Shown here in pieces: positions 1 through 34,786 of a stretch of DNA of 34,786 nucleotides. Source of the stretch: an uncultured Eubacterium sp. (GTDB taxonomy: Bacteria > Bacillota > Clostridia > Lachnospirales > Lachnospiraceae); the NCBI GenBank assembly GCA_947385875.1, contig CANDMV010000029.1, forward strand, positions 1 through 34,786, read 5' to 3'. A program made the position numbers and the translations under genes. Every line of letters begins with the position of its first letter. Position 1 is the first letter of the stretch. The notes under the pieces were generated by a model. It saw only the letters and a list, made by a program, of their open reading frames with translations. It did no database searches and was not told where the DNA came from.

Positions 1-34
1 AGGTGAACAGTAAAATGTAACAGGGTGAATGAAT

Positions 35-388
35 ATGGCAAAAAGACCAGTACCACGATATGACTTTAAGGCTTTTGGGGAAGCAATCAAGGCAGCCCGG
101 AAAGGGCGCAAGGAGAGCCGGAAAAAAGTATGCGACGAAATGTATATATCCCCTCGCTACCTTGCGAATATTGAGAACAAGGGGCAGCACCCCAGCTTAC
201 AGATATTCTTTGAGCTTATGCTGCGTTACAATATCTCGGTAGACCAATTCCTTATGGAGCAGCCCGCCGGGAAGAATACCCAGCGGCGGCAGCTTGACGC
301 TCTGCTGGACGATATGAGCGATACGGGAATACGGATAGTCACCGCCACGGCGCGGGAGATCGCAGAGGTTGAGGGTGAGGGAGAATAG
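35..388 (+). CDS. XRE-family helix-turn-helix regulator of a mobile element
   Basis: Small (117 aa) DNA-binding protein. A Cro/C1-type helix-turn-helix covers about residues 12-66 (core AARKGRKESRKKVCDEMYIS, then YLANIENKGQHPSL), and the acidic tail ends EVEGEGE. An in-frame ATG lies 6 bases upstream at 29, but AGGGTG at 22-27 is too close to it and well spaced for 35, so 35 is preferred. Proteins of this shape commonly sit beside mobilisation genes of Firmicutes integrative elements, where they control element genes. A MobC remnant 115 bp downstream supports that origin. The regulated target is not visible because the left part of the element lies outside the window. Confidence 0.85.
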   Translation: MAKRPVPRYDFKAFGEAIKAARKGRKESRKKVCDEMYISPRYLANIENKGQHPSLQIFFELMLRYNISVDQFLMEQPAGKNTQRRQLDALLDDMSDTGIRIVTATAREIAEVEGEGE

Positions 389-422
389 CCCTTGTCCGGC
401 TAAAATTGAATAGCGGCTAAAG

Positions 423-463
423 AAGCGTTGTAATCTTTTTTGAGATTGCAGCGTTTTTCTTTT
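423..463 (+). terminator. Rho-independent terminator after the XRE gene
   Basis: A 13-bp stem is formed by AAGCGTTGTAATC (423-435) and GATTGCAGCGTTT (444-456), with three G-U pairs. It is followed by TTTTTCTTTT. It would end transcription of the XRE gene. Confidence 0.75.
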
Positions 464-502
464 GTGAAAGTCCGTCATTTTCGGTTTTTTCGGTGTTGTA
501 GG

Positions 503-592
503 GAGATACAGAAGATCGGGGTCAATGTCAATCAGATCGCACGTCGCGTAAACTCGACGGGGAACGCATACAAAGAGGACATAGAAGAATAG
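503..592 (+). pseudogene. MobC-like mobilisation protein, C-terminal remnant
   Basis: The reading frame 503-592 encodes EIQKIGVNVNQIARRVNST followed by GNAYKEDIEE and a stop. This is the conserved core of MobC-type relaxosome accessory proteins ('...KIGvNvNQIArrvN...G'). Only about 29 codons remain, with no start codon or upstream domain. The remnant stops directly before another gene fragment, so this is a scar of a mobilisable element. The family assignment rests on motif memory; the decay is clear from the sequence. Confidence 0.6.
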
Positions 593-595
593 TAA

Positions 596-739
596 ATTCA
601 GCTTGAAATCCTGCTTGTATGCGTGGGACTTGGATTATATATTGTGAAAGAGCTGTTAGATCAGATTAAGGGCGGGATAAAGGAACTCTGCTTTGAAAAT
701 AATATTTTGACTGTTTCGGTGTATTTTAAGCGCTGCTAA
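596..739 (+). pseudogene. Sensor histidine kinase, C-terminal remnant
   Basis: The frame ending with TAA at 737-739 reads VGLGLYIVKELLDQIKGG, then IKELCFENNILTVSVYFKRC. The G2-box pattern GLGLYIVKELL and the closing beta strand are typical of the HATPase_c end of VanS/BceS-like kinases. All upstream kinase domains are missing and the fragment begins right after the MobC stop. It does not continue into the regulator gene at 827. It is probably the left-over end of a kinase gene cut by insertion or deletion of the mobile element. Confidence 0.65.
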
Positions 740-826
740 TCAAAAAGTCTTAGGAAAGCGATTGTCTTCACTTTAATCACAAATTATTATGTTATGCTTA
801 TAAGAAATTGGTCTGGAGGTGGTTTT

Positions 827-1504
827 ATGCCGAAAATCATGGTGGTCGAGGATGATTTTGATATTCAGGAGCTGCTTGAGAATTTTTTGCGGGAGGCTGG
901 CTATGATGTAATGACTGCGGATGATGGAGTGGAAGCGATGTCTTTATTTATGGGAAACAAATTTGATTTAATACTGCTCGATCTTATGATTCCCAAAATA
1001 GACGGCTTTGGGGTCTGCGAATTAATACGGAAGCAGTCACAGGTGCCGATTATTATGCTGACTGCATTGAGCGGAGAGGAAGAGCAGTGCAGAGGTCTGG
1101 ATTTGCTTGTAGATGATTATATCACAAAGCCGTTTTCTATGCCTGTTTTAATACGAAAGATCGCTGCCGTGCTTAGAAGAAGCAGCCGTGTGCAAAACGA
1201 GGAGAACCGATGTATTTCTTACAAGAATCTGATTCTGGATTTGGAGAGCTATGCCGCGGTGGTGGACGGGAAATCTTTTGATCTGACACAGAGGGAATTT
1301 GAGGTGCTGCGTGAACTGCTGACTCACCAAGGCAGGGTGTTAACGAGACAGAATCTGTTAGATCGGTTGTGGAAATACGATTTTTATGGGGACGAGCGTG
1401 TCGTTGATACGCATATCAAGAACTTGAGGAAAAAGCTGGGCATTAGTTTTATCCAGACGATTCGAGGGGTGGGTTATAAGATTGATAAAGAAGATAAAGA
1501 GTAG
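827..1504 (+). CDS. OmpR/PhoB-type response regulator
   Basis: DNA-binding response regulator of 225 aa. The receiver domain spans about residues 1-118, with the acidic pair in VVEDD, the phospho-acceptor Asp in LILLDLMIPK, the switch Thr in MLTA and the Lys in YITKPFS. The C-terminal winged helix covers about 130-222 (LTQREFEVLRELLTHQGRVL ... VVDTHIKNLRKKLG ... IRGVGYKI). The 827 start is chosen because TGGAGGT at 814-820 is well spaced; the in-frame ATG at 794 lacks a ribosome site. The gene overlaps the start of the kinase gene by 23 bases, which implies translational coupling. The usual GADDY of receivers reads LVDDY here, a mild deviation. Confidence 0.95.
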   Translation: MPKIMVVEDDFDIQELLENFLREAGYDVMTADDGVEAMSLFMGNKFDLILLDLMIPKIDGFGVCELIRKQSQVPIIMLTALSGEEEQCRGLDLLVDDYITKPFSMPVLIRKIAAVLRRSSRVQNEENRCISYKNLILDLESYAAVVDGKSFDLTQREFEVLRELLTHQGRVLTRQNLLDRLWKYDFYGDERVVDTHIKNLRKKLGISFIQTIRGVGYKIDKEDKE

Positions 1505-3194
1505 TCTGTTTGCAAAGGTATTTCTGATTACACTGCTTTTTTTGTTAGGGATTTCTTTTCTTGTGTATGGGCTGATGGCATGGCTGATGCCGAAGACGTA
1601 TTCCAATCAGCTAAATGCACAGCTGGATAAAAAGACGCGGGATTTTATCACGGGATTGGAGCGGGCTGCGCGAGAGGATAGCGGGGGCTTGTTTGACCAG
1701 TTTTTACAGAATGAGGACATATATTCTGTGGAGCTTTATGCAGAGGACGGCCTTATGGTTTCGCTGCCGACGAATCAGGTATCGAATGAGCAGAGTGCAG
1801 GTGTAGAAGCATCGAATGAAGCATTGAATGAGCAGAGTATCGATGTAGAAGCATCGAATGAAGCATTGAATGAGCAGAGTGCAGGCGTAGAAGCAGTGGG
1901 TGAGCAGGGGGCAGGCGCAGAAGCAGCGGGCGAGCAGGATGCAGGTATGTACAGCACAGCAGACAACAGAAGCGTCGCAGAAGCAGCGGGCGAGCAGGGT
2001 TCAGGTATGTACAGCACAGCAGACAACAGAAGCGTCGCAGAAGCAGTGGACGAGCAGGGTTCAGGCATAGAAGCAGAGGACGGATATGAAGTGTCGGAAG
2101 CCGTATATGACAGCGGCGGCTCGTCTGAAGACAGTCCGGTATTGTCAGGCAGCTATTATTTTTCGTTTTTGGGAAGTGATGACCGCTATATGCTTATGGT
2201 CTATGGCTCAGCTGGACAGATTGCGCAGCTTCGGCAGTCTTTTTTGTATATTCTGCCTGTTCTGTCCGTTGTGGTGGTGGGAACTGCTTTTGCGGCAGCT
2301 GGAATTTATTCGCATCTAATTACGAAGCCGGTGCTAAAGATCAGCCGGATCTCTGAGAAAATGTCCGGCCTGCATCTGGAATGGAAGCTGGAAGAAAACC
2401 GGAGTGATGAATTGGGGATATTGGAAAAAAGCTTAAATGAGCTGTCGCATAATCTGTCAACCGCACTTTTAAAGCTGCAGAATGCGAATCAGCAGCTTGC
2501 GCAGGATATTGAGCGTGAGAAGAAAATAGAGCAGTCTCGGCTGGACTTTTTTTCAGCAGTATCCCATGAGCTGAAAACGCCGATTACAGCGATTAAAGGG
2601 CAGCTAGAGGGAATGCTGCTAGGGGTAGGGGCGTATAAAAATCATCAGAAATATTTGTCGAGGTCGCTGGAAATTGTAAATACTCTTGAAATCATGGTTC
2701 AGGAGATCCTGACAGTATCGAGACTGGAAACAGAAGATGGAAAGATTCGGAAGGAAGAGTTTGACGGTGTGCAGATGATCTTAAGGTGTCTGGATGGGAT
2801 GGAAGATTTGATTGTAAAGAAAGAGCTGAATGTGGAATGCGATCTGCCGGATGCGGCTTTGATCTGCGGCAGTAAGATGCTTATGGAGAAGGTATTTTCT
2901 AATCTGATTGGGAATGCGGTAAAGTATTCTCCGCAGGGGGGAGATGTGTTTATTGCTGTTAAAATGGCCGAGAATCAGTTTGATTTTTCTATTGAAAATT
3001 CGGGGGCGCAGATACCGCAGGAGAGTATACCGAAGCTTTTTGAGGCATTTTACCGTGTGGAGCAGTCAAGGAACAGGAAGACGGGCGGAAGCGGACTGGG
3101 ATTGTATATTGTGCAAAAAATACTGCAGCAGCATGACAGCAGCTGTATGGTCCGAAATACGCCGGCGGGGGTACGATTTTCGTTTACAATTTAA
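1482..3194 (+). CDS. Membrane sensor histidine kinase with repeat-rich sensor domain
   Basis: Cognate kinase of the regulator at 827 (570 aa). TM1 is about residues 11-36, an extracytoplasmic region about 37-250, TM2 about 251-278, then HAMP. HisKA carries SHELKTPITAIKG with His362, and HATPase_c carries the N box (NLIGNAVKYS) and the G2 box GGSGLGLYIVQKIL. The start is TTG, with GAGGGGTGGG at 1464-1473 as ribosome site; no ATG lies nearby in frame. The sensor segment at about residues 100-200 is almost wholly tandem repeats rich in Glu, Ala, Ser and Gln (see repeat entry). That is unusual for a ligand-binding domain and suggests a flexible stalk or wall-spanning spacer. The signal sensed is unknown. 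Confidence 0.95.
   Translation: MIKKIKSSLFAKVFLITLLFLLGISFLVYGLMAWLMPKTYSNQLNAQLDKKTRDFITGLERAAREDSGGLFDQFLQNEDIYSVELYAEDGLMVSLPTNQVSNEQSAGVEASNEALNEQSIDVEASNEALNEQSAGVEAVGEQGAGAEAAGEQDAGMYSTADNRSVAEAAGEQGSGMYSTADNRSVAEAVDEQGSGIEAEDGYEVSEAVYDSGGSSEDSPVLSGSYYFSFLGSDDRYMLMVYGSAGQIAQLRQSFLYILPVLSVVVVGTAFAAAGIYSHLITKPVLKISRISEKMSGLHLEWKLEENRSDELGILEKSLNELSHNLSTALLKLQNANQQLAQDIEREKKIEQSRLDFFSAVSHELKTPITAIKGQLEGMLLGVGAYKNHQKYLSRSLEIVNTLEIMVQEILTVSRLETEDGKIRKEEFDGVQMILRCLDGMEDLIVKKELNVECDLPDAALICGSKMLMEKVFSNLIGNAVKYSPQGGDVFIAVKMAENQFDFSIENSGAQIPQESIPKLFEAFYRVEQSRNRKTGGSGLGLYIVQKILQQHDSSCMVRNTPAGVRFSFTI
1803..2066 (+). repeat. In-frame tandem repeats coding the kinase sensor region
   Basis: Two repeat families lie end to end. 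A 42-bp period (14 codons, VEASNEALNEQS plus two residues) occurs at 1803-1844 and 1845-1886 with 36 identical bases at the start of each unit. A 60-bp period (20 codons containing GMYSTADNRSVAEA) occurs at 1921-1980 and 1981-2040, nearly identical, with a degenerate third start at 2041-2066. Both periods are multiples of three, so copy-number change would alter length without breaking the gene. Confidence 0.9.
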
Positions 3195-3206
3195 TTGGCT
3201 TTCATT

Positions 3207-3259
3207 ACACATAAATCACACATAAATCCCAAAGGTATTTCAAAGTGATCTGCTATGAT
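3207..3259 (+). promoter_or_regulatory. Candidate response-regulator operator and promoter
   Basis: ACACATAAATC occurs twice without a gap, at 3207-3217 and 3218-3228. An 11-bp direct repeat fits the geometry of OmpR-family dimers. TATGAT at 3254-3259 is a good -10, and no recognisable -35 stands 17 bases upstream, as expected for an activator-dependent promoter. It lies just after the kinase stop and before the exported-protein gene at 3386. Confidence 0.5.
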
Positions 3260-3299
3260 TTAAATACATACAAACAGACTCTAAGGCAGGACGATTCCT

Positions 3300-3389
3300 A
3301 TGAGCAGTTTGATGTGGCAAAAACAGGTGATGTTGGCTGATCTGAATGACATTGCTGCAGATTCAATGAAAGGAATGGTGATTTTATGA
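3300..3389 (+). CDS. Possible 29-codon leader ORF
   Basis: An ORF beginning MSSLMWQKQVMLADLND ends in a TGA that overlaps the next ATG by 4 bases (ATGA at 3386-3389), a coupling geometry. AAGGCAGGA upstream could serve as a weak ribosome site. The peptide matches nothing I recognise. It may be a chance ORF, since the next gene has its own ribosome site (AAAGGA). Confidence 0.22.
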   Translation: MSSLMWQKQVMLADLNDIAADSMKGMVIL

Positions 3390-4264
3390 AAAAAAGAGAA
3401 ATAACTTTATTGCTGGCGGGCGTACTGCTGGCAGGCGGGCTGATTGGATACGAGAGTGCAGCGAAATCAGTAAAAGCGCAGCAAAGGCTGGAGACATCCA
3501 ATTTAATGAGTGTGCAGCAGGAGGATCAAAAATCGGATCTGTCAGTACAGCCAGACCCGGATCTGTCAGTAGCTTTTGCTGCGGAGGATACCGCTGTGTA
3601 TGGAGGAGAGGATGATAAGGAGTGTATAGACTATGCGGAGAGGCTGAAGGAGTATGAACCATTTGGAATGACATATAACGCTGATACGGATGAATTACGG
3701 TACAAAGGCGCTCTGGTGCGATGGTTTGAAGATTATTTTCCGGTCAATGGAGAGAATGAGCAGGCCGGTATAGACTTTTTCAATGAAAAAGGTACTGTGG
3801 ATATATATGCCGTCAGGGATTTAGAAAATTTAGTCCACTATGAGGACGGTTCCTTTGACCCAAGCGGGAAGCTTATAGGACTTCGTGAATTTTCTCAGAA
3901 AGAATTTGACGAAAGAGACATAGAAGCGATTAAGAATCCGCCTGTGCCGATTGCCTATGAAGGCGAAGCTCCTTCGGCGGAAGAAATGAAAGAAGTAGCG
4001 AAAGAATATGAAGTGTTTGGCGTTACTTATGATGCAGACAAAGACCAGTGGTATTTTAACGGTGAAAAAGTCCGTTATTTTGAGGATATTATGTCTTCTA
4101 ATGGTGAGAGCCTTACCGGCGGAAAATTCAGAGGGTCGATGAGGATGCTTCAAAGCGCGGATGGTGAGATTGAAATATGTACGGTGCGTGATTTTGAAGA
4201 TTTGGATGCTTCTGGGAATGGGAGACTTATTGGGATTGAGAAATGCGAGAATCATCGTAAGTAA
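3386..4264 (+). CDS. Exported protein with two related domains, unknown function
   Basis: Protein of 292 aa. Residues 1-30 are a signal peptide or N-terminal anchor (MKKREITLLLAGVLLAGG...), with no lipobox Cys. Two related segments follow. Residues about 85-130 hold YEPFGMTYNADTDELRYKG ... VRWFEDYFPVNGE, and about 207-245 hold YEVFGVTYDADKDQWYFNGE ... VRYFEDIMSSNGE. Each is followed by a 'DG...DIYAVRD / EICTVRDFEDLD' strand and 'GKLIGL / GRLIGI'. The fold is not one I can name. It sits 191 bp after the kinase gene behind a likely regulator-controlled promoter, so it is probably an output or accessory of that two-component system. It faces blaR1 tail to tail. Confidence 0.8.
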   Translation: MKKREITLLLAGVLLAGGLIGYESAAKSVKAQQRLETSNLMSVQQEDQKSDLSVQPDPDLSVAFAAEDTAVYGGEDDKECIDYAERLKEYEPFGMTYNADTDELRYKGALVRWFEDYFPVNGENEQAGIDFFNEKGTVDIYAVRDLENLVHYEDGSFDPSGKLIGLREFSQKEFDERDIEAIKNPPVPIAYEGEAPSAEEMKEVAKEYEVFGVTYDADKDQWYFNGEKVRYFEDIMSSNGESLTGGKFRGSMRMLQSADGEIEICTVRDFEDLDASGNGRLIGIEKCENHRK

Positions 4265-4285
4265 AGCTGAAGGATAATGTTCCAG

Positions 4286-4326
4286 ATCAAAAGCAGAGGT
4301 GTACGGGGTGCATCTCTGCTTTTGAT
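4286..4326. terminator. Bidirectional hairpin between convergent genes
   Basis: ATCAAAAGCAGAG (4286-4298) pairs perfectly with CTCTGCTTTTGAT (4314-4326). The hairpin lies between the ends of the exported-protein gene and blaR1. No clean T-run follows on either side beyond the stem's own A/T stretch, so termination strength is uncertain. Confidence 0.6.
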
Positions 4327-4357
4327 ATCAAGGTAACACCTTATCTGTACGGTTGTC

Positions 4358-6160
4358 TTATTTCCAAAGCTTTTGATCAGACAAAATGGAACGTGTGATT
4401 TCAGATGCCCTGCTGCCCGTGGCATGATCTGAGGATTTAATATTAGCGGCAAAAAAATATGAATGGCCGTAAGATTCCACGCAGCCGACGAACCAGCCAT
4501 TTACATCATGGCCGTTGACGCATCCAGTACCGGTCTTTCCATAAAAACTTCCGTCTGCGGAAGAAGAAAGGAGGAGGGAGTTTTTTACGGCATCAATATT
4601 TTCTGGGGCGAAGCCGAAGTCGTTTGTAAACAGTTTTGTCAGGAGCTGAACCTGTTCGATCGCGGAAATTTTTAATGTAGATTCTATCCAGTAGGAGGAT
4701 ATGTCTGCATCTAAGTTCTGATTTCCATATTCGGTTTTTTGGATGTAATCCTTTATTAAGGACGCGCCGAGTTGTCTGTCGATCGCTTGAAAATACCAGT
4801 TTACGGAAAACTTCATCGCAGTATTCAGATCTTGGTCTTTATTCCATGATTCAAATGGGTAATTGGCTCTATTCCATGCGATGGAGGAGTTTTCGGGTGT
4901 AATGATACCTGCCTCCAGTCCAAACAGGGCATCGTATATTTTGTAGGTAGAGTCCGGCGACGACCGAAAAGCAGCCTGATCCATATGATATATGCTCCAT
5001 GCGTCAGCTTCCAAATCATATAGGACAAAGCTTCCTTCGTATTCGCCGAAATATTGGGAGAAATCTACTGTGGAAATAGTTTTCTTGGTAGTATCCCATT
5101 TATAAATCTCAAAGTCTGCCACATATGTGGATAACATGGGCGCAGTGCTTATAAGAATCACTGCAGCTGCTGCGAATGCCGCGGTGCTTTTGGCGTGCTT
5201 TCCCGCAGGAGGTTTTTGATAAGAAGCGATGCCGACGATACGCTTCTGCATCTGTTTCATCGTTCCGCTGATTCCGGCATCAAAAGAAAAAGGGGTGCGG
5301 GATACTTTTTGAGCAAGGCTGATCAAGGTCTTTCCGTAATCCTTATAATCAGATTCGTCCAGCAGCTGGAGTACGGAGGTATCGCAGGCGGCTTCCATGT
5401 CGTCACGCATTTCTCTGAGTGCGTACCAGACCAATGGGTGAAACCAGTATAAGATGCCGGCCAGATTGATCAGATGATTGACGAAGGTATCCTTATGTCT
5501 GTAGTGCTGCAGTTCATGAAGCAGCATATACCGCATGCCTTGAGCACTGTAATCTGATATTAGGTGAATCGGCAGATAAATGCATGGTCTAAAAAGCCCC
5601 GTAATCACAGGAGATTTCAAAAAAGCTGTGCTGTAAATGGATATGTCTGCTGTGATTCCAAGCTCGTCTAAGCATCTGTCGTATAGTGTGCGGACTTCTT
5701 TGCTCTGCACAGGGAGCGCGGATTTTTTCAATGTATTCAGGCGGTGCCTTGATTGGATCACCAGTATCAGCATTACCAGTATGCCCAGAATCCAGGCGGC
5801 ACACAAAAACAGGCCGATGGCAGACGGTGCTTTACGGCTGACAGAAACGGTAAAATCATTGATATTGCTTAAATAACTTGAATGAACGGCTGTGTAAGCG
5901 CTGGCGGATTCCATACCTGTTTTAGCTTCTGCTGCGGAAGATGTATGAAGCATATTCAGCCATGCGGCAATTTCAGAAAATCGAATCGGGCGCACCGGCA
6001 GCAATGGAACTGTCAGCAATGCAAGGAGTATGAACCATAGATTGTACTGCATACGGCTGGTCAGAATGCTTTTTAAACAGTATTTTAATAGCAGAAGAAT
6101 TATTATTATGCCGCTGATAAGCAGATTGCAGACGAGGAAGCGAATCATAAACTCTGACAT
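4358..6160 (-). CDS. blaR1: BlaR1/MecR1-type beta-lactam sensor-transducer
   Basis: Membrane antirepressor-type sensor (600 aa). The N-terminal M56 metalloprotease part has TM segments at about 5-30, 38-56 and 113-135, the zinc motif HELQH (residues 215-219) and the downstream EAACD. A further TM is at about 325-345. The C-terminal penicillin-binding sensor keeps all three serine-acylase motifs: STYK (404-407), SVN (452-454) and KTG (542-544). In the family, beta-lactam acylation of the sensor Ser triggers cytoplasmic proteolysis that leads to loss of BlaI. The start has AAAGGAATG upstream. blaI lies 181 bp upstream on the same strand. No beta-lactamase or PBP gene is adjacent, so the controlled resistance gene is elsewhere or the pair regulates other targets. 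Confidence 0.95.
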   Translation of the reverse strand: MSEFMIRFLVCNLLISGIIIILLLLKYCLKSILTSRMQYNLWFILLALLTVPLLPVRPIRFSEIAAWLNMLHTSSAAEAKTGMESASAYTAVHSSYLSNINDFTVSVSRKAPSAIGLFLCAAWILGILVMLILVIQSRHRLNTLKKSALPVQSKEVRTLYDRCLDELGITADISIYSTAFLKSPVITGLFRPCIYLPIHLISDYSAQGMRYMLLHELQHYRHKDTFVNHLINLAGILYWFHPLVWYALREMRDDMEAACDTSVLQLLDESDYKDYGKTLISLAQKVSRTPFSFDAGISGTMKQMQKRIVGIASYQKPPAGKHAKSTAAFAAAAVILISTAPMLSTYVADFEIYKWDTTKKTISTVDFSQYFGEYEGSFVLYDLEADAWSIYHMDQAAFRSSPDSTYKIYDALFGLEAGIITPENSSIAWNRANYPFESWNKDQDLNTAMKFSVNWYFQAIDRQLGASLIKDYIQKTEYGNQNLDADISSYWIESTLKISAIEQVQLLTKLFTNDFGFAPENIDAVKNSLLLSSSADGSFYGKTGTGCVNGHDVNGWFVGCVESYGHSYFFAANIKSSDHATGSRASEITRSILSDQKLWK

Positions 6161-6219
6161 GTGAATTATTCATTCCTTTCATTTTTCGTTTTTTAATCAA
6201 TTAGCTCATTTGTTTTATT

Positions 6220-6315
6220 AATGATATGAATCGAATTATTTATTTTTTATCAATGATATGAAACGAATCATTGATTTTTTTTTAATATGCGAAGCGAGTT
6301 ATTTATTTGTTTTTA
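6220..6315. repeat. Three tandem 32-bp AT-rich repeats between blaI and blaR1
   Basis: Units start at 6220, 6252 and 6284, exactly 32 bp apart. Each begins with AATGATATGAA or a variant (AATATGCGAA in the third), then a 'tCGAATTATTTATTTTTT'-like stretch. Identity is high between units 1 and 2 and lower for unit 3. They fill much of the 181-bp gap between blaI and blaR1. They are not coding. Confidence 0.8.
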
Positions 6316-6341
6316 TCTAGGACTTAAATCATTAAATTATT

Positions 6342-6722
6342 TCATTTCGTTTTATTGGAATCGTAGAGAAGGGAATGAAGGGTATCTATTTCTGATTCGG
6401 ACAAGCTGCCGTTTTTGAGATAGCTGGAGACCATGGCAGTGATGTCGCCGTCGAAATATCGGTTTAGAAAAGTGCTGCTTTTCTGCCTGATAAATTCGTC
6501 TTCATCTACCAGAGGGGTATAGACAAATATCCGGCTCTGCTTTTCATAGGTAAGAGCGCCCTTTGTGACCAGACGCTTGATGAGAGTCTGTATGGTCTTT
6601 GGGCTCCAAGCCGTAGTTTTGGTTAATCGTTCTGTGATTTCATTCGTGTTGATGGGTGCGTGTTTCCATACGATTTTCATGACTTCATATTCGGCTTCTG
6701 AAATCTGTGGTAAATCTGCCAT
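6342..6722 (-). CDS. blaI: BlaI/MecI-family transcriptional repressor
   Basis: Winged-helix repressor of 126 aa (typical family length about 125). The N-terminal DNA-binding domain spans about 1-75 (ISEAEYEVMKIVWKHAPINT ... TTAWSPKTIQTLIKRLVTKG), followed by the C-terminal dimerisation helices (FIQKSST-like segment, then FLNRYFDGDITAMVSSYL). The ATG at 6722 is chosen: GGAGG lies 8 bases upstream, whereas a TTG at 6737 falls inside that ribosome site. The gene is first in a blaI-blaR1 unit and probably autoregulated through the operator-like dyad in its promoter. Confidence 0.95.
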   Translation of the reverse strand: MADLPQISEAEYEVMKIVWKHAPINTNEITERLTKTTAWSPKTIQTLIKRLVTKGALTYEKQSRIFVYTPLVDEDEFIRQKSSTFLNRYFDGDITAMVSSYLKNGSLSESEIDTLHSLLYDSNKTK

Positions 6723-6748
6723 AGTAAAATCCTCCAAATTCTTACGAT

Positions 6749-6789
6749 TGTAATAAATACATTATAGGCGCTGTCTAGGGAAATGTCAA
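6749..6789 (-). promoter_or_regulatory. Consensus promoter of blaI-blaR1 with operator-like dyad
   Basis: Read on the minus strand, TTGACA (6789-6784) and TATAAT (6766-6761) are separated by exactly 17 bases, a perfect housekeeping promoter. TGTA-N5-TACA (6749-6761) overlaps the base of the -10 and the likely start site. It resembles the TACA/TGTA half-sites of BlaI/MecI operators, although the usual spacing differs. Confidence 0.75.
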
Positions 6790-6810
6790 TACTGTATAAA
6801 ATCTGTTAGT

Positions 6811-7197
6811 AAAAAGGTGTAACAGTTCAGCCGAGTGCTCCGTCCAGACAGAAATTAGGCTTTAGTACTGACTGATTCGCGTCAGTGCAAGGCAAAATTT
6901 TGATGGGATGTGAGCCCCGTCGACTAGAGCGTGTTTGAAAAATCATTCCCGCGATCTGCACTCCCCACTTTGCGGATAATTCATCCCAAATTTAATCAAC
7001 ATAGCCCGCTATGCCTCATAAATTTGGGATAAATTCTCCACAAAGTGTGAAGCACATCTCACGGAAAGCATTTTTCAAACACGCTCTAGAAAACTTAACG
7101 CAGCAATGGCGTGAAACGGGCTCTTCGCCAAAGGAGAATTTTCAATGAGCTGGATTCCGTTATAGTGAAGCCGAAGGCTGAACTGTAACAAAAAGGT
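6811..7197. mobile_element. MITE with 14-bp terminal inverted repeats and 8-bp target duplication
   Basis: GTAACAGTTCAGCC (6819-6832) and GGCTGAACTGTAAC (7176-7189) are inverted repeats with one mismatch. AAAAAGGT flanks both ends directly (6811-6818 and 7190-7197), an 8-bp target-site duplication. The 371-bp body has no coding capacity. It contains the 166-bp palindrome at 6924-7089; without it the MITE would be 205 bp. The parent transposase is not in the window. Confidence 0.8.
6924..7089. mobile_element. 166-bp palindromic element (PATE-like) nested in the MITE
   Basis: The ends CTAGAGCGTGTTTGAAAAAT (6924-6943) and 7070-7089 are perfect 20-bp inverted repeats, and the whole element can fold into one long imperfect hairpin with its apex near 7007 (AAATTT...AAATTT arms). 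It has no coding capacity. Its right 36 bases (7054-7089) match the sequence just after the TnpB gene (8822-8857) at 32 of 36 positions. This suggests it is a non-autonomous relative of that element. Confidence 0.8.
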
Positions 7198-7269
7198 AAT
7201 GGTTCGTAACAGGTTAGAAAACAGCTGCTCAATACTTTGCATGAACTGCAAAGTATGTAAGAATAAGCG

Positions 7270-7427
7270 AAAAAGAACTGTTCCATATAGTGTACTTTTG
7301 GGGACAAAAAAGACTTGAACAAAATTACTAGAAATGAGGGTTAAATTTCTTGACTTTTTGACGATATTATATTAAAATAAACGCAGATTTAATGAATTAT
7401 AATAAAAAAAGAACTGTTCCATATAGT
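7270..7427 (+). repeat. 22-bp direct repeats and promoter upstream of the TnpB gene
   Basis: An identical 22-bp sequence starting AAAAAGAACTGTTCC lies at 7270-7291 and 7406-7427, 136 bp apart, each followed by a similar ACTTTTTG stretch. Between them TTGACT (7350-7355), a 17-base spacer and TAAAAT (7373-7378) form a good promoter reading toward the TnpB gene. The repeats could be regulator or autoregulation sites, or part of the element's left end. Confidence 0.55.
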
Positions 7428-7478
7428 ACAACTTTTTGAAACGTTTCTGCAAAAATTCAAAATTGGTGCCATGAAGAT

Positions 7479-8807
7479 ATGAGCATAAAAGAAACTTCAA
7501 TGAAACAGGAGAAAATATGCAAGACTGTATATCAGCAAAATAAAGAGCCGATTTCCGGAAAAGATATGGAGCGGCTTGTGGAGATTGCAGAGGATTACCG
7601 CAGCGTAAAAAATTATGTGTATCAGCGTTATGGCGGGATCAGAAGCCTGTCGAAGCTTTATCCGGGATACACTGTGCAGAATGAAATGACAGGCAGCGGT
7701 CTGCGCGAGCAGCTAGGAATGCCTTCTGTGTATTTTTATCTGGCAGTGTTTGATGCGCTTGGGGACATTAAGAGCCAGTGGACAAAGACTAAGGCAAGAG
7801 TTACGGAGAGGCTGAATGGGAATGCCGGCTTCACAGAAGAAGATAAGCATTATTTGAGATTTCTGCTAAAGGTTGGCAGTGCCTTTGAGCAGGTGCTGAA
7901 TGAAAAGCCGGTGAATCTTACGGAGCAGCTGATGCGGCAGCATGATCTTCTGGCTGCGGATGTAGATGCAGCCAGACTGTGCCGCTATCTGCGCAGGCAG
8001 GTGCGCAAGCTGCATGTAAAGCTGCATACGGATGAGGCATCTGGGTTTTCGCTGGCGGAGCGTGCCTATCGGTATGGAAATCATGGGATATATATATCTA
8101 CGAAAGAAAAGCGGAAGCGCATTTTTGTACCTCTTACGGATAATAACCAGTATAAAAGACAGCTGTACATTAAACTGTATCCGCTGAGCGGAGATCTTCG
8201 TATTCATGCTCCGGTAGATGTACGCATACGCAGCCACCCGGAGTATAGCAGACAGGTTGGTGTTGCATTTGGCATGTTTACAATGCTGACGACTGACGAA
8301 GGTCACTGCTATGGGGAGGAATTTGGCCGATACCAGCTGGATTATGCAGACTGGCTGCGGTCACAGGCCGCTTCTTATCAGCGTAACCGAGCCAATAATC
8401 CGGGGCGTAAGAAATATAACGCGAAAAAGCGGCGCTATGAGGAGCAGCTGCACAGCTATATCAATCATGCACTGAATGATTTTATTCAAAAGGAAAAGCC
8501 GCAGACGGTTTATATGGCGAAGCTTCCCAAGCCGCGGGCAGGCGGTGTAGACAGGAGGATTAATCATTCGGTATCGGTATGGCAGCGGGGATACATTCGC
8601 AGGCGCTTGGTACAAAAATGCAGAGAAGAATCTGTAGAACTGATTGAAGTGTTTGGTAAAGGAATCAGTACGGAATGCAGCAGATGCGGCAGTGAAGGAA
8701 TGAAAAAAGACAAGGTGTTTACTTGCCCGGAATGCGGATTACGTACAGAAGAAAAGGTAAACACTGCTCGAAATGTGAAGAAGCGCGGCGGGGCGTTTAG
8801 CTGCTGA
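7479..8807 (+). CDS. TnpB-family RNA-guided protein, apparently nuclease-dead (TldR-like)
   Basis: Full-length 442-aa TnpB relative with no stop or frameshift. The zinc finger is intact (C400, C403, C416, C419: CSRCG ... CPECG). The RuvC core is recognisable but the catalytic acids are not where expected. The RuvC-I motif, normally GIDLG, reads VGVAFGMF, with Ala263 at the Asp site. RuvC-II, normally 'ivvEdL', reads TVYMAKLPK, with Ala347 at the Glu site. RuvC-III, normally DxNAAxN, reads KVNTARNV, with Lys426 at the Asp site. Family knowledge: TnpB cuts DNA guided by an omega RNA from its 3' end, and nuclease-dead versions (TldR) act as RNA-guided repressors. Inference: this is a binding-only protein kept by selection. 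No tnpA is adjacent. The start could be 7479 or 7500; neither has a strong ribosome site. Confidence 0.85.
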   Translation: MSIKETSMKQEKICKTVYQQNKEPISGKDMERLVEIAEDYRSVKNYVYQRYGGIRSLSKLYPGYTVQNEMTGSGLREQLGMPSVYFYLAVFDALGDIKSQWTKTKARVTERLNGNAGFTEEDKHYLRFLLKVGSAFEQVLNEKPVNLTEQLMRQHDLLAADVDAARLCRYLRRQVRKLHVKLHTDEASGFSLAERAYRYGNHGIYISTKEKRKRIFVPLTDNNQYKRQLYIKLYPLSGDLRIHAPVDVRIRSHPEYSRQVGVAFGMFTMLTTDEGHCYGEEFGRYQLDYADWLRSQAASYQRNRANNPGRKKYNAKKRRYEEQLHSYINHALNDFIQKEKPQTVYMAKLPKPRAGGVDRRINHSVSVWQRGYIRRRLVQKCREESVELIEVFGKGISTECSRCGSEGMKKDKVFTCPECGLRTEEKVNTARNVKKRGGAFSC

Positions 8808-8821
8808 TAGCAGGAATGAGT

Positions 8822-8857
8822 ACATCTCACGGAAAGTATTTTTCAAACACGTTTCAG
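8822..8857 (+). ncRNA. Candidate omega-RNA 3' end / element right end
   Basis: This 36-base segment begins 14 bases after the TnpB stop and ends CAAACACGTTTCAG. It matches the right end of the palindromic element (7054-7089) at 32 of 36 positions. In TnpB systems the guide-RNA scaffold overlaps the end of tnpB and stops at the element's right end, and the next ~16-20 bases are the guide. By that logic the guide would start near 8858 (AACAGCATTTGACATG). The exact scaffold borders are not determined. Confidence 0.4.
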
Positions 8858-9155
8858 AACAGCATTTGACATGAAAACAATCATAAGGGCAGCTGTCTGA
8901 ATAAATTTTAGCATCGAGCTGAGATTTTACCGAAAGGATCAGAGAGCCTGCCCATGATATATAAAAAACAGACGGCATTAGAAGGCAGTTACGGCTGCGT
9001 ATTGGGTATGCCAGGACCCCTCGAACATGCAGCTGCATGATGTAGCGGGGAGCGAAGCAGGAAAGCCTGCATTGTCTGATATGAAGACAACCAATGTGCC
9101 TTATTATATGTTTGAAAGCAGAGGGGGTTATTCTTAAAAATAAGAATATAAGAAT
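8858..9155. other. Non-coding stretch between TnpB gene and glycan operon
   Basis: No convincing gene. It holds a perfect 14-bp palindrome CATGCAGCTGCATG (9026-9039) inside a CCCC/GGGG bracket (9017-9020, 9047-9050), and a GCAGG/CCTGC hairpin (9057-9070). Just before the first glycan gene is a TTCTTA/TAAGAA inverted repeat (9131-9146). No clear promoter for the glycan operon was found. Confidence 0.5.
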
Positions 9156-10262
9156 ATGAAGTTAAGAAATTGTACGATAAATGAATTTGCGCAGCGGACA
9201 ATGGATAAAAAGATTGTCTGCTTTGGCGCATATGTAATGCCGATTAGTTTATGCAGTGAGTATGAAGAATTTCATTTTGAAGATAGAATTGTATATCTGG
9301 TTGATAATGATAAAAGGAAGCACGGGAAGGATTTCGCACTGATTCATGGAAAGTCAGCAAAGATACTTTCTGTGGAGCAGTTTGCAGCATGTGCGGATGA
9401 GGAAACGGTGCTCATCATTACGAGCGATTATTTTGCCGCAATTATAGAGCAGCTGGATCAGTATCGTGAGCTGGACAGCCTATACTGTTATATTTACCCT
9501 TTTATGAAGCATGACATGGAGTATACTGAGAAAATACCAGTCCGCCACAGCGACAGACAGCTTATTCCTAAGACTATACATTATTTCTGGTTTGGCAGGG
9601 GCCCGAAGACAGAGCTGATGGAGAAATGCATGGATAGCTGGCGGAAGTACTGCAGGGATTATGAGATCATAGAATGGAATGAGGATAATTATGATATAAC
9701 GAAAAACCAGTTTATGAAGGAAGCGTACGATGCCGGAAAATATAGTTTTGTACCCGATTATGCCAGACTGGATGTGATCTGCAGATACGGCGGGATTTAT
9801 TTTGATACAGATGTTGAAATCGTAAAAAGCATTGATGACCTGCTGTATAACGAGGCATTTTATGGAATGGGCTGCTATGGACGGGTTGCCACTGGACTGG
9901 GATTTGGCAGTATCAGAGAGCATAAGGTGGTTAAGCGTCTGTTGGAAGCATATGACGGTTTTTCCTTTAAAAAAGGAAACGGGGAGCTGAATCTGGATTC
10001 CAATACGATACGTGAAGAGCCTGTTTTTAAGGAATTTGGGCTCAAGCAGAAAAATGAGTTCCAGATGGCAGGAGGAGCCTGTGTGTTTCCGTCCGATTTT
10101 ATGTCGCCGTGTGTGCCGGGATTTCAGACATATAAGATTTCTTGTAATACGGTAACTGTTCATCATAATAGATTTTCATGGGCATCCAGAAAACAGATGG
10201 AGGAAATTCATAAGTCAAAAGACGAATATGACAAGATCCGGTATCGGTTTGCACATGATTAA
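9156..10262 (+). CDS. GT32-type glycosyltransferase with N-terminal accessory domain
   Basis: Sugar transferase (368 aa). Residues about 15-118 form a Rossmann-like segment (KIVCFGAYV ... IVYLVDNDKRKHGKDF ... VLIITSDYF) that also appears at the C-terminus of the protein at 17893. Residues about 135-330 are a GT32/OCH1-like catalytic domain: IPKTIHYFWFG, then PDYARLDVICRYGGIYFDTD with the metal-binding DTD at 217-219, and a late VHH. It is cytoplasmic, with no TM. It is first in the glycan gene set and probably adds a hexose to a lipid-linked or protein-linked glycan; the sugar cannot be read from sequence. The ATG at 9156 lacks a good ribosome site (AGAGGGGG is about 28 bases upstream), but an in-frame TAA at 9141 rules out earlier starts. 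Confidence 0.85.
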   Translation: MKLRNCTINEFAQRTMDKKIVCFGAYVMPISLCSEYEEFHFEDRIVYLVDNDKRKHGKDFALIHGKSAKILSVEQFAACADEETVLIITSDYFAAIIEQLDQYRELDSLYCYIYPFMKHDMEYTEKIPVRHSDRQLIPKTIHYFWFGRGPKTELMEKCMDSWRKYCRDYEIIEWNEDNYDITKNQFMKEAYDAGKYSFVPDYARLDVICRYGGIYFDTDVEIVKSIDDLLYNEAFYGMGCYGRVATGLGFGSIREHKVVKRLLEAYDGFSFKKGNGELNLDSNTIREEPVFKEFGLKQKNEFQMAGGACVFPSDFMSPCVPGFQTYKISCNTVTVHHNRFSWASRKQMEEIHKSKDEYDKIRYRFAHD

Positions 10263-10275
10263 CATTTTATGCCAG

Positions 10276-10422
10276 TACACCGTAAAATAGATACCTGATA
10301 CATAAACGTCGGATGTTTTTTCAAGAGTGCATGTCAAGTACCGGGCGATCACCTCGGATTCTTGACATGTGCTGTTGGAAAAATAGACAAGTTTAGGTGT
10401 CAGGTATTTGTTTTGCGGTGTA
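10276..10422. repeat. 147-bp near-perfect palindrome
   Basis: The arms run inward from TACACCG (10276-10282) and CGGTGTA (10416-10422), through 'ATACCTGATAC / GTGTCAGGTAT', to CATGTCAAG (10330-10338) and CTTGACATG (10361-10369). The loop is near 10349. It is unlike the other two palindromic elements in the window. It fills the gap between two glycosyltransferase genes and could be a MITE-like insertion that also attenuates transcription. Confidence 0.8.
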
Positions 10423-10471
10423 TAAGATAGACCATATAGGGTCGATTTATTTTTGTTTGGAGTAGATTGGA

Positions 10472-11638
10472 ATGAATCCATTTATATCAATTATCATTCC
10501 TGTATACAAAAATGAGAAGTATCTGTGCAGTGCCGTGAAAAGCATTGCCTGCCAGACCTTTCATGACTGGGAGCTTATTATCATAGACGATGGGTCTACG
10601 GATAGAACGCCGGAAATTGCTGATTCTCTGGCAGCAGAGGATCACAGGATCCGCGTGATTCATCAGGAAAACCAGTGGATTTTTAACAGCTTTAATAATG
10701 GTTATGCTGCTGCGGAAGGTGAATATGTGCTTATTGTAAATTCAGACGATACGATTGGACCCGAATCGCTGGAAAGGATACATAAAGCGGCAGCAGCTGA
10801 TTGTGCGGACATTGTTCTGTTTAACCTTTCCATTAACATCTGTGATACAGATCAGAAAATGATTTCAGAAGATATATACGGCAGAAAAAATATTTTGGCG
10901 GAAGATTTCAGCATCTGTGATCTTATGCAGATTCATGCTATGTGGCCGGAGTTTATGAAGAAAAAGCTGGTCGGACATCAGTGTGTCTACAAAACTTCCA
11001 TTGCGAAAAAGATTAAATACCGCACGGATATCTATGCAGGAGATCTGTATTATAACATTCAGTTTGCGGATTACGTAAAGGCAGCGGCAGGAACCAGCTA
11101 TTGCGTATATAACTATTTTATATATAACGACAGCAGTATGAATGCTTCGGTAGGAAAATATTACGGATATGAGCATGATATGTTCAACGATATTTATCTG
11201 GCAGAAGAAAAGCTGTTCTGCCGCTGGAACATACTGGATGAAGCAAATAAGGATGTGCTTGCGGCAGAGAGGCTGAATAACCTTACAAATGAGATCAAGG
11301 CTTATATGTCGCCGTCGTGCAGGATGGATGTCAGCCAGAAAATCAAATCCATCTTTGAGAATGCGGCTGACCAGCTTGTGTACGGATGTGCACTTGGTTC
11401 CGGCAGAGTGGAGGAGTATGAAAGCAGGATTCTTTCCGGCATCAGAGGGATTCTGGCAGATGAAGTACCGGCGGCAGTCAGCCCGTATTATTTTGTATAT
11501 GAGCTATTGGACTCTTTATTAAGATATGAAAAGGATGAGGAGGATATGGAAAAAATACGCAGGGCTGTCTGGCATCCGCTGAATCCGAACCACATCGGAC
11601 AGGCATTTTATAAGAAATTATATGGGGATCGTTCATGA
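10472..11638 (+). CDS. GT2-family glycosyltransferase
   Basis: Protein of 388 aa with a GT-A fold at about 1-220. The N-terminus is FISIIIPVYKNEKYL, the nucleotide-binding Asp is in IIIDDGSTD, and the metal site is NSDD (about 90-93). The C-terminal 160 residues are helical, with no TM. It adds a sugar from a nucleotide-activated donor to the growing glycan; donor and linkage are unknown. TTGGAG precedes the start. The end overlaps the upstream in-frame extension of capE but not the chosen capE start. Confidence 0.9.
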   Translation: MNPFISIIIPVYKNEKYLCSAVKSIACQTFHDWELIIIDDGSTDRTPEIADSLAAEDHRIRVIHQENQWIFNSFNNGYAAAEGEYVLIVNSDDTIGPESLERIHKAAAADCADIVLFNLSINICDTDQKMISEDIYGRKNILAEDFSICDLMQIHAMWPEFMKKKLVGHQCVYKTSIAKKIKYRTDIYAGDLYYNIQFADYVKAAAGTSYCVYNYFIYNDSSMNASVGKYYGYEHDMFNDIYLAEEKLFCRWNILDEANKDVLAAERLNNLTNEIKAYMSPSCRMDVSQKIKSIFENAADQLVYGCALGSGRVEEYESRILSGIRGILADEVPAAVSPYYFVYELLDSLLRYEKDEEDMEKIRRAVWHPLNPNHIGQAFYKKLYGDRS

Positions 11639-11651
11639 AAGGACGGATGGT

Positions 11652-12668
11652 ATGTTTAAGGATAAAACGCTGCTGATTACAGGCGGCACAGGATCGTTTG
11701 GAAATGCAGTGCTCAGAAGATTTTTAGATACAGATATCGGACAGATCCGTATATTTTCCCGTGATGAGAAGAAGCAGGATGATATGCGCAGGCTGTATCA
11801 GAATAACAAAATAAAATTTTATATCGGCGATGTCAGAGATATTCTAAGTGTGAAAAACGCTATGCACGGCGTGGATTATATCTTTCATGCGGCAGCTCTT
11901 AAGCAGGTGCCGTCCTGTGAATTTTTTCCGATGGAGGCAGTCAGAACAAATATACTGGGAACAGATAATGTACTGAATGCAGCAATAGAAGAAGGTGTGA
12001 AAAAAGTAGTCTGTCTTTCTACGGATAAGGCGGCATATCCTATCAATGCAATGGGAATATCCAAGGCAATGATGGAAAGGGTCTTTACAGCAAAATCCAG
12101 AACGACTGATACGACTGTGATCTGCGGGACGCGTTACGGCAATGTCATGTGTTCAAGAGGCTCGGTAATACCGCTGTTTATCGATCAGATTAAGGCAGGA
12201 AGACCCCTTACGATAACAGACCCGGAGATGACGAGGTTTCTCATGAGTCTGGACGAGGCTGTGGATCTGGTACTCTATGCATTTGAGAATGCAAAGGCTG
12301 GGGATATCATGGTGCAGAAGGCTCCCGCATGTACGATCGCGGTTCTTGCAGAGGCAGTGCGGGAGCTCTTCCAATCGGATGTGCCGGTCAGAACGATTGG
12401 GATCCGGCATGGTGAAAAGAAATCGGAGACCCTTCTTACGCGTGAGGAGTGTCTTCATGCGGTAGATTTAGGCAGGTTTTTCCGTGTTCCTGCTGACAAC
12501 AGGGATCTTAACTATGAGCAGTTTTTTGAACAGGGAAAGGGCGCTTTGGCAGGCAGATCTGAGTTCACGTCTGATAATACAAGGATTCTCAGTAAAGAAG
12601 AAGTAAAGCAGAAGCTGTTGTCCTTACAGTATGTGCTCAAAGAGCTGAAAGGCGTGGAAAATATATGA
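11652..12668 (+). CDS. capE: UDP-GlcNAc 4,6-dehydratase/5-epimerase (CapE-like)
   Basis: First enzyme of UDP-N-acetyl-L-fucosamine synthesis: it converts UDP-GlcNAc to the 4-keto-6-deoxy L-talo intermediate. It has 338 aa (family about 340). The Rossmann motif is TGGTGSFGNAVL, the FHAAALKQVPSCE block is present, and the active site is LSTDKAAYPINAMGISK, with Met in place of the usual SDR Tyr, as is typical of inverting dehydratases. The C-terminal part includes HGEKKSETLLTREE. The 11652 start is chosen because GAAAGGA at 11637-11643 is well spaced; an in-frame ATG at 11622 lies inside the upstream gene. It overlaps capF by 4 bases. Confidence 0.92.
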   Translation: MFKDKTLLITGGTGSFGNAVLRRFLDTDIGQIRIFSRDEKKQDDMRRLYQNNKIKFYIGDVRDILSVKNAMHGVDYIFHAAALKQVPSCEFFPMEAVRTNILGTDNVLNAAIEEGVKKVVCLSTDKAAYPINAMGISKAMMERVFTAKSRTTDTTVICGTRYGNVMCSRGSVIPLFIDQIKAGRPLTITDPEMTRFLMSLDEAVDLVLYAFENAKAGDIMVQKAPACTIAVLAEAVRELFQSDVPVRTIGIRHGEKKSETLLTREECLHAVDLGRFFRVPADNRDLNYEQFFEQGKGALAGRSEFTSDNTRILSKEEVKQKLLSLQYVLKELKGVENI

Positions 12669-13768
12669 AAATACTCGTGACGGGTGCAAAAGGCTTTATT
12701 GGCAGAAATCTGGTGCATGCATTAAGAAACCACGGATATGAGGATATATTTGAATATGACAGGGGATTGTCCATAAGGCTTTTAGAAGCTTACTGCATGG
12801 AATGTGATTTTGTGTTCCACCTTGCGGGTATTAACCGGCCGAAGGATGATGAAGAATTTGCGCAGGGTAACCGTGATTTTACAAAACAGCTTACAGTTTT
12901 TTTGGAAAAGGGAAAGAGAGCGCCGGTTGTATATTCTTCTTCGATACAGGCAGAGATGGATAATCCTTATGGGAAAAGCAAGCGGGAGGGCGAGGCTGTC
13001 TTAAGGCAGTATGGAGAGAGCGGGGCCGAAGTATATATCTACCGATTTCCGAATGTATTCGGCAAGTGGTGCAGACCCAATTATAACAGTGCGGTTGCCA
13101 CGTTCTGCTATAACGCTGCACGCAGCCTGCCTATTCAGGTTCATGATAGAAACAGGGAGATGAAGCTTGTTTATATCGATGATGTCGTGGAAGAGCTGGT
13201 TAGATGCCTTGAAGGAAGGCCGAACTGGTGCGGGAGTCTTTGTTGTGTTGACACAGTTTATACAGAAAATCTGGAAGTGATCGCGGACACGATCTGTGGA
13301 TTTAGCAGCTGTGTGTCCAGCCTTCAGGTGCCGGATCAATCGGACGGGCTGGTAAAAAAGCTCTACAGCACATACCTCAGCTATCTGCCGGAAGAGAAAT
13401 TCAAATATCCGCTTGCTATGCACTGCGACAGCAGAGGTTCCTTTACAGAATTTCTAAGGACGAAGGAGAGAGGACAGGTGTCAGTTAATATCTCGAAGCC
13501 CGGCATCTTAAAAGGAGATCACTGGCATGATACAAAGCATGAGATCTTTCTTGTGGTAAGCGGTACCGGGGTAATTAGGCTTCGCAGACTAGATGATGAA
13601 GCAGTCATTGAGATCTGTGTGTCAGGAGAAAAACTAGAACCCGTGCTGATTCCGCCGGGATATGTACATCATATTGAAAATATCGGTGAGACAGATATGG
13701 TTACGGTTATGTGGGCGAATGAGGTATTTGACCCAGAGCGCCCGGATACCTATAGACAAGAAGTATGA
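12665..13768 (+). CDS. capF: CapF-like bifunctional reductase with C-terminal cupin
   Basis: Second step of UDP-L-FucNAc synthesis, a NADPH-dependent 4-reduction. It has 367 aa (S. aureus CapF about 369). The N-terminal short-chain dehydrogenase domain (1-245) has TGAKGFIGRNL, FHLAGINRP, SSSIQAEMDNPYGKSK (Ser-Tyr-Lys triad) and YRFPNVFGKWCRPNYNS. The C-terminal cupin (about 255-365) has GDHWHDTKHEIFLVVSGTG and PPGYVHHIENIG, including the His ligands. ATGA overlap with capE indicates tight coupling. Confidence 0.93.
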   Translation: MKILVTGAKGFIGRNLVHALRNHGYEDIFEYDRGLSIRLLEAYCMECDFVFHLAGINRPKDDEEFAQGNRDFTKQLTVFLEKGKRAPVVYSSSIQAEMDNPYGKSKREGEAVLRQYGESGAEVYIYRFPNVFGKWCRPNYNSAVATFCYNAARSLPIQVHDRNREMKLVYIDDVVEELVRCLEGRPNWCGSLCCVDTVYTENLEVIADTICGFSSCVSSLQVPDQSDGLVKKLYSTYLSYLPEEKFKYPLAMHCDSRGSFTEFLRTKERGQVSVNISKPGILKGDHWHDTKHEIFLVVSGTGVIRLRRLDDEAVIEICVSGEKLEPVLIPPGYVHHIENIGETDMVTVMWANEVFDPERPDTYRQEV

Positions 13769-13784
13769 TACTGGAGTGGTAATT

Positions 13785-15392
13785 TTGAGAAGATATGTGC
13801 AAAGGCAGCTGCTGCAGCTGGCAGAGGCGGTCTGGAATGGAATAAGATATGCAGGCTCTAATGGTTTGAAAGAAGGTCAGAAAGAAGATCTGGAGTCAGT
13901 GCTGCGGGAATGCTATGCAGGCATAGATGCATTGGACAGAACGCTCCTTGATTCCTTATCCAGTATCAGGCATAAAGAGTATCAGGAGCTGCTGGATTAT
14001 GTAAAAGAGCTGTTGGAGATGCTGAATGTAAAAACGAATCCTTCTGTTGTAAAAGTTAATGTCACAGATTCCTTAGACAGCGTAAAGATTTCCGATCTTA
14101 TGGATGCTCTGAATGACAATATGTCTGTACTGTTAAAAGAGCTGAAGTGTGAATCAGAGGTAAAGCTGGAAATTGTGTTTATGCCGTATAAGGCATCTAT
14201 GTGGGACTGTTTTGACAGCATATGGAAGGCAGCCGCGGAGGATGAAGGATGCAGAGTGACAGTTGTACCGATTCCGTATTATGACAAGAGCCCGGATGGA
14301 AAGCTGTGCAATTATTATTATGAAGGGGATGGCCTGCCTGCATATGTAAAGACTGTCCATTATCAGGAATATAGTATACAGCAGCATAAGCCGGATATTG
14401 TGTATATCCATAATCCATATGACGGATCCAATTATGTGACATCTGTTGCACCAGAGTATTATTCTGGTGAGCTGCGAAAATATACTGATCGGCTGGTCTA
14501 CGTACCGTATTTTATTGCGAGCGGCTACTCGGATGCGAAGAGTGCGTGGCCGTATATCGCGCCGATAGCAATTATAAATACGGATTATATTATTTACCAG
14601 TCGCCTGTCCAGCTGGAAATGCTAAAGGAATTGGGGCTGTACCAGAACAATGCGCTTGTGCTTGGCAGCCCTAAGCTGGATTACTATGCAGGCATGAAAG
14701 ATCCGGGGATGCCGGATAAAAGCTGGGAAAAATGCAGGAAATTCAAAAAAACGGTGCTGATGACTGCTACATTGGATATGCTGCTTGCGCAGTCAAACGA
14801 TACAGAGCCTTACCGATGGATATCACGTATGCAGTCGTTTTTGGACGTGATTCTGAGTTTTCCAGATTTGGCGCTGATTTTTCGTCCGCATCCTCTTATG
14901 AAGCAGACGATCCGCTCTATGAGGCCGTATTTAATAGATGAATATGAAAAACTGGAGAGCAGGATTGCAGGCTGTTCCTGCTGCATCATAGACCATGAGC
15001 AGGACAGCAGATATGCTGTTTACTGTGCTGATGCGCTGATTTCAGACGGCGGGTCTATGACTATGCAGTTTATGGCTGCGGAAAAGCCGGTATTAAATAT
15101 TTACGGATATGGAGCCGGCAGCTTTAGGTATCAGGCATTTGATTTGAGCGGGGCGTATTTTGCTGCACAGATGATATATCCGCAGCGGGATGATTATCTG
15201 AAGCTGTCATATAGTGACAGGATAAAAACTCTTGGAGAAGGAATTCATAGGTTCTGTGGCATGATCCTGAAGAATCAGGATCCGAAAAAAGAAGAACGTC
15301 TTGCCACAATGCGCAGGTCTGTAGCGAACTGTGATGGAACTGCAGGCAGAAAGATACACAGGCGGATTACGTCGGAAATTCTGGAGAAATAG
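13785..15392 (+). CDS. CDP-glycerol glycerophosphotransferase-like protein
   Basis: Protein of 535 aa. The N-terminal ~110 residues are helical. The C-terminal two thirds resemble the TagB/TagF glycerophosphotransferase superfamily, with LIFRPHPLMKQ (Arg367 region) and ADALISDGGSMTMQFMAAEKPVL near residue 416. These are the paired motifs that bind the CDP-activated donor. It may attach glycerol phosphate or a related polyol to the glycan. TTG at 13785 is chosen because GGAGTGG (13773-13779) precedes it; an in-frame extension would run into capF. It splits capF from capG, unusual for this pathway's gene order. Confidence 0.8.
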   Translation: MRRYVQRQLLQLAEAVWNGIRYAGSNGLKEGQKEDLESVLRECYAGIDALDRTLLDSLSSIRHKEYQELLDYVKELLEMLNVKTNPSVVKVNVTDSLDSVKISDLMDALNDNMSVLLKELKCESEVKLEIVFMPYKASMWDCFDSIWKAAAEDEGCRVTVVPIPYYDKSPDGKLCNYYYEGDGLPAYVKTVHYQEYSIQQHKPDIVYIHNPYDGSNYVTSVAPEYYSGELRKYTDRLVYVPYFIASGYSDAKSAWPYIAPIAIINTDYIIYQSPVQLEMLKELGLYQNNALVLGSPKLDYYAGMKDPGMPDKSWEKCRKFKKTVLMTATLDMLLAQSNDTEPYRWISRMQSFLDVILSFPDLALIFRPHPLMKQTIRSMRPYLIDEYEKLESRIAGCSCCIIDHEQDSRYAVYCADALISDGGSMTMQFMAAEKPVLNIYGYGAGSFRYQAFDLSGAYFAAQMIYPQRDDYLKLSYSDRIKTLGEGIHRFCGMILKNQDPKKEERLATMRRSVANCDGTAGRKIHRRITSEILEK

Positions 15393-15402
15393 GCGGTGGA
15401 AT

Positions 15403-16539
15403 ATGAGTAAATTAAAATTGATGACAATCGTGGGAACCAGACCTGAAATTATCCGTCTGTCAGAGATACTGAAAAAGTGTGATAGATATTTTCATCATAT
15501 TCTGGTACATACCGGGCAGAACTATGATTATACATTGAATCAGATCTTTTTTGAACAGATGGAGCTGAGAAAGCCGGACTATGTTTTGGAGTGTGCCGGA
15601 GGAAATCTGGGCGAGACAATGGGGCGTATCATAGCAGAATCTTATAACGTGCTGCTTGCCGAAAAGCCGGATGCCGTACTGATCTTGGGGGATACGAATT
15701 CAGCGCTTTGTGCAGTTTCTGCTAAACGGCTGAAAATACCTATTTTCCATATGGAGGCGGGAAATCGGTGCTGGGACTGGAATGTGTCAGAAATGATTAA
15801 CAGGAAGATCGTAGACCACATATCGGATATCAACCTGCCTTATACAGAGCATTCGAGGCGGTATCTGATTTCGGAGGGGATCGACGGCAAAACAGTCTTT
15901 GTGACAGGCTCTCCGATGCGGGAGATTATCCATGCAAATGAGGATAAAATTGCAGGAAGCAGTGTACTGGAGAGGCTGGGGCTTAAAAAGCAGAGTTATA
16001 TACTGCTGTCTGCGCACAGAGAGGAAAATATTGATCTGGAGCAGAATTTTATGTCTCTGATGAAAGCAGTCAATGATATGGCAGAAAAATATCAGATGCC
16101 TGTGATTTACTCGGCACACCCAAGGAGCAGGAGCTTCATAGAAAAAAGAAGATTTGCTTTTCATCCATTTGTGCGGCAGATGGAGCCGTTTGGTTTTTTT
16201 GATTATAACAAGCTGCAGATGAATGCATACTGTGTTCTTTCAGACAGCGGCACGCTGTCCGAGGAAAGTGCTATACTTGATTTTCCGGCGGTTCTGATTC
16301 GGACATCGACAGAAAGGCCGGAGGTGCTTGATGGAGGCAGTATTGTCATAGGAGGGATTACAACACAATCCGTAGAGCAGGCAGTGGAGCTTGCAGTGGC
16401 GATGCATGAAAACCATGAGCAGAGTGTTCCGGCCAGAGATTACGAGGATCTGAATGTGTCAGCCAAGGTAGTTAAGATCATTCAGAGCTATACAGATATC
16501 GTCAACAGGACTGTCTGGAGAAAAGAGGGAGATTCATGA
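15403..16539 (+). CDS. capG: UDP-N-acetyl sugar 2-epimerase (CapG-like)
   Basis: Final step to UDP-L-FucNAc. It has 378 aa (family about 374) with the WecB/GT-B-like fold. Motifs are TIVGTRPEIIRLSE, HTGQNYDYTLNQIFF, LGDTNSALCAVSAKR, HMEAGNRCWDWNVSEMINRK, SAHREENIDLEQNF and SDSGTLSEESAILDFP. It starts at 15403 behind AGGCGGTGG. It ends overlapping the GT4 start by 4 bases. Together with capE and capF the full route from UDP-GlcNAc to UDP-L-FucNAc is present. Confidence 0.93.
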   Translation: MSKLKLMTIVGTRPEIIRLSEILKKCDRYFHHILVHTGQNYDYTLNQIFFEQMELRKPDYVLECAGGNLGETMGRIIAESYNVLLAEKPDAVLILGDTNSALCAVSAKRLKIPIFHMEAGNRCWDWNVSEMINRKIVDHISDINLPYTEHSRRYLISEGIDGKTVFVTGSPMREIIHANEDKIAGSSVLERLGLKKQSYILLSAHREENIDLEQNFMSLMKAVNDMAEKYQMPVIYSAHPRSRSFIEKRRFAFHPFVRQMEPFGFFDYNKLQMNAYCVLSDSGTLSEESAILDFPAVLIRTSTERPEVLDGGSIVIGGITTQSVEQAVELAVAMHENHEQSVPARDYEDLNVSAKVVKIIQSYTDIVNRTVWRKEGDS

Positions 16540-17765
16540 TGAAGGTTTTGTGGCTGTGTAATATTGTTCTGCCTGATTTTTGTGATTTCTATGGATTTCG
16601 TAAAAATCCTGTCGGCGGATGGATGACGGGGATGCTGTATCAGCTGGAGAATAAAGCGGAGATCGCTTTCTGCTTTCCGATTAAGGATAAGATCTATATG
16701 AAGGACGGAGTGTATAAGCAGCATAAAATCTATTCCTTCCAATTTTATAATTCTGTATATCAGCCAGATGTAAAGGATAGGATGAAAGAGGTTCTGAGGG
16801 ATTTTGCACCGGATGTGATACATATATGGGGGACGGAATATCCACATACGCTTGCTATGGTACATGCAGCGGAAGAGCTTGGCATGGCAGACAGGATTGT
16901 CATTCATATACAAGGGCTGGTTTCTGTATATGCACAGCATTATTATGCGGATATTCCTGAGCATTACAGAAGCATGAGGTCAGGAGGGTTTCCTACAATC
17001 GAAGAGGAGCAGCGTGATTTTGAGCATAGAGGCCGTTATGAGATGGAAGCTATTAAGAGGGTCAGGCACGTGTTTGGAAGGACGGACTGGGATGAAGCGT
17101 GTGTAAAAAGAATCAACCCAGAAGTAAATTATCATTTCTGTAATGAGATACTGAAAGAGGAATTTTACCGCCATGTGGATGAGTGGGAGTATGACAGATG
17201 TGAAAAACATACGATTTTTCTAAGCCAGGCCGTCTATCCGTTGAAAGGATTTCATTATTTTATCAAAGCGGTTCCATATATTGTGCGCAGGTATCCTGAT
17301 CTGAAGGTTTTTGTAGCGGGCGACAGTCCGGCAATAAAAAATAAGGACGGAGAATTAAAACCATATGGCGTATTGGTTGAAAAGCTCATGGAGGAATGTC
17401 AGACTTTGAACCGGATCACATTTCTGGGTATGCTTTCAGAAAAAGAAATGATTCAGCAGTATTTAAGAGCCAATGTCTTTCTGTCGGCATCCAGCATAGA
17501 GAATTCTTCGAATTCAATATGTGAAGCAGCCCTGTTGGGATGTCCGGTTATATCGTCATATGTCGGAGGGGTACAGAATTTGATTACGCATGGGGTGAAT
17601 GGGTATCTTTATCAGGGAAATGCAGAGTATATGATTGCGCATTATATTGATAAGGTATTTCAGGAAAAGAAACTGGGATTTGATAAAAAAATAGAATCCC
17701 TTCTGCGGCCGAAGAAGAATGCGGATACGGCTTATTCTGTTTATCAGTCAATGCTTTCTGCTTAA
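16536..17765 (+). CDS. GT4-family glycosyltransferase
   Basis: GT-B-fold transferase (409 aa). The N-terminal acceptor domain contains DVIHIWGTEYPHTLAMVHAA. The C-terminal donor domain has SQAVYPLKGFHYFIKAV, FVAGDSP, FLGMLSEKEMIQQY and the E-x7-E signature in SSIENSSNSICEAALLGCPV. The position directly after capG, with ATGA overlap and its own AGAGGGAGA site, makes it a candidate for adding L-FucNAc, as WbuB-like enzymes do. That role is inferred from context. Confidence 0.88.
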   Translation: MMKVLWLCNIVLPDFCDFYGFRKNPVGGWMTGMLYQLENKAEIAFCFPIKDKIYMKDGVYKQHKIYSFQFYNSVYQPDVKDRMKEVLRDFAPDVIHIWGTEYPHTLAMVHAAEELGMADRIVIHIQGLVSVYAQHYYADIPEHYRSMRSGGFPTIEEEQRDFEHRGRYEMEAIKRVRHVFGRTDWDEACVKRINPEVNYHFCNEILKEEFYRHVDEWEYDRCEKHTIFLSQAVYPLKGFHYFIKAVPYIVRRYPDLKVFVAGDSPAIKNKDGELKPYGVLVEKLMEECQTLNRITFLGMLSEKEMIQQYLRANVFLSASSIENSSNSICEAALLGCPVISSYVGGVQNLITHGVNGYLYQGNAEYMIAHYIDKVFQEKKLGFDKKIESLLRPKKNADTAYSVYQSMLSA

Positions 17766-17892
17766 AACAGTGGAATATGAGTGCGATCAGCGGCATATGC
17801 ACTGTGCAGAATGACATTGATGCAGAAAAGTAAAAGCCGGCAGGATAAAAAATTCATGCTTAGGGTATGAAAAAATGAGGAGAAACTTTTAT

Positions 17893-19221
17893 ATGAGTGA
17901 GAATATTTTATTATTCCATATTGGTATGCATAAAACTGGAACGACCGCTTTACAGCGTTTTTTATATGAAAATACTGAAATATTAAAGAAATATGGATGG
18001 TGTTATCCAAGATTACGGTCTGCAAAGTATGATACATGGAAAAATGGATGTACACTAATGTGGCCTGATGAACGCGGAGATGGAGAATGGAAAATTATAG
18101 AGGATACACTGAAAGATTACAATGTAGTTATTTCGAATGAAGGATATTGCATATATCGTGATGAGTTATATGAAGCATTGGCTAAAGCGCGGGAATTTCA
18201 TGACAATATAAAAGTAATTATTTACTTAAGGCGGCAGGATCGTGCGGCAGAATCCCTATATAACCAATTAGTAAAAGGGATAAGCGAGCATGGCACGGTG
18301 ACGGATTTTATAAATCATAGAATGCTCTGGACAAATAATTATTATGAAATATTAGATGAACTAGGCGATAAATTCGGAAAAGAGAATGTGATTGTCAGGG
18401 TATATGAAAAAGAGCAGTTTAAAGGGAGCAGGAATGATATTTTTTCGGATTTTATGTGTGCTATATCCGGCAATGATCTGGATATAAACTGGGACGAATT
18501 TATGATACCGGATACACAGAATTTCTCTTTAGATAATCGAATTTTAGAAATAAAGAAATTATGTAATTCTGTCATCAATAATCATGACCAGCCGTGGAAT
18601 CGATGGGTAAGAAAAGAAATAGAAAAAATAAATAATGTATGCTGCAGCCATTCTGCAGCAGGGTTGAAGGCAGGTTATTTTACAAAAGAAGAAAGGAGCA
18701 GCCTGTTAGAATCCCAAAAATTAAATAATGCCAGAATTGCAAAAGAATTCCTGAATCGAGATGACGGAGTCTTATTTTATGATGATTTTTTAGATTATCC
18801 TGTTTATGAAAAAGAAGCGACAGGTTTTGAAGAAGCAATGATACGAATATTGTTTGGCATGATTTATCTGCAGCAGTGCAGACTGGAGATGACTCCGGCA
18901 GCTACAGCGGTCAGCCTGCTTCGTAAAGATCGGAAACTGGCTTTTTATGGAATGGGTGAGAGAGGAGAAAGGCTGCTGAATTATCCGCTGGCGCCGGATC
19001 TTATCATAGATAATGATCCTGATAAGGTAGATACAAGTATTCGGGGAGTGTCGGTTATTCCTGCGGATAATGTTGACGACTGGAAAAAGTATTTTGTTGT
19101 CGTAACGCCAATATATACAGCAGGGATTGAGAAAAGTCTCTGTAATGAGGGGTTGGTAAAAGGAGTCGATTATATATTATTGAACGACTTTTTTGATTAT
19201 TTTTCATCTTATTATGAATAA
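17893..19221 (+). CDS. Sulfotransferase-like protein with C-terminal accessory domain
   Basis: Protein of 442 aa. Residues 1-~310 look like a PAPS-dependent sulfotransferase. The 5'-phosphosulfate loop is HIGMHKTGTTALQRFL, and a 3'-phosphate region is VIIYLRRQDRAAESLYNQL. Residues ~335-442 are a Rossmann-like module (KLAFYGMGERGERLL ... LIIDNDPDKVD ... YFVVVTPIY) shared with the GT32 protein at 9156. The N-terminal two thirds are markedly AT-rich, with TTA/ATA codons, while the C-terminal third (from about 18840) has the CTG/CCG-rich usage of its neighbours. This suggests a fusion of foreign and resident parts. ATG 17893 is chosen for AGGAG ten bases upstream; 17875 is possible. Confidence 0.75.
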   Translation: MSENILLFHIGMHKTGTTALQRFLYENTEILKKYGWCYPRLRSAKYDTWKNGCTLMWPDERGDGEWKIIEDTLKDYNVVISNEGYCIYRDELYEALAKAREFHDNIKVIIYLRRQDRAAESLYNQLVKGISEHGTVTDFINHRMLWTNNYYEILDELGDKFGKENVIVRVYEKEQFKGSRNDIFSDFMCAISGNDLDINWDEFMIPDTQNFSLDNRILEIKKLCNSVINNHDQPWNRWVRKEIEKINNVCCSHSAAGLKAGYFTKEERSSLLESQKLNNARIAKEFLNRDDGVLFYDDFLDYPVYEKEATGFEEAMIRILFGMIYLQQCRLEMTPAATAVSLLRKDRKLAFYGMGERGERLLNYPLAPDLIIDNDPDKVDTSIRGVSVIPADNVDDWKKYFVVVTPIYTAGIEKSLCNEGLVKGVDYILLNDFFDYFSSYYE

Positions 19222-19253
19222 TCAGTTGCTATAGAAGCGATAGGAAGCTGCCG

Positions 19254-19340
19254 ATGAAGGAAAAGCAGAAGCTGCATCTGGAAGTTTCAAAAATAGAACT
19301 GCTGAAAGCAAAAGAATTGTTTTCAGAGGAAGAATTTTAG
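19254..19340 (+). CDS. Possible 28-codon small ORF
   Basis: An ORF beginning MKEKQKLHLEVSKIELLKAK, preceded by TAGGAAG at suitable spacing. It is charged and helical, with no recognised family. It could be a remnant of a coiled-coil protein or a chance ORF in the gap after the glycan operon. Confidence 0.25.
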   Translation: MKEKQKLHLEVSKIELLKAKELFSEEEF

Positions 19341-19390
19341 GAAGCTGTCTTAATTAAATCAGTCATAAGCTGTAATAGAATAGTGCTGGT

Positions 19391-19440
19391 GAGCCTGCCC
19401 TTTGTCAGATGCAAGGGGCAGGCTCAGTTATTGTTTTGCA
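19391..19440 (+). terminator. Likely terminator of the glycan operon
   Basis: GAGCCTGCCC (19391-19400) pairs with GGGCAGGCTC (19416-19425), and the stem extends by TTTG/CAAG to about 14 bp around a 7-base loop. A modest T-rich stretch follows (TTATTGTTTT). The rest of the 19341-19658 gap shows no gene. Confidence 0.7.
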
Positions 19441-19658
19441 ACAAGTGATAAATTTCGCTGTTATAGTATGAGATTACATTGCCTGTGAGCCGGGTGAATT
19501 GGCTGGCTTAAATGATCGTGAGTTAGATTGAAATTATTATTGATTTTTTTGGAATTATATGAGATAGTAACAGAAGTGGACAATATGGTTTATGAACAAT
19601 GCTTTTCTGAGTGTTGTATAGCTGTGAAAAAATGCTTGTTTTCCGAGAAATTCAGAGG

Positions 19659-19692
19659 GCGCAGTGATCTTAAGGGGTTATTGCGCTTTTTA
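19659..19692 (+). terminator. Hairpin plus T-run upstream of moaA
   Basis: GCGCAGTGA (19659-19667) pairs with TTATTGCGC (19678-19686), using two G-U pairs, and is followed by TTTTTATT. It lies 62 bases before moaA, so it could be an attenuator in the moaA leader or a terminator for upstream transcription. Confidence 0.6.
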
Positions 19693-19753
19693 TTATAGTT
19701 GTATTAGAGTGCTTACCCTAACGATAAAGTGAAGAAAGAAGCAGGAGAAAAAA

Positions 19754-20716
19754 TTGACGGATAGTTACAAAAGAGTGATTGATTATATGCGGGTCTCGAT
19801 TACAGACCGCTGCAATTTAAGGTGCAGGTATTGTATGCCCGATGGCATTACATGTATTCCAATGGAAGAGCTGCTGACTCTGGAAGAGATTACGGAAACC
19901 TGCCGGCAGGCAGCGGAGCTTGGCATATGCAAGATCAAAATAACGGGCGGGGAGCCGTTGGTGCGTCTGGGCTGTACGGATTTGGTGAGAATGATAAAAG
20001 CGCTTCCAGACATCGAACAGGTAACGCTTACCACAAATGGAGTACTTTTGCCCGGATATGCGGAAGAATTGTACAGAGCCGGTATCGATGGGGTGAATGT
20101 GAGTCTGGATACGCTGGACGGCGCAGAATATAGACAGATCACGGGGGTTGATGCCTTATCGGATGTACTGGACGGAATATCTGTCATGAGCAGTTATCAG
20201 ATTCCTCTGAAAATCAATTCTGTACTACAGTGCGGGCAGGAAGATAACTGGCTGGCCTTGGCGGAGCTGACACGAAAGCAACATCTGGATGTCCGTTTTA
20301 TTGAAATGATGCCGATCGGGTATGGTCGCCGTTATAAGCCTGTGTCGAATACAGAAGTATATAGGGTACTGGAGCAGCGGTATGGAAAACTGGAGCCGGA
20401 TGTGGCGGTTCATGGAAACGGGCCTGCTGTATATTATAAAATACCAGGCAGCCTCGGAAGCGTAGGGATGATTGGAGCGGTTCATGACAAATTCTGCAGC
20501 CGGTGCAACCGGATCCGCCTGACATCCATAGGACAGATCAAGCCATGTCTTTGTTATGAAGAGGGGATTTCGGTGAAGGAGGCCCTGCGAAGCGGCAGTA
20601 CGCAGGAGGTGAAAGAGCTGATTGCGGCAGCCGCTATGGCAAAGCCGCTGGAGCATATGTTTGGGAATAAGCAGATGGTCACAGAAACAAGGGAAATGGC
20701 GAGAATAGGAGGGTAA
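19754..20716 (+). CDS. moaA: GTP 3',8-cyclase MoaA
   Basis: Radical-SAM enzyme for the first step of molybdenum cofactor synthesis (GTP to 3',8-cyclo-dihydro-GTP). It has 320 aa, typical length. The N-terminal cluster is CNLRCRYC (C20, C24, C27), then ITGGEPLVR, TTNGVLL and NVSLDTLD. The C-terminal second cluster is CSRCNRIRLTSIGQIKPC (C-x2-C-x13-C), and the protein ends in the conserved Gly-Gly (RIGG). The TTG start is supported by AGGAG seven bases upstream and by the family N-terminus. The next gene follows after 8 bases. It serves molybdoenzymes such as the XDH encoded nearby. Confidence 0.97.
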   Translation: MTDSYKRVIDYMRVSITDRCNLRCRYCMPDGITCIPMEELLTLEEITETCRQAAELGICKIKITGGEPLVRLGCTDLVRMIKALPDIEQVTLTTNGVLLPGYAEELYRAGIDGVNVSLDTLDGAEYRQITGVDALSDVLDGISVMSSYQIPLKINSVLQCGQEDNWLALAELTRKQHLDVRFIEMMPIGYGRRYKPVSNTEVYRVLEQRYGKLEPDVAVHGNGPAVYYKIPGSLGSVGMIGAVHDKFCSRCNRIRLTSIGQIKPCLCYEEGISVKEALRSGSTQEVKELIAAAAMAKPLEHMFGNKQMVTETREMARIGG

Positions 20717-20724
20717 GCAGAAAA

Positions 20725-21663
20725 ATGGGGGAGCTGAAAGCAATCTGTATCAGTGAACAAAGAGGTATGCCCAAAACGGAGGTATTACAGGCTGATCTTG
20801 AAATAGACTGGGGAATTATTGGGGATGCCCACGGCGGCAGGTGGCATCGGCAGGTCAGCCTGCTGGCATTGGAAAAGATCGAGGAGTTTCGCGGCAGAGG
20901 CGCACAGGTGGATTACGGTGCATTTGGAGAAAATCTGATTGTAGAGGGGTTTGACCTGCGTACACTTCCAGTCGGAACAAGGTTTCAGATTGGAGAAACA
21001 GTACTGGAGCTGACTCAGATTGGAAAGGAATGTCACAGTCATTGTGAAATTTTCAAAAAAATGGGCGACTGTATTATGCCGAGAGAAGGTGTATTTACGA
21101 AGGTGATAAGGGGCGGACATATTCAAAAGGGTGATGCCGTTACGGTCACCATGCCGCAGTCGGATCGTCCGTTTGCCGCAGCGGTTATTACTCTGAGCGA
21201 TCAGGGAGCAGCGGGTATGAGGGAAGACGAGAGCGGGCCGCTGATGCGGGAAATGCTTGCCGGGGCAGGATATGAGGTGGTAGAACAGCTGCTTCTTTCA
21301 GATGACGAGGAAGGATTGAAGCGGCAGCTAGTCAGGCTTTCAGACCAAAGGCAGGTAAATTTGATCCTGACTTCAGGAGGAACCGGGTTTTCCGACAGAG
21401 ATCATACACCGGAAGCTACAGCGGCAGTCTGTGACAGGATGGCAGATGGAATCGCGGAAGCGGTCAGGGCGTACTCAATGACGATTACAAAGAGGGCTAT
21501 GTTCAGCCGGGCAAAAGCGGGAATTCGTAAAGGCACACTGATTATAAATCTGCCGGGAAGCCCTAAAGCTGTGCGGGAAGCGCTGGAGTTTTTATTGCCG
21601 CAGCTGGGACATGGACTGGGGATTCTGCGGGGGACAGAAAGAGAATGTGCACGTACGCAGTGA
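20725..21663 (+). CDS. MOSC domain fused to MogA/MoaB-type molybdopterin protein
   Basis: Fusion of 312 aa. Residues 1-~148 are a MOSC domain (GIIGDAHGGRWHRQVSLLAL ... FGENLIVEGFDL ... ELTQIGKECHSHCEIF), a family linked to molybdenum cofactor and sulfur handling. Residues ~150-308 are a MogA/MoaB domain (AAVITLSDQGAAGMREDESG ... LTSGGTGFSDRDHTPEAT ... LPGSPKAVREALEFLLP), which adenylylates molybdopterin. It is co-transcribed with moaA. moaC, moaE, moeA and others are not in the window. This domain pairing recurs in Clostridia as far as I know. Confidence 0.92.
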   Translation: MGELKAICISEQRGMPKTEVLQADLEIDWGIIGDAHGGRWHRQVSLLALEKIEEFRGRGAQVDYGAFGENLIVEGFDLRTLPVGTRFQIGETVLELTQIGKECHSHCEIFKKMGDCIMPREGVFTKVIRGGHIQKGDAVTVTMPQSDRPFAAAVITLSDQGAAGMREDESGPLMREMLAGAGYEVVEQLLLSDDEEGLKRQLVRLSDQRQVNLILTSGGTGFSDRDHTPEATAAVCDRMADGIAEAVRAYSMTITKRAMFSRAKAGIRKGTLIINLPGSPKAVREALEFLLPQLGHGLGILRGTERECARTQ

Positions 21664-21692
21664 GTATAATTATTATGAACTGGAAGAAGGGA

Positions 21693-21879
21693 TTAAGATG
21701 TCTATGATGAGTATTCAGATCTTCTTGGCGGCATGATGAATGAGATCAGAAAAGCAAGGTTTATTTTAAGAATTCCTACAGAGCAGAAAACAGAAAGGGC
21801 ATCCAGACTGGTTAAAATGCTGGATGAAATAAAGGAAGAAAGAAAAAAAGCAGTTTTTATGGCACAAATCTTAAATTAA
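21693..21879 (+). pseudogene. Short frameshifted gene remnant
   Basis: An open stretch reads DVYDEYSDLLGGMMNEIRKA, then RFILRIPTEQKTERASRLVK and MLDEIKEERKKAVFMAQILN, and ends at TAA 21877-21879. It has no upstream start, though an ATG at 21733 would give 48 aa. The preceding frame (YELEEGIKMS...) could be its earlier part with one shift. The helical charged sequence suggests decayed protein; the family is not recognised. Confidence 0.35.
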
Positions 21880-21899
21880 GTGATCAAGCTTTGCCAGTA

Positions 21900-22092
21900 T
21901 GTAACAATTCAGACAGGATGTTACATATTGGCTGTGCGGACGCTGGGAGAGGGATCTGCCCGGTCTGCCTGCGTCCGTTCCAGAATGCTGAGAATCCCTG
22001 AGCATTCTGGAAAAGTCGCAGGAAGACGGGACAGCTCCTCTCACCCGGCGTCCGGATATCCACAAATGTAACACATTATCTGAATGGTTACA
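21900..22092. repeat. 193-bp long palindrome
   Basis: The arms pair from TGTAACA (21900-21906) and GGTTACA near 22086-22092, inward through TGTTACAT / ATGTAACA, GGACGC / GCGTCC, GGGAGAGG / CCTCTC and CTGCCCG..TCTgCCTGCG / CGCAGGaAGAcGGG. They end at a perfect CCAGAATGCT (21980-21989) / AGCATTCTGG (22001-22010) apex. It is unrelated in sequence to the palindromes at 6924 and 10276. MITE-like, with no coding capacity. Confidence 0.8.
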
Positions 22093-22136
22093 AAATCTTA
22101 AGTTAATGACATTGGCCGTGAATAGTAACTTACCTC

Positions 22137-22166
22137 TTGAAAATTTCGAAAACGTTATTATATAAT
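22137..22166 (+). promoter_or_regulatory. Promoter of pepT
   Basis: TTGAAA (22137-22142), an 18-base spacer and TATAAT (22161-22166) lie 31 bases before the pepT ATG. AGGAGG at 22180-22185 is the ribosome site. Confidence 0.75.
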
Positions 22167-22196
22167 TAAATAAGAAAAGAGGAGGAAGAACAGATA

Positions 22197-23426
22197 ATGG
22201 CATATAAAAAAGTAGTAGATAATTTTTTAAGGTATGTGAAGATTGATACACAGTCCAGTGAAGAAAATTCGTCCGGGGTTCCTTCTACAGAAAAGCAGAG
22301 AGACATGGCGAAGATTTTGTATGAGGAGCTGTTGGAGCTTGGGGCAGATGATGTGCGTTACGATGAAAAATTTTGTTACGTGTATGCTGTGATTCCATCT
22401 AATATTGGAGAGGGAGCAGATGCACCTGCTGTCGGCTTTATCGCGCATATGGATACATCGCCGGAGGTAAGCGGAAAAGACGTAAAGCCGAGAGTGATTG
22501 AAAACTATGGCGGAGGGGACATTGTCTTAAATGAGGAGAGCCACATAGTAACTTACGTGTCTGATTTCCCAATGCTTGATAGATGTAAGGGAAAGAGCCT
22601 GATTGTGACAGATGGCAGTACGCTTCTTGGCGGTGACGATAAAGCGGGCGTAGCGGAAATTATGGCTATGGCAGCGTATTTTCTAGAGCACCCGGAAATA
22701 AAGCATGGAAAAATATGCATCGGTTTTACGCCTGATGAGGAAGTGGGGAGAGGTGTCGATCACTTTGACATAAAGCGATTTGGAGCGGATTATGCGTATA
22801 CTGTGGACGGCGGCATGATCGGTGAGCTGAACTATGAGTGCTTTCATGCAGCATCGGCATCAATTACCGTCACGGGCAAAAATGTTCATCCCGGCAGTGC
22901 AAAGGGGATTATGAAGAATGCCATAAAGCTGGCATATGAATTTATGAATGCGCTTCCTGATGAGTGTCCTGAGAATACAGAGGGCTATGAAGGTTTTTAT
23001 CATGTAGAAAACATAAAGGGAACGGTGGAGGAAGCAGCTGCAGAGTATCTTATTAGAGATCATGACAAGTATAAGTTTGAGGAGAGGAAAGAGCTGTTTG
23101 TCAAAACGGCTGATAAGCTGAACCAAAAATACGGAACAGAAATCTTTCATGTAAAAATATGTGATACCTATTCTAATATGCGTGAAATGATTGAAAAGGA
23201 TATGCGTATCGTGGACAGGCTGATCGAAGCAATGAAATGTGTGGGTGTAGAGCCTGAGATCTCGCCGATACGCGGCGGGACAGACGGGGCAAGGCTTTCG
23301 TTTGAAGGACTGTTATGTCCGAATATCTGTACCGGAACGGAAGGCAGTCACAGCCGGAATGAATTTGCATGTATCGAAGATATGGAAAAAGTGGTTGAGA
23401 TTTTGATAAACTTAGTTAAAGTATAA
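22197..23426 (+). CDS. pepT: Peptidase T (tripeptide aminopeptidase)
   Basis: Cytoplasmic M20B zinc aminopeptidase releasing N-terminal residues from tripeptides. It has 409 aa, the usual length. Metal-ligand motifs are GFIAHMDTSPE, LGGDDKAGVAEI and FTPDEEVGRGVDHFD, with later YTVDGG, KNVHPGSAKG, RGGTDGARLSFEG and TEGSHSRNEF. The lid domain lies between. It is monocistronic: own promoter, an unrelated palindrome upstream, and a decayed convergent gene downstream. Confidence 0.97.
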   Translation: MAYKKVVDNFLRYVKIDTQSSEENSSGVPSTEKQRDMAKILYEELLELGADDVRYDEKFCYVYAVIPSNIGEGADAPAVGFIAHMDTSPEVSGKDVKPRVIENYGGGDIVLNEESHIVTYVSDFPMLDRCKGKSLIVTDGSTLLGGDDKAGVAEIMAMAAYFLEHPEIKHGKICIGFTPDEEVGRGVDHFDIKRFGADYAYTVDGGMIGELNYECFHAASASITVTGKNVHPGSAKGIMKNAIKLAYEFMNALPDECPENTEGYEGFYHVENIKGTVEEAAAEYLIRDHDKYKFEERKELFVKTADKLNQKYGTEIFHVKICDTYSNMREMIEKDMRIVDRLIEAMKCVGVEPEISPIRGGTDGARLSFEGLLCPNICTGTEGSHSRNEFACIEDMEKVVEILINLVKV

Positions 23427-23488
23427 TATGGGTCTGGCGGGGATTATGGACTTTATGGGGCATACTGGATCAGGGAGATCTGGTGTGC

Positions 23489-23525
23489 CCGGCCCATTAG
23501 AAGTTTACCTTTGGCGAAGGGCCGG
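23489..23525. terminator. GC-rich hairpin after pepT
   Basis: CCGGCCC (23489-23495) pairs with GGGCCGG (23519-23525) around a 23-base loop; no T-run follows. The loop contains CCTTTGGCGAAG, which also occurs in reverse complement in the MITE near 7127, so it may be a piece of a related repeat. Confidence 0.3.
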
Positions 23526-23545
23526 ATGTGTGTATGTGCTATGAA

Positions 23546-23905
23546 TTAGTTAGAGCTTTTCTTTTTCTCCGGCAGAATAAAGCTGAGCAGCAGCGATATG
23601 ACAAATACGCCTGCGTCGGCATTGCCGTTAAAGATGTCGCCTGCTGCGGATGGAAATGCTGCAAAGAAATTCCTATATCGCACACAGCAGCAGACGTGTG
23701 ATTTCTGCCGGAGTCAGGGATTCGCCGGTGTCTCTAACTACTGCGGCACCGCATACAATCAGCACTGGTGCAAGATTTGCGACAAACATTGCAAGTACAT
23801 GCTGCAGTCCGAAAGGAATTGCTTTTCCGATCGGCACTCTTCCGTTAAATGATAGACGTTTTCTACGCTTACGCTTGTTATATTTTCTTCTTTGTTATTT
23901 TTCAT
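23546..23905 (-). pseudogene. NCS2 xanthine/uracil permease, decayed
   Basis: Minus-strand remains of a nucleobase:cation symporter-2. The start MKNNKEENITSVSVENVY is followed by a frameshift. Next comes NGRVPIGKAIPFGLQHVLAM FVANLAPVLIVCGAAVVRDT and GESLTPAEITRLLLCAI, which is the typical NCS2 N-terminus. A stop and a large internal deletion then lead to the family's C-terminal end, FFAAFPSAAGDIFNGNADAG VFVISLLLSFILPEKKKSSN. About 120 codons remain of roughly 450. It lies directly downstream of the xdh operon on the same strand and was presumably the purine importer for it. Confidence 0.75.
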
Positions 23906-23996
23906 ATTGGTTTCCTCTTGCTGTTTATATGACAGCATTCTTGTAAAGCACTGGAACTATATGCAGATGATGGTATCTATGTTGTCATTTTTATTT

Positions 23997-24064
23997 ATGC
24001 CCGCGAATGAAAAAGTTTTCACGGGCATAGACGGGCTGCAGCTTTGGCAGATCATATCATTCGC
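23997..24064 (-). promoter_or_regulatory. Attenuator-like leader of the permease gene
   Basis: On the minus strand, GCGAATGA (24064-24057) can pair with TCATTCGC (24010-24003). Alternatively TATGCCCGTGAA (24030-24019) pairs with the overlapping TTCGCGGGCATA (24008-23997). The two stems cannot coexist, a layout typical of riboswitch or attenuator control. It sits about 90 bases before the permease start. I cannot match it to a known aptamer. Confidence 0.4.
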
Positions 24065-24141
24065 AAGTATAGCTTCTTAGATAATTTGAAATTTGAGTTT
24101 GCAGACAATCTCCTGTGCTGACGATTTTGTTTTGTGTGGAC

Positions 24142-24648
24142 TTATACTGCGTCTGCCTCTTTTTCTTTTCCCAGTCTGCGCAGCATCGTTTTTTTCACTG
24201 CCCGGAAGATATTTTCGTAGCCTGTGCATCTGCATAGATGGCCGGACATCAGCTTGCGGATTTCATCATCTGAAAATTCACGCTTTGCTTCCAGTATTTC
24301 TACCGCGCTCATAATAAATCCCGGACTGCAGAATCCGCACTGTACAGCGGCTTCGTCGATAAATGCCTGCTGTATATCTGAAAGCTCTCCATTTGGCCCG
24401 GCCAACCCTTCTAATGTCAGGATGTCTTTTCCATGCGCCCATACGGCAAGATAGATGCAGGAATTAAAGCATTCGCCGTCTATGATGACGTTGCAGGCTC
24501 CGCATTCGCCGACTTCACAGCCCTTTTTCACGCTTGTAAGCCGATAGTCGTCCCGGAGCATGTCAGTAAGAGAAGCGCGGACATCCACCATTTTTTCTAC
24601 CTGTTTCCCGTTGATTGTGCAGGAAACCAGTTTATATTGATTACTCAT
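24142..24648 (-). CDS. xdhC: Xanthine dehydrogenase iron-sulfur subunit
   Basis: Small 2[2Fe-2S] subunit of a molybdenum hydroxylase (168 aa). The plant-type ferredoxin cluster is KKGCEVGECGACNVIIDGEC, and the second cluster is VQCGFCSPGFIM ... GHLCRCTGYENI. It passes electrons from the molybdopterin subunit to the FAD subunit. GAGGAGG precedes the ATG. It is the last gene of the xdhA-xdhB-xdhC unit but is separated from xdhB by 330 bp that hold the 40-bp repeat array. Confidence 0.95.
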   Translation of the reverse strand: MSNQYKLVSCTINGKQVEKMVDVRASLTDMLRDDYRLTSVKKGCEVGECGACNVIIDGECFNSCIYLAVWAHGKDILTLEGLAGPNGELSDIQQAFIDEAAVQCGFCSPGFIMSAVEILEAKREFSDDEIRKLMSGHLCRCTGYENIFRAVKKTMLRRLGKEKEADAV

Positions 24649-24721
24649 CTGCTATACCTCCTCGTCAGATGTATGGATTTATGAAGTATATGTTTTATGA
24701 GAATAAATTGATGATACATTT

Positions 24722-24958
24722 GTAGTGCCGCTATTCGGATGGGTGGATTATGGAAGATCTGTCATGCCGCTATCCGAATGTGTGGATTTACGAAAGATCT
24801 GTCATGCCGCCATCTGAATGAGTGGAATTATGAAAGATCTGTTTTTCTGCCATCCAGATATGTGGAATCATGAAAGATCTGTCATGCTGCCATCCGGATA
24901 TGTGGAATTATGAAAGATCTGTCATGCCGCACCGAATAAGTGGATTTATGAAAGATCT
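24722..24958. repeat. Six-copy 40-bp tandem repeat inside the xdh operon
   Basis: Units are 24722-24760 (39 bp), 24761-24800, 24801-24840, 24841-24880, 24881-24920 (40 bp each) and 24921-24958 (38 bp). A partial earlier copy (TATGGATTTATGAA) lies near 24672. Each has the form GTCATGCCGC ... ATCCGAATG.GTGGA.TTATG AAAGATCT and ends in AGATCT. The period is not a multiple of three and no spacers separate the units. It fills the 330-bp gap between xdhB and xdhC. Confidence 0.95.
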
Positions 24959-24978
24959 ATTTTATTGCAACATATTGT

Positions 24979-25866
24979 TTATCCGTTCGTCTCACCTCCA
25001 GCCAGTCGTATGGATTCACGAAGCGCGCGTTCTGCAAGAACGACTGCGATATGCTGCCGGAATGCTTTTGAGGCTCTCCAGCTGTCGCGGGGATTGAGAT
25101 CTTCTAAGACTGCGTTTGCGAATTCCTGTATCGTTTCTTCCGTGACTGGTTTTCCTGCTGCTTTTTTTTCTGTGGAAGGCGCACGCATTGGTACCGGACC
25201 TGCAACGCCGTATGCGATGCGGGCGTCATCGATGATTTGTTTATCTGCAGATAATTTGACATTAACAGAACAGCCGAGGGTGGCTATATCCATAGCGTTT
25301 CTCATCGCGTATTTGATATAGTGGCCTTTGTAGCCCTCGTAGGATTCTTTTGGAATGATGATGGCTGTCTGTAATTCTCCCGGATGCAGGTCTACGACAC
25401 CTGCTTTTATGTAAAAATCATGTATCGGGATGCGCCGTATGCCATCCGGGCCGGTAATTTCAACTATGGCATCCCATGCATGGAGCGTAGAGGCAGAATC
25501 TGCAGACGTGACACCGTTGCAGGTATTTCCGCCGATCGTCCCGATATTACGGATCTGCGGCCCGCCGACCATGTCCACCGCTTCGCCGAGTACATTGATA
25601 TGCTTTTGAATGATCGGATCTTTTGTAATATGGGAAAAGCTGGTCAGAGAGCCGATTCGGATGGCACCGTCTTCTTCATAGCTGATCCCGCGCATGGCAT
25701 CGATTCCATAAATGCTCACAAGCTCTTTCCCAGCGCGTTTTCCTTCGCGCATCTGCACGAGTACATCACTGCCGCCGGCGATAATCTGTGCCTGCGGATG
25801 CTCGGTGAGAAGCTGTACCGCATGTTCTATGCTTTTTGCTTCGTAAAGTGCTTTTATATCATACAT
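24979..25866 (-). CDS. xdhB: Xanthine dehydrogenase FAD-binding subunit
   Basis: FAD subunit (295 aa) of the CoxM/XdhB family. The N-terminal FAD motif is IIAGGSDVLVQMREG and the second is GGPQIRNIGTIGGNTCNGVTS with SADSASTLHAWDA. The C-terminal CO-dehydrogenase flavoprotein domain follows. It takes electrons from the iron-sulfur subunit to NAD or another acceptor. AAGGAGG precedes the start, and the gene begins 14 bases after the xdhA stop. Confidence 0.95.
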   Translation of the reverse strand: MYDIKALYEAKSIEHAVQLLTEHPQAQIIAGGSDVLVQMREGKRAGKELVSIYGIDAMRGISYEEDGAIRIGSLTSFSHITKDPIIQKHINVLGEAVDMVGGPQIRNIGTIGGNTCNGVTSADSASTLHAWDAIVEITGPDGIRRIPIHDFYIKAGVVDLHPGELQTAIIIPKESYEGYKGHYIKYAMRNAMDIATLGCSVNVKLSADKQIIDDARIAYGVAGPVPMRAPSTEKKAAGKPVTEETIQEFANAVLEDLNPRDSWRASKAFRQHIAVVLAERALRESIRLAGGETNG

Positions 25867-25880
25867 AATCAGAAACCTCC

Positions 25881-28169
25881 TTATCTGATAAGCCCTTTTT
25901 CCACAAATCTTGGAAAAAGATTGTGCGGGTTAAGCGGCGCTTCATTAACTGTCACTCCGGTTGCCTGATAGACAGCGTTTCGAATCGCAGGAGCCACGGA
26001 GCAGGCAGGCGGCTCTCCAAGGGATTTCGTTGCGAATGCACTGGTCGGTTCAGGATTTTCTACAAATAATGCCCTAAGGCGCGGATGATCCATAAAGGTG
26101 GATAATTTATAATCCAGCAGGTTATTGTTCAGTGTGCGTCCGGTCTTTTGGTCAAAGATGAGACACTCTGACAGACCGAATCCAATTCCCATGCTCATGC
26201 CGCCGTGTACCTGAGCCTCTGCCAGAGCCGGATTAATCAGTTTTCCGGCATCATGCACATTGACGATGTCTAAAAGCTTTACTCTGCACATAGGAATATC
26301 GACTTCTACTTCTGCAAACGTACATCCAAAGGAATAGGCATTGGATTTGATCTGGGCGGTGCTTTCCGCAGACAGATGCTGGCTGTTTGTCGTACTGTAT
26401 AGGGCTTCGGTGGATAGCTCACCCAGCGTCATCAGCGGGCGGCCGTCCGGCGTACGGATAATCATTCCATCTACAATGTCCAGATTGTAGATCGGCATAC
26501 GGGTCAGCTCCTGTGCATATTTTAAAATGCGCTCCCGAAGCTGCAGGGCAGTCTGGCGGATGGAAAATCCAGCCGTATAAGTCTGTCTGGATGCGTAAGC
26601 ACCGGTGCCAAAAGGCGTAATGTCTGTATCCTGACAAGAGATCACGTGTACGCTTTCGAGAGGAACGCCCAGCACGTCCGCTGTCATCTGTGTAAATGCG
26701 GTATCCGCTCCCTGACCGATTTCTGTCTCACCGAGCTGTACCTGAAGGGTTCCGTCCTGATTTAAGATCATGCGGCAGGATGAGGTTTCCAGAGAAATCG
26801 GCCACACTGCCGTATTGTACCAAAAGACAGCGGCACCGACTCCGCGGCGGATGTCTCCGGTCTGGTTCTGGTATTCCTGATATTTTCTCTCATAGTCGAT
26901 AGCTTTCATACCTTTGTCCAGACATTGGTTAAAGGTATCGTGGTATAATTCGTTTTTTGAAAATGCATCCACATATCCGACCGGCATGATATTTTTACGC
27001 CGGAATTTAATAGAATCCATGTTAAGCTGGGACGCAACATCTTCGGTGTGGCATTCGACCGCCCACATTGCCTGCGGAATGCCGTATCCGCGCATAGCGC
27101 CGGCTACCGGCTTATTTGTAAATACTGTATAGGCATCTACTTCTACATTTTCACATGGATATAGCTGTGGAAATGCACCAGCTCCTTTTGCGACAATGCT
27201 GTGTCCATGAGAAGCATAAGCTCCCTGATCGGAAAACGCCTCCAGCTTGCGGGCTGCATAAGTGCCGTCCGGCCGTACCCATGATATGATATGGCTGCGG
27301 ATGGAATGGCGCACACGGTTGGATACAAATGTATCTTCTCTTGGAACGTCCAGCTTTACGAGATGTCCTCCTACCTGTTGGCACAGCCATGCGCAGAGCG
27401 GTTCGTATAATACATCCTGCTTATTGCCGAAACCGCCGCCGATATAAGGCTTGATGACGCGTATATTGCCCCAGCCGATTCCAAGCGCCTGGCCTACGAC
27501 GCGGCGGACAATGTGCGGGATCTGGGTAGAAGTGACTACCGTGATCCGGTTTCCTTCCATCTGTGCATAGCAGATGAAATTTTCAATATGACAGTGCTGT
27601 ACGACAGGTGTCTCATACCAACCTTCTATTTTTTTCAGGCCCGGTTCTTTGATAGCTTCTTCGTAGTTTCCTTTTCGGATGGAGGTATGCTTTAGGATAT
27701 TGTTCGGGTATTTTTTATGTATTTGAGGAGCGCCGTCCTTCATTGCCTCCTGCACATCCAAGACAATGGGATATTCTTCGTATTCTGCTTTCAATGCGCG
27801 GACTGCCTGCGCGGCAGCTACTTCGTCTTCGGCTACGACTACTGCAATATCGTCCCCATAAAAACGGACTTCTTCGGTCAGCACCAGACGGTCTGCCACG
27901 TCCTGATGATCCGGGTCTGTAGACCAAGGATGGCCTGCGGTCGGGAAATAGTGCTTTTCCTTTAGATCGAAACAGGTAAAGATTTTTACGACTCCGGGGA
28001 TTTTCTCTGCTTCGGATGTATCGATTGATATAACTTTTCCGTGGGCTATGGACGCGTGCAGTATTTTTGCTATATATGCGCTTTGATCGCATATGTCGTC
28101 TGTGTATTTTGTACGCCCGATGACCTTGTCATATGCATCAACACGGGTTACTTTTTGTCCAACATACAT
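25881..28169 (-). CDS. xdhA: Xanthine dehydrogenase molybdenum-binding subunit
   Basis: Catalytic subunit (762 aa) that hydroxylates xanthine/hypoxanthine-type purines. The N-terminal a/b hammerhead domain runs to about residue 120. Cofactor-binding segments are YIGGGFGNKQD, VAGAMRGYGIPQAMWAVE, and ETEIGQGADTAFTQM (the family's GQG loop), with GTGAYASRQTY nearby. The C-terminal active-site Glu is in KSLGEPPACSVAPAIRNA. AGGAGG precedes the ATG. It is first in the xdhA-xdhB-xdhC unit. Exact substrate is inferred from subunit arrangement and the neighbouring permease relic; a different purine or N-heterocycle hydroxylase is possible. Confidence 0.93.
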   Translation of the reverse strand: MYVGQKVTRVDAYDKVIGRTKYTDDICDQSAYIAKILHASIAHGKVISIDTSEAEKIPGVVKIFTCFDLKEKHYFPTAGHPWSTDPDHQDVADRLVLTEEVRFYGDDIAVVVAEDEVAAAQAVRALKAEYEEYPIVLDVQEAMKDGAPQIHKKYPNNILKHTSIRKGNYEEAIKEPGLKKIEGWYETPVVQHCHIENFICYAQMEGNRITVVTSTQIPHIVRRVVGQALGIGWGNIRVIKPYIGGGFGNKQDVLYEPLCAWLCQQVGGHLVKLDVPREDTFVSNRVRHSIRSHIISWVRPDGTYAARKLEAFSDQGAYASHGHSIVAKGAGAFPQLYPCENVEVDAYTVFTNKPVAGAMRGYGIPQAMWAVECHTEDVASQLNMDSIKFRRKNIMPVGYVDAFSKNELYHDTFNQCLDKGMKAIDYERKYQEYQNQTGDIRRGVGAAVFWYNTAVWPISLETSSCRMILNQDGTLQVQLGETEIGQGADTAFTQMTADVLGVPLESVHVISCQDTDITPFGTGAYASRQTYTAGFSIRQTALQLRERILKYAQELTRMPIYNLDIVDGMIIRTPDGRPLMTLGELSTEALYSTTNSQHLSAESTAQIKSNAYSFGCTFAEVEVDIPMCRVKLLDIVNVHDAGKLINPALAEAQVHGGMSMGIGFGLSECLIFDQKTGRTLNNNLLDYKLSTFMDHPRLRALFVENPEPTSAFATKSLGEPPACSVAPAIRNAVYQATGVTVNEAPLNPHNLFPRFVEKGLIR

Positions 28170-28441
28170 CTTGTGTACCTCCTTTTAAATTTTGCTGATA
28201 TTAATAAGTACCAATAGGCTGTTTCATCTGTGAAGATTTTTGTTCCAATTTAGGCAGTAAGAAATTCTCCTAAAATCTGATCCATCTGAAATTAAATTTT
28301 TTTCATGACAATGAGTGTTTTGCTTGGCGTGCTTTCTATCGTTGTGCCGGGACTAATTATTATTGTGCTAGGACTAATTATTATTGTGCCAGTGCTGATA
28401 TTTATTGCATGTCGGAGCAATATTTTCGATGCTCTGCTGTA
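28170..28441. other. Intergenic leader of xdhA with three 21-bp repeats
   Basis: It contains three 21-bp direct repeats of TTGTGCCGGGACTAATTATTA type at 28342-28362, 28363-28383 and 28384-28404 (the third degenerate). A TTTAGG/CCTAAA dyad lies at 28249-28274. No consensus promoter for xdhA was recognised. The 21-bp period is two helical turns and would suit cooperative regulator binding, but the repeats also lie in a hydrophobic ORF on the plus strand. Confidence 0.5.
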
Positions 28442-28445
28442 TTAG
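28311..28445 (+). CDS. Possible 44-codon hydrophobic membrane peptide
   Basis: Plus-strand ORF reading MSVLLGVLSIVVPGLIIIVL, then GLIIIVPVLIFIACRSNIFD ALLY (an ATG two codons earlier is also possible). It is almost wholly one transmembrane segment. The 21-bp DNA repeats encode the 7-residue units VPGLIII / VLGLIII / VPVLIFI. No strong ribosome site is seen. Its stop overlaps the end of the convergent regulator gene. It could be a small membrane protein or type I toxin-like peptide, or an artefact of repeat composition. Confidence 0.3.
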   Translation: MSVLLGVLSIVVPGLIIIVLGLIIIVPVLIFIACRSNIFDALLY

Positions 28446-29148
28446 ATTTCACCGTAGATATAATCACCAATATGCTGCTTCATCTGCAGATAGCCTTCCT
28501 CCGTAATTATGATCTTTCCTTTGTCGAGCAGAATCAAATTGTCATCCCGCAGCTTTTTGATGTTGCGGTTCAAGGTCTTGATCGAAAATCCGATTTCTTC
28601 TGATAACTGATCTCTGCTCTGGCGGATTCCAGCACTTTTTTCCGGTGCTGAGTCTGCTCATATTTGCGGATTAAATGCATCATCAGCCGCTCGCGGCCTT
28701 CGATAAACAGGTATTTTCTGGCATCGGCTGTCTGGGATATGAGCCGGCGCATATTTATTTTTGTCCGGGAATACAAAGCCTCAGCGTCGTTTTTCAGCCA
28801 TTCCATGTACACCGCGGATGGAATCAGGAGCACACGGCAGGGTGTGACGGTGACGACGCTGATTCGGTAATTGATGAGGTATGCAAAATATTCGATTTCA
28901 CCGAAAAAATCTCCTGGGCCGTAATCCTTGAAGTAATAGGGCTTTCCTTTCATCGGCCATTCGATTCCAGTTACTTTTCCGGATAGTATAATGTAAATGT
29001 TGCTGCATTTTTCTCCGGCTTCGATTAATGTCGCGCCTTCGGCTACTTCCATTGACCGCATATAATATCTGACTTCATCGGGACAGTTCTGAAACAGGAT
29101 TTCCATGTATGTCTGTGTCTTTAACGGCATTTCTTTAAATAGCTCCAT
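28442..29148 (-). pseudogene. Crp/Fnr-family regulator interrupted by a one-base frameshift
   Basis: The first 192 codons (29148 to 28570) give a cyclic-nucleotide-binding domain (EGATLIEAGEKCSNIYIILS ... GPGDFFGEIEYF) and the long dimer helix, then run off into QKKSDFRSRP and stop. If one A is added to the A6 tract (28641-28636) the frame continues as KKSAGIRQSRDQLSEEIGFS IKTLNRNIKKLRDDNLILLD to a stop at 28442. This restores the winged helix and a normal length of 235 aa. The gene lies upstream of xdhA on the same strand and is the likely regulator of the operon. As written, the DNA-binding domain is lost. It may be mutation, phase variation, slippage or a sequencing error. Confidence 0.85.
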
Positions 29149-29406
29149 AGAGTATCACCTCATCTTTGGTTACGGTTCACAGCCAGTTAGTAATCCTCTC
29201 TGGTTTTATTATATAGGATTGCGAAGAGAAATAAAAAGGTCGGATGACCTGTTTTCGGTGAATTCTTGAAAAATGGCAATTAAGACAAAAAGTGAATGAT
29301 TTTTTGGGGATATTTGGAGGAAAATTGTGCAGAATTCACAATGGCGAGTCTTTTTTTCTGAGATTGAAAAAGCAGGAACAAAGAGCTGCTGCTATTTAAC
29401 CATTTT
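29149..29406. other. Intergenic region before the fusion scar
   Basis: A minus-strand TATAAT (29213-29208) could be the -10 of the Crp-like gene; its -35 is poor. The rest is AT-rich with short T-runs (near 29352-29359). No gene was seen. Confidence 0.4.
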
Positions 29407-29817
29407 GTGAAGGGATTTTTTACTCCTAATATGCTTCTTCTGGTCCTGCTTTTTGGCATCCGGCTGAAAAAGAAAAGTATATTTTGGGGAAGAGCAGCAG
29501 CTGGCTGTCTGATTGGCCTAGGGTATGCCGGATTTCTTGGACATGGGGGTTTTGCCTATATCGTACAGTTTTTAGGAATTTCTGTTTTTTGTTTTTGGAT
29601 ATATGATATTTCTTTTGTAGATGCGCTATACTGTTCTTCCTGCGCTTATGCGACGCAGCATATGGCATATGCTTTCTACCAGATGGTATTTCGCCCGGCT
29701 GTGGGAACACCGATTTATTCTTTGCAGTATGCGATAAGTTTTGTCCTCGTTGCAGGATTGATCTATGTGTTTGTTGTACGCAGATTACAGCTTTTACACA
29801 GAATCTGGACAGTGTGA
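29407..29817 (+). pseudogene. Truncated membrane sensor-like protein (N-terminal part)
   Basis: About 125 residues with four or five TM helices: NMLLLVLLFGIRL, AAAGCLIGLGYAGFL, YIVQFLGISVFCFWIY, ALYCSSCAYATQHMAYAFYQ and YAISFVLVAGLIYVFVVR. The pattern resembles the membrane half of agr/GHKL-type sensor kinases, with the 'CSSCAYATQH' type of motif. The kinase part is absent. The frame ends in QLLHRIWTV inside GH3 sequence, so the gene was cut by a deletion near 29770-29790. The start is uncertain (GTG 29407 or ATG 29431). Confidence 0.55.
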
Positions 29818-31583
29818 CATATGATGAGGACACAGATACTTATCATGTGAAGGTTACGGTAAAAAATGACGGAGATACCGCAGGAAAATCAGTGGTAGAG
29901 GTTTATGCACAGACACCATATGGGACATATGAAAAAGAAAATGCAGTTGAAAAATCTGCTGTACAGATTGTAGGATTTGGAAAGACGGATGTGCTTGAGC
30001 CGGGAGCTTCTGAAACCGTTGATGTAGCAGTAGAAAGATATTTGCTGGCAAGCTATGATGATACGAATGCAAAAGGCTATATTTTAAGTGAAGGGGATTA
30101 TTATCTTGCTGTCGGAGACGATGCTCATGATGCATTGAACAATATCCTTGCGGCAAAAGGTGCGTCTGGTATGACCGATGTACTTGGAAATACTGCACAA
30201 GGAGATGCGGGAAAAGCATATACATGGAATCAGTCTGAATTGGATACGGAAACATACCGCACCTCACGATATACGGATATGGAAGTGACCAATCAGTTTC
30301 ATGATGCAGATTTGAACAATCTGGAAACGGATACGGTACAGTATCTTTCAAGAAGTGACTGGGAAGGAACATATCCGAGAGAACAGGTGTCTGTTACAGC
30401 AACAGAAGAAATGATGGAAACATTAGACGGCAGCCTTTACGAAAAACCGGAGGATACTCCGTCAGTTGATGATTTTACACAGGGTGAAGATGCAGGGATG
30501 TCTTTTGTGGATATGAAGGATGTGGAGTATGATGATGAACAGACATGGGATAAGTTCTTAGATCAGCTTACTGTAGAAGATATGTGCTCGATTCTTCCGG
30601 ATCAAAATGGTTCACAGATGATCGAGAGCATTACTATGCCGGAAACATACCGGGGAGATGATCTGGATTGTCTGGAGCAGGTGAAATTTAAGGCGACAGG
30701 CAAGTCAGGAACAGTATGGCCGTCTACTGTAGTCATGACTTCTACATGGAATAAGGAAGATCTTGCAAGAAGAAGCAGCCTGATTGCAAATGAGGCGTAT
30801 TTTATGGGATGTACAGAAATCTGGTCAGGCGGTCCGAATATTCATCGTACACCATTTAACGGAAGAGCATCAGCATATTATTCCGAGGATGGAAACGTAG
30901 GTTATCTTGTAGGGACCATTGTGGCGGAAAATGTACAAAAATATGGTATCATCCTGGGATACAAGCATATGGTGGTCAACGATCAGGAGGCAAACAGAGA
31001 AAGTGTGGCAACCTTTGTAAACGAGCAGGCACTGCGGGAAAATTACCTTCGGGCGTTTGAAGGCGCATATACAAAAGGCGGTGCGCTGGGAACCATGACA
31101 GCATTTAACAGAATCGGCTGTACATACTGCGGAAGCTCTGTGGCACTTCTTACGAATGTACGGCGCGGCGAGTGGGGCTTTCACGGGCATGTAACATCTG
31201 ATGCAGTGGTAGGTACGGGCTATAAGACACATTATGATTCAAATCTGGCGGCAGGAGTGGATTATTTCTGCTGGGATATGGCAAACGGAGAAGGTTCGAA
31301 AACAAGCGCAGAAAGAATTGAGGAAATGATAGAAGGCGGAGACGGGTATATGCTTCAGCTTCTAAGAGATGCAACAAAGCATACGGTATATGCACAGTCA
31401 AGGTCTATTTTAGTTAATGGCATGGACAGCAGTTCCCATGTGGAGCATGTAACTCCGTGGTGGGAGACAGCGCTCTTTACATTGAAAACGGTAACAGCAG
31501 TTCTTACGATTCTGTTTGCAGTGCTGTATTGTCTGGAAGTGTTTGTGTGGAGTAAAGCGAGAAAGGAAGGAAAAAGAGAATGA
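29814..31583 (+). pseudogene. GH3 beta-glucosidase-type gene lacking its N-terminal half
   Basis: The remaining 589 codons begin inside the fibronectin-III-like domain (YHVKVTVKNDGDTAGKSVVE VYAQTPYG). The GH3 (alpha/beta)8 barrel follows (TMPETYRGDDLDCLEQVKFK, GYKHMVVNDQEANRESV, then GFHGHVTSDAVVG with the likely nucleophile Asp). A C-terminal TM helix spans about 550-577. In domain-swapped GH3 enzymes (as in Ruminococcus) an alpha/beta sandwich carrying the acid/base residue precedes this. Here it is missing, and in-frame GH3 codons continue upstream of the GTG at 29814 (TAFTQNLDS) into foreign sequence. The product is probably inactive. It was originally a membrane-anchored glycosidase. Confidence 0.8.
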
Positions 31584-32032
31584 ATATAAAAGATTTTTTG
31601 TTTGGTAAAAGAATCAGCGGTTTTATTAACATAATCAATATTCTGCTGGCAGTTATCAGCATCATTATTTACAGCGTTAAGGCAGTACCGTTAAAAGAAT
31701 TTTCAACGGCGGTAGTTGTTTGCCTTGCTCTTGCAGTCATTTGCTGTGCTGTTTATGCAGTGGCGGATATTCGTATTGCGGATATTCTGAATCTGGCGGC
31801 AGCTATTTTTATGACGATTGCGCTTGCGAATCTTATCATTGACAGTATTAACATATTTGCAGATGGACTAAACGGAATTACTATGTTTGGTACTTCCGGG
31901 GAGATCGGACATATTGTGAAAGCGGCGGTAATCATGTCGGTTATGCTGATTGCGGAAATTGTTTCTTGTTTTATGAGCAGAGATAGAAAGGAGTCGGGAA
32001 TTAAAATAGAAGAAGGTACCTTTCAGAGCTGA
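31580..32032 (+). CDS. Small four-TM membrane protein, partner of the GH3 gene
   Basis: Protein of 150 aa with TM helices at about 12-32 (FINIINILLAVISIIIYSV), 42-63, 65-88 and 112-132, and a charged C-terminus. It starts 4 bases inside the end of the GH3 gene (ATGA), so it is translationally coupled to it. The function is not known. It is intact although its upstream partner is truncated, and a terminator follows directly. Confidence 0.75.
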   Translation: MNIKDFLFGKRISGFINIINILLAVISIIIYSVKAVPLKEFSTAVVVCLALAVICCAVYAVADIRIADILNLAAAIFMTIALANLIIDSINIFADGLNGITMFGTSGEIGHIVKAAVIMSVMLIAEIVSCFMSRDRKESGIKIEEGTFQS

Positions 32033-32047
32033 AAAATAGGCTTAGCA

Positions 32048-32087
32048 AGCCGTCACTATTGGGAGTAGTGGCGGCTATTTCTTTTTA
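32048..32087 (+). terminator. Rho-independent terminator
   Basis: AGCCGTCACTA (32048-32058) pairs with TAGTGGCGGCT (32066-32076), with one G-U pair, and is followed by ATTTCTTTTT. It ends the GH3/membrane-protein unit. Confidence 0.88.
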
Positions 32088-32191
32088 TTCTTGTAAATTT
32101 GGTAAAACAAATTTGCAAGGGCTGTAATGAGTTTGCCAATCTGAATGAAATCTTGTAAATCTGCTTGCTGTGAAAGGAAAATACTATAAAA

Positions 32192-32385
32192 CTATCAAAA
32201 GGTGTACTTTTTGATAGCTTTTTGTCATTTACCTAAATTTACCATATTGTCTATGCAAATGCAAGTTTTTTTGATTATTTTGCATTACATAATTAAAATT
32301 AACTTCCTTAATATTGAAAATATTTATAAATATCCGCTCAAAAATGAAAGATCTTCTTTTATGAAATTGTTATCAAAAAGTACAC
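32192..32385. repeat. Terminator-like hairpin and MITE-like 15-bp inverted repeats
   Basis: CTATCAAAA (32192-32200) pairs with TTTTGATAG (32209-32217) and is followed by CTTTTTG, a second terminator-like hairpin. In addition GTGTACTTTTTGATA (32202-32216) is repeated perfectly in inverse at 32371-32385 (TATCAAAAAGTACAC), bracketing 154 bp of very AT-rich, non-coding DNA. No target duplication was identified. The 32033-32532 gap shows no gene. Confidence 0.5.
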
Positions 32386-32532
32386 ATTATGATAGTAATT
32401 ATAGAAAATGAGAGTCACAGTTCAAGCGGTTTTGCACATATATTGCTAGACATTGACAGAATTGTAACAATGGTGAACGCAGAAGCTTTAAAAGCTATTG
32501 AGGCCGTTGTCCTGCTGTTATGGAGGGAGAGA

Positions 32533-33324
32533 ATGATTTTAAAGTGCTGTAATAAAGGGCATTATTATGATGGAGATAAATATCAAAATTGTCCGCATTG
32601 TTTGGAAGAAGGTCAAAGTCTGCAAAAAAGTAAGGCACGGCATATTTTGAAAAGAAAAACATCTATAAAGAATAGTTCAGCAGAAATGTCTGTTAATGTA
32701 TCACAGCATAGCTTCCAATCAAGGTCTTCGTCATCAGAAGAATCAATGACAATGTGCCTGCCATCCAACGATGAAGAATCAATGACGATGTGTCTGCCAT
32801 CCAATGATAAAGAATCAATGACAATGTGTCTGCCATCTAATGATGAAGAATCAATGACAATGTGCCTGCCATCCAACGATGAAGAATCAATGACGATGTG
32901 TCTGCCATCCAACAATGATGATTCGCTGACAGTTTGTCTGCCCGCTAAGCAGCATAATTCGTTGGAAAGGTTACCGCAGGCCGGCAGTCTGGATATTTTT
33001 CTAGCAGAGCAAAGGCTGACCGCAGGATGGTTTGTATGTATCAATGGAAAAGAATTTGGCAGAAGCTTTGCTGTAAAGAATGGGAAAAATCTGATTGGAC
33101 ATGCAGTCGTTTATTATTTGATGAAGCATAATAAATTTATGATAGAACCTGGAGATACAAGGAATTTGTTTTATTTAAATGAAGAACCCGTGTTAAATCC
33201 TGTTGAAATGAAAAGGCATGACATTTTAAAAATAGGAGGTATCAGCCTGATGCTAGTGCCATTGTGCGGGAAAGATTTTAGCTGGACAGAATTGATAAAA
33301 ACGAACAGGGAGAGAAGCCTATGA
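32533..33324 (+). CDS. Zinc-ribbon/FHA-type protein with 12-residue repeats, Tad pilus locus
   Basis: Protein of 263 aa. The N-terminal zinc ribbon is CCNKGHYYDGDKYQNCPHC (5-23). A basic linker follows. Residues 69-128 are five near-identical EESMTMCLPSND repeats with a sixth divergent copy. The C-terminal FHA-like domain spans about 155-250 (GWFVCINGKEFGRSFAVKNG KNLIG ... FMIEPGDTRNLFYLNEEPV ... DILKIGGISLMLVPLCG). Relative to FHA domains the stretch between NLIG and HAVVYY seems about 25 residues short, removing the phosphothreonine-binding Arg/Ser loops. ATG 32533 is chosen for GGAGGGAGAG just upstream; in-frame codons reach 32389 without a ribosome site. It overlaps the next gene by 4 bases. 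It probably regulates or scaffolds pilus assembly. Confidence 0.75.
   Translation: MILKCCNKGHYYDGDKYQNCPHCLEEGQSLQKSKARHILKRKTSIKNSSAEMSVNVSQHSFQSRSSSSEESMTMCLPSNDEESMTMCLPSNDKESMTMCLPSNDEESMTMCLPSNDEESMTMCLPSNNDDSLTVCLPAKQHNSLERLPQAGSLDIFLAEQRLTAGWFVCINGKEFGRSFAVKNGKNLIGHAVVYYLMKHNKFMIEPGDTRNLFYLNEEPVLNPVEMKRHDILKIGGISLMLVPLCGKDFSWTELIKTNRERSL
32737..32952 (+). repeat. 36-bp coding tandem repeat, five copies plus one divergent
   Basis: Units start at 32737, 32773, 32809, 32845 and 32881, with a divergent one at 32917-32952. Copies 1-5 differ only at a few silent or single-residue positions; copy 3 has Lys for Glu. Near-identity at DNA level points to recent expansion. Confidence 0.95.
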
Positions 33325-34382
33325 AGATCAAGCTCTCAGTAATCATGTCTGATGAAAGATATTTAAAGAAATTTATGGATATGGCGGCTCTGCAGTATTC
33401 AGAAAAATTAGATCTGTCTGTATTTACGCAGGCAGAAGGTACAGCTGAGATTATAAAAAAGAACAGGCCGGATATAGTTTTATCAGAAAAAGAATATATA
33501 GAGCGGATTGCAGAGCTGTCAAAAAACAGTGAGATTGTTTGTTTTACTGAGGAGAAGGATGTACATACATGGAACGGCTATCGGGCGGTCTGTAAGTATC
33601 AGAGATTTTCAGATATTTATAAAAATATAGTGGAAATCTATGCAGAAAGAATGGAAGCAGAAGCAGTGATATTAAAAGGCGATGTAGAAAATAAAAAGAT
33701 TGTTACATTCTTTTCAGGAGCTGGAGGCGTGGGAGCGTCAACGGCGGCGGCAGCATATGCCTGTTATCTGGCAGAACATGGGGAATCAGTACTTTATTTA
33801 AATCTGGAACAGACCGGAGCGGCTGATTTGTTTTTTGATGCAGATGGGGAGGATAATTTTGGAAGGGTGATTTATTCTCTGGAAATGGCGACTGGTTCGC
33901 CGGCGGTGCGTATGGAAAATGCACTGAAGCAGGACGCGTCCAGTGTTTATTTTTACTCAGCATGTACCTCTGCTCTGGATATGCTGGAATTAAATGAAGA
34001 GGTGATGGAGCGGCTGTTTGAGGAGCTGGGTGTCATAAAGCTTTTTCAATGGATAGTTGTAGATATGGACTTTTCACTGGCGGCATCGGTATATATGCAG
34101 ATCGAACGGTCATATGCTTCTTTGTTTGTTTCTGACGGCAGTGAAGCGGCAAATGCAAAGCTGGAAAGAAAGCTTGCTGCACTGGAGATTGTGGCAGAGC
34201 AGAGAGAGCAGATGCTGTTGAATCGCATTTTTATATTGTATAACCGATTTGGAAGCAGAGATGGAAAAAAGCTTCAAAACAGTGCGTTCAAGGAAATCGG
34301 CGGTATTCATCGGTTTGCGGATGCCGGAATCAAGGATTTGTTGAAGCTGATTTCTCAAAATGAAGTATTCGGGGAAATATAG
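33321..34382 (+). CDS. TadZ/CpaE-like ATPase with deviant Walker A
   Basis: Protein of 353 aa. An N-terminal degenerate receiver-like domain (1-115) is followed by a MinD/ParA-type ATPase domain. The Walker A is SGAGGVGASTAAAAYAC (from 132). It has Ala where the P-loop Lys of GVGKST is expected, as in atypical TadZ/CpaE proteins. The Walker B-like strand is WIVVDMDFSL. The family localises the pilus or secretion ATPase at the cell pole. ATGA overlap with the FHA gene and a 30-base gap to the TadA-like start indicate one operon. Confidence 0.8.
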   Translation: MKIKLSVIMSDERYLKKFMDMAALQYSEKLDLSVFTQAEGTAEIIKKNRPDIVLSEKEYIERIAELSKNSEIVCFTEEKDVHTWNGYRAVCKYQRFSDIYKNIVEIYAERMEAEAVILKGDVENKKIVTFFSGAGGVGASTAAAAYACYLAEHGESVLYLNLEQTGAADLFFDADGEDNFGRVIYSLEMATGSPAVRMENALKQDASSVYFYSACTSALDMLELNEEVMERLFEELGVIKLFQWIVVDMDFSLAASVYMQIERSYASLFVSDGSEAANAKLERKLAALEIVAEQREQMLLNRIFILYNRFGSRDGKKLQNSAFKEIGGIHRFADAGIKDLLKLISQNEVFGEI

Positions 34383-34412
34383 CAGTGATGGATGACTGAT
34401 AGAGGTTATGTG

Positions 34413-34757
34413 ATGACAAAAGAACAGGAAGATGAACTGATTAAGGAAGTACGGCGGCATGTAATAGAGACAAGCTCGCTCAGCCTGCTGTCAGATGATG
34501 AATTAGAAAACAAGATAGAAGAATCCATCAATAAAAAGCTGAACGGCCGTTATTGTGCGATCAGCCAGAAAATCAGCATGGCACAGCAGATTTACAGCGG
34601 AATCCGGGGGCTTGGAATTTTAGACAGTATCTTGAAGGATAATTCTATTACAGAAGTAATGATTAACGGGCCTGACCAGATCTTTGTTGAGAGGAATGGC
34701 AGGGTACGAAAAATAGAAGAGACCTTTGAGGATGCTCTGCGGGAAGTATGGGCTTGA
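34413..34757 (+). pseudogene. TadA/CpaF-like pilus ATPase, N-terminal part ending early
   Basis: About 114 residues match the N-terminal domain of CpaF/TadA secretion ATPases: MAQQIYSGIRGLGILDSILK, then DNSITEVMINGPDQIFVERN GRVRKIEETFED. Normally 'FeseErLedVIqrI...' would follow, then the RecA-like ATPase domain. Here the frame ends ALREVWA-stop at 34755-34757, and the remaining 29 bases in other frames do not read as CpaF to my eye. It is probably disrupted by a frameshift or deletion, but the window ends too soon to be sure. ATG 34413 follows AGAGG; ATG 34392 is possible. Confidence 0.65.
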
Positions 34758-34786
34758 CCCGCTGGCGGATGGTGTTGTCATCAGCC

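What the first reader, a model, noticed from the sequence alone, without database searches (positions are those of the whole stretch)
7479..8807. Intact TnpB-family gene with all three RuvC catalytic acids replaced
The three RuvC motifs can be located by their surroundings, but the acids read Ala263 (VGVAFG for GIDLG), Ala347 (YMAKLPK for vEdL) and Lys426 (KVNTARN for DxNAAxN). The 442-codon frame is undamaged and the four zinc-finger Cys are kept. A transposon gene that has lost activity by drift would normally gather stops. Loss of only the catalytic residues fits a domesticated RNA-guided DNA-binding protein, like the TldR repressors known from other bacteria. The protein lies between a beta-lactam regulator unit and a surface-glycan operon, so it could control either.
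Basis: partly seen in the sequence, partly recalled or inferred. Interest (0 to 1): 0.87.

Follow-up and report, generated by a model that had tools for sequence, protein, structure and literature searches.

The report
RNA-guided rivalry between sugar-coat operons
In a gut bacterium, a surface-sugar gene cluster begins with a promoter that occurs in both orientations among related clusters, a gene for a TnpB-type protein that lacks its DNA-cutting residues, and a conserved structured RNA, and this protein and RNA likely act together to silence competing sugar-coat clusters in the same cell.

Summary
In detail: the intact 442-codon TnpB-like gene lacks all three RuvC acids, and 0 of 280 aligned relatives keep one. 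The gene opens a glycan operon, behind a promoter found in both orientations among relatives, and a ~225-nt RNA with strong covariation follows it (21 of 30 pairs). The RNA ends in a guide-like tail, ATRTRYYTTATTW. GTWT-preceded copies of the tail lie in glycan-operon leaders and in the codons of an LVY[V/I]PYF motif of one glycan gene, which is in 30 of 30 RNA-bearing genomes and 7 of 41 others. A tail matched its own operon's gene in 0 of 21 cases; genes elsewhere were matched in 9 of 30. Leader sites show the same self-avoidance. Best reading: a TldR-like, RNA-guided repressor giving hierarchical mutual exclusion of surface glycans. Guide use, binding and silencing are inferred. Some tests failed. 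My searches found no such glycan system in print. New variant of the TldR kind.

The parts
7274..7305 (.). left inversion half-site, AGAACTGTTCCATATAGT then GTACTTTTGGGGAC
   Evidence: repeat D2; read as a hybrid of the two palindromes seen in the paralogue L173
7350..7378 (+). invertible promoter in the ON orientation, TTGACT-17-TAAAAT
   Evidence: on + in W, L144 and L145; on - in 20 other loci (output re-read); inner segment aligns inverted to the paralogue L173 (score 64.5 against 20)
7410..7443 (.). right inversion half-site, AGAACTGTTCCATATAGT then ACAACTTTTTGAAACG
   Evidence: repeat D2
7479..8807 (+). cleavage-dead TnpB-like protein, 442 aa (A263, A347, K426)
8882..9106 (+). conserved structured RNA (scaffold plus guide-like tail); both ends inferred from conservation
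   Evidence: (fold z -3.65); covariance model R1 hits
8887..8953 (+). 5' domain of the RNA; GGGCAG (8887-8892) faces CTGCCC (8948-8953)
   Evidence: fold; many relatives have GAAC/GTTC in its place (by eye)
8972..9058 (+). core of the RNA, R1 match, 100.9 bits, E 1.2e-18 (a member of the model's own alignment)
9057..9090 (+). two 3' hairpins (9057-9070 and 9072-9090) in front of the tail
   Evidence: helices 5 and 6
9094..9106 (+). guide-like tail ATGTGCCTTATTA
   Evidence: found in 48 RNA loci as ATRTRYYTTATTW, with deviants such as L157, L159, L169, L171, L172
9156..19221 (+). glycan operon: sugar transferases, polysaccharide biosynthesis proteins, UDP-GlcNAc 2-epimerase
   Evidence: Pfam
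13662..15392 (+). LVYVPYF gene of the operon (no Pfam or NCBIfam hit at E 0.001)
14496..14513 (+). own copy of the coding motif, GTCTACGTACCGTATTTT, which lacks GTWT and mismatches the own tail (3 of 12, 1 of them non-wobble)

Best explanation
The window holds a cleavage-dead TnpB-like protein and a conserved structured RNA at the head of a glycan operon whose promoter is seen in both orientations among relatives, and the two likely form an RNA-guided repressor that silences rival surface-glycan operons in the same cell. Shown from sequence: loss of the RuvC acids in every relative aligned, the covarying RNA with its conserved tail, promoter inversion between related loci, and GTWT-preceded tail-like sites in other glycan operons. 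Inferred: the 3' tail is the guide, GTWT is the target-adjacent motif, and the complex blocks transcription without cutting. Model: when recombination turns a promoter ON, that operon makes its dead TnpB and RNA; the RNA tail pairs with sites in the leaders of other operons, or with the codons for VY[V/I]PYF in their LVYxPYF gene, and stops their transcription. The active operon is spared because its own site differs at the first tail positions, in genes by synonymous codons. In S. musculi and in genome G283 the matches form a ranking rather than a symmetric network.
For: Dead clade: 0 of 280 with any acid. RNA: 21 of 30 pairs change on both sides, 0 of 500 shuffles reach this; of 48 RNA loci examined, 40 have a full-length dead tnpB just upstream, 5 a partial one and 3 none. 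Co-occurrence: the LVYxPYF gene is in 30 of 30 RNA-bearing genomes and 7 of 41 RNA-free ones; Fisher 1.4e-11 for the first 23 against the 41. Target pattern GTWTATRTRYYTTATTW: 28 hits in 34 genomes against 6 for the reversed pattern; of 16 hits in RNA-bearing genomes outside the ten defining leader sites, 8 are in the LVYxPYF codons, 2 in or just before LicD-type genes, and 6 between genes that look glycan-related, L179 least clearly (mostly by eye). Self-avoidance at leader sites: own tail perfect over 12 nt in 0 of 12, another locus of the genome perfect in 5 of 12 (permutation p 0.01); wobble-aware permutation p 0.003. Self-avoidance in genes: own tail matches 0 of 14, some tail of the genome matches 8 of 23 genes elsewhere, p 0.015; further genomes 0 of 7 against 1 of 7, pooled p 0.007. 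Covariation of tails with genes elsewhere: 4 perfect against 0.76 expected, p 0.0016; in G343 an altered tail ATATTCCTTATTAT equals a gene site over 14 nt, and in G397 tail ATATACC equals the distant gene while the adjacent gene has the synonymous Ile codon. Promoter inversion; tyrosine recombinase beside the locus (Pfam for L151 and L130; C-terminal motif by eye in 8 loci).
Against: No expression, binding or repression data. Across genomes, leader and intergenic sites are not matched better by their own genome's tails than by shuffled tails (7 against 5.3, p 0.21), and with one mismatch allowed genes give p 0.08 and all sites 0.19. The further genomes add one matched gene only and belong in part to genera already used. 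In a second pattern search 8 RNA-bearing genomes gave 3 hits while 57 RNA-free genomes gave 10, near the control's 8 in 65. An RNA-free genome (G017) also has a gene that fits the pattern. Three of the gene hits (those of G000, G057 and G273) had been seen before the pattern was fixed. Own site L155 differs from its own tail by wobbles only, as does own gene L227 (four wobbles); the G343 tail belongs to a locus whose tnpB is broken. In the window genome only one outside site fits (C15 gene, one wobble), and that genome is fragmented. 15 of 23 gene copies elsewhere match no tail. Patterns and match rules were set after seeing part of the data.
Confidence: 0.62

Rival explanations
1. The dead TnpB binds the nascent RNA in cis and acts as a processive antiterminator or leader regulator of its own glycan operon; the tail is a structural or termination element, not a guide.
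For: In the loci inspected the RNA lies between the tnpB gene and the glycan genes, in the leader; UpxY antitermination works on Bacteroides capsule operons (PMC7315117 passages).
Against: It does not explain the GTWT-preceded copies of the tail in other operons, the own-site mismatches, or tails that change together with genes elsewhere in the genome. RNA copies without tnpB and a tnpB copy without RNA exist in G283.
Confidence: 0.2
2. A TldR-like repressor, but aimed at some unrelated host gene; the resemblance of the tail to the LVYxPYF codons and leader sites is coincidence.
For: Known TldRs and their relatives are tied to other genes such as flagellin (PMC13418256 passages); codons of the motif vary freely; pattern hits in later genomes were near background.
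Against: Co-occurrence of RNA and the LVYxPYF gene; tail-gene covariation p 0.0016; own-site avoidance.
Confidence: 0.12
3. A decaying transposon passenger with no function that happens to lie in a glycan operon.
For: One truncated copy in the same genome (L002/L173) and several partial copies elsewhere, two of which merely run off contig ends.
Against: Fixed substitutions in 280 of 280, dN/dS 0.06-0.20, conserved RNA structure, repeated position behind an invertible promoter.
Confidence: 0.03

Closest known systems
TldR, TnpB-like nuclease-dead repressors (fliC- and csrA-associated; PMC13418256, passages read; founding paper recalled only)
   Same: Dead RuvC in a TnpB-like protein, RNA encoded just downstream of the gene, short guides suffice (6 nt there), targets inside coding sequence in the csrA-type loci, and a promoter-region inversion beside csrA-type loci.
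   Different: Here the predicted targets are surface-glycan operons, not flagellin; tails are nearly fixed across the family; several copies per genome whose tails match each other's operons and avoid their own; tyrosine-type recombinases lie beside several loci, against Hin there.
Bacteroides UpxY/UpxZ capsule cross-regulation with invertible promoters (PMC7315117, passages read)
   Same: Regulator genes at the start of capsule operons, promoter inversion at some of them, and one locus repressing non-adjacent loci.
   Different: UpxZ acts by interacting with the UpxY antiterminator protein; here the specificity would lie in an RNA tail and a DNA site.
Transposon TnpB/omegaRNA and Cas12f
   Same: Protein fold, zinc finger, RNA downstream of the gene.
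   Different: No catalytic acids; the RNA matches no Rfam family at the thresholds used. Transposon ends and tnpA were not searched for.
Cas12m and other binding-only type V effectors (abstract in a search listing only)
   Same: Would act by binding, not cutting.
   Different: Cas12m belongs to CRISPR systems; I did not look for an array here.

Membership tests
TnpB superfamily | TnpB/Cas12f fold with RuvC and zinc-finger (TNB) domain | tested here: met
TnpB superfamily | NCBIfam guided_TnpB cut-off | tested here: not met
   64.5 against 100 bits
active TnpB nuclease | RuvC Asp/Glu/Asp | tested here: not met
   A263, A347, K426; 0 of 280 aligned with an acid; A263 placed by motif and strand only
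TldR | TnpB-like protein with inactivated RuvC | tested here: met
TldR | structured RNA encoded next to the gene with a 3' guide | tested here: inconclusive
   covarying RNA shown; guide role of the tail inferred
TldR | genomic target with an adjacent motif, matched by the guide | tested here: inconclusive
   GTWT plus tail-like sites; statistics moderate, some tests negative
TldR | stable association with a non-transposon gene | tested here: met
   LVYxPYF gene in 30 of 30 RNA-bearing genomes against 7 of 41
TldR | RNA-guided binding and repression | not testable with these tools
   needs RIP-seq, ChIP-seq, reporter assay
TldR | shared descent with the published TldR clades | not tested
   their sequences were not at hand
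phase-variable invertible promoter | promoter between inverted sites found in both orientations | tested here: met
   + in 3, - in 20 loci of 50 examined; inner segment inverted, right flank forward in two locus pairs; not shown within one strain
UpxY/UpxZ system | NusG-like antiterminator and UpxZ proteins | not tested
   no search for them was made; a resemblance in logic only

The most novel reading that the evidence does not exclude
Gut Lachnospiraceae run a one-coat-at-a-time system in which each invertible glycan operon carries its own cleavage-dead TnpB and guide RNA, and ranking among the coats is written in a few guide letters: an active operon silences operons below it by RNA-guided binding to leaders or to the VYxPYF codons of a shared gene, and spares itself through synonymous codons. 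The guide would be a fossil of the ancestral transposon's insertion into that very gene.
Probability: 0.5. Interest if true: 0.93.

Novelty: new variant of a known kind. Interest (0 to 1): 0.85.

Why it matters
Gut bacteria with many surface-glycan operons must choose which to express; in Bacteroides this is done with proteins. If this reading is right, some gut Lachnospiraceae make the choice with RNA guides, distinguishing self from non-self operons by a few nucleotides. It would add surface glycans to the known targets of domesticated TnpB and give a natural, multi-copy CRISPRi-like network with a testable ranking. The predicted matches can be tested directly, letter by letter.

Tried and rejected
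Rfam found no family for the RNA (whole window at gathering scores, five relatives at E up to 1, one chance-level microRNA hit). A first idea that the tail pairs within the RNA core was dropped: pairing of the tail with GGCAT or AAGGCA is not kept in L020, L005, L022, L011 or L012 (by eye). Searching 12 genomes with TATATGTGCCTTATTW at up to 2 mismatches gave no excess over the reversed control; the tighter pattern did but not clearly. I first took the tail's likeness to YVPYF codons for chance, because codon choice in the motif is free; the own-against-other and covariation tests changed that. Tests that failed: leader and intergenic sites against tails shuffled across genomes (p 0.21), the same at one mismatch (p 0.64), genes at one mismatch (p 0.08), all kinds at one mismatch (p 0.19). 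The script had an index error in the motif context; its gene tallies are void and one search replaces them (the co-occurrence test printed there stands). In one search the script labels L129, L131, L132, L148 and L165 as ON because of weak chance hits on the + strand; by the conserved promoter itself they are OFF, and I counted them so. In 27 of the 50 loci that promoter was not found or there was no tnpB to anchor on. In one search the two pairs with L126 are void (the BLAST piece began upstream of the start with a stop), and three other pairs had saturated dS. Rows dropped: the RNA alignment A1 used 15 of the 20 copies then at hand. One search was given 42 of the 47 gene rows of RNA-bearing genomes (left out: second pieces, one broken copy, one weak hit) and all 8; 5 and 2 of these have no motif; which genes count as own was my judgement from contig, strand and distance. 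One search was given 16 of 17 rows; 2 have no motif, and tails of L281, L283 and L284 are uncertain (11-13 of 16 consensus letters). The leader-site test used 12 of 13 sites (L146, two pattern mismatches, left out), and L126/L127 and L139/L143 are close relatives, so the sites are not all independent. 'RNA-free' means no hit in the protein search or the model search. Literature: the listings show no paper on dead TnpB and glycans (searches list 20 of 34 and 20 of 71); the library lacks most subscription papers.

Full report

THE RNA. A conserved segment follows the gene. Fifteen of the 20 sequences at hand, aligned by MAFFT, give 30 pairs, 21 with changes on both sides; on all five measures none of 500 shuffles reaches the observed value, and the slid controls are far lower. 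The structure came from the same alignment, so the slid control is favoured by construction. The window copy folds at z -3.65. A covariance model of the 87-position core finds 35 copies in 14 genomes chosen for having the gene, and copies in 18 of 397 and 19 of 396 sampled family genomes (the draws overlap). Of 48 loci examined, 40 have a full dead tnpB upstream, 5 a partial one (two at contig ends), 3 none. The RNA ends in CCA followed by ATRTRYYTTATTW in most loci; some distant members keep little more than GTGCCYTAT. No Rfam family matches at the thresholds used.

THE PROMOTER. A conserved promoter (TTGAC...CGATA...TAGAAT) points away from the gene in 20 loci and towards it in three, the window among them, of 50 examined (with the re-reading told under Tried and rejected). 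Between related loci the inner segment aligns only inverted (L145/L140 and L144/L139, score 104 of 120 inverted against 25 and 31.5 forward) while the right-hand outer flank aligns forward (41.5 against 11.5, and 91 against 13.5); the left flanks are short and less clear. For the window against its paralogue L173 the inner segment is inverted (64.5 against 20) but the flanks align in neither orientation. The window's two half-sites read as hybrids of the two palindromes of that paralogue, as one inversion would leave them. A tyrosine recombinase lies beside several loci (Pfam for two; motif by eye in eight). I did not search the window's other ORFs for one.

THE OPERON. Downstream genes are sugar transferases and polysaccharide enzymes. 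One gene (13662-15392) has no Pfam or NCBIfam hit but carries a motif LVY[V/I]PYF. Its relatives are in 14 of 14, 9 of 9 and 7 of 7 RNA-bearing genomes and in 7 of 41 RNA-free ones.

THE SITES. In S. musculi and some other genomes a second copy of the tail, mostly preceded by GTWT, lies 36-132 nt beyond the RNA tail, in front of the glycan genes. The pattern GTWTATRTRYYTTATTW, taken from tails and these sites, gives 28 hits in 34 genomes (26 in 22 RNA-bearing, 2 in 12 RNA-free) against 6 for the reversed pattern. Ten are the leader sites that defined it. Of the other 16 in RNA-bearing genomes, eight are in the codons of the LVY[V/I]PYF motif (three of them seen before the pattern was fixed), one lies about 45 nt before the first ATG of a LicD gene (L188; Pfam), one inside a LicD-like ORF in another frame (L192), and six lie between genes of, or in front of, operons that look glycan-related by eye (L177, L179, L181 with L194, L193, L200; L179 is the least clear). 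One of the two RNA-free hits is also in the LVYVPYF codons (G017). A later set gave 3 hits in 8 RNA-bearing genomes and 10 in 57 RNA-free ones, control 8, so the pattern alone is not specific.

WHO MATCHES WHOM. At 12 leader sites the own tail is never perfect over 12 nt, while another locus of the same genome is perfect at 5 and better at 10 (permutation p 0.01); allowing wobble, own 1, other 7, permutation p 0.003. In S. musculi, tails of L129, L130 and L132 fit the sites of L126 and L127, whose tails fit the site of L131 over 15 nt. In G283, tails of L154 and L155 fit the site of L153, whose tail fits the site in C30. Genes: own tail matches 0 of 14, some tail of the genome matches 8 of 23 genes elsewhere (p 0.015); further genomes, some of genera already used, 0 of 7 and 1 of 7 (pooled p 0.007). 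Across genomes, perfect tail-gene pairs number 4 against 0.76 in shuffles (p 0.0016), but leader and intergenic sites show no such excess (7 against 5.3, p 0.21).

THE WINDOW'S OWN CASE. The tail ATGTGCCTTATTA faces ATGTACCTTATTT behind GTAT in the LVYVPYF gene of a second glycan contig, C15 (one wobble in 12), whereas its own gene reads GTCT-ACGTACCGTATT. The promoter is ON. The paralogue on C142 is OFF and broken.

HOW IT LIKELY WORKS. Inference: the protein binds the RNA, the tail pairs with one DNA strand at GTWT-marked sites, and the bound complex blocks transcription, as in TldR (PMC13418256, passages). Short guides suffice there (6 nt), which suits the observed differences at tail positions 3 to 7. 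The same paper reports csrA-type TldRs in gut bacteria with targets inside fliC and a Hin-type inversion beside them; this is the nearest published parallel I saw and why I call this a new variant, not a new category. The logic recalls UpxZ in Bacteroides (PMC7315117, passages).

LIMITS. No experiment. Match rules were chosen after seeing part of the data; related loci inflate counts; assemblies are fragmented.

Noticed in passing
6924-7089 and 8819-8859: A long hairpin (82-nt arms, 78% complementary) upstream of the gene, with an 88% copy of its 41-nt end right after the gene; looks like a small repeat element present twice.
   Followed up: no
L173 (G000:C142): A second glycan locus of the same genome with promoter OFF; its dead tnpB is cut off and runs into an operon gene, and its LVYVPYF gene breaks off just before the motif.
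   Followed up: partly
L145 (G303:C36, contig start): The assembly holds a 134-nt inverted copy of the promoter region near the contig end, as if both orientations were present in the sequenced population.
   Followed up: no
L152, L153, L155 (G283): Copies of the RNA without any tnpB nearby, while G283:C30 has tnpB and a site but no RNA.
   Followed up: partly
4358-6160: BlaR1-type peptidase M56 protein that also carries a penicillin-binding transpeptidase domain, beside a BlaI-type repressor.
   Followed up: no
1482-3194: Histidine-kinase-like ORF whose N-terminal part holds a run of near-identical repeats.
   Followed up: no
32389-33324: ORF with about six copies of a 12-residue repeat ending in MTMCLPSN.
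   Followed up: no
13662-15392 and relatives: Family of glycan-operon proteins with the motif LVY[V/I]PYF that no Pfam or NCBIfam model matched at E 0.001, sometimes in an 850-aa form.
   Followed up: partly
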